The notes under the pieces: generated by a model | What the model was told of the DNA's origin: nothing | What the model saw: the letters and a program-made list of their open reading frames with translations, nothing else | The model's database searches: none | NCBI GenBank assembly: GCA_003599425.1 | Contig: QZKC01000022.1 | Span: 1 to 51,827 of the forward strand | Direction: 5' to 3' | Length of the DNA stretch: 51,827 nucleotides | Source: Nitrospiraceae bacterium | Lineage (GTDB): Bacteria > Nitrospirota > Thermodesulfovibrionia > UBA6902 | Part shown: positions 1-51,827 of the stretch, in pieces | Position numbering within the stretch: position 1 is the stretch's first letter | Layout: every line of letters begins with the position of its first letter | Position numbers and translations under genes: made by a program

Positions 1-110
1 TATATTCACCTGCTAGGTGAAAGGCAAAAGTTAGTTAAGCTTATAATAAATCTGTGATAATCTGCGTTAATCTGTGGCTAACTGCTTTTTATAGGATAAC
101 AGACCCTAAG
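1..110. repeat. Short hairpin and 11-mer direct repeat region
   Basis: A perfect hairpin (TTCACCT at 5-11, AGGTGAA at 15-21) is followed by about three direct copies of an 11-mer of the type AATCTGTGNTA between 48 and 80. Such 11-mer runs are common non-coding filler in environmental bacterial genomes. An open reading frame from 54 runs through it into the next gene, but the repeat and the lack of a ribosome binding site argue that this part is not translated. Confidence 0.6.
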
Positions 111-206
111 GCTCATTCAGAATTGACTAAAATGAGGGCAAATGATATTTTCTATCAAATTCAATTTCATGAACTAAGGACAACCACACCACAGGAGAAA
201 AAATGT

Positions 207-650
207 ATGCAGAGACGCAATAAAAAGACAGACATGAAACAGGTTAGATCTCTGATGAAAAGCAACGACCTTGCAGAATCACTATCAGCAATGATCGAGA
301 AAAATCGCGGAGAATTGGGGTTTCTCCTGAGCATATTGAAAAAACGTCCCAGCACTTTTAACCCGTATGTTCTCAAGGGGATGTCCATTTACAGCGAACC
401 GGCTGCGTTGGATAAAAAAACGGCAGAACTGGTGGCTGTCGGCGCTGCGGCTGCTCTCAGGTGCGAACATTGCATTCAGGCACACGTGAACAGGGCCGCT
501 TCCGAGGGGGCAGGTCCTGATGAAATATTGGATGCTATCCTGATCGCCGGAGCCATCTCAGAGTCATCAACCCTCTCCGTTGCTTTCAGAAAATTCCGTC
601 AGCACGAGGGGAGCGCAACCAAAAAGGCTGATCGTCAGAATAAAAAGTGA
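207..650 (+). CDS. Carboxymuconolactone decarboxylase (AhpD-like) family protein
   Basis: The 147-residue product carries the CMD/AhpD core: a helical segment with the pair RCEHC (Cys-x-x-Cys) followed by IQAHVNRAASEGAGPDEI, and a downstream helix ILDAILIAGAIS. In AhpD-type proteins the CxxC plus nearby His reduces peroxiredoxin or acts as a disulfide or peroxide handler. I infer a thiol redox role here, not ring decarboxylation. The start at 207 was chosen because AGGAG at 192-196 lies 10 bases upstream; an in-frame start at 54 exists but lies in repeat DNA. The C-terminus is Lys-rich. The flavoredoxin-like gene follows after about 40 bases on the same strand, so the two may be co-transcribed. 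Confidence 0.8.
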   Translation: MQRRNKKTDMKQVRSLMKSNDLAESLSAMIEKNRGELGFLLSILKKRPSTFNPYVLKGMSIYSEPAALDKKTAELVAVGAAAALRCEHCIQAHVNRAASEGAGPDEILDAILIAGAISESSTLSVAFRKFRQHEGSATKKADRQNKK

Positions 651-689
651 CAGTGATATAATAATGCTTAAAGATTGCAGGAGGATATG

Positions 690-1274
690 ATGAAGAAATC
701 ATTTGGCCCCAAGATCCTGGTGTACCCGACCCCCGTATGGATGGTCGGAACTTATGACAAAGAAGGGAAACCTAACGTTATGACCATTGCATGGGGAGGG
801 GTCTGCTGTTCCGTGCCCCCGTGTGTTGCGGTTTCTATAAGGAAAGCGACTTACAGTTACAGCAGCATTGTTGAGCGCAAGGCATTCACCGTGAACATCC
901 CTTCAGAAACATATGTCGCTGAAGCTGATTATTTCGGTCTGGTTTCCGGAAAAAATACGGACAAGTTCGCTGCGTCAGGGCTCACTCCAGTAAAAAGCGA
1001 TCTGGTAGACGCGCCGTTTGTGAAAGAATTTCCCGTGATCATAGAGTGCAAACTGATCCATACCGTTGAGATAGGATTGCACACACAATTCGTTGGCGAG
1101 ATACTTGATGTCAAGGCAGATGAATCCGTGCTCGGAGAAAAAGGAGTTCCTGATATAGAAAAGATAAAGCCTTTTGTTTTCACTCCGGAGCGGCGTGCTT
1201 ATCACAAGATAGGGGGCTATCTTGGGGATGCTTTTTCCATAGGGAAGGGGATACAGCAGAAACAGCAGTCTTAA
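690..1274 (+). CDS. Flavoredoxin-like flavin reductase (FMN-binding split barrel)
   Basis: The 194-residue protein begins MKKSFGPKILVYPTPVWMVG and continues with the conserved split-barrel segment around NVMTIAWGG, VCCSVPPCVAVSIR and FTVNIPS, typical of the flavoredoxin / flavin reductase-like family that binds FMN and transfers electrons or reduces flavin with NAD(P)H. AGGAGG at 679-684 gives ideal spacing (5 bases) for the ATG at 690; the ATG at 687 and a TTG at 675 are also in frame but badly spaced. Length is normal for the family. It sits behind a CMD-type thiol protein, which suggests a small redox unit. The exact electron partner cannot be deduced. Confidence 0.85.
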   Translation: MKKSFGPKILVYPTPVWMVGTYDKEGKPNVMTIAWGGVCCSVPPCVAVSIRKATYSYSSIVERKAFTVNIPSETYVAEADYFGLVSGKNTDKFAASGLTPVKSDLVDAPFVKEFPVIIECKLIHTVEIGLHTQFVGEILDVKADESVLGEKGVPDIEKIKPFVFTPERRAYHKIGGYLGDAFSIGKGIQQKQQS

Positions 1275-1299
1275 CCGGTAACATGCAATTATATAGTGA

Positions 1300-1369
1300 C
1301 AACAGGTAAAAACGCCTTCAAGCCTCAGAGGTGTTGCTGATAAAGCTTTTCAGGCGTTTTCATCTGTTG
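1300..1369. terminator. Long hairpin between convergent genes
   Basis: Inverted repeat with arms CAACAG (1300-1305) plus AAAACGCCT (1309-1317) pairing with AGGCGTTTT (1352-1360) plus CTGTTG (1364-1369); the intervening bases are only partly complementary. It lies just past the stop of the plus-strand flavoredoxin gene and just past the stop of the minus-strand gene at 1380, and the arms are A- and T-rich on opposite sides, so it could act as a bidirectional terminator. Confidence 0.55.
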
Positions 1370-1379
1370 TTTATGCTTT

Positions 1380-1808
1380 TTAATGTTCAATACCCTGGAT
1401 TACCTGCGATATCTCCTGTTCAAAAGCATCTGAAGGCGTTACGATTATGTCCCGGTCTGCGATCTTTGCAGTATAGCGCTGGTATTGTTTGCTGCGTTCA
1501 TAGACATCGCCTAATTTTCCTGAGAGGGTTTGTACCTTTTTCTGTGAGAGCCCTTTGTCTTTCACCAGGGATTTGAAGTTCACTTCCTTGCCGTCTTCGA
1601 ACCAGACCATGCCGAACATCCCCGGGGGCTTGCCGATATAAACATATACATTATTTTCTGCGGGGACCACCTCGATCCGGTCGTGAACTTTGTTCAGCAA
1701 TTCTGATAACTGTGCATTAAATTTATTCAACTGTTCTGTTGATGGCGCCCCTGGGTCTAATAAGGGGTATTCTTCTTTTTTTCCGAATATGCTGCTTAGA
1801 AAACCCAT
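1380..1808 (-). CDS. Conserved-looking protein of unknown function, 142 aa
   Basis: I do not recognise the family. The product starts MGFLSSIFGKKEEYPLLDPG, is soluble and mixed alpha/beta by eye, and has a central strand-rich stretch (NNVYVYIGKPPGMFGMVWFED) and a C-terminal part predicted as helix (QEISQVIQGIEH). There is no signal peptide or membrane segment. The start at 1808 is set by a strong AGGAG on the minus strand at about 1814-1818; a TTG six codons upstream is also in frame but lacks a site. It follows the small membrane-protein gene at 1862 on the same strand with a 53-base gap. Confidence 0.6.
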   Translation of the reverse strand: MGFLSSIFGKKEEYPLLDPGAPSTEQLNKFNAQLSELLNKVHDRIEVVPAENNVYVYIGKPPGMFGMVWFEDGKEVNFKSLVKDKGLSQKKVQTLSGKLGDVYERSKQYQRYTAKIADRDIIVTPSDAFEQEISQVIQGIEH

Positions 1809-1861
1809 AATAAACTCCTTTCTCAATGAGTCATGAAATTATACGTAAGGATCGGGAAGTA

Positions 1862-2290
1862 TTATCTTGAGAAAGGAGGGGAAATGCCTGAAAACAGGAA
1901 AAGACCTTCAAAAGTTTTAGAAGGGCCAGGGAAAACAAACAGACAAAATGATGCAAATATGAGCATCTGAAGAGCAATAAAAGTATATGACGTCATCGGC
2001 TGCTTTAACAGCTTGAGTTTGATCTTAAAATATGTATTTTTTATGATCGCACGTTTTTTCTTGATAAGAAAAGATATCCGGGGAGCCTCAGATGAGTTTT
2101 CAGTTTTGGAGAAGAGTTTGTTTAAAAGAACATCAACGAAAAACAATTGAAAGTTCTTCAGATGTCTCTCTGTCCGGCTCTGTAGAGAATTAAGTTCCTG
2201 ATGTCCTGTCAGGGTGTAAGAAAGCGGAGAAATTGCGTAGATGACAAAAACGGCGAGCAACAGGTATGTCACAGAGAAATGATTTTTCAT
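1862..2290 (-). CDS. Small membrane protein of unknown function, 142 aa
   Basis: Two hydrophobic segments are visible, one at the N-terminus (about residues 7-26, FSVTYLLLAVFVIYAI) and one near the C-terminus (about residues 102-120). The loop between them is basic and Lys/Phe-rich. The family is not recognised. It has its own good promoter on the minus strand (see 2308-2336) and a weak GAGGG ribosome site before ATG 2290. It is divergent from metF. Because it is short and unfamiliar, the coding call rests on the promoter, the start context and the membrane pattern. Confidence 0.45.
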   Translation of the reverse strand: MKNHFSVTYLLLAVFVIYAISPLSYTLTGHQELNSLQSRTERHLKNFQLFFVDVLLNKLFSKTENSSEAPRISFLIKKKRAIIKNTYFKIKLKLLKQPMTSYTFIALQMLIFASFCLFVFPGPSKTFEGLFLFSGISPPFSR

Positions 2291-2307
2291 ACTGCAGCCC
2301 TCACTAA

Positions 2308-2336
2308 ATTATAACCTTTTTACAGGAAGATGTCAT
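2308..2336 (-). promoter_or_regulatory. Sigma-70-type promoter for the gene at 1862-2290
   Basis: On the minus strand, ATGACA (2331-2336) and TATAAT (2308-2313) are separated by exactly 17 bases, close to consensus. The predicted start of transcription is about 2301, roughly 10 bases before the ATG. Confidence 0.55.
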
Positions 2337-2422
2337 TTATTAATTCCCGATGATGGTCATGCTGTATAATGTGATTATGTGCAGCATGAAAGGCGCATTG
2401 AACATAACCCGAAGGAGAGGAT

Positions 2423-3301
2423 ATGAACAGAAAGATCACAGATATTTTCAGGGAAAAAGAAAAAACATTTTCTTTGGAATTTTTCCCTCCAAAGACCCCG
2501 AAAGGGGTGGAGCAGCTTTATCGTACAGCAGATGAACTGAACAAGCTCGGCCCTGATTTTGTGTCCGTAACATACGGAGCAGGCGGTTCTACGCGGGGGG
2601 CGACCATGGAAATTTGCGCGGAGATCCAGAAAAGGTTTGATATCGCTGTCATGCATCATCTTACCTGTGTGGGGCACAGCCGTTCAGAGCTGAAAGCGAT
2701 CCTTGATCAGGCGAAAGCCAACAATATCAGAAATATCCTTTCACTCAGGGGTGACCCGCCCAAAGGAGTTGAGATATGGGAGCCTGCCCCCGACGGTTTT
2801 GAATATTGCTACCAGTTGAATGATTTTATCCGTGACAATTACGGCGATTTTTTCAGCGTAGGCGTGGCGGGTTTTCCCGAGGGGCATATTCACTGTCCTG
2901 ATAAGGCAACGGATACAAAGCACCTCAAGATAAAAATTGAGCATGGAGGAGAGTTTATCATTACCCAGCTTTTTTTCGATAACACTGTGTATTCAGAATA
3001 TCTTGAACGCCTGAAAAATGAAGGGGTTCAGGTCCGTGTCATTCCCGGAATCCTCCCGATCACAAGCTATGAAGGATTATTGAAATTCTGCAATACCTGC
3101 GGGGCAACAGTTACACAGGAAGTCCATGATATATTCAAGCTGCTTTCAGGAGATGAGCAGGCGACAGCAGAGGCCGGTATTGATTTTGCAGTCAGGCAGT
3201 GTAAGGACTTGCTTGACCGTGGAGCTCCGGGACTTCATTTCTTCACCCTGAACAAGACAGAACCGGTCAGGGAGATATGGAAGAGGCTGGGGATCAAATA
3301 G
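2423..3301 (+). CDS. metF: 5,10-methylenetetrahydrofolate reductase
   Basis: The 292-residue protein has the MetF barrel signatures: SLEFFPPKTPKG near the N-terminus, VSVTYGAGGSTRG, HLTCVGHSR, NILSLRGDPP, and FIITQLFFDN in the second half. It reduces methylene-THF to methyl-THF with a flavin, feeding methionine synthesis or, in anaerobes, the methyl branch of the Wood-Ljungdahl pathway. The start is fixed by AAGGAGAGG just upstream. A TATAAT at 2365-2370 could be its -10 box, but the -35 is poor. The last 8 bases overlap tail-to-tail with the minus-strand gene ending at 3294. Length fits the short bacterial form with no C-terminal regulatory domain. Confidence 0.95.
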   Translation: MNRKITDIFREKEKTFSLEFFPPKTPKGVEQLYRTADELNKLGPDFVSVTYGAGGSTRGATMEICAEIQKRFDIAVMHHLTCVGHSRSELKAILDQAKANNIRNILSLRGDPPKGVEIWEPAPDGFEYCYQLNDFIRDNYGDFFSVGVAGFPEGHIHCPDKATDTKHLKIKIEHGGEFIITQLFFDNTVYSEYLERLKNEGVQVRVIPGILPITSYEGLLKFCNTCGATVTQEVHDIFKLLSGDEQATAEAGIDFAVRQCKDLLDRGAPGLHFFTLNKTEPVREIWKRLGIK

Positions 3302-4220
3302 CTAACCCATCCTGATAATGGTCTTTTGCCGGATGTAGTTTGTTTATTAATGATGTATCAAATATCTCATTGGATGAGACAGCACGCCTGATATATCCGA
3401 GTTTTTTTAATACAGCAACAAATTTCATGGTCGAAGAAATATATTCATCAGTGATTTTTGAACAATATTTAGGAGATATCTTTAGCGTATCCAGAACAAA
3501 ATCTTCATCAACTATTCCTGTAAAATCCGCAATGATCTTTGCGGATTCCGCTGGTCTGTTCCTGAGCATGGAGGTAGCCTCTTCATGAAGCATGAGAAAC
3601 TGTTCTACGTCTGAGCGGTGTTCTTTTAAAAAGGACCTCTCAACAAGGATGCCGTAACTTGGATTGTTCGGCCAGAGTTTTGAAGGGGGATAAAGGATCT
3701 TTCCTCTTGCATAGCGGGCAAGAGAAACAGCAAGGGCCGGCGTTCCGACAGCAGCAGAGACCGGTCCTTTGTACATTGCATCTACGATCTGGTCAGCCCA
3801 TCGAAAATTGATGACTTCCACATCATTTTTTAAATGAAATCTTTCAAGATATTCCGAGAGAATCACATCATGAATGGAACCTTTACCCGGAACTCCGACC
3901 CTGAGCCCGCGAAACTGTATGATGATATCCCTGAGACTCTCCTCATCGGGAAAACCCCGGTCCGTTACTCTGCCTATGATAACTGTTCCCTCAATATGAC
4001 CGCCAGCAATGCACGTGATCCTGACGCCTTTGTCGATCCCTATTATTGCAGGAGGAAGCCCAATATACGCCATGTCGATCTCGCCTTTTTGGAAGGCGTC
4101 AACAAGGGCAGGCCCTGTAGGAAATAGATTCCACCTCACATCGGTTCTCATTTCGCCCTTGGCGATCAGGAGCATGGAGGTATGATAAAAGGTTGAGAGA
4201 TGACCAATCCTGAGGGTCAT
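3294..4220 (-). CDS. NMT1/Thi5-type substrate-binding-like protein without signal peptide
   Basis: The 308-residue product resembles the periplasmic binding fold of nitrate/sulfonate/pyrimidine-precursor binders: LRIGHLSTFYHTS at the start, then a pattern of the type FPTGPALVDAFQKGEIDMAYIG, GVRITCIAGG, and later VERSFLKEHRSDVEQFLMLHEEAT. It starts directly with the first beta strand of the fold, so no signal peptide or lipobox is present, and AAGGAA lies 9 bases before ATG 4220. It therefore looks cytoplasmic, like MqnA/MqnD-type enzymes or Thi5-like proteins that adopted the binding fold. The substrate is unknown and no ABC permease or ATPase gene lies near. Confidence 0.6.
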   Translation of the reverse strand: MTLRIGHLSTFYHTSMLLIAKGEMRTDVRWNLFPTGPALVDAFQKGEIDMAYIGLPPAIIGIDKGVRITCIAGGHIEGTVIIGRVTDRGFPDEESLRDIIIQFRGLRVGVPGKGSIHDVILSEYLERFHLKNDVEVINFRWADQIVDAMYKGPVSAAVGTPALAVSLARYARGKILYPPSKLWPNNPSYGILVERSFLKEHRSDVEQFLMLHEEATSMLRNRPAESAKIIADFTGIVDEDFVLDTLKISPKYCSKITDEYISSTMKFVAVLKKLGYIRRAVSSNEIFDTSLINKLHPAKDHYQDGLAI

Positions 4221-4278
4221 TGATTATTTCCTTCGCCTGAATGTGGCTGAATGCGTCCCTTATGCATACATTAAGCGA

Positions 4279-4352
4279 ATAGCGATCAGCTTTCAGCGGT
4301 CAGCACTCTGCTTCTCTATCATAGAGCTGATTGCTCAGAGCTGCCAGCTTTT
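4279..4352. repeat. AGC-type palindromic dispersed repeat, copy 1
   Basis: Built of 7-base units such as CAGCTTT, CAGCGGT and AGCTGAT read in both directions (for example ATCAGCTTTCAGCGGTCAGC and AGAGCTGATTGCTCAGAGCT). Related copies lie at 25046-25129, 28033-28116 and 45838-45927, all between genes. Confidence 0.75.
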
Positions 4353-4354
4353 TA

Positions 4355-4429
4355 TGGAGCGGGCGAAGGGATTCGAACCCTCGACCTTCAGCTTGGGAAG
4401 CTGACACTCTACCGCTGAGTTACGCCCGC
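4355..4429 (-). tRNA. tRNA-Gly (anticodon CCC)
   Basis: On the minus strand a complete cloverleaf can be drawn: acceptor stem GCGGGCG/CGCCCGC, D arm ACTC...GAGT, anticodon stem TCAGC/GCTGA around loop TTCCCAA (anticodon CCC), T arm GAGGG-TTCGAAT-CCCTT, discriminator T. The CCA end is encoded (minus-strand reading of 4355-4357). It decodes GGG and is a single isolated tRNA. Confidence 0.95.
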
Positions 4430-4519
4430 GCTCCGTGATGCGGATATTGTATATTGCGGTGAATCCTTAATGCAAGAAGGGACATTTGTCAAATTTATTC
4501 ACTGATACTCGTAGAGTCG

Positions 4520-4914
4520 TTGACGGGAGGGCGGGGCATATTTTAAGAAATCCCTAAGCCGGATTATTCATAAACTTTTTTGGAGCAAGTCATGGTTCGA
4601 GCAACATCTTGAACGATACACGTGCAAACAGACTGCTTTAGGTTTATATGTCCTAAGGTATTGCACAATATGTTCAGAGGCTTCGCCTCAATGTAAGGAT
4701 AATAATGTTTCTGTTTAAATTGCTTTACTTCGTAAAGCCTGCATTTACTCACCATACTTGCTCTGAGTTTATGAATAATCAAGGCTAACTCGACAGATTT
4801 TGCAGAACGTATTCAGAATTTCCTTATTATGTTTTAAATAATGGTTTTCTGCCCGCAGCGTCTGCACTCATTGTGTCGAAATGTATTTTTAAATCTGCCT
4901 CGCCCTCCTGTCAA
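4520..4914. mobile_element. MITE-like element D, interrupted by element A
   Basis: Terminal inverted repeats TTGACGGGAGGGCGGGGCA (4520-4538) and the reverse complement of TTGACAGGAGGGCGAGGCA (4896-4914) match at 17 of 19 positions. Internal sequence (TCGACAGATTTT near 4790, GTCTGCACTCATTGTGTCGA near 4860) recurs in a second copy at about 37304-37465. No transposase gene is present, and the element is split by the repeat at 4554-4788. Confidence 0.65.
4554..4788 (-). mobile_element. MITE-like element A (235 bp), nested copy
   Basis: Ends are inverted: left GGATTATTCATAAACT plus GAGCAAGTCATGGT, right ACCATACTTGCTC plus AGTTTATGAATAATC. The element is flanked on both sides by CTAA, a likely target duplication. 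About 105 bases, including hairpins CTTTACGAAGTAAAG and GAGGCGAAGCCTC, are nearly identical to the element at 14262-14509. A 63-codon open frame runs on the minus strand from an ATG in one end to a TAA in the other; it is closed in the other copies, so I treat it as remnant or chance. Confidence 0.75.
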
Positions 4915-4967
4915 CCAGGGCTTGCTCCGAGGTGAATTTATAAATATCAGGGATAAAAGGCAGTGTT

Positions 4968-4994
4968 TTGATATTATTATGTTTGTTATATAAT
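4968..4994 (+). promoter_or_regulatory. Probable secA promoter
   Basis: TATAAT at 4989-4994 is preceded by TTTTGA (4966-4971, 17-base spacer) or TTGATA (4968-4973, 15-base spacer). The predicted transcription start falls at or within a base or two of the secA ATG at 5002, so the message would be leaderless or nearly so. Confidence 0.45.
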
Positions 4995-5001
4995 AGAGAC
5001 G

Positions 5002-7674
5002 ATGTTTGGGATACTGACAAAGATAATCGGTACGAAAAATGACCGCGAGATCAAGCGGATGTGGGCTGTTGTTGAACAGGTCAATTCGCTTGAATCTGCA
5101 GTTGCGTCTCTTACGGATGATCAACTGCGTTTGAAAACAGACGAATTCCGCAAGAGGATCGAGCCAGGGGAAAGCCTGGATGATATCCTTCCTGAGGCCT
5201 TTGCCACTGTCAGGGAAGCGTCGCGCAGGATCCTGAATATGCGCCATTTTGATGTGCAGCTTATCGGAGGGCTCACCCTTCATGAGGGGAAGATCGCTGA
5301 GATGAAGACTGGTGAGGGCAAGACCCTCGTTGCCACGCTGCCTGTATATTTGAACGCTCTTGACGGGCACGGCGTGCATGTTGTCACTGTAAATGACTAT
5401 CTTGCAAAAAGAGACGCTCAGTGGATGGGGCCTATATACCATTTCTTCGGGCTTTCCGTTGGCGTTATCCAGCATGAAAGTTCATTTCTTTATGATCCAT
5501 CATACCATTCTGAAGACAGCAGGCTGCGGTTTCTGAGGCCTATCGAACGGAAAGAAGCCTATCTGGCGGACATTACGTACGGGACAAATAACGAATTCGG
5601 GTTTGATTACCTCAGAGACAACATGAGGTATCACATAAACGATTATGTCCAGCGGGAGCAGAATTTTGCGATCGTTGACGAGGTGGACAGCATTTTGATC
5701 GACGAGGCGAGGACCCCGCTCATCATATCAGGGCCTTCGGAAGAATCAACGGACAAATACTACATCATTGACAAGATCATCCCCAAGCTTAGCAAGGAAA
5801 CAGATTATACAGTTGATGAAAAGGCAAAGAGTGTTACTCTAACTGAGGCTGGGAATATAAAGGTAGAAAAGCTGCTTGGCGCGGGCAATCTCTACGACCC
5901 CTCCAATATTGAACTGGTACATCACGTCAATCAGGCGTTGCGGGCACATGTGCTCTTTCAGAGGGATGTCGATTATATCGTGAAGGACAATGAGGTGATC
6001 ATTGTCGATGAATTTACAGGACGTCTCATGCCGGGCAGACGCTGGTCCGACGGGTTGCACCAGGCAGTGGAAGCAAGAGAAGGGGTCAAAATTGCGAGCG
6101 AGAACCAGACCCTGGCAACCATTACATTTCAGAATTACTTCAGGATGTACAACAAACTCGCCGGCATGACCGGCACAGCCGACACCGAGGCTGAAGAGTT
6201 TGCAAAGATATACAATCTCGACGTTATCGTTATTCCGACGAATAAACCGATGACGAGAAAAGACAACTCGGACGTTGTGTACAAGACGGTCAAGGGCAAG
6301 TTCGATGCCGTTATTAATGAAATTGAAGACTGCCACAAACGCGGGCAGCCTGTTCTCGTCGGTACCATATCAATTGAAAGATCCGAGCTCCTCAGCACTA
6401 TGCTGAAGAAGAAAAAAATCCCGCATTCTGTCCTCAATGCAAAATACCACGAAAAAGAGGCTGAGATCGTTTCACAGGCCGGAAGGAGCGGGACCGTCAC
6501 CATTGCCACCAATATGGCAGGAAGGGGGACAGACATCGTTCTCGGAGGCAGCCCTGAAGGGATTGCAAAGGATATGCTCAGGGACAAAAAAGACCATACG
6601 GAAGAGGATCTTCAAAAAGCATTTGAGAAAGCTAAAGAACTGTGCATTCAGGACAGGGAGACGGTGATTTCAGCAGGAGGCCTGCATATCCTCGGCACCG
6701 AAAGGCATGAGGCGCGCAGAATAGACAATCAGCTCAGAGGACGTTCAGGACGTCAGGGGGATCCCGGCTCCTCGAGGTTTTATCTCTCGCTTGAAGATGA
6801 TCTCATGAGGATATTCGGTTCGGACAAGATATCAGGCATTATGGACAAGCTCGGGATGGATGAGTCACAGCCTATTGAGCACAAATGGATCACCAAGGCC
6901 ATAGAGACCTCACAGAAGAGAGTCGAGGCCCACAATTTTGATATCAGGAAGCACCTGCTTGAATATGACGATGTAAACAATAAACAGAGGACAGAGATTT
7001 ATTCCTTCAGAAGGGAGATACTTTCCGGAGACAATCATAAGGAAAAGGCAATGGAGATGATGGAAGATGTCCTCGATGAGATCCTCGCTCTGTATTGCCC
7101 TGATGATAAGCATCCTGAGGAATGGGATATGAAGGCCCTCGGAGATGCCCTGTACGGGCAATTCACCATTCATCCGGCAATAGAAGCGAAGAAATTCGAA
7201 GACCTCCGCACGGAGCTTTTAGACGCGGTTAGTCAGGCATATGAGAAAAAGGAGCAGGAAATCGGCTCTGATATGCTCAGGTATCTTGAGAAGATGATAC
7301 TCCTTCAGGTCCTTGATTCCCAGTGGAAAGACCATCTCCTGAGCATGGACCACCTGAAAGAAGGCGTGGGCCTCAGGGGATATGGGCAGAGAGACCCGCT
7401 GGTGGAATATAAGAAAGAGGCCTTTGAGATATTCGCAGACTTAAGCAACAGGGTAGCGTCAGAAGTTGTCGCGAGGTTAATGAAGATACAGATACAGAGG
7501 GAAGAATCTCTTGAAAAGAAATTTGCCGCAAGACCTGCGCGAATGACGTACGGCAGGGGCGGGGAAGATGCCAAACCACAGACCGTTGTCAAGGACAGGA
7601 AAGTAGGCAGGAATGACCCGTGCGTATGCGGCAGCGGAAAGAAGTACAAAAAGTGCTGCGGGGTGAATGCGTAA
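5002..7674 (+). CDS. secA: Preprotein translocase ATPase SecA
   Basis: The 890-residue product drives Sec export through SecYEG by ATP hydrolysis. Visible features are the N-terminal [20 protein letters not shown], Walker [15 protein letters not shown] (around residue 100), [31 protein letters not shown] (DEAD-type box), [12 protein letters not shown], the second helicase half with [10 protein letters not shown] and [14 protein letters not shown], the helical scaffold with [12 protein letters not shown], and a C-terminal zinc tail [19 protein letters not shown] that binds SecB and phospholipid. The Shine-Dalgarno region is poor (GAGAC), consistent with the promoter lying immediately upstream. 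The 3' end overlaps the next gene by 8 bases, so the diguanylate cyclase is probably coupled to secA. Confidence 0.98.
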
Positions 7675-8659
7675 AGACATTCTGATAGACCTCCCGGAAG
7701 AGATCGCGGATATTCTTGCCGGAGTATCTGACCTCAACAATTCAATCCCTGTTGTAATGAAAAAGGTCAAGTCATTGACCGGGACCGCTGCATGGTCTTT
7801 ACTCGTTGATGAGTCATTTTTTCAGGCAGTCTCCCTCCAGACCTCAAGGAACATTCAGAAGTGGCGTTTTAACGGAGGAATTGCCGGACTGGTCAGGGAT
7901 ACGGGAAAAACCACTGCTGTCGGGGACGTCTCAGGCAACGAATCTTACAACGAGAAAGCGGACGGGTTTCACAATATAATAATTGCATCTCTCCTGTGCG
8001 CGCCGCTGAAAGTCAGGGACGAGGTGATCGGCATCCTCAGAGTTATTAATAAAAAAAATGGGGCCCCTTTCAGCGGGGAAGATATAAAACTTCTTACGGA
8101 CGTTTCTCTCTGCCTCGGTATTGCTCTGGAGAGGGTATTCCTTTATAAGAAAGTAGAAGAGATATCGATGACAGACGAGCTTACGGGCCTTTATAATATC
8201 CGCTTCCTCAGCCATTCGTTAGATATTGAAATAGAGCGTTCCCACCGTTACGGGTCTTTGTTCTCGGTCATATTCATGGATCTTGATAACCTGAGAAAGG
8301 TGAATGAAAAATACGGCCACCTTGCAGGCAGCAGGGTGCTCATTGAAACCTCACACCTGCTTGTGGATAACCTGCGGAAGATAGATATCATAATACGCTA
8401 TGGCGGAGATGAGTTTGTGATAATTCTCCCTCAGACCCCTCGTGACGCCGGCTTTTATGTGGCGGAAAGGTTGAGGAGGGTGATAGAAAAAAATATTTTC
8501 ATGAAGCCGGAGGGCTATGCTCTGAAGGTAACCGCAAGCTTTGGTGTCGCGTCATTTCCTGATGACGCAAAAAAGAAGGAAGACCTTCTCAATATCGCAG
8601 ACAAGGCCATGTTCAGCGGCAAGGCATCAACTAAAAATACGGTATTTGGGGCACAGTAG
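7667..8659 (+). CDS. GAF-GGDEF diguanylate cyclase
   Basis: This 330-residue protein has a GAF sensor domain (about residues 27-160, ending [10 protein letters not shown]) and a GGDEF cyclase domain (about 165-325). The active-site motif GGDEF is at residues 246-250 and the inhibitory I-site RKID at 237-240, exactly five residues before it, so it should be an active, product-inhibited c-di-GMP synthase. DELTGLYN and the metal-binding Asp in FMDLDNLR are intact. It is cytosolic, with no membrane segment. The ATG overlaps the end of secA (8 bases), implying translational coupling, and it is followed after 16 bases by a multi-GAF sensor. The signal bound by the GAF domain is unknown. Confidence 0.92.
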
Positions 8660-8675
8660 AGGCTGATCTATTATC

Positions 8676-11294
8676 GTGTTCAACTGGTTTGACAATACAT
8701 ACAGGAAAATCCTGGATCATATGGCTGACGGCGTGTATTTTGTCGGGCCGGACCAGAGAATTCTCTACTGGAGCAGGGGCGCCGGCGCAATGTCCGGCTT
8801 CACATCCGAAGAGATGACAGGAAGTTCCCTGAATGACAGGCGCATTCATTATGAAGACGGCAAGGGGAATCCATTGCAGCCTTTTGAGTATCCGGCAGCG
8901 CTCTGCCTGCAGGAGAAAAGGACGGTAAGCAAGCATTTTTTTCTGAAGACGAAAGACAGCAGGCTGATCCCTGTAGAAGAGACCGCGTCCCCTCTTTTGG
9001 ACAGGGGGAAAGTAAAAGGCGTTATCACCGTTATAAAGGATATAACATCCTGCATCGAGTCCACAGAGTTCCGGTTGAGGTCCGAGAGGAAGGAACGGCT
9101 GATACCGATATGCGGCTGGTGCAAGAAGATCAGGAGCGATGAAAACTACTGGGAACAGATAGAGACCTATCTTACCGATGAAGGGTTCGGTGTCTTTACA
9201 CACGGCATGTGCCCTTCCTGCGCGGACAAGATATTTGAAAAGAAAGTGTACCTTGAAAGCTACCAGCAGATATGCAAATCCATTAGCGCCAGCATTTCTC
9301 TTGAAGAGGTGCTGCAGCTTATCGTGAGGAATGTGGTCAAAGTCATGAACGTGAAGGCAAGCCTGGTCCGCCTGCTGAACAGGGAGACAAAGCAGCTTGA
9401 GCTCGCAGCATACTACGGAGTCAGCGAGAGATACGCCAACAAAGGCCCTGTTGCATATGACGCAAGCATCGATGACGCGCTCGCAGGCCAGCCGGCATCG
9501 GTTTATGACATTACGGAGCATACGGATTCAAAGTACTACAGGGAGGCGCTGGAGGAGGGTATACGGAGCATTCTTTCGATACCCCTGCGTTTTGAGAAGG
9601 AAGTCATAGGAGTGCTCAGGATGTACACGACTGAACCTGTCAAATATACGGAAGAAGACATGAAATTCATCACCGCAATCGCTGAACAGGCCGCGACCGG
9701 TATTGTGAATGCACGGCGTTTTGAAAAGGCTGTGTCAAGGGAGAAGGAATATCTCCGTGTCTTCGAAGAAGTGACAAAGGTGACTGGCTCTTCCCTGAAC
9801 CTTAATGAGGTATTAAATCTGATCGTCAGAAAGATACCGCAGGTCATGGACCTCAAGGGATGTTCGCTCCGGCTTGTTAACAAGGAAAACAAGCAGCTCG
9901 AACTTGCTGCATATTTCGGGTTAAGCGAGAAATATGCCAATAAAGGCCCGGTGGAATACGACGAAAACCTCGAAGACGCACTGGCCAGTCAGTCTGTGAC
10001 AATATTCGATATTGAGGAGAACAGGGATTCGAAATATTACCAGGAAGCCGTGCAGGAAGGGTTGCGGAGTATCGTGTCCATTCCCATGCGGTTCCATAGC
10101 GAAGTCGTAGGGCGTCTCCGGCTGTATACCAGCAAGCCTGTACAGTATACAGAAGAAGACATGCGGTTCCTTGAGGCCATAGCCGAGCAGACGGCCCTTG
10201 CAATTGTGAATGCAAAGCATTTTGAGACGGAGATAACAAGGGAAAGGGAATATCTCCGTGTATTTGAAGAAGTGACCAAGACTGTCAGCTCTTCACTTAA
10301 TCTTAATGAGGTGCTGAATCTGATCGTCAGAAAGATACCTGAAGTCATGAGACTGAAGGCCTGCTCTGTAAGACTTGTCGAGAAGGAGAAGAAACAGCTT
10401 GAACTCGCTGCTTATTACGGATTGAGCGAAAGATACGCCAATAAGGGCCCGGTGTCCTATGACAAAAGCATCGATGACGCACTCGCGGGCAAAGAGGTCT
10501 CGGAATATGATGTAATGGATCACAAGGATTCACGCTATTACAATGAAGCTATTGCAGAAGGCATACGGAACATATTGTCCGTACCGATGCGCTATCAGAA
10601 TGAGATTGTGGGAGTGCTGAGACTGTATTCGGGTAAACCTGTTAAATACACTGACGCAGATTTCAGCTTCATGATGACTATCGCGGAACAGACCGCTATT
10701 GCGATCATTAACGCAAAGCATTTTGAAAGAGAGATATCCAAGGAAAAAGAATACCTAAAGGTGTTCCAGGAGGTCACAAGAACCGTAAGCTCCACCCTTC
10801 ATGTAAGAGAAGTGCTGGAAATGATCGTAAAAAAGATACCGCAGGTCATGGGACTGAAGGCAGCCACCATCCGGCTGCTCGATCACTCCGGCAAGAAGCT
10901 CAGGCTTGTCGCGTCATCCGGCCTCAGTGAGAAGTATCTCAACAGGGGGCCTGTCGACACAGAGGAAAATGTGATCGAGGCGCTCAATGAAAAGCCGGTC
11001 GCTATTTATGATGTTACGACCGACCCGAAGATAAAGTATCAGAAAGAGGCGGCTGAGGAAGGGATAAAGAGCATACTCACGCTCCCTATTATCGCAAGGG
11101 GGAAGGTGCTCGGCATATTGAGACTTCTTACCGGAGAGCAGAGAAACTTTTCACAGCAGGAAATTGATTTTTCAGCCTCACTTGCCGAACAGTGCGGTAT
11201 TGCGATAGAGAATGCGACCATGTATGAAAAGACAAAGAAGGAATATGATGATATGATGCAGTCCGTAGGGAGGGCTTTTTTCGAAAAAGAGTAG
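8676..11294 (+). CDS. PAS / Cys-pair / four-GAF sensor protein without output domain
   Basis: The 872-residue product starts with a PAS domain (about 5-125), then a short Cys module with C146-x-x-C149 and C179-x-x-C182 (ICGWCKK...HGMCPSCADK), a motif often seen after PAS domains in bacterial sensors. Four GAF domains follow at about 200-350, 367-517, 535-685 and 702-852, repeated every 167-168 residues. GAF 1-3 are close copies (SERYANKGPV, YRE-ALEEGIRSILSIP, EEDMKFITAIAEQ); GAF4 is diverged. Helical linkers (EREYLRVFEEVTK) join them. The chain ends just after GAF4: there is no kinase, GGDEF, EAL, HD or DNA-binding domain. The start is GTG 8676 with a weak AGAGG upstream. It probably works with the adjacent diguanylate cyclase. 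Confidence 0.85.
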   Translation: MFNWFDNTYRKILDHMADGVYFVGPDQRILYWSRGAGAMSGFTSEEMTGSSLNDRRIHYEDGKGNPLQPFEYPAALCLQEKRTVSKHFFLKTKDSRLIPVEETASPLLDRGKVKGVITVIKDITSCIESTEFRLRSERKERLIPICGWCKKIRSDENYWEQIETYLTDEGFGVFTHGMCPSCADKIFEKKVYLESYQQICKSISASISLEEVLQLIVRNVVKVMNVKASLVRLLNRETKQLELAAYYGVSERYANKGPVAYDASIDDALAGQPASVYDITEHTDSKYYREALEEGIRSILSIPLRFEKEVIGVLRMYTTEPVKYTEEDMKFITAIAEQAATGIVNARRFEKAVSREKEYLRVFEEVTKVTGSSLNLNEVLNLIVRKIPQVMDLKGCSLRLVNKENKQLELAAYFGLSEKYANKGPVEYDENLEDALASQSVTIFDIEENRDSKYYQEAVQEGLRSIVSIPMRFHSEVVGRLRLYTSKPVQYTEEDMRFLEAIAEQTALAIVNAKHFETEITREREYLRVFEEVTKTVSSSLNLNEVLNLIVRKIPEVMRLKACSVRLVEKEKKQLELAAYYGLSERYANKGPVSYDKSIDDALAGKEVSEYDVMDHKDSRYYNEAIAEGIRNILSVPMRYQNEIVGVLRLYSGKPVKYTDADFSFMMTIAEQTAIAIINAKHFEREISKEKEYLKVFQEVTRTVSSTLHVREVLEMIVKKIPQVMGLKAATIRLLDHSGKKLRLVASSGLSEKYLNRGPVDTEENVIEALNEKPVAIYDVTTDPKIKYQKEAAEEGIKSILTLPIIARGKVLGILRLLTGEQRNFSQQEIDFSASLAEQCGIAIENATMYEKTKKEYDDMMQSVGRAFFEKE

Positions 11295-11297
11295 CGG

Positions 11298-11516
11298 TCA
11301 GGTGTTCTCCCTCGCTTCGTGTTTTCTCTCCTGTCTGTGCCTGTGCCGCTCTTCATATCTTCTGCGGGCCTCAGGTGATATACTGACCTTGTCTCTGATG
11401 TCCAGGCTGAAAAGTATGACAGGCGTTATGCTGTCCATCTGTTCAGGGTCTTCAGTTCTGAGTGCAGGCCGGACCGTCCCGGTGATCCTTGGCCCGCTTA
11501 TAGCTTCAATATCCAT
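11298..11516 (-). CDS. Small protein of unknown function, 72 aa
   Basis: A strong AGGGGAG ribosome site (about 11521-11527) precedes ATG 11516, and the frame stops 3 bases from the convergent sensor gene. The sequence starts MDIEAISGPRITGTVRPALR, contains LFSLDIRDKVSISPEARRRYEE and ends in a very basic, charged tail (RHRHRQERKHEARENT). It is soluble and possibly nucleic-acid or protein binding; no family is recognised. The KVSISPEA stretch recalls short motifs in flagellar-regulation proteins such as FlgM-like peptides, but that is only a resemblance. Confidence 0.55.
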   Translation of the reverse strand: MDIEAISGPRITGTVRPALRTEDPEQMDSITPVILFSLDIRDKVSISPEARRRYEERHRHRQERKHEARENT

Positions 11517-11573
11517 ATATTCTCCCCTAATATTATGAGCTGATTTATTTTATATATTTTGGGTGAATATGTC

Positions 11574-11708
11574 AGCAAAAAAGTTCAATAGCGCAATAGT
11601 GCAAAAGCACATTAGCATAAAAGCAGAAAAATCCCGCTTATTCATCTTTAAACTTCTGCTCTTCCGGGCTCTTGCACTTCTGTTCTTTTGCTCTTCTGCA
11701 CTTCTGTT
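11574..11708. repeat. AGTGCAAAAG-type repeat, inverted arrangement
   Basis: The left half has direct units such as GCGCAATAGTGCAAAAGCAC and the right half the reverse complements (CTCTTGCACTTCTGTTCTTT, GCTCTTCTGCACTTCTG), so the region can fold. Similar units lie at 30015-30060 and, in frame, inside the gene at 11710-13344 (12762-12801). It lies downstream of that gene's stop and may help end its transcript. Confidence 0.65.
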
Positions 11709-11709
11709 G

Positions 11710-13344
11710 TCAGCGCGTGTTATCAGAGATGCTCTCCAGTGTCCGTATCAGCGCCTCTGCCTTTTTCAGGGTCTCGTAATATTCCTTCTCCGGGTCTGAA
11801 TCAGCGACGATGCCGGCGCCTGCCTGGACATATGCAACCCTGTTCTTGATCACGAACGTCCTGATGATGATATTTAAATCCATATCACCGGTGAAGCTGA
11901 TATACCCTATGGAACCGGTATACGGCCCGCGCGTGACAGGTTCGAGCTCATCAATGATCTCCATGCACCGTACCTTCGGGACCCCGGTGATAGTCCCGCC
12001 GGGGAAGGTCGCCCGTATCGCGTCAAAGCAGTCTTTACCCTCTGCAAGGGCGCCTTTGACATTTGAGACGATGTGGATGACGTGGGAATAATTTTCTGTT
12101 ACCATGAACTCATCGACCTCCACGGTGCTGTAATCGGATATCTTGCCCAGGTCATTCCTTTCAAGGTCGATCAGCATGAGGTGTTCTGCACGTTCTTTTT
12201 CATTGAGCAGGAGGTCTGCCCTCATTAGCCGGTCACTTTCAGCGTCTTTCCCTCTTGGGCGTGTGCCAGCTATGGGCCTTGTTTCTACAGTGCTGCCGGT
12301 GACCCTGACGAGCCGCTCCGGAGACGAACTCGCGATCTGGTAATCTCCCAGATCAAGATACGCTGCAAAGGGAGATGGATTTATCTTGCTCAGGATCTTG
12401 TAGATCTGCCATGGCCTGATGTCGCCGATATCAGCGGAGACCCTCTGTGACAGGTTAGCCTGAAATATATCACCTGCCTTGATATACTCCTTGGCCCTTT
12501 TGACGATGTCCATGTATATTTCTTTTTCCATTTCATGGCGTATGCGGATGCTACTATTGATAGTGGTTATGTCATTGCGAGCCGAAGGCGAAGCAATCTT
12601 TTCTTCTTCCAGGGGGGCATGAGATTGCTTCGTCGTCTCTATGCCCGGGACTCCTCGCAATGACGACATGTGGTTCACAGCTAAATAGAAAGAACTTATC
12701 TTTTTATGTATCTCTTGTATCTTTTCACATGCACGGTCATAATAATCTTCCCACTTTCCTGCTTCCGCACTTCTGCACTTTTGTACTACTGCACTGAGTG
12801 CGTCTTCAGCCCCGGGGCACGAGATGATAAATGTCTTCTGAAGCTTATGATCAACTGCAACTACAGTGTCAACGAGCATGAAGTGAGCATCTGGTATATC
12901 GAGGTCATCGACAGCAGTTCTCGGCAGATGTTCAAAATAGTGGACAAAGTCATAACTGATGAGACCAATTGCGCCGCCGATGAAAGGAGGAACATTGTCC
13001 GCTGATTCTATCCTGTATGCTTTCAGAAACTGTTTTAATTTTTTGAGAGGGGAGACTGCCTTTTCCGGCCCCCAACCCCTAACCCCTAACCCCCTCTTTA
13101 TGCTCTCTGTCTCTGCCACACCGTTCTTTACCCTGAAAATCAAAAACGGTTCTGCGCCGATGAAGGAATACCTGGCAATCTTTTCAGGCCCGTTCATGCT
13201 CTCAAGGAGAAAACTGTATGGAGCGTCTATGCTTTCAAAGATGATCTGTGGTTCGATAAAAGGGAGTTCCGCATAGATGGGGGAAGTCTTGCCTGTTATT
13301 GCGTTTTCGATGAATTCTATTTTTGAGGGAAGAACTTGCATCAT
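11710..13344 (-). CDS. Anthranilate / aminodeoxychorismate synthase component I
   Basis: The 544-residue chorismate-binding enzyme carries an N-terminal TrpE-type domain (ARYSFIGAEPFL, PPFIGGAIGLISYDFV) and the C-terminal catalytic domain with AGDIFQANLSQR, IASSSPERL, PIAGTRPRG, IDLERNDLG, HIVSNVKG, TFPGGTITGVPK, GSIGYISFTGDMDLNI and QAGAGIVADSDP. It aminates chorismate with ammonia from a glutaminase partner, giving anthranilate (TrpE) or aminodeoxychorismate (PabB). PIAGT, without the Lys of many PabBs, favours TrpE but is not decisive, and no trpG/pabA lies nearby. Three stretches encoded by dispersed repeats lie in frame: residues 83-93, 182-197 and 226-258. The start is ATG 13344; the next codon is also ATG. 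Confidence 0.88.
   Translation of the reverse strand: MMQVLPSKIEFIENAITGKTSPIYAELPFIEPQIIFESIDAPYSFLLESMNGPEKIARYSFIGAEPFLIFRVKNGVAETESIKRGLGVRGWGPEKAVSPLKKLKQFLKAYRIESADNVPPFIGGAIGLISYDFVHYFEHLPRTAVDDLDIPDAHFMLVDTVVAVDHKLQKTFIISCPGAEDALSAVVQKCRSAEAGKWEDYYDRACEKIQEIHKKISSFYLAVNHMSSLRGVPGIETTKQSHAPLEEEKIASPSARNDITTINSSIRIRHEMEKEIYMDIVKRAKEYIKAGDIFQANLSQRVSADIGDIRPWQIYKILSKINPSPFAAYLDLGDYQIASSSPERLVRVTGSTVETRPIAGTRPRGKDAESDRLMRADLLLNEKERAEHLMLIDLERNDLGKISDYSTVEVDEFMVTENYSHVIHIVSNVKGALAEGKDCFDAIRATFPGGTITGVPKVRCMEIIDELEPVTRGPYTGSIGYISFTGDMDLNIIIRTFVIKNRVAYVQAGAGIVADSDPEKEYYETLKKAEALIRTLESISDNTR
12571..12664. repeat. GTCATTGCGAG palindromic repeat inside the trpE/pabB gene
   Basis: Ends are the exact inverted pair GTCATTGCGAG (12571-12581) and CTCGCAATGAC (12654-12664), with internal AAGCAATCT/AGATTGCTT halves. 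This is a well-known type of intergenic palindrome in environmental genomes, here lying inside a reading frame and translated as residues 226-258 without a stop. Confidence 0.85.
13068..13096. repeat. CCCCTAA 7-mer run inside the trpE/pabB gene
   Basis: About three and a half units of the heptamer CCCCTAA (GGGGTTA on the coding strand) encode KRGLGVRGWGP. Repeats of this type are otherwise intergenic. Three 7-base units equal seven codons, so such runs are frame-neutral in multiples of three. Confidence 0.75.
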
Positions 13345-13360
13345 TTGTTGATCAGGTAGC

Positions 13361-13520
13361 TTGTTATAAATTTGGACAAGTATGGTGAAAAAACATATTG
13401 AGCGATACCTTAGTATCTGATGTTTAACGCCTTTCGTTGAAAATGCAATTTCGTGAGTATTTCAAAATCTATCGCGTTCAAGATGTTTTTGAGCCATAGC
13501 TTGTCCAAATAAAACTGCTA
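13361..13520 (+). mobile_element. MITE-like element, shortened copy C
   Basis: Terminal inverted repeats TTTGGACAAGTATGG (about 13370-13384) and CCATAGCTTGTCCAAA (13494-13509). Internal CATATTGAGCGATACCTTAG and GTTCAAGATGTTTTTGAGCC match elements A and B, but about 90 bases holding the two hairpins of the longer copies are absent. It fills the gap between trpE/pabB and pyrF. Confidence 0.7.
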
Positions 13521-13530
13521 ACACGGTATA

Positions 13531-14250
13531 TTAAAACCCTGCTATTTCCTCTTCGATCCGCTTTAACGCGCCAACCGGGTCAGGCTGCGCAGTGACCGCT
13601 CTCCCGATGACCAGATAATCGGCTCCTCTCTTCAATGCCTCTCTGGGAGTCAGTATCCTCTTCTGGTCACCAGCTTCTGCCCAGGAGGGCCTGATGCCCG
13701 GAGTTACAATAAGGAAGTTCTTACCATAATGGGCGCGTAGACTTTCTGCGTCCTCTGGTGAAGCCACCACCCCGTCCAGCCCGGCACTTTGAGCAAGCCC
13801 TGCGAGGTGTTTGACCTGAGCGCTCATTCTCAGTCCTATACCGAGTTCATCATGTAAGACCTTCTGGTCAATGCTGGTCAATATGGTCACGCCAATGAGT
13901 CTTGGCCTGGGGATATTTTCTTCAAGCGAAAGCTTTCGTATTACCTCTGCTGCCTGCCGCATCATTTCCAGGCCGCCGAGTGTATGGACATTGAACATGA
14001 ATACCCCGAGCCGAGCCGCAACTGCCGCTGATTTTGCAACAGTATTGGGGATATCATGAAATTTCAGGTCCAGAAAGACCTTTTTCCTTAGAAAATGGAT
14101 CTGTTTGATAATCTTGGGCCCTGATGCTGTAAAAAGCTCAGACCCTATCTTGAAAATATCAACATGCTCCCTGAACGTATTTACGACTGCAATTGCGTCA
14201 TCATAGTTCGATACATCAAGTGCGAGGATTATGCGGTCACGTGGTTTCAT
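13531..14250 (-). CDS. pyrF: Orotidine 5'-phosphate decarboxylase
   Basis: The 239-residue class I OMP decarboxylase catalyses the last step of UMP synthesis. Key motifs: LALDVSNYDDA, FKIGSELF, the catalytic DLKFHDIPNTV (Asp-Lys-x-x-x-Asp near residue 60), VHTLGG, IGVTILTSID, VASPEDAE, FLIVTPGIRPSWAEAGDQKRILTP and DYLVIGRAVT. Length is typical. No clear Shine-Dalgarno precedes ATG 14250, and a MITE-like element begins 12 bases upstream, so its native promoter may be displaced or supplied by the repeat. It lies between two copies of the same element family. Confidence 0.96.
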   Translation of the reverse strand: MKPRDRIILALDVSNYDDAIAVVNTFREHVDIFKIGSELFTASGPKIIKQIHFLRKKVFLDLKFHDIPNTVAKSAAVAARLGVFMFNVHTLGGLEMMRQAAEVIRKLSLEENIPRPRLIGVTILTSIDQKVLHDELGIGLRMSAQVKHLAGLAQSAGLDGVVASPEDAESLRAHYGKNFLIVTPGIRPSWAEAGDQKRILTPREALKRGADYLVIGRAVTAQPDPVGALKRIEEEIAGF

Positions 14251-14261
14251 ACTGAGTCAGC

Positions 14262-14509
14262 AATTATAAATTTGAAGCAAGTATGGTGAGTAAATGCAGG
14301 CTTTACGAAGTAAAGTAATTTAAACAGAAACATTATTATCCTTACATTGAGGCGAAGCCTCTGAACATATTGTGCAATACCTTAGCGTCTATAGCTCTGA
14401 AACATTTTGTTTGGATGTGTACAGATAAAATATTAAATGATCCATTGCTTCCAAGATGTTCTCGAACCATGGCTTGCTTCAGGTTAAGTTTATGAATCAT
14501 CAAGGCTAA
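14262..14509 (+). mobile_element. MITE-like element, copy B (about 248 bp)
   Basis: Ends GAAGCAAGTATGGT (14274-14287) and ACCATGGCTTGCTTC (14467-14481) are inverted, extended by AGTTTATGAATCATCAAGG on the right. Its first half is nearly identical to element A over about 105 bases; the second half has diverged. The right end ...AAGGCTAA runs into the 3' end of dcd and contains the dcd stop codon. Confidence 0.75.
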
Positions 14510-15054
14510 ATTTTGGCTAATGTTATCCCCTTTTGCGCCTGGTATTTCCCCGCCTTGTCCGCGTAGGATCTTTCGCAGATTTCATCAGCGCCGAGGAATA
14601 TGATCTGTGCTATCCCTTCATTTGCGTACAATTTTACAGGCAGGGGAGTGGTATTGGATATTTCTATGGTCACATGCCCCTCCCATTCCGGTTCAAGGGG
14701 GGTTACGTTGACGATGACACCGCACCGTGCGTATGTGGATTTACCGAGGCAGATCACAATGGTTTCACGGGGAATTTTAAAATACTCTACTGATGTGGCG
14801 AGTACAAAAGAATTTGGCGGGATTATGCAGACATCGCCTTTAAAATCCGTGAAACTCCTCGGATCGAACTGCTTGGGATCGATCACCGTTGTATTTATAT
14901 TCGTAAATATCTTGAACTTGTTGGTTATCCTCATGTCATACCCGTATGAGCTGACCCCAAATGAAATGACGCCCTTCCTGACCTGCTTGTCAGCAAACGG
15001 TTTTATCATGCCTTTTTGGGCCATTGTTCGTATCCAGCGGTCGTTTTTTACCAT
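14506..15054 (-). CDS. dcd: dCTP deaminase
   Basis: The 182-residue protein belongs to the dUTPase/Dcd trimer fold: [39 protein letters not shown], the active-site region [50 protein letters not shown], and the C-terminal lid [14 protein letters not shown]. It deaminates dCTP to dUTP (some relatives also hydrolyse it) for dTTP synthesis. AAAGGAG lies 8 bases before ATG 15054; a longer frame from 15084 lacks a site. The last codon and TAG stop fall at the boundary of MITE copy B, so the repeat appears to supply the stop. It is divergent from the inositol-phosphate synthase gene. Confidence 0.95.
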
Positions 15055-15130
15055 TGAGATTTCTCCTTTGCAGACGAATTTCAAAGGGTAACATATAGCC
15101 CCATTTTTTACAACAGACCCTGCAGGAATG

Positions 15131-15179
15131 TATTTTTATGTATTTTTATGTTGATTGAACAGCATGTTTTTGATATGAT
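15131..15179 (+). promoter_or_regulatory. Promoter of the inositol-3-phosphate synthase gene
   Basis: TTGATT (15151-15156) and TATGAT (15174-15179) are spaced by 17 bases. Directly upstream are two tandem copies of TATTTTTATG (15131-15150), AT-rich like an UP element. Confidence 0.55.
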
Positions 15180-15257
15180 TGTCTATCATAACTCCTTGAA
15201 GTTTCGTAATGTATGGTTAACTAATTGCTTCATATTGTATGTGAGGAGGCAGAACAA

Positions 15258-16433
15258 ATGGAAAAGATAAAGATAGCCGTCGCAGGGATCGGTAATTGTG
15301 CAAGCTCATTGATTCAGGGCCTTGAATATTACAAAGGGAAAAATCCGGAAGAAGCCATCGGCCTCATGCATTGGGACATTGGCGGCTATAAACCCCATGA
15401 TATAGAAGTAGTTGCGGCTTTTGACATTGACAAAAGAAAGGTCGGGAAGGATGTGAATGAAGCGATATTCGCATTGCCTAACTGCACCTCAGTATTCTGT
15501 GAGAGTATGCCCCAGGCGAATGTCATTGTTCAGATGGGCAAGGTGCTGGACGGCTTTTCTGACCACATGAAGGACTATAACCCTGAACATACTTTTGTGT
15601 TAAGCGATAAAAAGGAGGCTGAAAAGGAAGACATTGTCGCGGCATTGAAGAAGTCAGGCGCTGAAATGCTTCTGAACTACCTGCCAGTCGGCTCAGAAGC
15701 TGCCGTTAAATTCTATGCTGAATGCGTGCTCGAGGCCGGGATAGGGTTTATCAACAATATGCCAGTTTTTATCGCGAGCAATCCTGAATGGGCCAAGAGG
15801 TTCAGGGAAAAGAATCTGCCGATCATCGGAGATGACATTAAAGCTCAGCTTGGCGCCACGATAACCCACAGGACCCTGGTCGACCTGTTCAGGAAAAGAG
15901 GCGTGAAACTGGAAAGGACTTACCAGTTGAACACAGGCGGCAATACGGATTTCCTCAATATGCTGAACAAGAGCAGGCTTGCCTCGAAAAAAGAATCAAA
16001 GACAGAGGCGGTGCAGTCTGTCATGAACGGAAAGAGGCTGGCCCCTGACAATATTCACATAGGCCCGAGCGATTATGTGCCATGGCAGAAGGACAACAAG
16101 GTGTGCTTCATCCGCATGGAGGGAAGGCTCTTTGGTGATGTTCCGATGAATCTTGAACTAAGGCTTTCTGTTGAAGATTCCCCCAACTCTGCCGGGGTTG
16201 CGATTGATGCTGTCAGGTGCTGCAAACTGGCGTTGAACAGGCGGAAAGGCGGCGTTCTCTATTCACCGTCCGCATATTTCATGAAACACCCGCCGAAACA
16301 GTTCAGCGATGATGTGGCATACAGGATGCTGGAGGAGTTCATAGCTGGGCAGGACATAGAGGGGGAGCTTATTGAGAGCATACATGATGAACAATCTGTT
16401 CAGAAGGTCGTATCGGCATTTGTCGACCGGTAA
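15258..16433 (+). CDS. ino1: Inositol-3-phosphate synthase
   Basis: The 391-residue NAD-dependent enzyme converts glucose-6-phosphate to L-myo-inositol 1-phosphate, the entry to inositol lipids and solutes. Signatures: N-terminal Rossmann IKIAVAGIGNCASSLIQGL, LLNYLPVGSEAAVKFYAE, FINNMPVFIASNP, IIGDDIKAQLGATITHR, YQLNTGGNTDFLNM, KRLAPDNIHIGPSDYVPW and the C-terminal NSAGVAIDAVRC. This matches the compact bacterial/archaeal form. GAGGAGG before ATG 15258 sets the start; a TTG 33 bases upstream is in frame but unlikely. The class II aldolase follows after 93 bases, so glucose-6-phosphate use and triose chemistry are probably co-expressed. Confidence 0.93.
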   Translation: MEKIKIAVAGIGNCASSLIQGLEYYKGKNPEEAIGLMHWDIGGYKPHDIEVVAAFDIDKRKVGKDVNEAIFALPNCTSVFCESMPQANVIVQMGKVLDGFSDHMKDYNPEHTFVLSDKKEAEKEDIVAALKKSGAEMLLNYLPVGSEAAVKFYAECVLEAGIGFINNMPVFIASNPEWAKRFREKNLPIIGDDIKAQLGATITHRTLVDLFRKRGVKLERTYQLNTGGNTDFLNMLNKSRLASKKESKTEAVQSVMNGKRLAPDNIHIGPSDYVPWQKDNKVCFIRMEGRLFGDVPMNLELRLSVEDSPNSAGVAIDAVRCCKLALNRRKGGVLYSPSAYFMKHPPKQFSDDVAYRMLEEFIAGQDIEGELIESIHDEQSVQKVVSAFVDR

Positions 16434-16526
16434 TAATAGCAGTTAAAGGTATCAAATTCGGGGCGGTATTGCAACTGAATAGACCACACTGACAGAAAAA
16501 TATAAATAACAACGGGAGGAGGAAGT

Positions 16527-17885
16527 ATGGCAGATGTCTTAAACAGGCTGAAAGGGTGCGTCAGCACAACTGACGGAAAGGTCCAGATCAAGGATGCTAA
16601 CGCCGTCAAAGGACTCATCGATGAACTCATTTATGAGGCTGTTTTTCAACAGGACGAAGAAAAGCGAAAATCGCTCCAGAGGCTGGTCATCGAGATAGCA
16701 AAAAAAATGGGAGCAGTGCCTGCATCCATTCAGGAGCTTTATGAGGAGATGGGGAGGAATTATCCTGGATTCACTGTGCCCGCGATCAACATACGGGGAC
16801 TTACTTATGATACTGCAAGGGTAATATTCAGAAAGGCGATGGAGAAGAATGCCGGGGCATTTATCTTTGAGATAGCCCGTTCAGAGATAGGATATACAAA
16901 ACAGAAACCGCTTGAATACTCTGCGGTCGTGCTGGCAGCCGCGGTCAGGGAAGGTTTTGCCGGGCCGGTCTTCATTCAGGGCGATCATTTCCAGCTTATC
17001 AGAAAGAACTACCTTTCAGGTCCAGACCTTGAAAAGAACTATATCAAAGGCCTGATCAAGGAAGCCATTGACGCTGAATTTTATAACATCGACATTGATT
17101 CATCTACGCTCGTGGATCTTGATAAGCCGACACTGAAAGAACAGCAGAGGCCGAATTTCTCGATCGCTGCGGAGCTGACCGAATATATCAGAAGCCTTGA
17201 GCCGAAGGGGGTCACTGTTTCAGTCGGCGGTGAAATAGGCGAGATAGGCGGCAAAAACAGCACGCCCGATGAACTGAGGGCGTATCTTGACGGCTTTAAG
17301 GAAACATTGAAAAGCGGCAAGGGCGTCAGCAAGCTGAGCGTTCAGACCGGTACGGCTCATGGTGGCGTTGTACTTCCGGACGGAACACTTGCCAAGGTCA
17401 AGATAGATTTTGATACGCTCAGGCAGCTCTCTGATGCGGCAAGGAAAGAGTACGGGCTTTCAGGCGCGGTCCAGCATGGCGCGTCAACCTTGCCTGACGA
17501 GGCCTTTCATACATTCCCCGAAACAGGGACCTCAGAGGTGCACCTTGCAACGGGATTTCAGAACATCATGTATGACAGCCCTGCGCTTCCTGCATCATTC
17601 AGGGATGAGGTCTACGCATATCTGAAGCAGGAGTGCGCAAAGGAGAGAAAAGAAGGCCAGACCGACGAGCAGTTCTTCTACAGCACCCGCAAGAAGGGCT
17701 TTGGTACGCTGAAGAAAAAATGGTGGGATCTCCCGGCCAATGTAAAAGAGCCGATCATGAAAGAGCTGGCTGACAAATTCGATCTCCTCTTCGGGAAGCT
17801 CAGAGTGGTGGATTCAAAACCGCTTGTCGATAAGACTGTAAAACCGGTGGTGGTGGAGAAAGTCTTGCCTGCGGATTTACTTTAA
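16527..17885 (+). CDS. Class II fructose-bisphosphate aldolase family protein (long form)
   Basis: The 452-residue TIM barrel enzyme keeps the class II metal and phosphate motifs: FTVPAINIRG, VFIQGDHFQ (HxD-type zinc ligand region), YNIDIDSSTL, VSVGGEIGEIGG, LSVQTGTAHGGVV and VQHGASTLP. It is about 100 residues longer than E. coli FbaA, with extra N-terminal helices (about residues 1-80) and a C-terminal helical extension (from about 385), as in a subfamily common in Nitrospirota and Deltaproteobacteria-like genomes. It should interconvert fructose-1,6-bisphosphate and triose phosphates; a sedoheptulose or tagatose substrate cannot be excluded. GGGAGGAGG precedes ATG 16527. Confidence 0.85.
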   Translation: MADVLNRLKGCVSTTDGKVQIKDANAVKGLIDELIYEAVFQQDEEKRKSLQRLVIEIAKKMGAVPASIQELYEEMGRNYPGFTVPAINIRGLTYDTARVIFRKAMEKNAGAFIFEIARSEIGYTKQKPLEYSAVVLAAAVREGFAGPVFIQGDHFQLIRKNYLSGPDLEKNYIKGLIKEAIDAEFYNIDIDSSTLVDLDKPTLKEQQRPNFSIAAELTEYIRSLEPKGVTVSVGGEIGEIGGKNSTPDELRAYLDGFKETLKSGKGVSKLSVQTGTAHGGVVLPDGTLAKVKIDFDTLRQLSDAARKEYGLSGAVQHGASTLPDEAFHTFPETGTSEVHLATGFQNIMYDSPALPASFRDEVYAYLKQECAKERKEGQTDEQFFYSTRKKGFGTLKKKWWDLPANVKEPIMKELADKFDLLFGKLRVVDSKPLVDKTVKPVVVEKVLPADLL

Positions 17886-17902
17886 AAAGGGGGGTGATCG
17901 AT

Positions 17903-18085
17903 ATGAAAACCCCTCGCATTCACATACATTTGGATGTGGTAATCGAAGGCAATCCGAAGATTAGCTTTCAGAGTGAAGCGGGAACGAAAAGGCAGAGATT
18001 GTTCCGATTTGTTTTTGTGGAAGCAGGGAAAAAGTTGATAAGCAGACTGTGGGATTTAGTCAATCCTTTTAATACTCGTACCTAA
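17903..18085 (+). CDS. Small protein of unknown function, 60 aa
   Basis: The short frame begins MKTPRIHIHLDVVIEGNPK behind a very strong AAAGGGGGG ribosome site, 17 bases after the aldolase stop and directly before a terminator, so it is very likely translated as the last gene of the aldolase operon. A GTG at 17894 is in frame but lies too close to the site. The product has an alternating hydrophobic N-terminus (possible beta strand), a basic middle and a C-terminus of ISRLWDLVNPF. No family is recognised. Confidence 0.55.
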   Translation: MKTPRIHIHLDVVIEGNPKISFQSEAGTKRQRLFRFVFVEAGKKLISRLWDLVNPFNTRT

Positions 18086-18089
18086 TTGA

Positions 18090-18127
18090 AGCGGGTTCAG
18101 GTGTTAAGCTTGAACCCGCTATTTTGT
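18090..18127 (+). terminator. Rho-independent terminator after the aldolase operon
   Basis: Perfect 10-bp stem AGCGGGTTCA (18090-18099) / TGAACCCGCT (18111-18120), 11-base loop, followed by ATTTTGTT. It separates the plus-strand operon from the convergent ATPase operon ending at 18134. Confidence 0.8.
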
Positions 18128-18133
18128 TGACAA

Positions 18134-20683
18134 TTATATCTTAGTCTTCTTTTTAATGGGTTTAGCTTTTCTATCTTTTGTTCCTGCATTTGATTTCCCC
18201 TCAACCATCTTTATCATATCTTCAACAATAATGCGCTCCTCATGTCGTAGCCTGTCAATGATTTCAGGGTCTCTGGTTTCGAGGTATTTGATGAAATTCG
18301 AAAAAGGAGACAATGCCTTTAATAATTCTGATTGCTTACTTTTCTCTATCTCAGTAATGCCCATTTTTAGCACATCCAATTTTTTCTCTTGAATTATGTT
18401 CCTGAATGCTGATATGAATGTGTTTATTCCTTCTTCAATATTTTTTAAATTTTTAAAATAAATTAGTGCTTCTTTCATATTTTTTACTGATGAGTCGATA
18501 TTTCCTTTAGTTCCTTCTTCCACAAAAACAGTTAATAACGTATCAATAAGCTTGTTTAAGACTCTATTAACCTCAGGGTTTATTTCTAATGCTTTTTTGT
18601 AGACATTTATTGCTTGATAATATTGCTTCAGTTTTGAATACATAATCCCAATGTTGTATAAGGCCTCGTATCTGTCAGGTTTAAGTGCAGTAGCTTTTTT
18701 GTAGACATCTTCTGCTTCAGCATACCGATTCAGTTCTGAATATGTATTCCCCAGATTATTTAAAGTCTTATAAGAATCGGGTTGGAATACAATGGCTTTT
18801 TTGTAGGCATCTTCTGCTTCGTCATACCGCTTTAATTCTGCGTATATCGTTCCAAGGTTATATAATGCGTTGAATAAATCAGGTTTAATTAGAATAGTTT
18901 TTTTATAGACATCTATTGCTTTATCATATCGCTTAAGCTTTGAATATAGAGATCCTAAATTATTTAAAGCTTCATATCTGTCAGGTGTAATTAAAATGGC
19001 TTTTTTATAAATATCAATCGCTTCATCATATCGATTTAGTTTTGAATATATAATCCCCAAATTGTTTAACGCCTCATATAGATTAGGATTAATTTCTAAA
19101 GTTTTTTTATAAGCATCTATTGCTTTGTTATTCAGTGATAGGTTTGCATATGTATCGCCGAGACTGTACCAAAGCATATACTTATTAGGCTCAATCTCTA
19201 TTGCTTTTTTGTAAGCTTGAACTGCTTTATCATAAAGTTTTTGTTTATTAAAGATGCACCCTTGTTGATATAGTTTGTCAACATTGGTTGGTTTGCTTTT
19301 TAATTCTTCTTTGATTATTTTTAATGCAATATCATAGTCTTTGCGTTGACATGCTACGAATATTTCATCACCTCCCTTAAATTCTGAGATTGCTTCTTTT
19401 AAATACCATAACTTATTCATGTCATGTTGAATTCCTTCATAGTTGTATTGTAATTTATAACGAAGTGCATCAAGTGTTTTATCAATAAATCCTAATAATT
19501 CTTCTTTTGTAAACCATAACTCCAAAAACTTCACAATAAACCCAAGCCTTTTCCTTCCTGCTTCCACTCTCATTTGTCTCCATAGGCTGAAGAGTCTTTC
19601 ATTGAAGTCATAAAAAACTTTTTTTGCATGTTTTTTTGAAATCCTGATGTAGCCGGCTCTTTCAAGTCTTTTAATTTGAGACAGAACGACATTGACAGGC
19701 ATATAACAGCGGCCGGCTATCTCAGTCGGGGTTAGCAGTCCTTCTGCCCGTGCCATTACATCAATTATTTCTTTTTGCTGTTCTGAGAGGTCCTTCATCC
19801 TTTCTCTGAAATAAGGAGAAAGCTCATCAAGGAGTTTAAGAAAAGTATTTTCTACTGAAGTTATATCGCCTTCGACAATTATGTGGTACAGGCTGAGTAT
19901 GAGCCGGGGATTACCGCCTGCAAGTTCATGGATTGCCCTGAGCTTTGCTTCTTCTTTTTTCAACTTATCTATAAGGTCATCTCTTTCCTCAAGTTTTGCA
20001 TAGCGATGCAGAAGTGAAATAGTATCTTCAAATGACAAATCCTTGAGCCAGATAATTTCAAAAAAATTATAAAGAGGTCTACCATGATTAATTATCGAGT
20101 CAAAGAGTGTTGGAGCAGCGCCGATAAGTAAAATGCTGTCACTCGTCATCAGCACCTCACGTAATGTGGACTGGTCTTCGTCAGTAAAGCGCTCGATTAT
20201 ATCATTCAGGTTATCAGCAAGGAGCAGGAGAATTTTTCCACTCTTTTTCCTGAATGTTTTTATATAATCAATGGCCAGTTCTTTCTCTTTAACATTTAAA
20301 GTCGCCGCTTTCATTAGGTCTTGCGGAATAGGCGGAATATCCTCTATCCCTGATTCGCTGAGATATTGCAGTATCAGTTTAAAACACTTGGTTATATTCC
20401 CTGGATATTCTTCTTCAGAAAATATAACCGGAGTGAACTTGTTTTTGAAAACGTTCAGCTCTTTCGTTTTTATTTCTCCCCTGACGGAATGGTAGAGAAT
20501 TCGTAGCAAATGACTTTTGCCAATCCCTTTTGGGCCGATAAGTATTGCATGAGAAAAACTCTTACCTGAAGAAGCGCTCTTTAATATCCGTTTCAGATTA
20601 TCAAGCTCCGCATCCCTTCCGATAAGGGTATCCTCAAGGGTTTTCGGGTCGAGTAATGCTGGCGTGTATTTATAAAATCTCAT
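18134..20683 (-). CDS. STAND-like ATPase: P-loop domain, winged helix, seven TPRs
   Basis: The 849-residue protein has an N-terminal AAA/ORC-type ATPase (Walker A LIGPKGIGKSHLL near residue 43; Walker B-like ILLLLADNLND near 150-160), a winged helix (about residues 305-375: EIIDVMARAEGLLTPTEIAGR, IKRLERAGYIRIS), a linker, and about seven tandem TPRs (about 470-715) of the type ALNNLGIIYSKLNRYDEAID, with a basic tail KPIKKKTKI. NTPase-winged helix-TPR is the layout of STAND signalling NTPases, which sense through the repeats; a DNA-loading or defence role is possible. The start at 20683 was chosen because GGAGG lies 7 bases upstream; the frame is open further up. It overlaps the upstream gene's stop region, so the two are coupled. 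The DNA is visibly AT-richer than its neighbours. Confidence 0.8.
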   Translation of the reverse strand: MRFYKYTPALLDPKTLEDTLIGRDAELDNLKRILKSASSGKSFSHAILIGPKGIGKSHLLRILYHSVRGEIKTKELNVFKNKFTPVIFSEEEYPGNITKCFKLILQYLSESGIEDIPPIPQDLMKAATLNVKEKELAIDYIKTFRKKSGKILLLLADNLNDIIERFTDEDQSTLREVLMTSDSILLIGAAPTLFDSIINHGRPLYNFFEIIWLKDLSFEDTISLLHRYAKLEERDDLIDKLKKEEAKLRAIHELAGGNPRLILSLYHIIVEGDITSVENTFLKLLDELSPYFRERMKDLSEQQKEIIDVMARAEGLLTPTEIAGRCYMPVNVVLSQIKRLERAGYIRISKKHAKKVFYDFNERLFSLWRQMRVEAGRKRLGFIVKFLELWFTKEELLGFIDKTLDALRYKLQYNYEGIQHDMNKLWYLKEAISEFKGGDEIFVACQRKDYDIALKIIKEELKSKPTNVDKLYQQGCIFNKQKLYDKAVQAYKKAIEIEPNKYMLWYSLGDTYANLSLNNKAIDAYKKTLEINPNLYEALNNLGIIYSKLNRYDEAIDIYKKAILITPDRYEALNNLGSLYSKLKRYDKAIDVYKKTILIKPDLFNALYNLGTIYAELKRYDEAEDAYKKAIVFQPDSYKTLNNLGNTYSELNRYAEAEDVYKKATALKPDRYEALYNIGIMYSKLKQYYQAINVYKKALEINPEVNRVLNKLIDTLLTVFVEEGTKGNIDSSVKNMKEALIYFKNLKNIEEGINTFISAFRNIIQEKKLDVLKMGITEIEKSKQSELLKALSPFSNFIKYLETRDPEIIDRLRHEERIIVEDMIKMVEGKSNAGTKDRKAKPIKKKTKI

Positions 20684-20685
20684 GG

Positions 20686-21894
20686 TCATTCCTCCACTAA
20701 GTCGTAATACCTCAGCCACCACTCACGGAGGACATTGGTTGTGAAGCTGTAGGTTTTTGTATTAACGGAATATGAAACATAGAAGTCATTTTCAATATCG
20801 GTCATTAGGTGACTGAAGATTTCGTCGGTCAGTTTACCTTTGCAAGTTTGCCGAAACAACTTAAACAGATGGTTCTTATCAACCTTCCCTTTTCTCGCCA
20901 CTTCAAGAATCAGACGCTTGGCAACATGCTCACAGTGTTCATCATAATAGTCTTTCAATCTTGTAAAGTAATGCTCGAAATAGGTTCTGCTTGCCGGGCC
21001 TAAAACTTTCTCAAAATATGCCCTTTCAATAATTTCCTTATTAAGCGTTCGTTGTTTGAGCCTCATTTCATTTAGACTCTCATAGACGAGTATTTGCAGG
21101 AAATAAGGCACCGGAGCGCCGACTATATCGAGTATCTTTTCGATTATTGCAGGCTGTATCCGGGCAAGTTGTCCTTCATTTTTTAGAAGCGCTTTGACAT
21201 AGGCTGTTCCGTCTTCGATTGAAAAGGCACCCACACTGAGAATGTGGAAATCGTTTATCGTTTTTGTGCCTGCTTTAATCCTTTCCAATATATGTTCAAT
21301 GCCTATAGAACCGCCGACTATCCAACGAATCTTTTCCATGTCAGGCATTTGTCTAACGCTTCTGAACCAATGCAGAAAATCAAATGCCGTTTGCGGATTG
21401 TGCTTCTTTTCAATGTTCTGAACAAGCATTGGGAGCTCATCGAGAATAAAGATAATCCTGCGGTCGAATTCTCTCAGAGTTGAAATCAACTCCAGTCCTT
21501 TCTCTTGCCAGTTATCTTTTATACCGTCCCTTATCTTGATCCTCACCTCGGCTACATCTACCTCCTCGACAAGCTTAAAAATATTTTTCCCCCATTTGAC
21601 GGTGCTTTTTAAAAACTTTTTGAAGCGAGAGTCTACCAACGCGTTTGCCATAATCCCGGTTATAAAATCTTCCGGAGACTTCATGCCTTCCGTATCATGA
21701 AAGAAAACGGTGCAATCAGGCTGAGGATTTTCATATAGATGATACATTATGCTTGATTTACCGAATCTTCTCGGCGCCTTCAGAAGTACGGAACTTTTCT
21801 CAAGCGCCCTCCATATGGATTTTATTTCTTCATGCCTGTCCCAAAGGTCTTTCCCTTTTGCTATATTCCCAATAACAAAGCCCGGCCCTTCCAT
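20686..21894 (-). CDS. Archaeal-type P-loop ATPase (PF01637-like)
   Basis: The 402-residue protein has Walker A LLKAPRRFGKSSIM (residues about 37-50), Walker B RIIFILDELPML (about 165-176), a sensor strand WIVGGSIGIEHIL, and a C-terminal winged-helix-like part (about 310-400) ending SFTTNVLREWWLRYYDLVEE. The APRRFGKSS form is typical of the archaeal ATPase family, AAA-type proteins tied to mobile DNA, defence or signalling. ATG 21894 has GAGGAGG upstream. It is first in a two-gene operon; its TGA stop lies 2 bases before the next ATG. It is transcribed from the promoter with embedded palindromes at 21925-21964. Exact function unknown. Confidence 0.8.
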   Translation of the reverse strand: MEGPGFVIGNIAKGKDLWDRHEEIKSIWRALEKSSVLLKAPRRFGKSSIMYHLYENPQPDCTVFFHDTEGMKSPEDFITGIMANALVDSRFKKFLKSTVKWGKNIFKLVEEVDVAEVRIKIRDGIKDNWQEKGLELISTLREFDRRIIFILDELPMLVQNIEKKHNPQTAFDFLHWFRSVRQMPDMEKIRWIVGGSIGIEHILERIKAGTKTINDFHILSVGAFSIEDGTAYVKALLKNEGQLARIQPAIIEKILDIVGAPVPYFLQILVYESLNEMRLKQRTLNKEIIERAYFEKVLGPASRTYFEHYFTRLKDYYDEHCEHVAKRLILEVARKGKVDKNHLFKLFRQTCKGKLTDEIFSHLMTDIENDFYVSYSVNTKTYSFTTNVLREWWLRYYDLVEE

Positions 21895-21924
21895 TGTTAT
21901 GTCCTCCTCTTACTTGTTTGATGT

Positions 21925-21956
21925 ACGACAGATTTGTTATACAACAGAACTGTTGT
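21925..21956. promoter_or_regulatory. Two abutting 16-bp palindromic operator sites
   Basis: The site at 21941-21956 is the near-perfect palindrome ACAACAGAACTGTTGT (7-bp arms, 2-bp centre). The directly adjoining 21925-21940, ACGACAGATTTGTTAT, matches it at 12 of 16 positions with the same half-site spacing. The first fills the promoter spacer, the second covers the region just past the -10 box. Confidence 0.7.
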
Positions 21957-21964
21957 AATGTCAA
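21936..21964 (-). promoter_or_regulatory. Strong promoter of the ATPase-TPR operon
   Basis: On the minus strand TTGACA (21959-21964) and TATAAC (21936-21941) are spaced by exactly 17 bases, near-consensus for sigma-70. The spacer is occupied by the palindrome at 21941-21956, so a bound repressor would block RNA polymerase. Confidence 0.75.
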
Positions 21965-22042
21965 GGGGGATGGGGCACATTGATTGTAACTGCTTAACGC
22001 TTACACGCGGTAAGTAACACAGAATTTTGGTGCTATTTATCC

Positions 22043-23512
22043 TTACTTGCGAGCTTCCTGTCTTATGAACGTTTCCAGTTCCCGAACAATTGCGTCAGGT
22101 TCTGCAGCGACTTTTTGCGGGCGGATCTTTTCAAGATCGATCCCCACCAGCTTCTTCAGGGAAGCGCACTGCTGAATTGGAATATCCGGATAGGTTTTCT
22201 GAAAATCAGGGAATTTGGATGGAGACGCAGTCTCAAGAACTGCGATCACTGATCTGTCACCGCTGAAATACTGCCGGTATCTGAATGAAGCGGCCACCCC
22301 GATCACTCCGTGTGGTTCAAGTACGATATTATTCCTTCGCCAGAACCTTACGATGTGAGCCTCAATGTCCTCATTCGTTATGATGTCCTCACTGAAGACG
22401 TCCTGCCGCAGCCGCTCAGCGACAGAGGGAGTAATGCTTCTTGTCCCTGAAAGGATATCGGGTATATTTTCCGGTGTTTCTCCGTACAGGAAGAGAATGC
22501 GTTCAAGATTGGAGGGTATGGAGATATCCATGGAATTTGCAAGGGTGTTCTTGTTGCTGAGACTGCCGGAGGATGTTCCCTTGCCGACAATATTGGCGAA
22601 AATATTGTTCGCGTTAGTCCCGGCTATGAACATTTTGACAGGAAGTCCCATCCTCTTTGCTATTAAACCTGCAGTGAGGTTGCCCAGATTCCCTGACGGC
22701 ACAGAAAATATGATGGCCTGATCAGGGTACTTCCTGTTCAGTTCTGCCCAGATATAGAAATAATAAACGCTTTGGGGCAGAAGCCTCCACACAGAGATCG
22801 AATTGGCTGAGGTGAGGTTGAACCGCTCACGCACACTGTCATTGCTGAGCAGACTTTTGGCAAGGCGCTGGCAGTCATCGAAATTCCCGGCAACAGGGAT
22901 CGCACGGACGTTATCTTTTATGGATAGCATTTGCTTTTCCTGAACTTCAGAGACCCTGTCAGCCGGATAGAGGACGAGGACGCTAGTATGGGGCAGTCCG
23001 TAAAAGGCTGTCTGGATCGCGGTGCCGGTATCTCCTGAGGTGGCAACGATAATGGTGGCATGTCTCTTATTGAGTGAGAGGTAGTGGCTCATAAGCCGTG
23101 CCAGGAACCTGGCAGCAAAGTCTTTAAAGCTGCATGAAGGCCCTCTGTCAAGGCGGGCGATGACAAGGCTGTTGTCATCTATGGCATATTCCAGGGGTAT
23201 ATGTGTTTCACTGTAGGCGCCTTCACATATTTCAGCAAGGATATTATCAGGGAGCTCGTTCTGAGGAAGAAAATTCCTCATAATCAGCCATGCTATTTCC
23301 GGATATGTAAGGTTCGCTAAATTGCTGAGGGCCTCATCAGTAAAGCGGGGAAGTGTTGCAGGCATGAAAAGCCCATAGTCAGGAGAGAGGCCTCTTTCAA
23401 GCACTACATTCCAGTGATAACGGTTTTTGCCATCACGGTCCCGGGTGGAGACGAAAAGAGATTCACCTGCAGAATCGTCGGGCAGTAATTTGCGTATTTT
23501 GTGAATATCCAT
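22043..23512 (-). CDS. thrC: Threonine synthase
   Basis: The 489-residue PLP enzyme converts O-phosphohomoserine to threonine. The sequence shows the E. coli/fungal-type family: NVVLERGLSPDYGLFMPA at the N-terminus, RGPSCSFKDFAARFL with the PLP-binding Lys, IIVATSGDTGTAIQTAF, FSVPSGNLGNLTAGLIAKRMG for phosphate binding, and VLETASPSKFPDF near the C-terminus. Length is normal for this subfamily. A GAGGAG site lies about 9 bases before ATG 23512. Further upstream TTGACC (23599-23604) and TACATT (23575-23580), 18 bases apart, may form a weak promoter. No other threonine genes are adjacent. Confidence 0.95.
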   Translation of the reverse strand: MDIHKIRKLLPDDSAGESLFVSTRDRDGKNRYHWNVVLERGLSPDYGLFMPATLPRFTDEALSNLANLTYPEIAWLIMRNFLPQNELPDNILAEICEGAYSETHIPLEYAIDDNSLVIARLDRGPSCSFKDFAARFLARLMSHYLSLNKRHATIIVATSGDTGTAIQTAFYGLPHTSVLVLYPADRVSEVQEKQMLSIKDNVRAIPVAGNFDDCQRLAKSLLSNDSVRERFNLTSANSISVWRLLPQSVYYFYIWAELNRKYPDQAIIFSVPSGNLGNLTAGLIAKRMGLPVKMFIAGTNANNIFANIVGKGTSSGSLSNKNTLANSMDISIPSNLERILFLYGETPENIPDILSGTRSITPSVAERLRQDVFSEDIITNEDIEAHIVRFWRRNNIVLEPHGVIGVAASFRYRQYFSGDRSVIAVLETASPSKFPDFQKTYPDIPIQQCASLKKLVGIDLEKIRPQKVAAEPDAIVRELETFIRQEARK

Positions 23513-23624
23513 CTAAGTAAACTCCTCTGTAAAACACGGGAAATGTATCCGCTGCGGTTTTACTGGTTTCATATAATGTATTAAAAGGATAGCTGAAAGG
23601 TCAATATTATCTTTTATAACCCTC

Positions 23625-24989
23625 TCACGGGTTTGCTTTTTTCCAGCGTCCTTTCCTGAAACGAATGGTCATGGCGAGGCCCTGAATGCACATTGAAATG
23701 ATCATCGCAAGCCAGACCCCTGCAGCCCCGTAACCTGCTTCCACTGCCAGGACATAGGCAAGAGGCATGCGGATGATCCAGAGGGTGCTGACAATAACCA
23801 GCATGGCCCCTTTTGTATCACCTGCGCCCATTAGGCACCCGCCTAAAATGACACTGATCGCCATGAACGGCTCGGACAGCATTGTGATCCGGAGATATCG
23901 GACAGTCTCTGCAAGCACATGCTGGTCTTTCGCTATGGGAGAGGAAAGGCCCTCTGCCCATATGAAGACAGGAAGGGCCAGGAGGCTGACAAAGGCGACC
24001 CCTGATAATGAGATCTTCCAGCCTATCTTTTCAGCCCGCTGGGGTGCTCCGGCTCCAAGGTTTTGGCCTGCAAGCACAGATGCTGCCATATGGAGAGCGA
24101 ATACCGGAAGATAAAGTATTGCTTCTATCCTAAGGCCGTTTGTCAGAGCTGCCATGGCAGTAATGCTGCTATCCTGAAGCCGGCTTAAAATATTATAGAG
24201 GACGAGGGTGCCGGCATTCCATGAGACCTGTATGAGCGCTGCCGGCCAGCTCAAAAGGAATATCCTCCTGATGAGACCGTAAGACACACGCCAGGCGCCT
24301 GAAAAGATATTCTTCCACATGCTCCGCCTGAACTGTGCAATACATATGGCCATGCCTGATGACATGGCTATCGCGGTCGCAAGGGCGATCCCCCTGTATC
24401 CGAGGCCCTGGAACAAAAAGAGTCCGAATACCAGAATGAAATTCAGCGCAATGTTTATCAGGCTTATGAAAAACATCACCTGCAGCGACAGCTTGACCTC
24501 ACCGCCGGCGCGGAAAATGGCATTGGAGATTATCACTATGTAATTCGGCGCAAGCGCAAGGACAAATATGACAAAGAAGTCCAGTGCGATCTGCTTTGTG
24601 CTTCCTGAGAAACCGGCAAAGGCAATGATCTGGTCTTTCAGGAAAAGGCAGGCAACAGTGAGAAGAGCTGCGCATACAACACCGAACAAAAGGGACTGCC
24701 GCGCTGTGAACAGCGCCTCTTCATGATTTCCTGCGCCTACAGCTCTTGATACCAAAGCGACCGTGCCGATGCTGATGGCATTCCCTGCGACTATGATGAA
24801 GAAGTAAAGCGTGCCGACAAAACCAACCACGGCCTGTATTTCCGGGCCAAGATACCCCGCGACATACACATCGGTAAGCCCGACGAGAGAGTTGAAAAAC
24901 ATAACAAGGATCATGGGCCATGACATGCTCCAGATGTTTTCCCACATGCTTCCTGATGTAAGATCGAGTGCAGTGTTTTGTTCTTTCAT
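23625..24989 (-). CDS. MATE-family multidrug/metabolite exporter
   Basis: The 454-residue protein has about twelve hydrophobic segments and the MATE signatures: SMSWPMILVMFFNSLVGLTDVYVAGYLGPE in TM1, AISIGTVALVSRAVGAGNHEEA in TM2-3, the second-half repeat SWPAALIQVSWNAGTLVLYNI, and NLGAGAPQRAEK. MATE proteins extrude cationic drugs or metabolites by Na+ or H+ antiport in the inner membrane. Start MKEQNTALDLTSGSMWENIWSM is the usual amphipathic entry helix; the Shine-Dalgarno is weak. The substrate cannot be deduced. It ends with a short AACCC/GGGTT hairpin spanning its stop codon. Confidence 0.9.
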   Translation of the reverse strand: MKEQNTALDLTSGSMWENIWSMSWPMILVMFFNSLVGLTDVYVAGYLGPEIQAVVGFVGTLYFFIIVAGNAISIGTVALVSRAVGAGNHEEALFTARQSLLFGVVCAALLTVACLFLKDQIIAFAGFSGSTKQIALDFFVIFVLALAPNYIVIISNAIFRAGGEVKLSLQVMFFISLINIALNFILVFGLFLFQGLGYRGIALATAIAMSSGMAICIAQFRRSMWKNIFSGAWRVSYGLIRRIFLLSWPAALIQVSWNAGTLVLYNILSRLQDSSITAMAALTNGLRIEAILYLPVFALHMAASVLAGQNLGAGAPQRAEKIGWKISLSGVAFVSLLALPVFIWAEGLSSPIAKDQHVLAETVRYLRITMLSEPFMAISVILGGCLMGAGDTKGAMLVIVSTLWIIRMPLAYVLAVEAGYGAAGVWLAMIISMCIQGLAMTIRFRKGRWKKANP

Positions 24990-25045
24990 ATGATCACGCT
25001 TCAGACATTATATATCAAAGGATAACTATTCAACTGAATAGGCGA

Positions 25046-25129
25046 TGAGCTGTCAGCTATCAGCGGTCAGCTCAAAAAATGTTATTTCCCGTTCTTTCTG
25101 ATAGCTGAAAGCTGATTGCTGACCGCTAT
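25046..25129. repeat. AGC-type palindromic dispersed repeat, copy 2
   Basis: The left arm AGCTGTCAGCTATCAGCGGT and the right arm AGCTGAAAGCTGATTGCTGA are imperfect inverted copies, able to form a long hairpin between the divergent MATE and HNH genes. Same family as 4279-4352. Confidence 0.75.
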
Positions 25130-25171
25130 ATTGCCCTTTATCCATGTTTTTACTATGATAGTTTACAAATC

Positions 25172-25468
25172 ATGGACTATTTCATCACCTCAGTCAGCGA
25201 GCAGGAAATACGAAGAGAAAAGCAGAAGGCACGCGACCTCAGAAAAACACAGTGGTGGAAGCGTAAGTGCGATGAGGGCAGATGTTATTACTGCGGCAGG
25301 GCGGTGCAGCCCCGCGAGCTGACCATGGACCATATTGTGCCGATCATTCGGGGAGGAAGATCGGCAAAGAACAACATTGTTCCTGCCTGCAAGGACTGCA
25401 ATAACAAAAAGAAGCATGCGCTTCCAATGGAATGGGATGAGTACCTGAAAGGGTTGAAACGGGATTAA
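25172..25468 (+). CDS. HNH endonuclease family protein
   Basis: This 98-residue protein carries a compact HNH nuclease module: zinc ligand pair CYYC (GRCYYCGRAVQP), the catalytic DHIVPIIRGG, NNIVPACKDCNNKK with the second CxxC, and a basic N-terminal helix (REKQKARDLRKTQWWKRK). It is likely a stand-alone DNA-cutting or DNA-repair nuclease of the HNH/McrA-like group; such genes also occur in mobile elements. No phage or restriction genes are adjacent, but dispersed repeats flank it on both sides. No clear ribosome binding site precedes ATG 25172. Confidence 0.85.
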   Translation: MDYFITSVSEQEIRREKQKARDLRKTQWWKRKCDEGRCYYCGRAVQPRELTMDHIVPIIRGGRSAKNNIVPACKDCNNKKKHALPMEWDEYLKGLKRD

Positions 25469-25478
25469 TCAAGATTAT

Positions 25479-25690
25479 TCATGGCGAACTCTGTTCCAAT
25501 GGAAGGCACATAGGGACAAAGGCACAGAGGCACAAAGGCAAGGCTGGCGAAGGATTTCTATACGACACCTTTGAAAAAAAGACTTTGAATCTTATCGAAA
25601 GATTACATCTGAAAATGAAAAGACAAAATGCAAACAATTCTGTCGATCATAGAAATCCTGAGACAGGCTTGCCTTTGTGATATCTAAACA
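25479..25690 (+). mobile_element. MITE-like element family E, copy 1
   Basis: Inverted ends GGCAAGGCTGGCGAAGGATT (from 25537) and the reverse complement of GGCAAGCCTGTCTCAGGATT (ending 25673), both followed by TTCTAT and GACA. An outer left part has tandem GGCACAAA-like units (25504-25537) after CTCTGTTCCAATGGA. There is no coding content. Related copies are at 30070-30180, 36139-36333 and 38385-38490. Confidence 0.7.
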
Positions 25691-25747
25691 TCTTAAATAT
25701 TTTTTAAGATATTTGACGATTAATAGCATAAATCGAGGAGACCAACG

Positions 25748-26098
25748 ATGAATAAGAGAATAAGCCGTCATGCTGGTATATGGATTGTCATCTTGCTGCT
25801 TGGGGTACTGTTTGCCGGATGTCCCGGCATTTTAACAACGCCGATAGGAAAGATACATGAAGATCCGAGGCACTACAGCGGGAAGGCCGTTACGATATCA
25901 GGGGAAGTTACAGAAGTATTCGGTTTTTTCGGGATCAAATATTTTTCGGTGAAAGACAAAACAGGCGAGATCACTGTCGTGACAGATAAACCTTTGCCCA
26001 AAAAGGGCGCTGCCATCAGGGTCAAGGGAACAGTGAAGGAAGCATTTTCAATAGGCGACAGCCACTTGATTGTTATTGTGGAAAACGGGCAAAAGTAG
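25748..26098 (+). CDS. OB-fold lipoprotein
   Basis: The 116-residue protein has a lipoprotein signal: basic MNKRISRH, a hydrophobic core IWIVILLLGVLF, and lipobox LFAGC with the lipid-modified Cys at about residue 25. The mature part is a small OB-fold domain (VTISGEVTEVFGFFGIKYFSVKDKTGEITVV, then GAAIRVKGTVKEAFSIG), as in tRNA-anti-like/BOF proteins of the envelope. GAGGAG precedes ATG 25748. It is probably anchored in the inner or outer membrane facing the periplasm; ligand unknown. Convergent with the EamA gene. Confidence 0.75.
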   Translation: MNKRISRHAGIWIVILLLGVLFAGCPGILTTPIGKIHEDPRHYSGKAVTISGEVTEVFGFFGIKYFSVKDKTGEITVVTDKPLPKKGAAIRVKGTVKEAFSIGDSHLIVIVENGQK

Positions 26099-26117
26099 CT
26101 TCAGATTTACCAACTTT

Positions 26118-27032
26118 TCAGGCTGGCTCCTGCTTTATCTGAAGAAGCAGTATGGACCCGATCACAAGGCCGGAGCCGGCGATCTGCCAGATTCCCATTG
26201 TCTCCCCGATGAAGCTGTATGAGATAACTCCTGCCATCACAGGCTCCATGGTAGCTGTAATGCTTGCCCGGGTTGCACTGATGCGTTTGATCCCCTCATT
26301 ATAAAGACCGAAAGGAAGCACTGTACCGAACAGTCCGATGAAGAGTATCCATTGCCAGGCAGCAGCACTGTAGGCATTCATAAATGCTGAAAGCGGAGGC
26401 TCCAGAATATTCCAGACAAACGCTGCGAACAGGAGCGCATAAAACAGGATGGCCCATGGTTTATAAGTTTGCATCCCGTATTCGCTTCTGACGGAATAAA
26501 GGGCGAATGCAACCGCAGAGGCCAGACCTGAGATGATCCCGGCCCTGTTCATGTGGAGAATATCGATGTCATAGGCGCCGACCATGAGATAGCATCCGAG
26601 TATCGCGCCCAGTATTGCCAGTACTGTAAATAATGAGATACGCTTGCGGCCGACAAGTACAGTATATGCGGCGATCAGAACAGGCGCCTGATACTGAAGC
26701 AGGATCGCTGCAGCGACATGGATTTTGCTGATCGCATAGAGATATGTAAACTGCGCGATCGCGAGCGCTATGCCGAGCATAAGGAAGTACATATAGTCTT
26801 TGCGTGCAACGGCAAGAACATTCCGGTCTCTCACGAAAAGCCAGATAAAAAGCAATGCCGCAGAGATTGTGGTGCGGAGCTGCACGAGCTTAAAGGGAGA
26901 TATACCGCTGTTAAAAAGGAACTTTGCCGCTGAGCCTGAAGAAGCCCACAGGGCAGCAGCGAACACAACATAAACATAGCCCAATCTTGGTGCACGGGGC
27001 TTGTTACCGGGGGCGGGGTTGACTGCCGTCAC
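26118..27032 (-). CDS. EamA/DMT-family metabolite exporter
   Basis: The 304-residue membrane protein consists of two EamA repeats of five helices each, ten hydrophobic segments in total (for example LGYVYVVFAAALWASSGSAA at the start and IWQIAGSGLVIGSILLLQI at the end). The family exports amino acids, purines or other metabolites; the substrate here is unknown. It starts 2 bases after the stop of the upstream VOC gene, so both are almost certainly one transcript. The short Pro/Arg-rich N-terminus (NPAPGNKPRAPR) is cytoplasmic. Confidence 0.88.
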   Translation of the reverse strand: MTAVNPAPGNKPRAPRLGYVYVVFAAALWASSGSAAKFLFNSGISPFKLVQLRTTISAALLFIWLFVRDRNVLAVARKDYMYFLMLGIALAIAQFTYLYAISKIHVAAAILLQYQAPVLIAAYTVLVGRKRISLFTVLAILGAILGCYLMVGAYDIDILHMNRAGIISGLASAVAFALYSVRSEYGMQTYKPWAILFYALLFAAFVWNILEPPLSAFMNAYSAAAWQWILFIGLFGTVLPFGLYNEGIKRISATRASITATMEPVMAGVISYSFIGETMGIWQIAGSGLVIGSILLLQIKQEPA

Positions 27033-27034
27033 GG

Positions 27035-27415
27035 CTATAACTGCTTTATCTCAACAAGGTTACCTGAAAAATCCCTGATGAAATAGACTGTCTTGTCTTT
27101 TGTTTTGCCGGTGATCAGAGTGACCCCTGCCTGTTCTGCTCTGCTGATGATCCCTGAAAAATTCTCCAGAGAAAGCCCGATATGCCTTATGACAGGTGAT
27201 GATTCCCGGCACTCAGGACATATGAATACTTCGATCTTTGTCCCGCTTTTCTCAAAGACAAGCATCGTGATATCCCATGAGACAGCGAATATCTGTTCTG
27301 ACATCTGCTGTGGGACAACAGATTCCCTCGTCATCTCCAGGCCCAGGAAATCCCTGTAAAAACGCAGTGCGTCTTCCCTGCTCTTGTTGGTGATCCCGAT
27401 ATGATTTAACAGCAT
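27035..27415 (-). CDS. VOC (glyoxalase-fold) family protein
   Basis: The 126-residue protein shows the paired beta-alpha-beta-beta-beta modules of the vicinal oxygen chelate fold: LNHIGITNKSREDALRFYRDFLGLEM with an N-terminal His ligand, then VIRHIGLSLENFSGIISRAEQAGV and the closing YFIRDFSGNLVEIKQL with the metal-ligand Glu. It resembles methylmalonyl-CoA epimerases and glyoxalases, but the substrate is not clear. A cysteine pair (ICPEC) lies in the middle loop. It precedes and is tightly coupled to the EamA exporter. Confidence 0.82.
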   Translation of the reverse strand: MLLNHIGITNKSREDALRFYRDFLGLEMTRESVVPQQMSEQIFAVSWDITMLVFEKSGTKIEVFICPECRESSPVIRHIGLSLENFSGIISRAEQAGVTLITGKTKDKTVYFIRDFSGNLVEIKQL

Positions 27416-27477
27416 GAGGTATTTTACCAGAAAAGAAGTTTTAGAAAGAAATTTGAACCGCTATACAGGTCACAGCC

Positions 27478-27948
27478 TCAGGATAGTTGCATGAAGCCTT
27501 TTTTTATCAGCATGTCCTCAATTTTGTCGATATGAATTCTTTCAGCCATAAGTATTTTCTCGGTCAGCGTCCGGTAATCTGTCGCCAATAAATTTGCAGT
27601 GAATTCATTTGCGAATATCTCGACCATTGATTCTTCAAGGCGCAGCGCTGTCTTCAGCGCCTTTTCGAGCGTGACAGTCCCGGATTTGATCTGCCTTATC
27701 GTATTATTGGCAAACACAAGGCTGTTTTGGATAAACTCCATCTTCGGAAGTATATCTTCGGTTGGAAGCAGGTCGATCAATTGAATGTTCACGGGGTCAG
27801 ACAGGAGCGCCTGGTGCTGCAGTTCGTCATTGAACAGGTCTTCCCAGAAGGGTTTTTCGTCCGGGAACAACTGCATGAAGATTCCGTATACAGACGCCAC
27901 AGCCTGTTCCATTTCGATACAGCCGTTTATGATTTTCAGCAATTCCAT
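27478..27948 (-). CDS. Rubrerythrin-like ferritin-fold diiron protein
   Basis: The 156-residue helical protein has the spacing of a diiron four-helix bundle: a Glu in helix 1 (INGCIEMEQAVAS), E-L-Q-H in helix 2 (NDELQHQALL), a Glu in helix 3 (ALRLEESMVEIF), and E-R-I-H in helix 4 (AERIHIDKIED). There is no rubredoxin domain, so it is a short rubrerythrin or ferritin-like protein, possibly active in peroxide reduction or iron handling. No good ribosome binding site is seen before ATG 27948. Iron binding is inferred from residue spacing only. Confidence 0.7.
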   Translation of the reverse strand: MELLKIINGCIEMEQAVASVYGIFMQLFPDEKPFWEDLFNDELQHQALLSDPVNIQLIDLLPTEDILPKMEFIQNSLVFANNTIRQIKSGTVTLEKALKTALRLEESMVEIFANEFTANLLATDYRTLTEKILMAERIHIDKIEDMLIKKGFMQLS

Positions 27949-28032
27949 GTCAGGATTAATTGATTTGGGTTTTAAACTGCTGGAGTATGATAACGGGGAT
28001 TTGAGGGTTTTTCAAGGGGAAAATTTTCATAA

Positions 28033-28116
28033 TAGCGGTCAGCAATCAGCTTTAAGCTGTCAGCAAAAAACGGAAAGCAGTATTTATGAACTGAACGCTG
28101 ATAGCTGGCGGCTATT
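28033..28116. repeat. AGC-type palindromic dispersed repeat, copy 3
   Basis: AGCGGTCAGCAATCAGCTTT and its inverted partner (CTGATAGCTGGCGGCT) form an imperfect hairpin between the divergent ferritin-like and ABC-F genes. Confidence 0.7.
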
Positions 28117-28156
28117 TGCTCTGTTCATAAAACTTCCTCAAAGGTTAAAATAACAA

Positions 28157-30010
28157 ATGCTTCAGGTCAGTAATTTAGGTAAATCATACGGACAGCAGGC
28201 GCTGTTTGACAAGGTCGGCTTTACGATCAATCCCGGGGAGCGTGTAGGGTTGGTCGGCAGGAACGGCCACGGCAAGACCACGCTGTTCAGGCTCATATTA
28301 GGGCAAGAGCATCAGGACTCCGGAACTATCAGCATACCAAACGGCTACAGGATCGGGCATCTCTCACAACATATACGGTTTACAGAAGAGAGCGTATTGA
28401 AGGAGGCTTGCCTGAGCCTTCCGCATTACGAAGACGGCAGGGATGAAAGTTACAAGGCGGAAGCCATACTGATGGGCCTCGGGTTTTCCGTTGACGACCT
28501 CGTTCTCGATCCCGCTAAATTGTCCGGCGGGTTTCAGGTGAGGCTGAACCTCGCGAAGGTGCTTGTATCGGACCCGAATCTCCTGCTCCTTGACGAACCC
28601 ACAAACTATCTCGATATCGTGTCGCTTCGCTGGCTTGTGCAATTTTTAAGGTCCTGGAGAAAGGAGCTGATGATAATTACCCATGACCGCTCAATCATGG
28701 ACTCTGTTACCACACATACAATGGCGATCCATCGCTGCGGGATAAGAAAGATAGCCGGGCCTACGGAAAATGTGTACCAGCAACTAATACTGGAAGAAGA
28801 GATATATGAGAAGACACGGGTAAACGACGAGAAGAAGCGCGCGGAGATCGAGCAGTTCATAAACCGTTTCAGGGCCAAGGCCACTAAGGCAAAAGCGGTT
28901 CAGTCGAGGGTCAAGGCATTGCACAAAAAGGAGCGGCTCGAAAAATTATCAGACACAAAGAACCTTGACTTCAGCTTTAACTCCGCTCCATTTCACAGCA
29001 AGCAGCTTATGGAAGTGAACGAACTGTATTTCGGATTTAAATTCGGCGAACCGTTAATTGACAGATTGAATTTTTATGTCGGCAAGAAGGACCGTATCGC
29101 AATAATAGGGAAAAACGGCAAGGGCAAGACAACTCTTCTGAATCTTCTGGCCGGGGAATTAACTCCTTTGAGCGGCGAGGTGCGCTGTCACAATGACCTG
29201 AAATTCGCGTATTTCGGACAGACAAATATAAACCGCCTGGACCCTCAGAAGACCATTGAAGAAGAGATCATGGACGCGCACCCTGACCATAACAGGGGCT
29301 CATCGCGCGCGATATGCGGGGTCATGATGTTTCCGAAGGACGATGCACTAAAAAAGATAAATGTCCTCTCCGGCGGGGAGAAGAGCCGTGTGCTTCTTGG
29401 TAAGCTGCTCGTCAGCCCTGCCAATATGCTGATACTTGATGAGCCTACGAACCACCTCGACATGGAGTCTACCGAGTCTCTGCTCGAGGCTATAGATGAA
29501 TTCAGTGGAGCCGTGATCATAGTGACTCACAGTGAAATGATACTCCATGCCATCGCAACACGGCTCATTGTCTTTGACGGCAGGAAAGCAAACCTTTTTG
29601 AAGGCACCTATCAGGACTTCCTTGACAGAGTTGGGTGGAGCAATGAGGCCCCCCCAACGCCGCGTGACGCTAAAGCGAATGTCGGTAAAACTGTGGACAA
29701 GAAGCTCCGCCGCCGCCGCCGCGCTGAACTGGTCAATGAGAAATCAAGGACCCTCGGCGCCCTTCAGAAAAGAAGCGCTGAAATTGAACGAGAGATAGTG
29801 GGCCTTGAAGCGATCGTCGTGCAGAGCAATAAAGATCTGATGGATGCTTCCGCTAAAGGCGACAGCGACGCCATCAAAAAACTGTCAAAGGCGCTCCACG
29901 ATTCACAATCAAAGATCGAATCGCTCTTCGCCGAACTGGAGCGTTTGCATGTCGAGCTTGAAGACAAGACAAAAGAGTTTGAAGAGAAGCTCAGCGCCAC
30001 AGAAGCATGA
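28157..30010 (+). CDS. ABC-F family ATPase (Uup/EttA-like)
   Basis: The 617-residue protein contains two ABC ATPase domains without membrane segments. Domain 1: Walker A GRNGHGKTT (about 34-42), signature LSGGFQVRL, Walker B LLLLDEPTN. The inter-domain linker (PtIM) covers about 235-300 (KKRAEIEQFINRF). Domain 2: Walker A GKNGKGKTT, signature LSGGEKSRV, Walker B MLILDEPTNHLD. The C-terminal extension (from about 515) is a basic region plus a long coiled coil ending EELEDKTKEFEEKLSATEA-like, as in Uup. ABC-F proteins act on ribosomes as translation or antibiotic-protection factors, or in recombination surveillance. A weak AAGG lies upstream of ATG 28157. Confidence 0.92.
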   Translation: MLQVSNLGKSYGQQALFDKVGFTINPGERVGLVGRNGHGKTTLFRLILGQEHQDSGTISIPNGYRIGHLSQHIRFTEESVLKEACLSLPHYEDGRDESYKAEAILMGLGFSVDDLVLDPAKLSGGFQVRLNLAKVLVSDPNLLLLDEPTNYLDIVSLRWLVQFLRSWRKELMIITHDRSIMDSVTTHTMAIHRCGIRKIAGPTENVYQQLILEEEIYEKTRVNDEKKRAEIEQFINRFRAKATKAKAVQSRVKALHKKERLEKLSDTKNLDFSFNSAPFHSKQLMEVNELYFGFKFGEPLIDRLNFYVGKKDRIAIIGKNGKGKTTLLNLLAGELTPLSGEVRCHNDLKFAYFGQTNINRLDPQKTIEEEIMDAHPDHNRGSSRAICGVMMFPKDDALKKINVLSGGEKSRVLLGKLLVSPANMLILDEPTNHLDMESTESLLEAIDEFSGAVIIVTHSEMILHAIATRLIVFDGRKANLFEGTYQDFLDRVGWSNEAPPTPRDAKANVGKTVDKKLRRRRRAELVNEKSRTLGALQKRSAEIEREIVGLEAIVVQSNKDLMDASAKGDSDAIKKLSKALHDSQSKIESLFAELERLHVELEDKTKEFEEKLSATEA

Positions 30011-30180
30011 GAGAGCCCAAAAGTGCAAAAGAGCAGAAGTGCAACAGTGAAAAGGAGCAAAGGCGCTCCCTCCAGCCATTCCCCCTTTTTTCCAAAGGTG
30101 TCGCACAGAAATCCTGAATAAACCTTGCCTTTGTGTCTTTGTCCCTATGTGCCTTATATTGGAACAGGGTTCATCATGAA
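30011..30180 (-). repeat. AGTGCAAAAG units and partial family-E repeat
   Basis: 30015-30060 carries units such as AAGTGCAAAAGAGCAGAAGT, as at 11574-11708. 30090-30180 is a half copy, in reverse, of the family-E element (reverse complement reads CTGTTCCAATATAAGGCACA, GGCAAGG, then AGGATTTCTGTGCGACACC). It lies between the convergent ABC-F and pyruvate kinase genes; no gene is seen here. Confidence 0.65.
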
Positions 30181-30211
30181 AAAGTGGATCAGTTCGGTTG
30201 GGATTCGGTTG

Positions 30212-31669
30212 CTACCTGATCCCTACCTTATGGAGTTTCATGATATTGCTCTTCTCGCCGCGGGAGAAGGGTGAGGCCGCGATGATCGTGACAGGGTCGC
30301 CTTTTTTCACAATTCTTTTTTTCAGGAGCGCCTTCTCGGATTCGGAGATCATTCTGTCTGTGTTGTCCGGGAATTTCATGACATGAGGGGAAACTCCCCA
30401 GTAAAGAGCCATTCTCCTGAGGACATTTTCACTGGCTGTGAAACACGTGATGGGTGCCTCGGGACGGAACTTTGACACGAGCAGCGCAGTGAATCCGCTC
30501 ATGCTGAATGCGACAATGGTCTTTGCTTTAATATTCGCTGCCGAAGAACAGGCTGCCTCTGCAATTGCACGGGCAAACATCCCCCCGCGCTTTCCTTTAA
30601 AAGATTGGGAAACTTCTTTACTGTTCTCCTTTACCAAAGGCGGAATGCATGCTGTTCCCTGAGATTCAGTGAAACTGATGATCCGGTCCATCATCCTGAT
30701 GGTTTCCACAGGATATTTTCCTACAGATGTCTCGGCAGAGAGCATGAGCGCGTCTGCTCCATCAAGCACCCCATTGGCAACATCTGTCGTCTCGGCTCTT
30801 GTAGGACGCATGTGCTCTGTCATTGATTCAAGCATCTGTGTCGCTATGATCACCGGTTTCAGGGCTGAATTGCACATCTGTAACAGGCGCTTTTGGACCA
30901 TGGGCACTTCTTCCGGCGGTATCTCGACCCCGAGGTCTCCTCGCGCGATCATAAGTCCGTCAGAGGCGTCTATGATGTCTTCGATGTTTTCAAGCGCCTG
31001 ACGTGTCTCTATCTTTGCTATGACTGGTATATCACGCTTCTTCCTCTTCAGGTGGTCTTTTACTCTGATAACATCGTTTGCCGAGCACACGAATGAGAGC
31101 GCGATATAATCCACGCCGAGTTTTATTCCGAATGTAAGGTCGCTCAGGTCTTTCTGTGTGAAAGAGGGGGCGGAGATGTTCACTCCGGGAAGATTGACCC
31201 CTTTTCTCTCTCTTAGTATCCCGCCTTCTATCACCTTTGCTGTCAGGCTGTCTTTTCTTTTGCCCGTAACCTTGAGCTGGATCAGGCCGTCATCAATAAG
31301 TATGCTGTTGCCTGGATGCACATCTTTCAGAAGATTGGGGTAGACGATCTGTATTTGGCGGCTGTCGCCCTGAATATTTTTTGAAGTGAGCGTCAGTGAG
31401 GAGTTTTTTTGCAGTATGACGGCCCCGTTCTTTACTGAACCGATCCGTATCTTCAGGCCTTTGAGGTCCTGCAGCACCGCGATGGGCGTACCGCTTTTTC
31501 TGGATTCAGCCCTTATGGCTTCAAATACTTGTTTGTGAGTGTCGTAAGTCCCGTGAGAGAAATTGAGCCGGGCGACATTCATTCCGGCGGTTATCATCTG
31601 GCGGATGAGTTTCCTGGAACTGCTTGCCGGCCCCAGGGTGCAGACTATCCTGGCCTTACGCTCAGACAA
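30212..31669 (-). CDS. pyk: Pyruvate kinase
   Basis: The 485-residue enzyme transfers phosphate from PEP to ADP. Signatures: KARIVCTLGPASSS, NVARLNFSHG, VLQDLKGLKIRIG, the active-site run VIAKIETRQALENIEDI, DGLMIARGDLGVEIP, PVIIATQMLESM, RAETTDVANGVLDGADALMLSAETSVGKYP, and a C-terminal allosteric-type domain (IVAFSMSGFTALLVSKFRPEAPI). The start is TTG at 31669, overlapping the phosphofructokinase stop by 8 bases, so it is translationally coupled in a glycolytic operon. Length is typical. Confidence 0.95.
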   Translation of the reverse strand: MSERKARIVCTLGPASSSRKLIRQMITAGMNVARLNFSHGTYDTHKQVFEAIRAESRKSGTPIAVLQDLKGLKIRIGSVKNGAVILQKNSSLTLTSKNIQGDSRQIQIVYPNLLKDVHPGNSILIDDGLIQLKVTGKRKDSLTAKVIEGGILRERKGVNLPGVNISAPSFTQKDLSDLTFGIKLGVDYIALSFVCSANDVIRVKDHLKRKKRDIPVIAKIETRQALENIEDIIDASDGLMIARGDLGVEIPPEEVPMVQKRLLQMCNSALKPVIIATQMLESMTEHMRPTRAETTDVANGVLDGADALMLSAETSVGKYPVETIRMMDRIISFTESQGTACIPPLVKENSKEVSQSFKGKRGGMFARAIAEAACSSAANIKAKTIVAFSMSGFTALLVSKFRPEAPITCFTASENVLRRMALYWGVSPHVMKFPDNTDRMISESEKALLKKRIVKKGDPVTIIAASPFSRGEKSNIMKLHKVGIR

Positions 31670-32906
31670 TGTGTTTGAATCTTCCCTTGAACTCTTGCGG
31701 TGTCATGTTAGTTGCCTTTGCGAGACGCTGCAGATTTTCTCCGGTCATATCAGAAGGTTCAAGCCTTATCATGTATTCCCTTCCAACCCTGTAGGTCTCA
31801 GATGTCAGATCTACGGGACGCTGTCTGATCTTTCCGGTGGCATAATCAATCAGCTCGACAAAAGGGACAGGCTTGAGCCGCCCCTCGTCAAAAACTATCA
31901 TGGCGCCTGTGCCTCCTTTGAGGAGATAACGGACCACGCCATATCCGAGGTCTCTCGTATATTCAATATCAAACGGTATAGGCGCTGCTGCTCTCAATTC
32001 ATACCCAATGGTTTTGTCCACGATGGTGATCTTTATTCCCATGGTCTCAAGGTTCTTTCTAACCAGGGTCTTAAGGATTCTCCCAAGTTGTATTTCAGAG
32101 AGCCTTACCCTCCCGGTCTCATCTTTTTCGAGATGTTCATATGTACAGAGTTCGTCATGATCGAATTTGTCTGCGATGCCTTCAGCCAGTATCGCGACGC
32201 CGTAGTCCCTGCTCATGGAGAGCCTTTTTATTATAGACCCGGTGAGTATGTCGGCAACTTTTTTGAAGGACACATTGGCCTCGAATTCTTCTGAGAGGAG
32301 GGTTATGGTCGCACCGGCCGCTTTCCCGATGCCAAGGGCCAGGTGCCCGGCATACCGTCCCATGGTGGTGATGAAATACCACCTGCCTGTTGTTTTGGCG
32401 TCCTGAATGATATTGTCAACAATACTGACCCCTCGGTGGCGGGCGGTCTGGTATCCGAAGGTCGAAACACCTCCGGGAAGGGGAATATCATTGTCGATGG
32501 TTTTAGGTACATGTGCCACACTGATCGAGCCTCTTGCCTCCCGCTCTATCCAGGTTGCCATGAACAGCGTCCCCTCGCCGCCGATGGTGATGAGATTGGC
32601 GATGCCGAGATGTTTGAGAGTGGACATGAGGACTTTGAACTTTTGCTTCACTTTGTCGGGATATTCACGCGAGGTCCTCAGAATGGAGCCACCCTGTGCG
32701 TGTATTGTAGAGACATCGCAAATTGTAAGGGGTATTGCGCAATTCAGGTCTCCTGCAAAAAGGGACTTAAACCCCCCCATTATGCCGACAACCTGTTTGC
32801 CTTCATTGATCGCTTCGATCGTTGCTGAACTGATGACCCCGTTGATGCCCGGAGCAGGCCCGCCGCCGACAATGATGCCTACAATTCCATTATTCTTTTT
32901 GCTCAT
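31662..32906 (-). CDS. 6-phosphofructokinase paralogue 1 (GGEG type)
   Basis: The 414-residue enzyme belongs to the PPi-dependent/long PFK clade: IVGGGPAPGINGVISS at the N-terminus, LITIGGEGTLFMA, HVPKTIDNDIPLPGG and TTMGRYAGHLALGIGKAAGA. In E. coli numbering, position 104 is Gly (GGEG) and position 124 is Lys (PKTID). Gly104 usually favours ATP and Lys124 PPi, so donor use is uncertain, as in atypical ATP-PFKs of Amycolatopsis or trypanosomes. It phosphorylates fructose-6-phosphate. It lies 55 bases after paralogue 2 and overlaps pyk. Confidence 0.88.
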   Translation of the reverse strand: MSKKNNGIVGIIVGGGPAPGINGVISSATIEAINEGKQVVGIMGGFKSLFAGDLNCAIPLTICDVSTIHAQGGSILRTSREYPDKVKQKFKVLMSTLKHLGIANLITIGGEGTLFMATWIEREARGSISVAHVPKTIDNDIPLPGGVSTFGYQTARHRGVSIVDNIIQDAKTTGRWYFITTMGRYAGHLALGIGKAAGATITLLSEEFEANVSFKKVADILTGSIIKRLSMSRDYGVAILAEGIADKFDHDELCTYEHLEKDETGRVRLSEIQLGRILKTLVRKNLETMGIKITIVDKTIGYELRAAAPIPFDIEYTRDLGYGVVRYLLKGGTGAMIVFDEGRLKPVPFVELIDYATGKIRQRPVDLTSETYRVGREYMIRLEPSDMTGENLQRLAKATNMTPQEFKGRFKHIV

Positions 32907-32961
32907 AATGAGTTCTTATCGGCTTAATGCCCTATGTTATGTAGCCTGAGCCCATTTATGA

Positions 32962-34173
32962 TTATAAATGCCTGTCTATCGGCATGGCTGCCGTTTCACA
33001 CTCAAACTCATATTTCTGCATTTTTCTGCCGAAGCATATTCCCAGACTTTCAAAGAGGGCTACTTCGCTTATATCAACTTCTCTGCGTTTGATCGCCTCT
33101 GTTGTCGGGATATATAAAATCTTTCTGCCGCTCACGTCCACAATCGTATTACCGGTCTTCCCTTGCATTAAAAGCAGCACACCGGCAGCGCCTGCCCTGT
33201 AACCGAAATTTACGTCGTAAGCGGAGGTCTGACCGCAGCGCACAAGGTGGCTCGGGACTATTTCCCGCACTTCCGGAATTTCATAAACTCCCGGCGCAAA
33301 CATGCCGACCTTCTTCATGAATTCCTTTATTTCAGGATCGGCCTTCATTCTCTTCTCTATCTGCTGTCTTACGTATTTCCCGGCGCCTGCAAGTTTCTTG
33401 TGCCCGAATGCATCCACACCTGCAGATTCGTCATAAAGCAGCTCGCCGGATACCGTCTTTATTCCCTCAGCAACAACCATCATATATGTACCTGATTTAA
33501 CATCGCTCCTTTCAATCCTTGCGAAATAGGTAGCTTTGATATGCTCGTAAACAACGTCAAAGTCTACGGGAATTTCAGGGATCAGGATGCAGTCAGCCTC
33601 TGCACCGATGCCGCCGCGAAAAGCAGTATGACCGACGTAGCGTCCAAACACCTCAATCACCATGACGCGGTTATGGCTCATGCCGGTTGTCTTGAGATCG
33701 CGTGTCATGACGGCTATTCTGTTTATTGCTGAATCACCGCCGACACTGTAGGGTTGAAGGTCGAGGTCCATTGTCTTCGGGACATGCACACAGGGGATGC
33801 CCTGTCCGGCGAGGTCGACAACCACGCTCCCTGTGTCGTCTCCGCCGCTGATGACCAGCGCGTCAATGCCGAATTTTTTCAGCCCGTCTTTTATCCTTGT
33901 ATATGTAGTGGGGTCTGATATCTTGCTTATCTTTACCCTTGAATGCCCTGCCTCCGAACCGGCAAGTGACGCTTCTATGCGGCTCACTCTTTCTGCGTTC
34001 AGTATGACAACGTTCGGCAGATCAACGAGGTTATAAAGGCCTGCATAGCCGTGAGGAATGACCACAGATTCGATTCCGTAGGCATACGCCTCACGCGCAA
34101 CTCCTTTGATAACAGCGTTAAGTCCGCCCGCATCTCCGCCGCTTGTTATGATGCCTATTCTTTTAATGCTCAT
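32962..34173 (-). CDS. 6-phosphofructokinase paralogue 2, probably PPi-dependent
   Basis: The 403-residue enzyme has RIGIITSGGDAGGLNAVIKG, SRVKISKISDPTTYTRI, LVISGGDDTGSVV, HVPKTMDLDLQPYSVGGDSAINR and VIEVFGRYVGHTAFRGG. The GGDD motif (Asp at position 104) and PKTMD (Lys at 124) are the classic PPi-specific pair, so it is predicted to be pyrophosphate-dependent and reversible. The TIDND loop reads TMDLD, an unusual change at the catalytic Asp neighbourhood. GGGAGG lies 11 bases before ATG 34173. It heads the pfk-pfk-pyk operon. Confidence 0.87.
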   Translation of the reverse strand: MSIKRIGIITSGGDAGGLNAVIKGVAREAYAYGIESVVIPHGYAGLYNLVDLPNVVILNAERVSRIEASLAGSEAGHSRVKISKISDPTTYTRIKDGLKKFGIDALVISGGDDTGSVVVDLAGQGIPCVHVPKTMDLDLQPYSVGGDSAINRIAVMTRDLKTTGMSHNRVMVIEVFGRYVGHTAFRGGIGAEADCILIPEIPVDFDVVYEHIKATYFARIERSDVKSGTYMMVVAEGIKTVSGELLYDESAGVDAFGHKKLAGAGKYVRQQIEKRMKADPEIKEFMKKVGMFAPGVYEIPEVREIVPSHLVRCGQTSAYDVNFGYRAGAAGVLLLMQGKTGNTIVDVSGRKILYIPTTEAIKRREVDISEVALFESLGICFGRKMQKYEFECETAAMPIDRHL

Positions 34174-34275
34174 GATAACAGTACCTCCCGTTTAGAGTTG
34201 GAATTATTAGGACACGCTAAATTTTATCACATTCATTATCATGCTGCCATGAAATTTCTGCAAATTACGTTACCC

Positions 34276-34392
34276 CTCAGTTACGTGGGGTGATTTCTGT
34301 CATTTCGGCTTGTCCGGCCGCAGGCTCGTTGAGAATCAGACCTGTCAGAAAGATTCCCGACGCGCTTCGCTTGCGGGAATGACATAACTGAG
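34276..34392. repeat. TCATT...AATGACA palindromic repeat upstream of pfk
   Basis: A 117-bp element bounded by CTCAGTTA (34276-34283) and TAACTGAG (34385-34392), with inner pairs TGTCATT (34299-34305) and AATGACA (34378-34384). It includes GATTCCCG and CTTGCGGGAATGACA, a common intergenic palindrome type. It lies between hisB and pfk and may terminate or attenuate the his transcript. Confidence 0.65.
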
Positions 34393-34403
34393 CGGTTACC
34401 AGG

Positions 34404-34997
34404 TTACAGAGTCCCTTTGGTAGAGGGCACGCCCTTTGTCTTCGGGTGAATTTCAACCGCAGAACGCAGCGCCCTGCCGAACCCCTTGAATACCGCTTCA
34501 AAGATATGATGAGGGTCCCGCCCGTAGTGGAGTATGATATGCAGATTTATTCCTGCATGATTTGTCAGTGCCCTGAAGAAGTCTTCAAAAAGAGATACTC
34601 CGAGGCTCTTGATCTGGACGTCTCCCTTGGGAAGTTTGACCTTATAGACCAGATATGGCCTCCCACTGAGGTCAATAACCACCTGCGCAAGACTCTCGTC
34701 CATTGGAGTAACTGTTTCTCCATATCTGCGTATCTGTAATTTATCACCAAGCGCCTTTTTTATTGCTTCGCCCATCACGATGCCGATGTCTTCCATCAGG
34801 TGATGATAATCAACCTCTATGTCCCCTTTTGCCTCGACATTAAGGTCAATGTGCCCATGCTTTGACATCAGGCTAAGCATATGGTTGACAAAGGGTACTG
34901 AGGTATTCACTTTGTAAAGTCCTTTTCCGTCCAGATTGATGGTAACTTTTATGTCGGTCTCTTTTGTCTTTCGTGTAATGGTTGCTTTTCTTTGCAT
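34404..34997 (-). CDS. hisB: Imidazoleglycerol-phosphate dehydratase
   Basis: The 197-residue enzyme carries the paired manganese-binding motifs: FVNHMLSLMSKHGHIDL, DYHHLMEDIGIVMGEAIKKALG, PMDESLAQVVIDLSGRPYL, FFRALTNHAGINLHI and HHIFEAVFKGFGRAL, ending KGVPSTKGTL. It is the monofunctional form, without the phosphatase domain of E. coli HisB. It dehydrates imidazoleglycerol phosphate in histidine synthesis. GGGAGG five bases before ATG 34997. It follows hisC after 10 bases. Confidence 0.97.
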   Translation of the reverse strand: MQRKATITRKTKETDIKVTINLDGKGLYKVNTSVPFVNHMLSLMSKHGHIDLNVEAKGDIEVDYHHLMEDIGIVMGEAIKKALGDKLQIRRYGETVTPMDESLAQVVIDLSGRPYLVYKVKLPKGDVQIKSLGVSLFEDFFRALTNHAGINLHIILHYGRDPHHIFEAVFKGFGRALRSAVEIHPKTKGVPSTKGTL

Positions 34998-35007
34998 ACA
35001 AACCTCC

Positions 35008-36087
35008 CTATGAAAGTCGTTTTAATTTGTGAAGGAAAATCCGGTTCTCCTTCGGCGTCCCGACCGTGACCCGCAAACAGTTGTCGATCACGCCCGACAT
35101 GTTACGGATGAGAACACCGTTATGTAACAGACTATTATAAATTGTATCAGCATTCTTTACCTTAAATAAAATAAAATTTGCATCGGATGGATATGGTGTT
35201 ACCCCTCTGATCTTCTTCATCTCTTTCAGCAGCCTTTTTCTTTCTGAGATTATTGATGAAATGTTCGTGTGCATCTGCTTTTTGTTTTTCAACGCTTCAA
35301 CGGCAGCTTTTTGTGAAAGGGCATTGACGTTAAAAGGAAGCCGCACGGTGTTGACTGCATGTATTATCTCTTCGTCGGCGATGAGGAATCCGAGCCTCAG
35401 GCCTGCAAGGCCTATCTTGCTCAGCGTCCTCATTATGACGAGGTTTTTGAATTTATCGAGCAGGGGCAGGAATTCGTTTTTGCCTGAGAACGGCTGATAT
35501 GCCTCATCAACGATCACAAGTGACGGGTGGCGCGTAATGTGCGACGAAGTTGCCTTGATCACCTTTAAAATCCTGTCTGAAGAAAAGCAGTTGCCTGTCG
35601 GGTTATTGGGCGAACTGAGAAATATGAGTTTCGGTTTGTTCTTTTTTATCGTCTGAATGATTTTATCAATATCAAGATCGAACCTGGAATCAAGAGGGAT
35701 GCCTATCCCCTTTTCGTTGAGCGCCTGCGAGATGATACCGTACATAGAGAATGTCGGAACCGGATAGAGCACTGGCCCGCCGAATGCCGTGATCAGATAA
35801 TAAATAAGCTCATCAGAACCGTTCCCGTGAAGGATGTTCTCAGGCTTTACTTTTAATTCCTTTGCCATGAGTTTTCTAAGGGCCTTCGCCTGAGGATCAG
35901 GATAACGATTCAACAGTTGCAAGGTTTTATTAACTCTGACCTCTGACCCCTGACCCCTGACCCCTGAATACGGGCTCTCATTAGCATCCAGTTTTACCCT
36001 GCAAGGGATTTCTTCAGCGTGATAAGCGCGCAGGGAGCGTATATTGGGTTTCAGGAGCTTCTGTACATCCATTTCTTTTTCGGGCAT
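35008..36087 (-). CDS. hisC: Histidinol-phosphate aminotransferase
   Basis: The 359-residue class II PLP aminotransferase makes histidinol phosphate from imidazole-acetol phosphate. Motifs: VKLDANESPYS, LLNRYPDPQAKALR, ILHGNGSDELIYYL, PNNPTGNCFS, VIVDEAYQPFSG, MRTLSKIGLAGLRLGF with the PLP Lys, and MSGVIDNCLRVTVGT. The run SGVRGQGSEVRV after NESPY is encoded by a GGGGTCA heptamer repeat, so part of the usual N-terminal loop is replaced by repeat-derived sequence. Start is uncertain: ATG 36087 is used; ATG 36072 is also possible. TATAAT on the minus strand at 36097-36102 lies so close that the message would have almost no leader. Confidence 0.93.
   Translation of the reverse strand: MPEKEMDVQKLLKPNIRSLRAYHAEEIPCRVKLDANESPYSGVRGQGSEVRVNKTLQLLNRYPDPQAKALRKLMAKELKVKPENILHGNGSDELIYYLITAFGGPVLYPVPTFSMYGIISQALNEKGIGIPLDSRFDLDIDKIIQTIKKNKPKLIFLSSPNNPTGNCFSSDRILKVIKATSSHITRHPSLVIVDEAYQPFSGKNEFLPLLDKFKNLVIMRTLSKIGLAGLRLGFLIADEEIIHAVNTVRLPFNVNALSQKAAVEALKNKKQMHTNISSIISERKRLLKEMKKIRGVTPYPSDANFILFKVKNADTIYNSLLHNGVLIRNMSGVIDNCLRVTVGTPKENRIFLHKLKRLS
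35934..35968. repeat. TGACCCC heptamer run inside hisC
   Basis: About five 7-base units (TGACCCC; GGGGTCA on the coding strand), the first slightly diverged, translated as SGVRGQGSEVR. The same unit forms a hairpin in the intergenic region at 48816-48886. Confidence 0.8.
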
Positions 36088-36138
36088 TTTGGGGGAATTA
36101 TAACACAAGACCTGAGAACTTGACCTTAGTCTGGTTGA

Positions 36139-36333
36139 TCATGTCGAACGCTGTTCCAATAGTAGCTAAGCAGACAGGGAAGGCCGGTGAAAAATTTCTA
36201 TACGACACCTTATTAAAAAAGGGTTAAGAGTAAGGAATTATGAGTTTAGAAAAGGACAAAGACAGAAATTGCGCAGAAGCAAAAATGTAATATGCTTTTT
36301 GTCGATTATAGAAATTATGAGGCGGACTTCCCT
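36139..36333 (+). mobile_element. MITE-like element family E, copy 2
   Basis: The inverted ends GGGAAGGCCGGTGAAAAATT (from 36177) and GAAATTATGAGGCGGACTTC (to 36333), each beside a TTCTAT/ATAGAA and GTCG block, plus an outer CGCTGTTCCAATAG at 36150-36163, match copy 1. No gene is seen between 36109 and 36397. Confidence 0.65.
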
Positions 36334-36397
36334 GTGGTGCGGAATAAGTTATAAAAGAATTCCTGCGATGAGTTGTGAATGTTTTGGTAAAGAAAAT

Positions 36398-37246
36398 TCA
36401 CCCCTCAAGGCCCTGCAGAAACTCATAAACGCACTCTGGCAGGTCTCTGCTGTAGCCGCCTTCGAGAATCGCGAAGGTTGGTTTTTTCAGGGAAGCTAAC
36501 ATTTTCCCGATCTGCCTGTAGGTTTCAGTTTCCAGCGAGAGGCTTGTGATCGGGTCGAGTTTGTATGAATCAAATCCTGCGGAGAGCGCAAGCAGGCCAG
36601 GGTTAAATTCCTGCACCTTTTTTAGTCCCTGCTCCAGTGTCGCAAGATATTTATCGGGCGTTGTACTGGATGGCAGTGGATAGTTGATACAGTTTTCCCT
36701 GCTCTTGAGGCCGGTGCCGGGATACAGCGGGCTTTGGTGCAGCGAAAGATACAGAAAATCGCTTTTGCCCAGAAAAATATCTTCAGTGCCATTGCCGTGA
36801 TGGCAGTCGAAATCAACAATAGCGACTTTCCCTGCCTTTTCTTTTGCCCGGAGAGAAGCGATGGCGATGTTATTAAAATAGCAGAAACCTCCAAGATTGT
36901 TATTTGTGGCATGATGCCCGGGAGGACGCATGAGTGAAAAGGCTTTTTCCCCTTTTGTCATGCAATGCATCGCGGCATCAACAGCGCCTCCGGCAGATAA
37001 TTTTGCAATGCCGTATATATCCGGGAAAGAGGGCGTATCAAGGTCAAAAAAATTCTCCTTGCGGATACTGTCAAGAAGTGACTGAGTGTGAGCAAGTAAA
37101 ATATCCTCATCTGTGCAGGGCTTCGGCTCTGTGAATTCATAGCCTTTCTCTTCGAGGTATTCGTAGGCCGAGCGCACACGCGCCGGAGACTCAGGATGCC
37201 CCGGCTGGGAGTAATCAAGACATCTGGGAGAGTAAAAGATTTTCAT
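36398..37246 (-). CDS. Histone deacetylase-superfamily amidohydrolase (AcuC/APAH-like)
   Basis: The 282-residue zinc amidohydrolase carries FYSPRCLDYSQPGHPESPARV, LMRPPGHHATNN (charge-relay His pair), GGFCYFNNIAIA, VAIVDFDCHHGNGTEDIF (zinc Asp and His), LLALSAGFDSYKLDP (zinc Asp), and ILEGGYSRD. Bacterial members deacetylate acetyl-CoA synthetase (AcuC) or acetylpolyamines. All catalytic residues are intact, so it should be active; the substrate is unknown. It is rather short (family 300-370). No ribosome binding site is obvious before ATG 37246. Confidence 0.88.
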   Translation of the reverse strand: MKIFYSPRCLDYSQPGHPESPARVRSAYEYLEEKGYEFTEPKPCTDEDILLAHTQSLLDSIRKENFFDLDTPSFPDIYGIAKLSAGGAVDAAMHCMTKGEKAFSLMRPPGHHATNNNLGGFCYFNNIAIASLRAKEKAGKVAIVDFDCHHGNGTEDIFLGKSDFLYLSLHQSPLYPGTGLKSRENCINYPLPSSTTPDKYLATLEQGLKKVQEFNPGLLALSAGFDSYKLDPITSLSLETETYRQIGKMLASLKKPTFAILEGGYSRDLPECVYEFLQGLEG

Positions 37247-37303
37247 GTATTATTATCTATGTCCTTATCTGAAATTTCTATGTTTAATTTCGTTTCAATG
37301 TTA

Positions 37304-37465
37304 GCAGGGCAAAACTGATTCAAAAATCCATAATTCGACAGATTTTATAAAATGAATTCTGTATCTTTTTGCTGTCTGTTATAACAAATTATTTTCCTTG
37401 CGTCATCTGCACTCATGGTGTCGAGATGTATTTTTTTTTCATCTGCCTTGCCCTGCAATTGCCGG
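37304..37465. mobile_element. MITE-like element D, uninterrupted copy
   Basis: Left end GCAGGGCAAAACTGAT (37304-37319) and right end ATCTGCCTTGCCCTGC (37441-37456) are imperfect inverted repeats. Internal AATCCATAATTCGACAGATT (37326-37345) and ATCTGCACTCATGGTGTCGA (37405-37424) correspond to element D at 4520-4914, but without the element-A insertion. It lies between the amidohydrolase and MBL genes; no gene is seen here. Confidence 0.65.
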
Positions 37466-37492
37466 TAGTATCTGAAATATGTTTTAAGATTC

Positions 37493-38245
37493 TTAAATCT
37501 CAATTACCATTAAATCTTCTGCTAACACAATCTTCCCATTAAAAACTTCCATAGCCTCATGGACTCTTTCTGTGTCAGGAATGGAGGAGGGATAGATGTG
37601 TGACAGGACCAGTTTTTTAACGCCTGCCTTCCTGGCGATAAGCCCGCACTCTTTTGAGCTAAGGTGTCCTTTTGCCTTCTGTGAATCAGGGAAGGAGCAG
37701 TCTGCGATGAGAAGGTCGGCATTTGCGGCAAGGTCAATTATCTTCTGATCATAGTCAGCGTCGCCTGTAAAGACTACGGATTTGCCCCCATACTCAAACC
37801 TGTATGAGATACTGTCATGCGAATGGACGGTCTTGCCGGCTGCAATATGCAATGGGCCGAATTCCATCGTATCGGTTTCATCAATCACCGCGAGTTTGAT
37901 CAGGAAGTCTTGCGGAGTGCCCAGTATGGAGGCGATGGCCTTTTCATAGTATTCTGCGAACCCTTCAGGCGCTGTGATCAGCAGCTCTTTTTCTCGTTTA
38001 AATTGGGGGGTGGCAAGGAGCGCCTGAATTAAGGGCATTAGGTCAGAAAAATGATCAGGATGTTTATGAGTGATAAAAACCGCATCTATGTTTTTGTAGC
38101 TCTTCCCTGCTCTTTCAAGCTGCAGCAGTGTCCCGCTTCCGCAGTCGACAAGCAGCCGGTAATCCTCTGCTTCCAGATAGTAACCGGGCGAATTCCTTTT
38201 CAGTGAAGGTACGCAGGTGCCGCTGCCAAGTATGATGAGTTTCAT
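37493..38245 (-). CDS. MBL-fold metallo-hydrolase, RNase Z-like
   Basis: The 250-residue metallo-beta-lactamase-fold protein opens MKLIILGSGTCVPS, then has VDCGSGTLLQL, the metal motif VFITHKHPDHFSDL (HxHxDH with Lys in the second spacer position), VVFTGDADYD, LIADCSFPD, HLSSKECG and LVLSHIYP. This layout resembles RNase Z/ElaC and arylsulfatase-like hydrolases, without the long exosite arm of ElaC. It may process tRNA 3' ends or act on a small ester; unknown. No strong ribosome binding site before ATG 38245. Confidence 0.85.
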   Translation of the reverse strand: MKLIILGSGTCVPSLKRNSPGYYLEAEDYRLLVDCGSGTLLQLERAGKSYKNIDAVFITHKHPDHFSDLMPLIQALLATPQFKREKELLITAPEGFAEYYEKAIASILGTPQDFLIKLAVIDETDTMEFGPLHIAAGKTVHSHDSISYRFEYGGKSVVFTGDADYDQKIIDLAANADLLIADCSFPDSQKAKGHLSSKECGLIARKAGVKKLVLSHIYPSSIPDTERVHEAMEVFNGKIVLAEDLMVIEI

Positions 38246-38384
38246 GATGTATGTTCTATCGCAAAATTTGTATTATTTAATATCTTTTCAGGCACAAAGC
38301 GCGGTCTGCTGCGGAATTTCTCTAATCGACCATAGCATCTTACATTCTTTCTTTGCGCTGTTTTGTCTTTATTTTTATCTAAAC

Positions 38385-38490
38385 TCACAACCCCAAACTC
38401 TTAACTCGTTTTTAGCGGTGTCGTACAGAAACTCCTTGCAGACTACCCTTTGGGCCTCTGTGCCTTTGCCCCTTTGTGCGTTACGTTAAG
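38385..38490 (-). repeat. Partial family-E repeat
   Basis: The reverse complement reads GCACAAAGGGGCAAAGGCAC followed by GGAGTTTCTGTACGACACC, matching the left half of the family-E element at 25479-25690. It lies upstream of the creatininase-family gene; the rest of 38246-38530 is AT-rich without a gene. Confidence 0.6.
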
Positions 38491-38530
38491 TATAATAAAT
38501 CCTGATAATTTATCAAGCTAAGGAGGCCTT

Positions 38531-39250
38531 ATGTTACTTGAAAACATGACCATGGCTGAATTTAAAAAACATCTGAAAAGGACAAAATCGATAATCTTCC
38601 CTTTCGGCACGGTCGAGGAGCACGGTAACCATCTTCCGCTGAATACGGATACGCTGATAATCTATGAAGCATTGAAGCGTGTTATAAAAAAGAGGAAGGT
38701 GTTCCTTGCCCCGCCTGTGTATTACGGCGTATGCACTACGACCGCCCAGCATCCTGGTACCATAAGTATAACCCCTGAAACTCTGAGAAGGATCACTCTT
38801 GATGTGGTCAGGGATTCATACAAGAAAGGGCTTAGGAACTTTTTTCTTGTTACCGGGCACGGAGGAGGCCTTCATTCAGCAGCTCTGAAGGAAGCGGCTG
38901 AGATACTGATAGATGAATTAAAGGGCATCAGTATGGCAGTTCTTTGTCCATATGACGTCATACATAAGGAACTCTCGGAAATTGCTGAGACTGCCAATGA
39001 TTCACACGCAGGTGAAATTGAAACGTCTCTGGTGCTTTACCTTTCTCCTGAACTGGTAAAGGGGCGTTCCAGGGAGGAATATCCGAAACTCCCGAGGCCG
39101 TTTATTGTGCAGGACAAGATGAAATACTGGCCCGGCGGGGTATGGGGAAACCCGGCAAAGGCAAGCAAAGAGAAAGGTGAAAAGGCGCTGAGGTTGATTG
39201 TCGACAAGATTATTGCAATTATTGATATGGCCGGGAAGAAAAAGATCTGA
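38531..39250 (+). CDS. Creatininase-family amidohydrolase
   Basis: The 239-residue protein has the metal-binding pattern of the creatininase/ArfB/MftE fold: FPFGTVEEHGNHLPLNTDT (Glu and His ligands), PVYYGVCTTTAQHPGTIS, FFLVTGHGGGLHSAALKEAA, and ANDSHAGEIETSLVLYLSPELV (second Glu-containing site). Members cleave cyclic amides such as creatinine or formamidopyrimidines, or mature peptides (MftE). The substrate is not clear. AAGGAGG lies before ATG 38531. It is convergent with the HD-GYP gene. Confidence 0.87.
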   Translation: MLLENMTMAEFKKHLKRTKSIIFPFGTVEEHGNHLPLNTDTLIIYEALKRVIKKRKVFLAPPVYYGVCTTTAQHPGTISITPETLRRITLDVVRDSYKKGLRNFFLVTGHGGGLHSAALKEAAEILIDELKGISMAVLCPYDVIHKELSEIAETANDSHAGEIETSLVLYLSPELVKGRSREEYPKLPRPFIVQDKMKYWPGGVWGNPAKASKEKGEKALRLIVDKIIAIIDMAGKKKI

Positions 39251-39270
39251 CAGGGTTATCACTCCCTGTT

Positions 39271-41817
39271 TTAAGCGTCATTGTCTTTCATGAACAGCCC
39301 CGCCTGTATTGTCTCAGCTTCTTCGCTGTCCATTATTTTAAGAAAGACCCTCACGACCTCCGAGTCAAAATGGGTCCCTGCTTCTGAGCGGATATAATTG
39401 AGTGTCTTCTCCCTCGTCCATGCAGGCCTGTAAGGGCGGTCTGAACTGAGCGCGTCCCATACGTCAACTACAGCGAATATGCGTGCAGCTATTGGTATGT
39501 CCTCTCCCTTAAGCCCCTTCGGGTATCCGGTGCCGTCCCATTTTTCATGATGATAATATGGGATATCGAGGGCGGGTTTTATATAGTCTATTTTATTCAG
39601 CATCTCATAGGCGTATACAGGATGAAGTTTCATGATCTTCCATTCTTCGTCAGTAAGTTTTCCCGGCTTCAGCAGGATGCTGTCGGGGATGCCCATTTTC
39701 CCCATGTCATGAAGGAGGGCGCCTCTTCGGATATGCACGAGGTCTTCATCTTTTATCCCCATTTCCTGGGCTATATAAACAGTCAGTTCAGTGACCCTGC
39801 GTGAATGTCCCTCGGTCTCTTTGTCCCTCATATCCATTGCGCGGGACCAGCCCTCGATGGTTTTGTCATATGCAAGAAAGAGTTCAAGGTTGGAACGCTG
39901 GAGATCTTCAAACATGGTAGCGTTATCAACAGCGATCGCACCCTGGTCAGCGATCGCTTCAAGAAAATCCAGCCATGACTGGTCAGTATCGAGAAACGAG
40001 CGGTTGAAGATTTCCAGAACACCTTTTACCTGTCCCTTGGAAATGAGCGGCACCGCGAAGTAGGTGACAAACTCTTCCTCTGTAAAAAATCCTGAGCGGA
40101 TAAAACCGTCTATGTCTTCCCTGAGGTTGGGTATACTTATGATGCGCCGCTCCAAAGCAGCGCGGCCAGCATTGCTTTCTCCCAGTCTTAGACGCGTATA
40201 TCTGAGAGCAGTGGAATGAAAGCCTTTCCCGGTGACATATTCCAGCACCTGTGTTTTATTATTGAGCAAGAGAATGCATGCTGCATCGATGTTGAGCTGT
40301 GCCAGCACCTCGCTCAAAAACGTCTCGAGTATGACATGCAGGTCAATGCTGCCGATAATGGCCTTGTCTATCGAGCGCAGGGCTTTTAGGCGGTTAAGGT
40401 GAATCTGGAGAGAATTTTCCGTAAACTTATTTTTTGTTATATCCCTGACAACGTGCACGATTTTGTCTGTCTTTCCGTCCTGGTCATGTACAGGAGATAT
40501 GGCAATGGACAACCAGCGGTTGAGATGGGATTCCATTAACTCTATAGCCTCAGAGACGCCTGTGCGCATGGTCAGCTTCATGGGGCAAAGGTCAATGCAG
40601 GACTCAGTGCCATGAAAGACTGTATGGCACTTCTGTCCTATCAGCTTGTCCGCCGGTATGCCGAGCAGACTGCTCATGGCGTAGTTTGCCTTGAGTATTG
40701 TACAGTTTCTGTCGTGGATTGATACCGCGTCGCTCATGGAGTTAAAGGTTTTACTCCACCACTCATGGCTCAGCATCAAACTTGTCGACATGCCGTTCAG
40801 GGATGCAGCAAGCCTGCCGAGCTCATCACGCGACTTGTCAGACACCTGATATCCGAGATCGCCCCCTGCTATCTTTCTGGTGCCTTCAAGCAGGTTCCCT
40901 ATCCGGCCTGTGATCCATCGCGAAGTAAAATATCCGGCAGCGATCAGCATGATCATTCCGGTGCCGAGTATCAGTGATAATGTGAGGAGATTTTTTCTTT
41001 TTGCGGTAATTGTCTCTGTCATAGTAGTGTGGATGGCGTACAGGGCTTTCACGTTATTTTCAAATATAACGGGAGAGTATAAAACCAGATGTTTCGCATG
41101 ATCCCCGTGCGACATTTCCTTTATGACAGATTTTTTGTTAATGATCAGGAAATTGAAAGTCTCTGGAGCAATATTTTCGTGGCCGGAAATGTCTTCCGGC
41201 ACTTCTGATGCAATATTCCCTTTCGCATCGTAGAGCAGGACCCTGGCCTGATGTAAATCTTTTGAAACGTGTTGACGCAACAAAGGTGTCTTAAGCCTTT
41301 TACCGGCAATGATGATTTTCGGTTTTTCCCGCGTGTCGCTCGATACGACCGCAATTGAATATAAATTGTTATTGAGTGTGATCAACGAGTTGAGATGCAT
41401 GCCGAGGAGGCCTTTTGGGACAATGTCTGATTTAATGACAGCGTCCAGGGATATTCCCTGATTACTGAAAAAGACAATCGGATTTTTTCCGCTGTCTATG
41501 GCGGCCAGGAAATCCAGGCCGAGGCTTATCTTTGCAGGAAGCAGTAATTTTGTAAGCTGTTCAGTGTCTCTGGCACGCAGGGCAGACTCCAGATATGGAA
41601 GTTCTACGAATATCTTCAATTTGCTATGCAGGTCATCTGCGTCATGTTTTATTTCTGTGAGGGCCATTGATGAAAGGTGCGAAATATGCTCGAGCGACTT
41701 CTTTTCCAGGATTGAAGTGTTTATGTGGATGACAACCGGTACAACAATAATGAAGGTCAGGCCGATGATAACCAGCAGGGGGAACGTCAATTTGAAAAGA
41801 AGCCTGTTAATGTTCAT
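39271..41817 (-). CDS. Membrane sensor HAMP-PAS-GAF-HD-GYP, c-di-GMP phosphodiesterase
   Basis: The 848-residue protein has TM1 (about 10-32), a periplasmic sensor (about 33-275), TM2 (about 277-297), HAMP (about 298-350), PAS (about 355-465, with Cys at 397, 407 and 411), GAF (about 485-635), and a full HD-GYP domain (about 655-835) with LLHDMGKMG (HD at 703-704), HPVYAYEML, HHEKWDGTGYPKG (GYP at 764-766) and VVDVWDALSSDRPYRP. It should hydrolyse c-di-GMP in response to a periplasmic signal. It follows a PstS-like lipoprotein gene by 14 bases, so that lipoprotein is a likely ligand-loaded partner. The ribosome site is weak. Confidence 0.92.
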   Translation of the reverse strand: MNINRLLFKLTFPLLVIIGLTFIIVVPVVIHINTSILEKKSLEHISHLSSMALTEIKHDADDLHSKLKIFVELPYLESALRARDTEQLTKLLLPAKISLGLDFLAAIDSGKNPIVFFSNQGISLDAVIKSDIVPKGLLGMHLNSLITLNNNLYSIAVVSSDTREKPKIIIAGKRLKTPLLRQHVSKDLHQARVLLYDAKGNIASEVPEDISGHENIAPETFNFLIINKKSVIKEMSHGDHAKHLVLYSPVIFENNVKALYAIHTTMTETITAKRKNLLTLSLILGTGMIMLIAAGYFTSRWITGRIGNLLEGTRKIAGGDLGYQVSDKSRDELGRLAASLNGMSTSLMLSHEWWSKTFNSMSDAVSIHDRNCTILKANYAMSSLLGIPADKLIGQKCHTVFHGTESCIDLCPMKLTMRTGVSEAIELMESHLNRWLSIAISPVHDQDGKTDKIVHVVRDITKNKFTENSLQIHLNRLKALRSIDKAIIGSIDLHVILETFLSEVLAQLNIDAACILLLNNKTQVLEYVTGKGFHSTALRYTRLRLGESNAGRAALERRIISIPNLREDIDGFIRSGFFTEEEFVTYFAVPLISKGQVKGVLEIFNRSFLDTDQSWLDFLEAIADQGAIAVDNATMFEDLQRSNLELFLAYDKTIEGWSRAMDMRDKETEGHSRRVTELTVYIAQEMGIKDEDLVHIRRGALLHDMGKMGIPDSILLKPGKLTDEEWKIMKLHPVYAYEMLNKIDYIKPALDIPYYHHEKWDGTGYPKGLKGEDIPIAARIFAVVDVWDALSSDRPYRPAWTREKTLNYIRSEAGTHFDSEVVRVFLKIMDSEEAETIQAGLFMKDNDA

Positions 41818-41831
41818 ATTGATAAAACTTT

Positions 41832-42683
41832 CTAAAGCTGTCTCTGGGACGGCACATATCCTTGCTTTGTCAGAACTGAATGTCCTTTCTCGCTGAAAAT
41901 GTAATCAGTGAATTCTTTGGCCAGTCCGGCCGGTGCGCCTTTTATGACGAACCCTATCGGCCGGACCAGTGGATATGCCCCGTTTCTGATAGTCTCAGGT
42001 GTTGCTTTTATTCCATCGAGCTCAAGTATATTGAGATTGTAATTGTCTTTCAGGAGCAAAGACAGCGACGTGTAGCCGATGCTGTATGCAGTGCTTGCGA
42101 TAGCAATATTCATATCGTTCGGTCTTTCAAATACTACAGCTTTCTGAGTGACCTTCTTTTCTTTGGAGAGAACGGATTTTTCCTGGAGAAGCACCTTAGG
42201 CGATGAGCCTTCAATGCGGTCGAGCACCGTGATTGGATGTTTTGGGCCACCCAGTTTTTCCCATCCGCTTATGCTGCCATAATAGATCGGGCCGATATCT
42301 TTCAGCGACAGTCCCTTAATGTTTACAGTAGGATGTACGGCAAAGACAAGGGCATCATGTGCGAACCAGTATTCATCAAACCCCAACTGTTTTTCTTCAG
42401 GCTTCAGGTTTCGGGAAACTGCGGCTATGCTTATGATACCCTCAACCACTGCCTTGATGCCGGCGCTGGTATGGCCGGGTGCTGTAAAAAGGATTTTTTT
42501 GCCCTGATTTTCAGATTCAAAAGCTTCTGCAAGCTGTTTTAAAACAGGCAGGACTGATTCAGAACCGCCGATAATGATCTCTTCAGCCTTCTGGGTATCC
42601 TCCAGAACAACTGTCTTTTCAGATTGGCAGCCGGTAATTACAAAGAAAATGCATGATGCTATGTAAAGGAAAAAAGTCCGCAT
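41832..42683 (-). CDS. PstS-family substrate-binding lipoprotein
   Basis: The 283-residue protein has a lipoprotein signal (MRTFFLYIASCIFFVITGCQ, lipobox ITGC) and the PstS-like fold: IIIGGSESVLPVLKQLAEAFE, FTAPGHTSAGIKAVVEGIISIAAVSR, VHPTVNIKGLSLKDIGPIYYGSISGWEKLGG and IASTAYSIGYTSLSLL. It likely binds phosphate or a similar oxyanion at the membrane. GGAGG lies 6 bases before ATG 42683; a longer frame from 42713 is unlikely. No pstCAB genes are nearby, and the downstream gene encodes a periplasm-sensing HD-GYP enzyme, so signalling rather than uptake is suggested. Confidence 0.85.
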   Translation of the reverse strand: MRTFFLYIASCIFFVITGCQSEKTVVLEDTQKAEEIIIGGSESVLPVLKQLAEAFESENQGKKILFTAPGHTSAGIKAVVEGIISIAAVSRNLKPEEKQLGFDEYWFAHDALVFAVHPTVNIKGLSLKDIGPIYYGSISGWEKLGGPKHPITVLDRIEGSSPKVLLQEKSVLSKEKKVTQKAVVFERPNDMNIAIASTAYSIGYTSLSLLLKDNYNLNILELDGIKATPETIRNGAYPLVRPIGFVIKGAPAGLAKEFTDYIFSEKGHSVLTKQGYVPSQRQL

Positions 42684-42860
42684 GTTTAACCTCCATGTAT
42701 TAGCAAACACCATATAATTGTTTACTGAATTATCGGATATTTCCCGTAAAACTTAAGGGATTCCCCTATTCAGGGTAAATGCTGATCTTTTGCAGGCCGA
42801 AGATCTTTTCCTGAGAAAACAATTGATAAGAGACAAAGTTTTCTTTCATCTTTTGTGGAC

Positions 42861-42898
42861 TTGACAAAATGTATAATTGGGATCATAATCCCAATTAT
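42861..42898 (+). promoter_or_regulatory. Promoter with 26-bp palindromic operator, DUF6502 gene
   Basis: TTGACA (42861-42866), 17-base spacer, CATAAT (42884-42889). A perfect palindrome, ATAATTGGGAT (42873-42883), CATA, ATCCCAATTAT (42888-42898), spans the spacer, the -10 box and the ATG. The predicted transcription start is at about 42896-42897, at the ATG itself. Confidence 0.8.
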
Positions 42899-43697
42899 GA
42901 ACGCGGCCTTGAAAAAAGCAGTTTCTACGGCAATTGTTCAATTGCTCCGGCCCCTCGTGAAAATCCTCCTTCGTAATGGCTTTCCCTACGGGACACTGTG
43001 CGAGCTTGCTAAATGGGTATATGTGGATGTGGCTCTTCAGGAGTTCAGTATCGAAGGGAGAAAACAGACAGACTCACGCATAGCGACCATTACGGGTCTT
43101 ACAAGAAAAGAAGTCCGGCGTCTCAAGCAGATAACCGAATTTTACGATCTTGCTTCCCCTGAACGCTACAACCGGGCAGTACGTGTTATAAGCGGGTGGC
43201 GTAATGACATTCGTTTCCTCGGCAGTAAAGGCCGGGCCAAAGAGTTGCCTCTCGACGATAGCAAAACAAGCTTTGTCACTCTTGTAAAAGACTACAGCGG
43301 GGATATACCTCCAAGGGCTATTCTTGATGAAATGATAAGGGCGGGAACAGTAGAGATGCTTGATGGCAAAGTCAAGCTGACTGCAAAAGGCTATGTTGTA
43401 ACCAGCGATATTATAGAAAAGATACACATCCTCGGCATGGATGTAAGCGAACTCATATCTACCATAAACCACAATATAGAGAACAGCCCGTCAGAAGCTT
43501 TTTTCCAGCGCAAGGTTTCATACGATAATATCCCTGAAGATGTGCATATGAAACTGAAGAAGCAGATAGCGGAAAAAAGCGAAGAATTCGTTGAATCACT
43601 TGACAGGATGATCTCATCACATGACAGAGATGTCAATCCTTCCGTTAAAGGGAAAGGACGAAGGAAGTCAGGTATCGGCATCTTTTATTTTGAGTAG
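42897..43697 (+). CDS. DUF6502-family probable DNA-binding regulator
   Basis: The 266-residue protein opens MNAALKKAVSTAIVQLLRPL, then has a helical N-terminal domain (ILLRNGFPYGTLCELAKWVYVDVA) and a helix-turn-helix-like segment RIATITGLTRKEVRRLKQI (about residues 65-85), as in DUF6502 proteins. The C-terminal half ends in basic KGKGRRKSG. It is likely an autoregulator of its own palindromic promoter. The in-frame start at 42855 would lie upstream of the promoter; ATG 42897 coincides with the predicted transcription start, so a leaderless message is likely. It is followed after 25 bases by a DUF5666 lipoprotein gene, a recurrent pairing as far as I recall. Confidence 0.75.
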   Translation: MNAALKKAVSTAIVQLLRPLVKILLRNGFPYGTLCELAKWVYVDVALQEFSIEGRKQTDSRIATITGLTRKEVRRLKQITEFYDLASPERYNRAVRVISGWRNDIRFLGSKGRAKELPLDDSKTSFVTLVKDYSGDIPPRAILDEMIRAGTVEMLDGKVKLTAKGYVVTSDIIEKIHILGMDVSELISTINHNIENSPSEAFFQRKVSYDNIPEDVHMKLKKQIAEKSEEFVESLDRMISSHDRDVNPSVKGKGRRKSGIGIFYFE

Positions 43698-43722
43698 GTA
43701 AATCAAGAGAAGGAGAAAAATT

Positions 43723-44664
43723 ATGGCAAAAATAATTTTATATATATCAAGGCTGAAGTGGATGATCTTTATCCTGTTGATAACGTTAGCGGTTTTTGCT
43801 TTGTATTCCTGCGGAGGAAGCGGCGTAAGCGACAGCAGCTCTGCAGGGGGAGGGGTCGGAGGAACAGGAAGATATACCGGGGTCATTACCGGCTTCGGCA
43901 GCATATTCGTTAACGGACTTGAATTTCAGACACACTCTGCTTCAATACGGATTGACGATAATGATGCATCAGAGAGTGACTTGAAAATCGGCATGAAGGT
44001 TACGGTACAGGCAGTGGACGGAATCGCCTCCTCAGTAATGTTTGAACCAGAAGTCAAAGGACAAGTGACTAATAAGGGAGTAAATTCTTTTCAGGTTATG
44101 GGCCTGACTGTTATAGTGAACAGCGAGACAAAGTATGAAGGCATCACGAGTTTGGCCCAATTAGAAAACGGCAACTTTGTCGAGGTAAGCGGTTTTTTCA
44201 ACTCATCAGACGAACTCATTGCAGCACTTGTAGAAAAAGAAAGCAGTAATTCTGGAGCCCAGATCCAGGGGATCGTTTCCAATCATGACCCTGGCAATAA
44301 GATATTCAAAATTTATTCAATAACTGTAGATTACAGTTTTATTGGCAACCCTCCGGCTATATCTGACGGCGATTTTGTAGAAGCTGAGGGAACCTTTAAT
44401 GGTTCAGAGCTTATCGCAAGCGAATTAGAGGTTGTAGATTTTGAGGACAACGCAGGCAAAGACATAGAAATCGAGGGAATTATTACACAGCTTACATCAC
44501 AGGGTGATTTTTCTATTAATGGGCAGAGAATCCAGACACACGCCCAAACAAAATTTGAACACGGCACGACGGGAGATATCGCCGTTGATGTAAAGATCAA
44601 GGCAAAAGGTACAGTTAACAGCAGCGGGATACTTATCGCAGACAAAATTGAGTTTGAAGATTGA
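43723..44664 (+). CDS. DUF5666-repeat lipoprotein
   Basis: The 313-residue protein has a lipoprotein signal (WMIFILLITLAVFALYSCGG; Cys at about residue 30), a Gly/Ser-rich linker (SSSAGGGVGGTG), then repeated small beta-barrel DUF5666 modules of about 70 residues: TGVITGFGSIFVNGLEF, VKGQVTNKGVNSFQVMGL, IQGIVSNHDPGNKIFKI, and IEGIITQLTSQGDFSING. It is a surface or periplasmic protein of unknown ligand. AAGGAG precedes ATG 43723. It lies in the DUF6502 operon and is followed by a clear terminator. Confidence 0.8.
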   Translation: MAKIILYISRLKWMIFILLITLAVFALYSCGGSGVSDSSSAGGGVGGTGRYTGVITGFGSIFVNGLEFQTHSASIRIDDNDASESDLKIGMKVTVQAVDGIASSVMFEPEVKGQVTNKGVNSFQVMGLTVIVNSETKYEGITSLAQLENGNFVEVSGFFNSSDELIAALVEKESSNSGAQIQGIVSNHDPGNKIFKIYSITVDYSFIGNPPAISDGDFVEAEGTFNGSELIASELEVVDFEDNAGKDIEIEGIITQLTSQGDFSINGQRIQTHAQTKFEHGTTGDIAVDVKIKAKGTVNSSGILIADKIEFED

Positions 44665-44681
44665 AATATGATGTTTCTCAG

Positions 44682-44714
44682 CACCCTGCGGGATGGTCTG
44701 CAGGGTGTTTTTTT
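44682..44714 (+). terminator. Rho-independent terminator after the DUF5666 gene
   Basis: Stem CACCCTGC (44682-44689) / GCAGGGTG (44700-44707), 10-base loop, followed by TTTTTTT. It closes the DUF6502-DUF5666 operon. Confidence 0.85.
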
Positions 44715-44754
44715 ATTTCCCAGGTAAATCAATGCTGTTAACAAATAGGTTCTC

Positions 44755-44784
44755 TTGATTGTTCGTTCTGAATGCAGTTATACT
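44755..44784 (+). promoter_or_regulatory. Promoter of the YbhN-like gene
   Basis: TTGATT (44755-44760) and TATACT (44779-44784), 18-base spacer; about 20 bases before ATG 44804. Confidence 0.5.
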
Positions 44785-44803
44785 AAACCCTACTGAATAA
44801 TCC

Positions 44804-45838
44804 ATGCATAAAAAATCACTTCACCTTTTCATAGGCCTTGTAATCATCGTGTTATCCCTCTATTATGCGTTTAAGGGAGTGAAACTGTCGGAACTGTCTC
44901 ATGCCCTGATGTCGGTGCAATATGTATATCTGGTCCCGGCAACGGCATTGATCGTTATTAGTTATGTGCTCAGGGCCATGCGGTGGCGGTATCTTGTGCG
45001 CCCCATAAAGGATGTGAAAACTTCAGCGCTTATTTCCCCGCTGATGGTAGGCTTTATGTCGAACATGCTTCCCGCAAGGGCCGGGGAGTTTATCAGGGCC
45101 TTCCTGCTCTCCAAAAAAGAGCGCATCAGTTTCAGCTCTTCGTTTGCAACCATCTTCATAGAGAGGCTCTTTGATCTGATCGTGCTGCTTTTTCTGATCA
45201 TATGGGTGCTTCTTTTTATGCCTGAAGCGTTTTCGCCAAAAAATCAGGGCAGCGAATATATGATTATTGACAAGATCAAGATATTCGGAGTATTCATATT
45301 TCTTTTATGTTTATTCATAATCCTGTTCTCAGCCCTTCTGCAATTCAAAAATCATTGGGCAATGAATTTAGTGGGGATATGTGTAAAGCCGCTGCCCCAG
45401 AAATGGAAAGAAAAGATTTATGAGCTTGTTAACTCTTTTACCGAAGGGCTGAACATTATCAGGGACAGAAACGGTTTTATCGCGACCGTCTTCCTTTCCT
45501 TTCTCATATGGGCCACGTTCGTGATTATTTACTATCCACTTCTTCTGGCATTTGGAATTGCCTCAGAGCTTCCCGTCGTCTCGGCATCTCTTGTTCTTAC
45601 CCTGGCAGTTTCTGTTTTCATTACCCTCGCACCAACCCCCGGGTTTCTCGGCTCATACCATTTAGCATGTGTTGTGGCTTTGCACGGGATTTACGGCATT
45701 CAAAAAGCTGTTGCACTGAGTTATGGCATTGTCGCATGGCTTTTAGCTATGGGGTTGACGGTTGTCATCGGTCTTATCTTTGCGATCAAGGATCATGTCT
45801 CATTCGGCGAGCTCTCAGCGGGAAAAGAGCAGGCCTAA
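44804..45838 (+). CDS. Lysylphosphatidylglycerol synthase-TM-like membrane protein (YbhN/UPF0104)
   Basis: The 344-residue protein has eight or so hydrophobic segments and the family pattern: VISYVLRAMRWRYLVRPI, LSPLMVGFMSNMLPARAGEFIRAFLL, ATIFIERLFDLIVLLFLI, SVFITLAPTPGFLGSYHLACVVAL and SYGIVAWLLAMGLTVVIGLIF. This is the flippase-like domain of MprF and of UPF0104/AglD proteins, which move lipids or glycolipids across the inner membrane. No aminoacyl-transferase domain is present. No ribosome binding site precedes ATG 44804. The lipid is unknown. Confidence 0.85.
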   Translation: MHKKSLHLFIGLVIIVLSLYYAFKGVKLSELSHALMSVQYVYLVPATALIVISYVLRAMRWRYLVRPIKDVKTSALISPLMVGFMSNMLPARAGEFIRAFLLSKKERISFSSSFATIFIERLFDLIVLLFLIIWVLLFMPEAFSPKNQGSEYMIIDKIKIFGVFIFLLCLFIILFSALLQFKNHWAMNLVGICVKPLPQKWKEKIYELVNSFTEGLNIIRDRNGFIATVFLSFLIWATFVIIYYPLLLAFGIASELPVVSASLVLTLAVSVFITLAPTPGFLGSYHLACVVALHGIYGIQKAVALSYGIVAWLLAMGLTVVIGLIFAIKDHVSFGELSAGKEQA

Positions 45839-45927
45839 CAGCGTTCAGCAATCAGCTTTCAGATAGCAGAAAAGAAGGGGAAATAGTAACTATTATCTGA
45901 CCGTTATTAGCTGACATCTGATTGCCG
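45838..45927. repeat. AGC-type palindromic dispersed repeat, copy 4
   Basis: GCGTTCAGCAATCAGCTTTC and an inverted TTAGCTGACATCTGATTG, as in the copies at 4279, 25046 and 28033. It abuts the stop of the preceding gene. Between it and rpsB (45928-46030) lies AT-rich DNA with GTTACCTTTGTGCCTCCAA, a trace of the family-E repeat. Confidence 0.65.
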
Positions 45928-46038
45928 GCGTTACCTTTGTGCCTCCAATTACTCCATGAATTCCCCGCGTTTTAAAAAACCAGGAAAAATTATTGAAATA
46001 ATACTGTGCGTTATGATAGTCTTATTAGACTTGAAGAC

Positions 46039-46122
46039 AGAAGAACGCTATTGTTCTTCTGAAATAACACACGTCCACCCAATGTTCTCTCTGCAGTGTC
46101 CCTGATCCAGGGATTCAGAGAG
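46039..46122 (+). promoter_or_regulatory. Structured rpsB leader
   Basis: Two hairpins lie between the likely promoter and rpsB: AGAAGAAC (46039-46046) / GTTCTTCT (46053-46060), and CTCTCTG (46087-46093) / CAGAGAG (46116-46122) with an inner CCCTG (46100-46104) / CAGGG (46108-46112). A purine-rich site GGAGGAAAAAACTGAGGAGG follows. The position suggests a ribosomal-protein autoregulatory leader, as known for S2 in other bacteria, but no match to a known motif was tested. Confidence 0.45.
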
Positions 46123-46154
46123 AAAGGACGGAGGAAAAAACTGAGGAGGCTAAT

Positions 46155-46924
46155 ATGGTAGTAACCATGAAAGAACTACTGGAGGCCGGTGTGCATTTCG
46201 GGCACCAGGTCAAGCGCTGGAATCCCAAGATGAAAAAATATATCTTTGGTCAGCGTAACGGCATTTACATCATTGATCTACAGAAGACGGTCAAGATGTT
46301 CGACGATGCCTATAATTTTGTCAGGGACCTCTCAAGCAGAGGCGAGACCGTCATGTTCGTTGGAACAAAAAAGCAGGCGCAGGATGTGATAATTGAAGAG
46401 GCGAAGCGTTCGCAGTCATTCTTTGTGAACCAGCGCTGGCTTGGCGGGATGCTGACAAACTTCACGACGGTCAAACAGGGGATCGAAAAATTGAAGAGGA
46501 TAGAGAAAATGAAGGAGGACGGTACCTACGAACTCCTGACAAAGAAGGAAGTTTCCAGGTACGAAGGCGAAAGACAGCGTCTTGAAAAAAACCTGAGCGG
46601 GGTAAAGGAGATGAGCAGCCTCCCCGGAGCTGTTTTTATTGTGGACCCGAAAAAGGAATCGATCGGCGTTGCCGAGGCGAGAAAATTATCGATTCCTGTA
46701 GTGGCCCTTGTGGACACCAACTGTGACCCCGATGATGCGGACTACGTGATCCCTGGAAATGATGACGCCATAAGATCAATAAAACTGGTCGCGTCAAGGA
46801 TTGCAGAGGCTATCCTTGAAGGCAAGAGCATCCTGAACAAGGCAGCGCAGGAAAGTACGGAGAAAGCGGCTATCGAGGAAAAGGTTTCCGAAGAGGAGAA
46901 ACACGAGAAGGAGGAAGTAACAGG

Positions 46925-46928
<4 letters not shown>
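46155..46928 (+). CDS. rpsB: 30S ribosomal protein S2
   Basis: The 257-residue S2 protein shows [42 protein letters not shown]-like opening (residues 5 onward), [67 protein letters not shown], and a charged C-terminal tail. It binds 16S rRNA on the small subunit. GAGGAGG sits upstream. The stop overlaps the tsf start (ATGA), the standard rpsB-tsf arrangement. Confidence 0.98.
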
Positions 46929-48808
<1,880 letters not shown>

Positions 48809-48815
48809 AAACAGG

Positions 48816-49916
<1,101 letters not shown>

Positions 49917-49926
49917 AACAGAGAAG

Positions 49927-51147
49927 ATGGAAAATAACTATTCGATTCCGATAAAAGGCGTTCTGAATAAACTATCCATCAGGGACCTGGACATCAAGGG
50001 CAAAAGGGTTTTTATCCGCGTTGATTTCAATGTCCCACTTGATGAGAATCTTAACATTACTGATGACAGAAGGATACGTTCTGCGCTTCCGACCATCAAT
50101 TACGCGATCGATGAAGGGGCAAGGCTGATTCTGGCGTCGCATCTTGGCAGGCCGAAAGGCAAACCGGATAAAAAATACAGCCTTGCGTCAGTTGCGAGGA
50201 GGCTGCAGCGCCTAATCAAGAAGGAGGTGAAATTCCTTCCTGATTGCATCGGGACTGAAACAGAAACTGCTGTCAGCAAGATGCATGACGGCGATATCGT
50301 ACTCCTTGAAAATCTGCGCTTTCATAGTGAGGAAGAAAAAAATGACGGGGGGTTCAGCAAAAAACTTTCAAGTCTTGCTGATTTCTATGTGAATGACGCA
50401 TTCGGGGCCGCACACAGAAGCCATGCCTCGATTGTCGGCATAACAAAGTTCCTCCCTTCTGCCGCAGGCTTTCTCCTCCAGAAAGAGATAGAATACCTTC
50501 AGGGGGTAACCACTCATCCCGTGAGGCCATTTGTCGCCATATTGGGCGGGGCAAAGGTTTCCGGCAAGATAGACGTCATCAGGAACCTTGAAAAAAAGGT
50601 GGACAAGGTGATCGTCGGCGGAGGAATGGCTTTTACTTTTTTAAAGGCAATGGGCTATAACGTTGGAGACTCTCTGGTGGAAAACGATATGCTTGAACTT
50701 GCCAATGATATACGGAGCAATGTCACATCAAAAGGGATAAAATTCTATCTTCCTGTTGATTGTGTAATTGCCCAGAGCATAGAGCCCGGAGCCGAAACAA
50801 AACTTGTTACAGCCCAGGAGATTCCCAACGGCTGGAAGGCTGTGGACATCGGCCCTGCATCCGTAAAGCTTTTCTCCGAGGCGCTGGAAAGCGCCAAGAC
50901 GATCCTGTGGAACGGCCCTATGGGGGTTTTTGAAGTCGATGCGTTTTCGCGAGGCACATTCTCTATTGCACATTCAGTTGCCGATGCGTACGCGCTCACC
51001 ATTGTGGGCGGAGGAGACACCGACCTTGCGGTAAGCAGGGCGGGTGTCGCGGAAAGCATCTCATTCATCTCAACCGGAGGCGGAGCTGCTTTGGAACTTC
51101 TTGAAGGTAAAGAACTTCCCGGACTCGTGGCGCTTTCTGACAAGTAG
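49927..51147 (+). CDS. pgk: Phosphoglycerate kinase
   Basis: The 406-residue enzyme makes ATP from 1,3-bisphosphoglycerate. Motifs: RVFIRVDFNVPLDENLNI, LILASHLGRPKGKPD, VLLENLRFHSEEEKND, FYVNDAFGAAHRSHASIVGI, FVAILGGAKVSGKIDVI, VIVGGGMAFTFLKA, TILWNGPMGVFEVDAFSRGT, and TIVGGGDTDLAVSRAG. There is a short extra N-terminal stretch (MENNYSIPIKGVLNK) before the usual start of the fold. ATG 49927 is preceded only by a weak GAGAAG. A frame extension back to a TTG at 49900 overlaps gap and is unlikely. Confidence 0.97.
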   Translation: MENNYSIPIKGVLNKLSIRDLDIKGKRVFIRVDFNVPLDENLNITDDRRIRSALPTINYAIDEGARLILASHLGRPKGKPDKKYSLASVARRLQRLIKKEVKFLPDCIGTETETAVSKMHDGDIVLLENLRFHSEEEKNDGGFSKKLSSLADFYVNDAFGAAHRSHASIVGITKFLPSAAGFLLQKEIEYLQGVTTHPVRPFVAILGGAKVSGKIDVIRNLEKKVDKVIVGGGMAFTFLKAMGYNVGDSLVENDMLELANDIRSNVTSKGIKFYLPVDCVIAQSIEPGAETKLVTAQEIPNGWKAVDIGPASVKLFSEALESAKTILWNGPMGVFEVDAFSRGTFSIAHSVADAYALTIVGGGDTDLAVSRAGVAESISFISTGGGAALELLEGKELPGLVALSDK

Positions 51148-51518
51148 AAATTAACCTGCTGATATAATCCTGCTCAAGTGAAGTTTTCATGCTCCGTGGT
51201 CTTATTTTCCTGGATTACATGTTTTCCTGCTGCCTTACTACTTTTCTTTTTATTCCTCTATCAAGTTTATATTTTTTGATTTTTTGAAATCATAGAATAA
51301 TCATCAGATAGAAAGAATAGTTGCCAAATTGGCAATAAAAATTTCACTTATTATTGCCAATTTGGCAATAATAATGTCATTTTTGCATGGTTAATTTGCA
51401 ATAATCTATTCTAACTTATTGATTTTTAGAAATGGCGATAATTTTGCTTGCTTATATATGTCCTTGTTCTAAGTAAATGATACCAATTCTTAATTAAATA
51501 AAATTTTCGGAGGGTAAA
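51148..51518. promoter_or_regulatory. AT-rich region with two TTGCCAA palindromes
   Basis: No gene is seen here. TTGCCAAATTGGCAA (51321-51335) and TTGCCAATTTGGCAA (51354-51368) are two 15-bp palindromes with the same arms, their centres 33 bases apart, about three helical turns. They precede the surface-protein gene at 51519 and may be operators or enhancer sites for it. No clear -35/-10 pair stands out and no terminator for gap-pgk is visible. Confidence 0.5.
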
Positions 51519-51827
51519 ATGTCAAAGGGTAACTACGGTTGTGCCAATTTGAGGTCTGGATTAAATCATGTTTGGTTATTTCGGAAAGGATCTCAACGAA
51601 CACGATGTAATGCTGCCAAGCTAACATCGGTCAATTGGCTCATAGCATTTTTTATATTTACCGCCCTTACCTTTAGTCTTACCCTTACCCTCAACATAGA
51701 ATCAGCAGCAGCCGCGTGCATAGACAATGACGCAGACGGCTACGGGAACCCCGGAGACCCGTCCTGTCCGAGTGGAGCAGCAACGGACTGTAATGACACA
51801 AAATCCTATATCAATCCCGGAAGGCCC
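51519..51827 (+). CDS. Secreted protein with MopE-like metal-binding motif (partial)
   Basis: The frame starts at ATG 51519 behind GGAGGG and runs off the window (103 codons seen). The N-terminus is long and basic (MSKGNYGCANLRSGLNHVWL), followed by a hydrophobic core (about residues 42-58, IAFFIFTALTFSLTLTL) and a likely cleavage after SAAAA. The mature part starts CIDNDADGYGNPGDPSC, then CPSGAATDCNDTKSYINPG, the Asp-rich putative metal-binding motif seen in MopE-type proteins and large surface proteins. An extended signal peptide suggests a big exported protein. The rest is outside the window. Confidence 0.75.
   Translation, partial: MSKGNYGCANLRSGLNHVWLFRKGSQRTRCNAAKLTSVNWLIAFFIFTALTFSLTLTLNIESAAAACIDNDADGYGNPGDPSCPSGAATDCNDTKSYINPGRP

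Follow-up and report, generated by a model that had tools for sequence, protein, structure and literature searches.

What does a compact operon of two ATPase genes do when it lies between housekeeping genes of a Nitrospiraceae bacterium? An earlier note on the stretch of DNA analysed here (the window, 51,827 nucleotides) described two translationally coupled P-loop ATPases with housekeeping flanks and an AT content visibly above that of the surroundings, and each of these features is confirmed. Gene A (20686-21894, minus strand, 402 aa) encodes an ATPase of the archaeal ATPase_2 or ORC-Cdc6-like kind with a C-terminal winged helix, and gene B (18134-20689, minus strand, 851 aa; alternative start, the ATG at 20683) an ATPase followed by a winged helix, seven TPRs and a conserved C-terminal cap. 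At the junction, the TGA of A is followed by CC and then by ATG, an overlapping ATGA start being also possible. The GC content of the operon is 37.0% compared with 46.9% for the rest of the window, and within the operon it amounts to 41.5% in gene A and 30.8% in the second half of B. The flanking genes are a class II aldolase-like gene and threonine synthase. The explanation that is best supported, held tentatively and at slightly less than an even chance, is an autoregulated two-protein sensor switch of the ORC/STAND type.

The sequence of A matches Pfam PF01637 (ATPase_2) at E=5e-4, which is under Pfam's own cut-off, and the predicted structure agrees with the PF01637-like identity that was proposed at first reading: the best matches of the model are the archaeal ATPases 2qen and 2fna, with further matches to 1w5t, 2qby and CED-4, and Avs3 appears at rank 29 of the structure search. 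The Walker B motif is intact (D152 E153), and its Asp-Glu pair is kept in all 18 A sequences of the alignment, from which the pieces at L056, L057 and L075 were omitted. Matches of A to dynein light chains (best E 0.005) were judged to be due to chance.

Gene B matches the AAA_16, HTH_24 and TPR families of Pfam, in line with the STAND layout (NTPase, winged helix, seven TPRs) previously attributed to it. The winged helix (HTH_24) occupies residues 302-349 (19643-19786, minus strand) and the array of seven TPR units residues 469-706 (18572-19285, minus strand); a structure search with B is dominated by TPR proteins, with 6mfv at rank 41. Walker A is kept, and Asn stands at the position of the Walker B Glu in 19 of the 20 B sequences; in the B protein of Segatella, Asp-Glu is present and a long C-terminal part is missing. 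Comparison of the A and B profiles (probability 97.1 over 322 columns) identifies the two proteins as distant paralogues of the archaeal-ATPase/ORC-Cdc6/STAND kind, and both have the P-loop core followed by a winged helix that marks this clade, as judged for A from the structure and for B from Pfam and the profile match to A. Paralogy and the loss of the catalytic Glu in B are thus additions to the description of the pair as two P-loop ATPases.

The middle of B is the variable part. Between near relatives it holds either seven TPRs or none, the array being exchanged or absent, with both ends of the protein conserved. The C-terminal cap (about residues 790-832, limits set by eye; 18194-18322, minus strand) is retained where the middle differs, and between residues 801 and 850 the protein is identical to that of genome G009 at 35 of 49 positions.

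The pairing, which had been claimed along with a proposal to search for co-occurrence, proves to be recurrent. Of 395 genomes from the phylum, 15 contain A at E<=1e-10 and precisely these also contain B at that threshold, in a search where misses are possible because at most four candidates were scored per genome; the two genes are directly adjacent in the fetched loci where the assembly allows. The divergences of A and B are correlated (r=0.96 for 78 pairs drawn from the 13 loci that have A as well as B, computed without the partial or short L058, L059, L060, L063 and L072 and without L056, L057, L071 and L075, each missing from one of the two lists). A Parabacteroides ATPase was dropped as a member of the pair, with no B adjoining in the annotation. 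Compared with the nearest relative, dN/dS amounts to 0.08 for A and, with dS near saturation (1.8), to 0.05 for the core of B, and these ratios indicate that the conservation of the operon exceeds chance. Conservation and selection of this kind are compatible with any useful switch, not with defence alone.

The comparison of loci indicates that the pair is retained across distantly related bacteria, with a patchy and horizontal distribution, and some relatives are carried on plasmids. No third gene consistently follows the pair in the loci compared. A had no match in phage records, nor in viral contigs in a search reaching close relatives only; for the B protein of G008, matches to phage records were confined to the C-terminal repeats (residues 473-741). 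Patchy spread and carriage on plasmids would also suit an addiction module of the toxin-antitoxin type, in which the harm done by one ATPase in its free state is neutralised by its partner and the two in complex repress their shared promoter; the layout, a coupled gene pair downstream of a palindrome-bearing promoter, is compatible with this. However, both proteins are paralogous ATPases, a pair unlike any toxin-antitoxin family known to us. Moreover, a Methylomonas relative (about 26% identical in A) has an intact A and a broken B, and G319 an intact B and a broken A, so that, barring assembly errors or a dead partner, neither protein is obviously lethal alone. An addiction module therefore appears quite improbable.

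Transcription of the operon would start from a promoter of the form TTGACA-17-TATAAC (21964-21936, minus strand) that contains a perfect 8+8 inverted repeat, which bears out the near-consensus promoter with palindromes reported in the earlier note; the promoter is missing from the list of the promoter scanner because that program requires a T as the final base of the -10 element. Over it lies a candidate operator array with 16-bp steps (21919-21962, minus strand; consensus TGTTRTAYAACA) that consists of a weak unit (21962-21951), a full unit (21946-21935) and a third unit (21930-21919). Palindromes at 16-bp steps are common to seven genomes of several families. Allowing up to two mismatches, this promoter is the sole site of the motif in the seven near-type genomes searched, and the array, which travels with the operon, is accordingly a putative autoregulatory element. 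A search of 11 genomes for a wider regulon yielded just five single sites elsewhere, each with three mismatches (G000 C18, G002 C68, G004 C36, G186 C23 and G319 C114:3460); as a control, the reversed pattern matched once per strand of G001. The G008 copy has a different array upstream, matched there only among 10 genomes. The tight control supposed earlier thus finds support in the form of a candidate operator array belonging to the operon. In the Methylomonas relative, where B is broken, the same motif recurs with a step of 44 bp, which suggests that changes in motif and in protein are not always coupled.

The spacing of the repeats is uneven in strength across loci. The best self-lag is 16 or 17 in 12 of 16 operon promoters compared with 9 of 66 other promoters, and requiring in addition a score of 16 or higher leaves 8 of 16 (counted from the rows of the lag test) and 1 of 66, respectively; the form of the test was chosen after the repeats had been seen, and related promoters were counted separately. 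When promoters are collapsed to groups, 16 or 17 is the best lag in about 4 of 8. The 12 positives include two ties and four loci (L061, L064, L065 and L067) where the signal is reached by 36 to 91 of 100 shuffles, and at L068, L069, L071 and L073 the best lag is not 16 or 17. Operon promoters have 30% GC and the others 39%. In the window itself, the count of the 12-mer (two units) is reached by 31 of 300 shuffles and is weak on its own. These loci with a lag signal at shuffle level or with another best lag, along with the Methylomonas and Segatella exceptions, speak against the switch.

Evenly spaced repeats next to an ORC-like gene also bring to mind the replication initiator of a small element, that is, ORC-like proteins acting on iterons at their own promoter. 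The predicted structure of A resembles ORC2 and the Cdc6/Orc1 heterodimer on origin DNA, and the presence of relatives on plasmids would fit. Against this, the array overlaps the -35 and -10 and has only two to four units; in the loci compared, A and B alone are shared across families, apart from transposase-type matches and a few other single cross-matches; and the unit common to the window and G009, which begins behind the aldolase gene at its terminator-like hairpin (18090-18120, plus strand), stops at the promoter. An initiator is accordingly a highly improbable reading.

The link to defence proposed in the earlier note stands only in part. Genes with an established or candidate role in defence (Qat, type I restriction and Avs4/PD-Lambda-4-like) surround the plasmid relatives. 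A scan of the plasmid neighbours covered 31 of 42, the remainder (ten at L075, one at L074) being mostly repeats of those at L073 and L074, and 25 of 53 families were listed. The same context was sought around the non-plasmid copies, and defence islands were not found there among 124 neighbours in 15 other genomes, taken as ORFs of at least 120 aa no more than 6 kb away. At E<=1e-15, these neighbours match 13 PADLOC families, none of them with more than two members, and 11 of the 13 were mapped to proteins, mad3 and mad8 (two members each) being the other two. The mapped matches appear to be mostly housekeeping look-alikes: we take the protein behind the DndA and SspA matches to be a NifS/IscS-like enzyme, that behind four IetA model matches to be FtsH-like, and those behind LmuA, RTasMBL and PDC-M48B to be two ComEC-like proteins. 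SoFic and PDC-S24 presumably both match one Fic protein adjoining the G044 copy, which could be a genuine gene for defence or for a toxin. Against PADLOC 2.0 (2023; later systems lie outside this library), A has no match at E<=0.01, and B has TPR and weak matches only (best 8.7e-7). No effector domain was found, be it of the nuclease, protease or membrane kind. This result and the position of the non-plasmid copies outside defence islands count against the switch reading, and a defence role of the pair, suggested by the plasmid relatives, stays a hypothesis.

MalT and AfsR are STAND NTPases with TPR sensors. The operon could likewise encode an ordinary sensor-regulator: two ATPases resembling MalT or AfsR would sense a cell signal through the TPRs and adjust their own level or some cellular process, with no role in conflict. 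Housekeeping neighbourhoods around most copies, the lack of a detected effector domain and the candidate autoregulatory array are all consistent with such a regulator, but the exchange of the sensor region of B, the patchy and horizontal spread, the defence genes that adjoin plasmid relatives and the lack of a second array target at up to two mismatches are not what it predicts, and overall it seems rather unlikely.

In the autoregulated switch, A and B would form a mixed complex, with A hydrolysing ATP and B acting as a nucleotide-holding receptor. At rest, this complex would sit on the array via one or both winged helices and keep its own expression low; a ligand at the TPR or other middle region of B would change the nucleotide state, whereupon the complex would be released or re-assembled and repression relieved. 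A product of a phage or plasmid would be the likeliest trigger, given the exchange of the sensor, the patchy and horizontal spread of the operon, and the defence genes around plasmid relatives. In this respect the operon resembles an unnamed molecular alarm switch, perhaps one against phages. A bolder version, which we consider unlikely, is an undescribed class of bacterial immune switches where two ORC/STAND paralogues, one active and one altered in Walker B, assemble on their own array at a 16-bp pitch, the promoter is the resting platform, exchange of the TPR cassette retunes sensing and, upon sensing, the DNA-bound complex becomes the effector form.

By comparison of texts, the closest description appears to be that of mobile, conflict-linked Orc/CDC6 operons, which, according to the part of PMC10853773 considered, contain a second Orc/CDC6 with an intact Walker A and a disrupted Walker B, plus a KAP NTPase. 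The window likewise has two ORC-type ATPases, the second with Walker A kept and Walker B damaged, but no KAP P-loop NTPase gene adjoins the pair, and that part of the source says nothing of an exchangeable middle of B or of an operator array. In BREX, as described in the portion of PMC12839542 considered, BrxC, an ORC/Cdc6 ATPase with a winged helix, works beside BrxB, an inactive STAND protein with neither Walker motif; the arrangement is similar, but B retains Walker A, and A lacks a PADLOC match at the above threshold. A shares its fold and Walker A/B layout with archaeal ATPase_2 proteins (PF01637; 2qen, 2fna) and differs from them in its sub-threshold Pfam score and its tie to a paralogous partner gene. 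B resembles TPR-sensor STAND NTPases (6mfv) and Avs defence STANDs in the order of ATPase, winged helix and repeat sensor, but has no N-terminal effector, lacks the Walker B Glu and is accompanied by a separate, probably active ATPase.

If the switch is real, it would join ORC/Cdc6-like DNA binding, STAND-type sensing and conflict-system autoregulation, which are usually studied apart. The pair is small and portable and brings its own candidate operator, so that two genes plus some 70 bases of promoter would suffice for tests of regulation and of any defence, and the natural pairs with and without TPRs (the window and G009; L061 and L062) are ready-made sensor swaps.

The two ATPase genes occupy the minus strand, A at 20686-21894 (402 aa) and B at 18134-20689 (851 aa), flanked by a class II aldolase-like gene and the gene for threonine synthase. 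The earlier note described a coupled, AT-rich pair under a single near-consensus promoter in a housekeeping setting, and each of these points is borne out: the A stop codon is followed by two bases and then by an ATG of B, the promoter (TTGACA-17-TATAAC, 21964-21936) contains palindromes, and the GC content of the operon is 37.0%, compared with 46.9% for the remainder of the window.

Domain searches and structure models also agree with the initial reading of the products as two P-loop ATPases, B carrying seven TPRs and a conserved C-terminal cap in addition to its ATPase and winged helix (pLDDT 85, pTM 0.53). The Pfam match of A to PF01637 is weak, and its predicted structure (pLDDT 87) is closest to those of the archaeal ATPases 2qen and 2fna; the next matches are ORC2, the Cdc6/Orc1 heterodimer bound to origin DNA, and CED-4. 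A two-sequence BLAST of A against B yields no significant match, whereas a profile comparison (probability 97.1 over 322 columns spanning the ATPase and the winged helix) shows them to be distant paralogues across both domains. The Walker B Asp-Glu of A is present in 18 of the 18 sequences covering the site; in B, the Glu is replaced by Asn in 19 of 20 (the exception is Segatella) and Walker A is retained. From P-loop chemistry, A should hydrolyse ATP, and B should bind ATP without normal hydrolysis. The same logic is found in an Orc/CDC6 operon with a second, Walker-B-disrupted Orc/CDC6 (PMC10853773); the A-B pair lacks an adjoining KAP gene and has an exchangeable sensor and a putative operator array. 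Models of PADLOC (defence systems) and NCBIfam give no match to A at E ≤ 0.01, and those that match B at this threshold are TPR or weak ATPase models; searches of open-licence papers listed none whose title or abstract describes this pair.

The pairing is real. Among 395 genomes of the phylum, the 446 N-terminal residues of B were found at E ≤ 1e-10 in 15, and the same 15 carry A at this threshold (A alone at E ≤ 1e-3, 17 genomes). At the loci in question, and in G009, another carrier, A is directly followed by B on the same strand. Where both ends are clear, the junctions range between an overlap of 14 bases and a gap of 4; in locus L061, no ATG stands at the usual position. A is incomplete in G044 (two pieces at two contig ends), G294, G405 and G355 (cut by a contig end) and G319 (three pieces). 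Five plasmid records also contain A: three from Moraxella, whose B has 699 to 709 aa (an IS5 transposase gene interrupts A in one of the three), one from Segatella (B of 298 aa) and one from Methylomonas, with an intact A and a B broken after about 85 codons (L071:7965-9399). A and B co-diverge (r = 0.96; 78 pairs, 13 loci), and dN/dS against the nearest relative is 0.08 for A, 0.05 for the B core, where dS is near saturation, and 0.37 for the last 77 codons of B.

The distribution is patchy. Of 10 genomes of the genus, 2 have near-type copies, close to those of the window, compared with 10 of 10 that have the aldolase gene. A is 27% identical to that of G008, of the same genus, and 65% identical to that of a genome placed no more closely than the same phylum. 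The aldolase gene, 18088-18313 and 19496-21967 of the window can be aligned with G009; in two further genomes of the genus, only 18088-18127 aligns downstream of the aldolase gene. By these limits, the mobile unit is about the operon plus its promoter.

The middle of B is exchanged. Between the window and G009, 338 of 398 residues are identical in positions 1-400 and 35 of 49 in positions 801-850, whereas the middle is barely alignable and the G009 protein has no TPR units. Likewise, L061 and L062, from one genus, share 325 of 389 residues at the B start and keep the ends, but have three and no TPR units, respectively; across near-type loci, the number ranges from 0 to 7. This pattern is consistent with a recognition region under changing selection; neutral repeat recombination could be a partial source of the change. 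The TPR-coding DNA of the window itself forms a tandem array (18577-19108; period 102, 5.2 copies, 69% matches) that could ease changes in TPR copy number. Elsewhere in the window, short tandem repeats of AAGGCACA and CTGACCC units lie at 25503-25540 and 35936-35967.

The promoter palindromes, one weak and two clear, follow each other at 16-bp steps (21962-21919; consensus TGTTRTAYAACA), covering the promoter spacer, the -10 element and the likely start site. The same motif, at the same step, lies upstream of A in G009, G063, G044, G319, G171 and G186, and in these six genomes and that of the window, a two-unit site with at most 2 mismatches occurs only at the operon promoter; over all 11 genomes searched, five other places have 3 mismatches, and a reversed control pattern was matched in G001. 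A different array precedes the G008 copy, its only site among 10 genomes searched, four of them with related pairs. The best self-lag, ties included, is 16 or 17 in 12 of 16 operon promoters; among 66 further promoters taken from these loci, it is so in 9. Against this pattern, the signal in four of the 12 is no better than in their own shuffles, four operon promoters have another best lag, and in the distant Methylomonas relative, near-type palindromes remain upstream, at a 44-bp step. The array accompanies the operon from one family to another and lacks a second target, which suggests that the protein binding it is encoded in the operon itself, putatively the winged-helix protein A, B or both.

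The link to phage defence proposed in the earlier note finds support beside the plasmid relatives, where genes for QatC, QatD, type I restriction, AbiD-like and 2TM-effector-like proteins and a WYL regulator are located; the Methylomonas pair, with its broken B (L071:7965-9399), lies beside genes of the type I restriction, AbiD-like and 2TM-effector-like kinds. On the Moraxella plasmid AP031474.1 (L074:7122-10868), the pair is followed by a 1248-aa gene that overlaps B by 17 bases and matches Avs4 (residues 3-248) and PD-Lambda-4_A; in this record alone, it may be a third gene of the operon. The 124 neighbours of the other copies gave 13 defence-model families, and the 11 families that were mapped are housekeeping look-alikes, except for one Fic protein in G044 (L057:5032-7200; SoFic model, E 4.8e-46); a search for an effector domain found none. 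An anti-phage function is a reasonable but unproven reading. Two small genes near the G044 copy (L057:5032-7200) resemble a toxin-antitoxin pair. In G186 (L062:12115-14165), and at none of the other loci, B overlaps a gene that, as read from the sequences, is response-regulator-like and is followed by a histidine-kinase-like gene.
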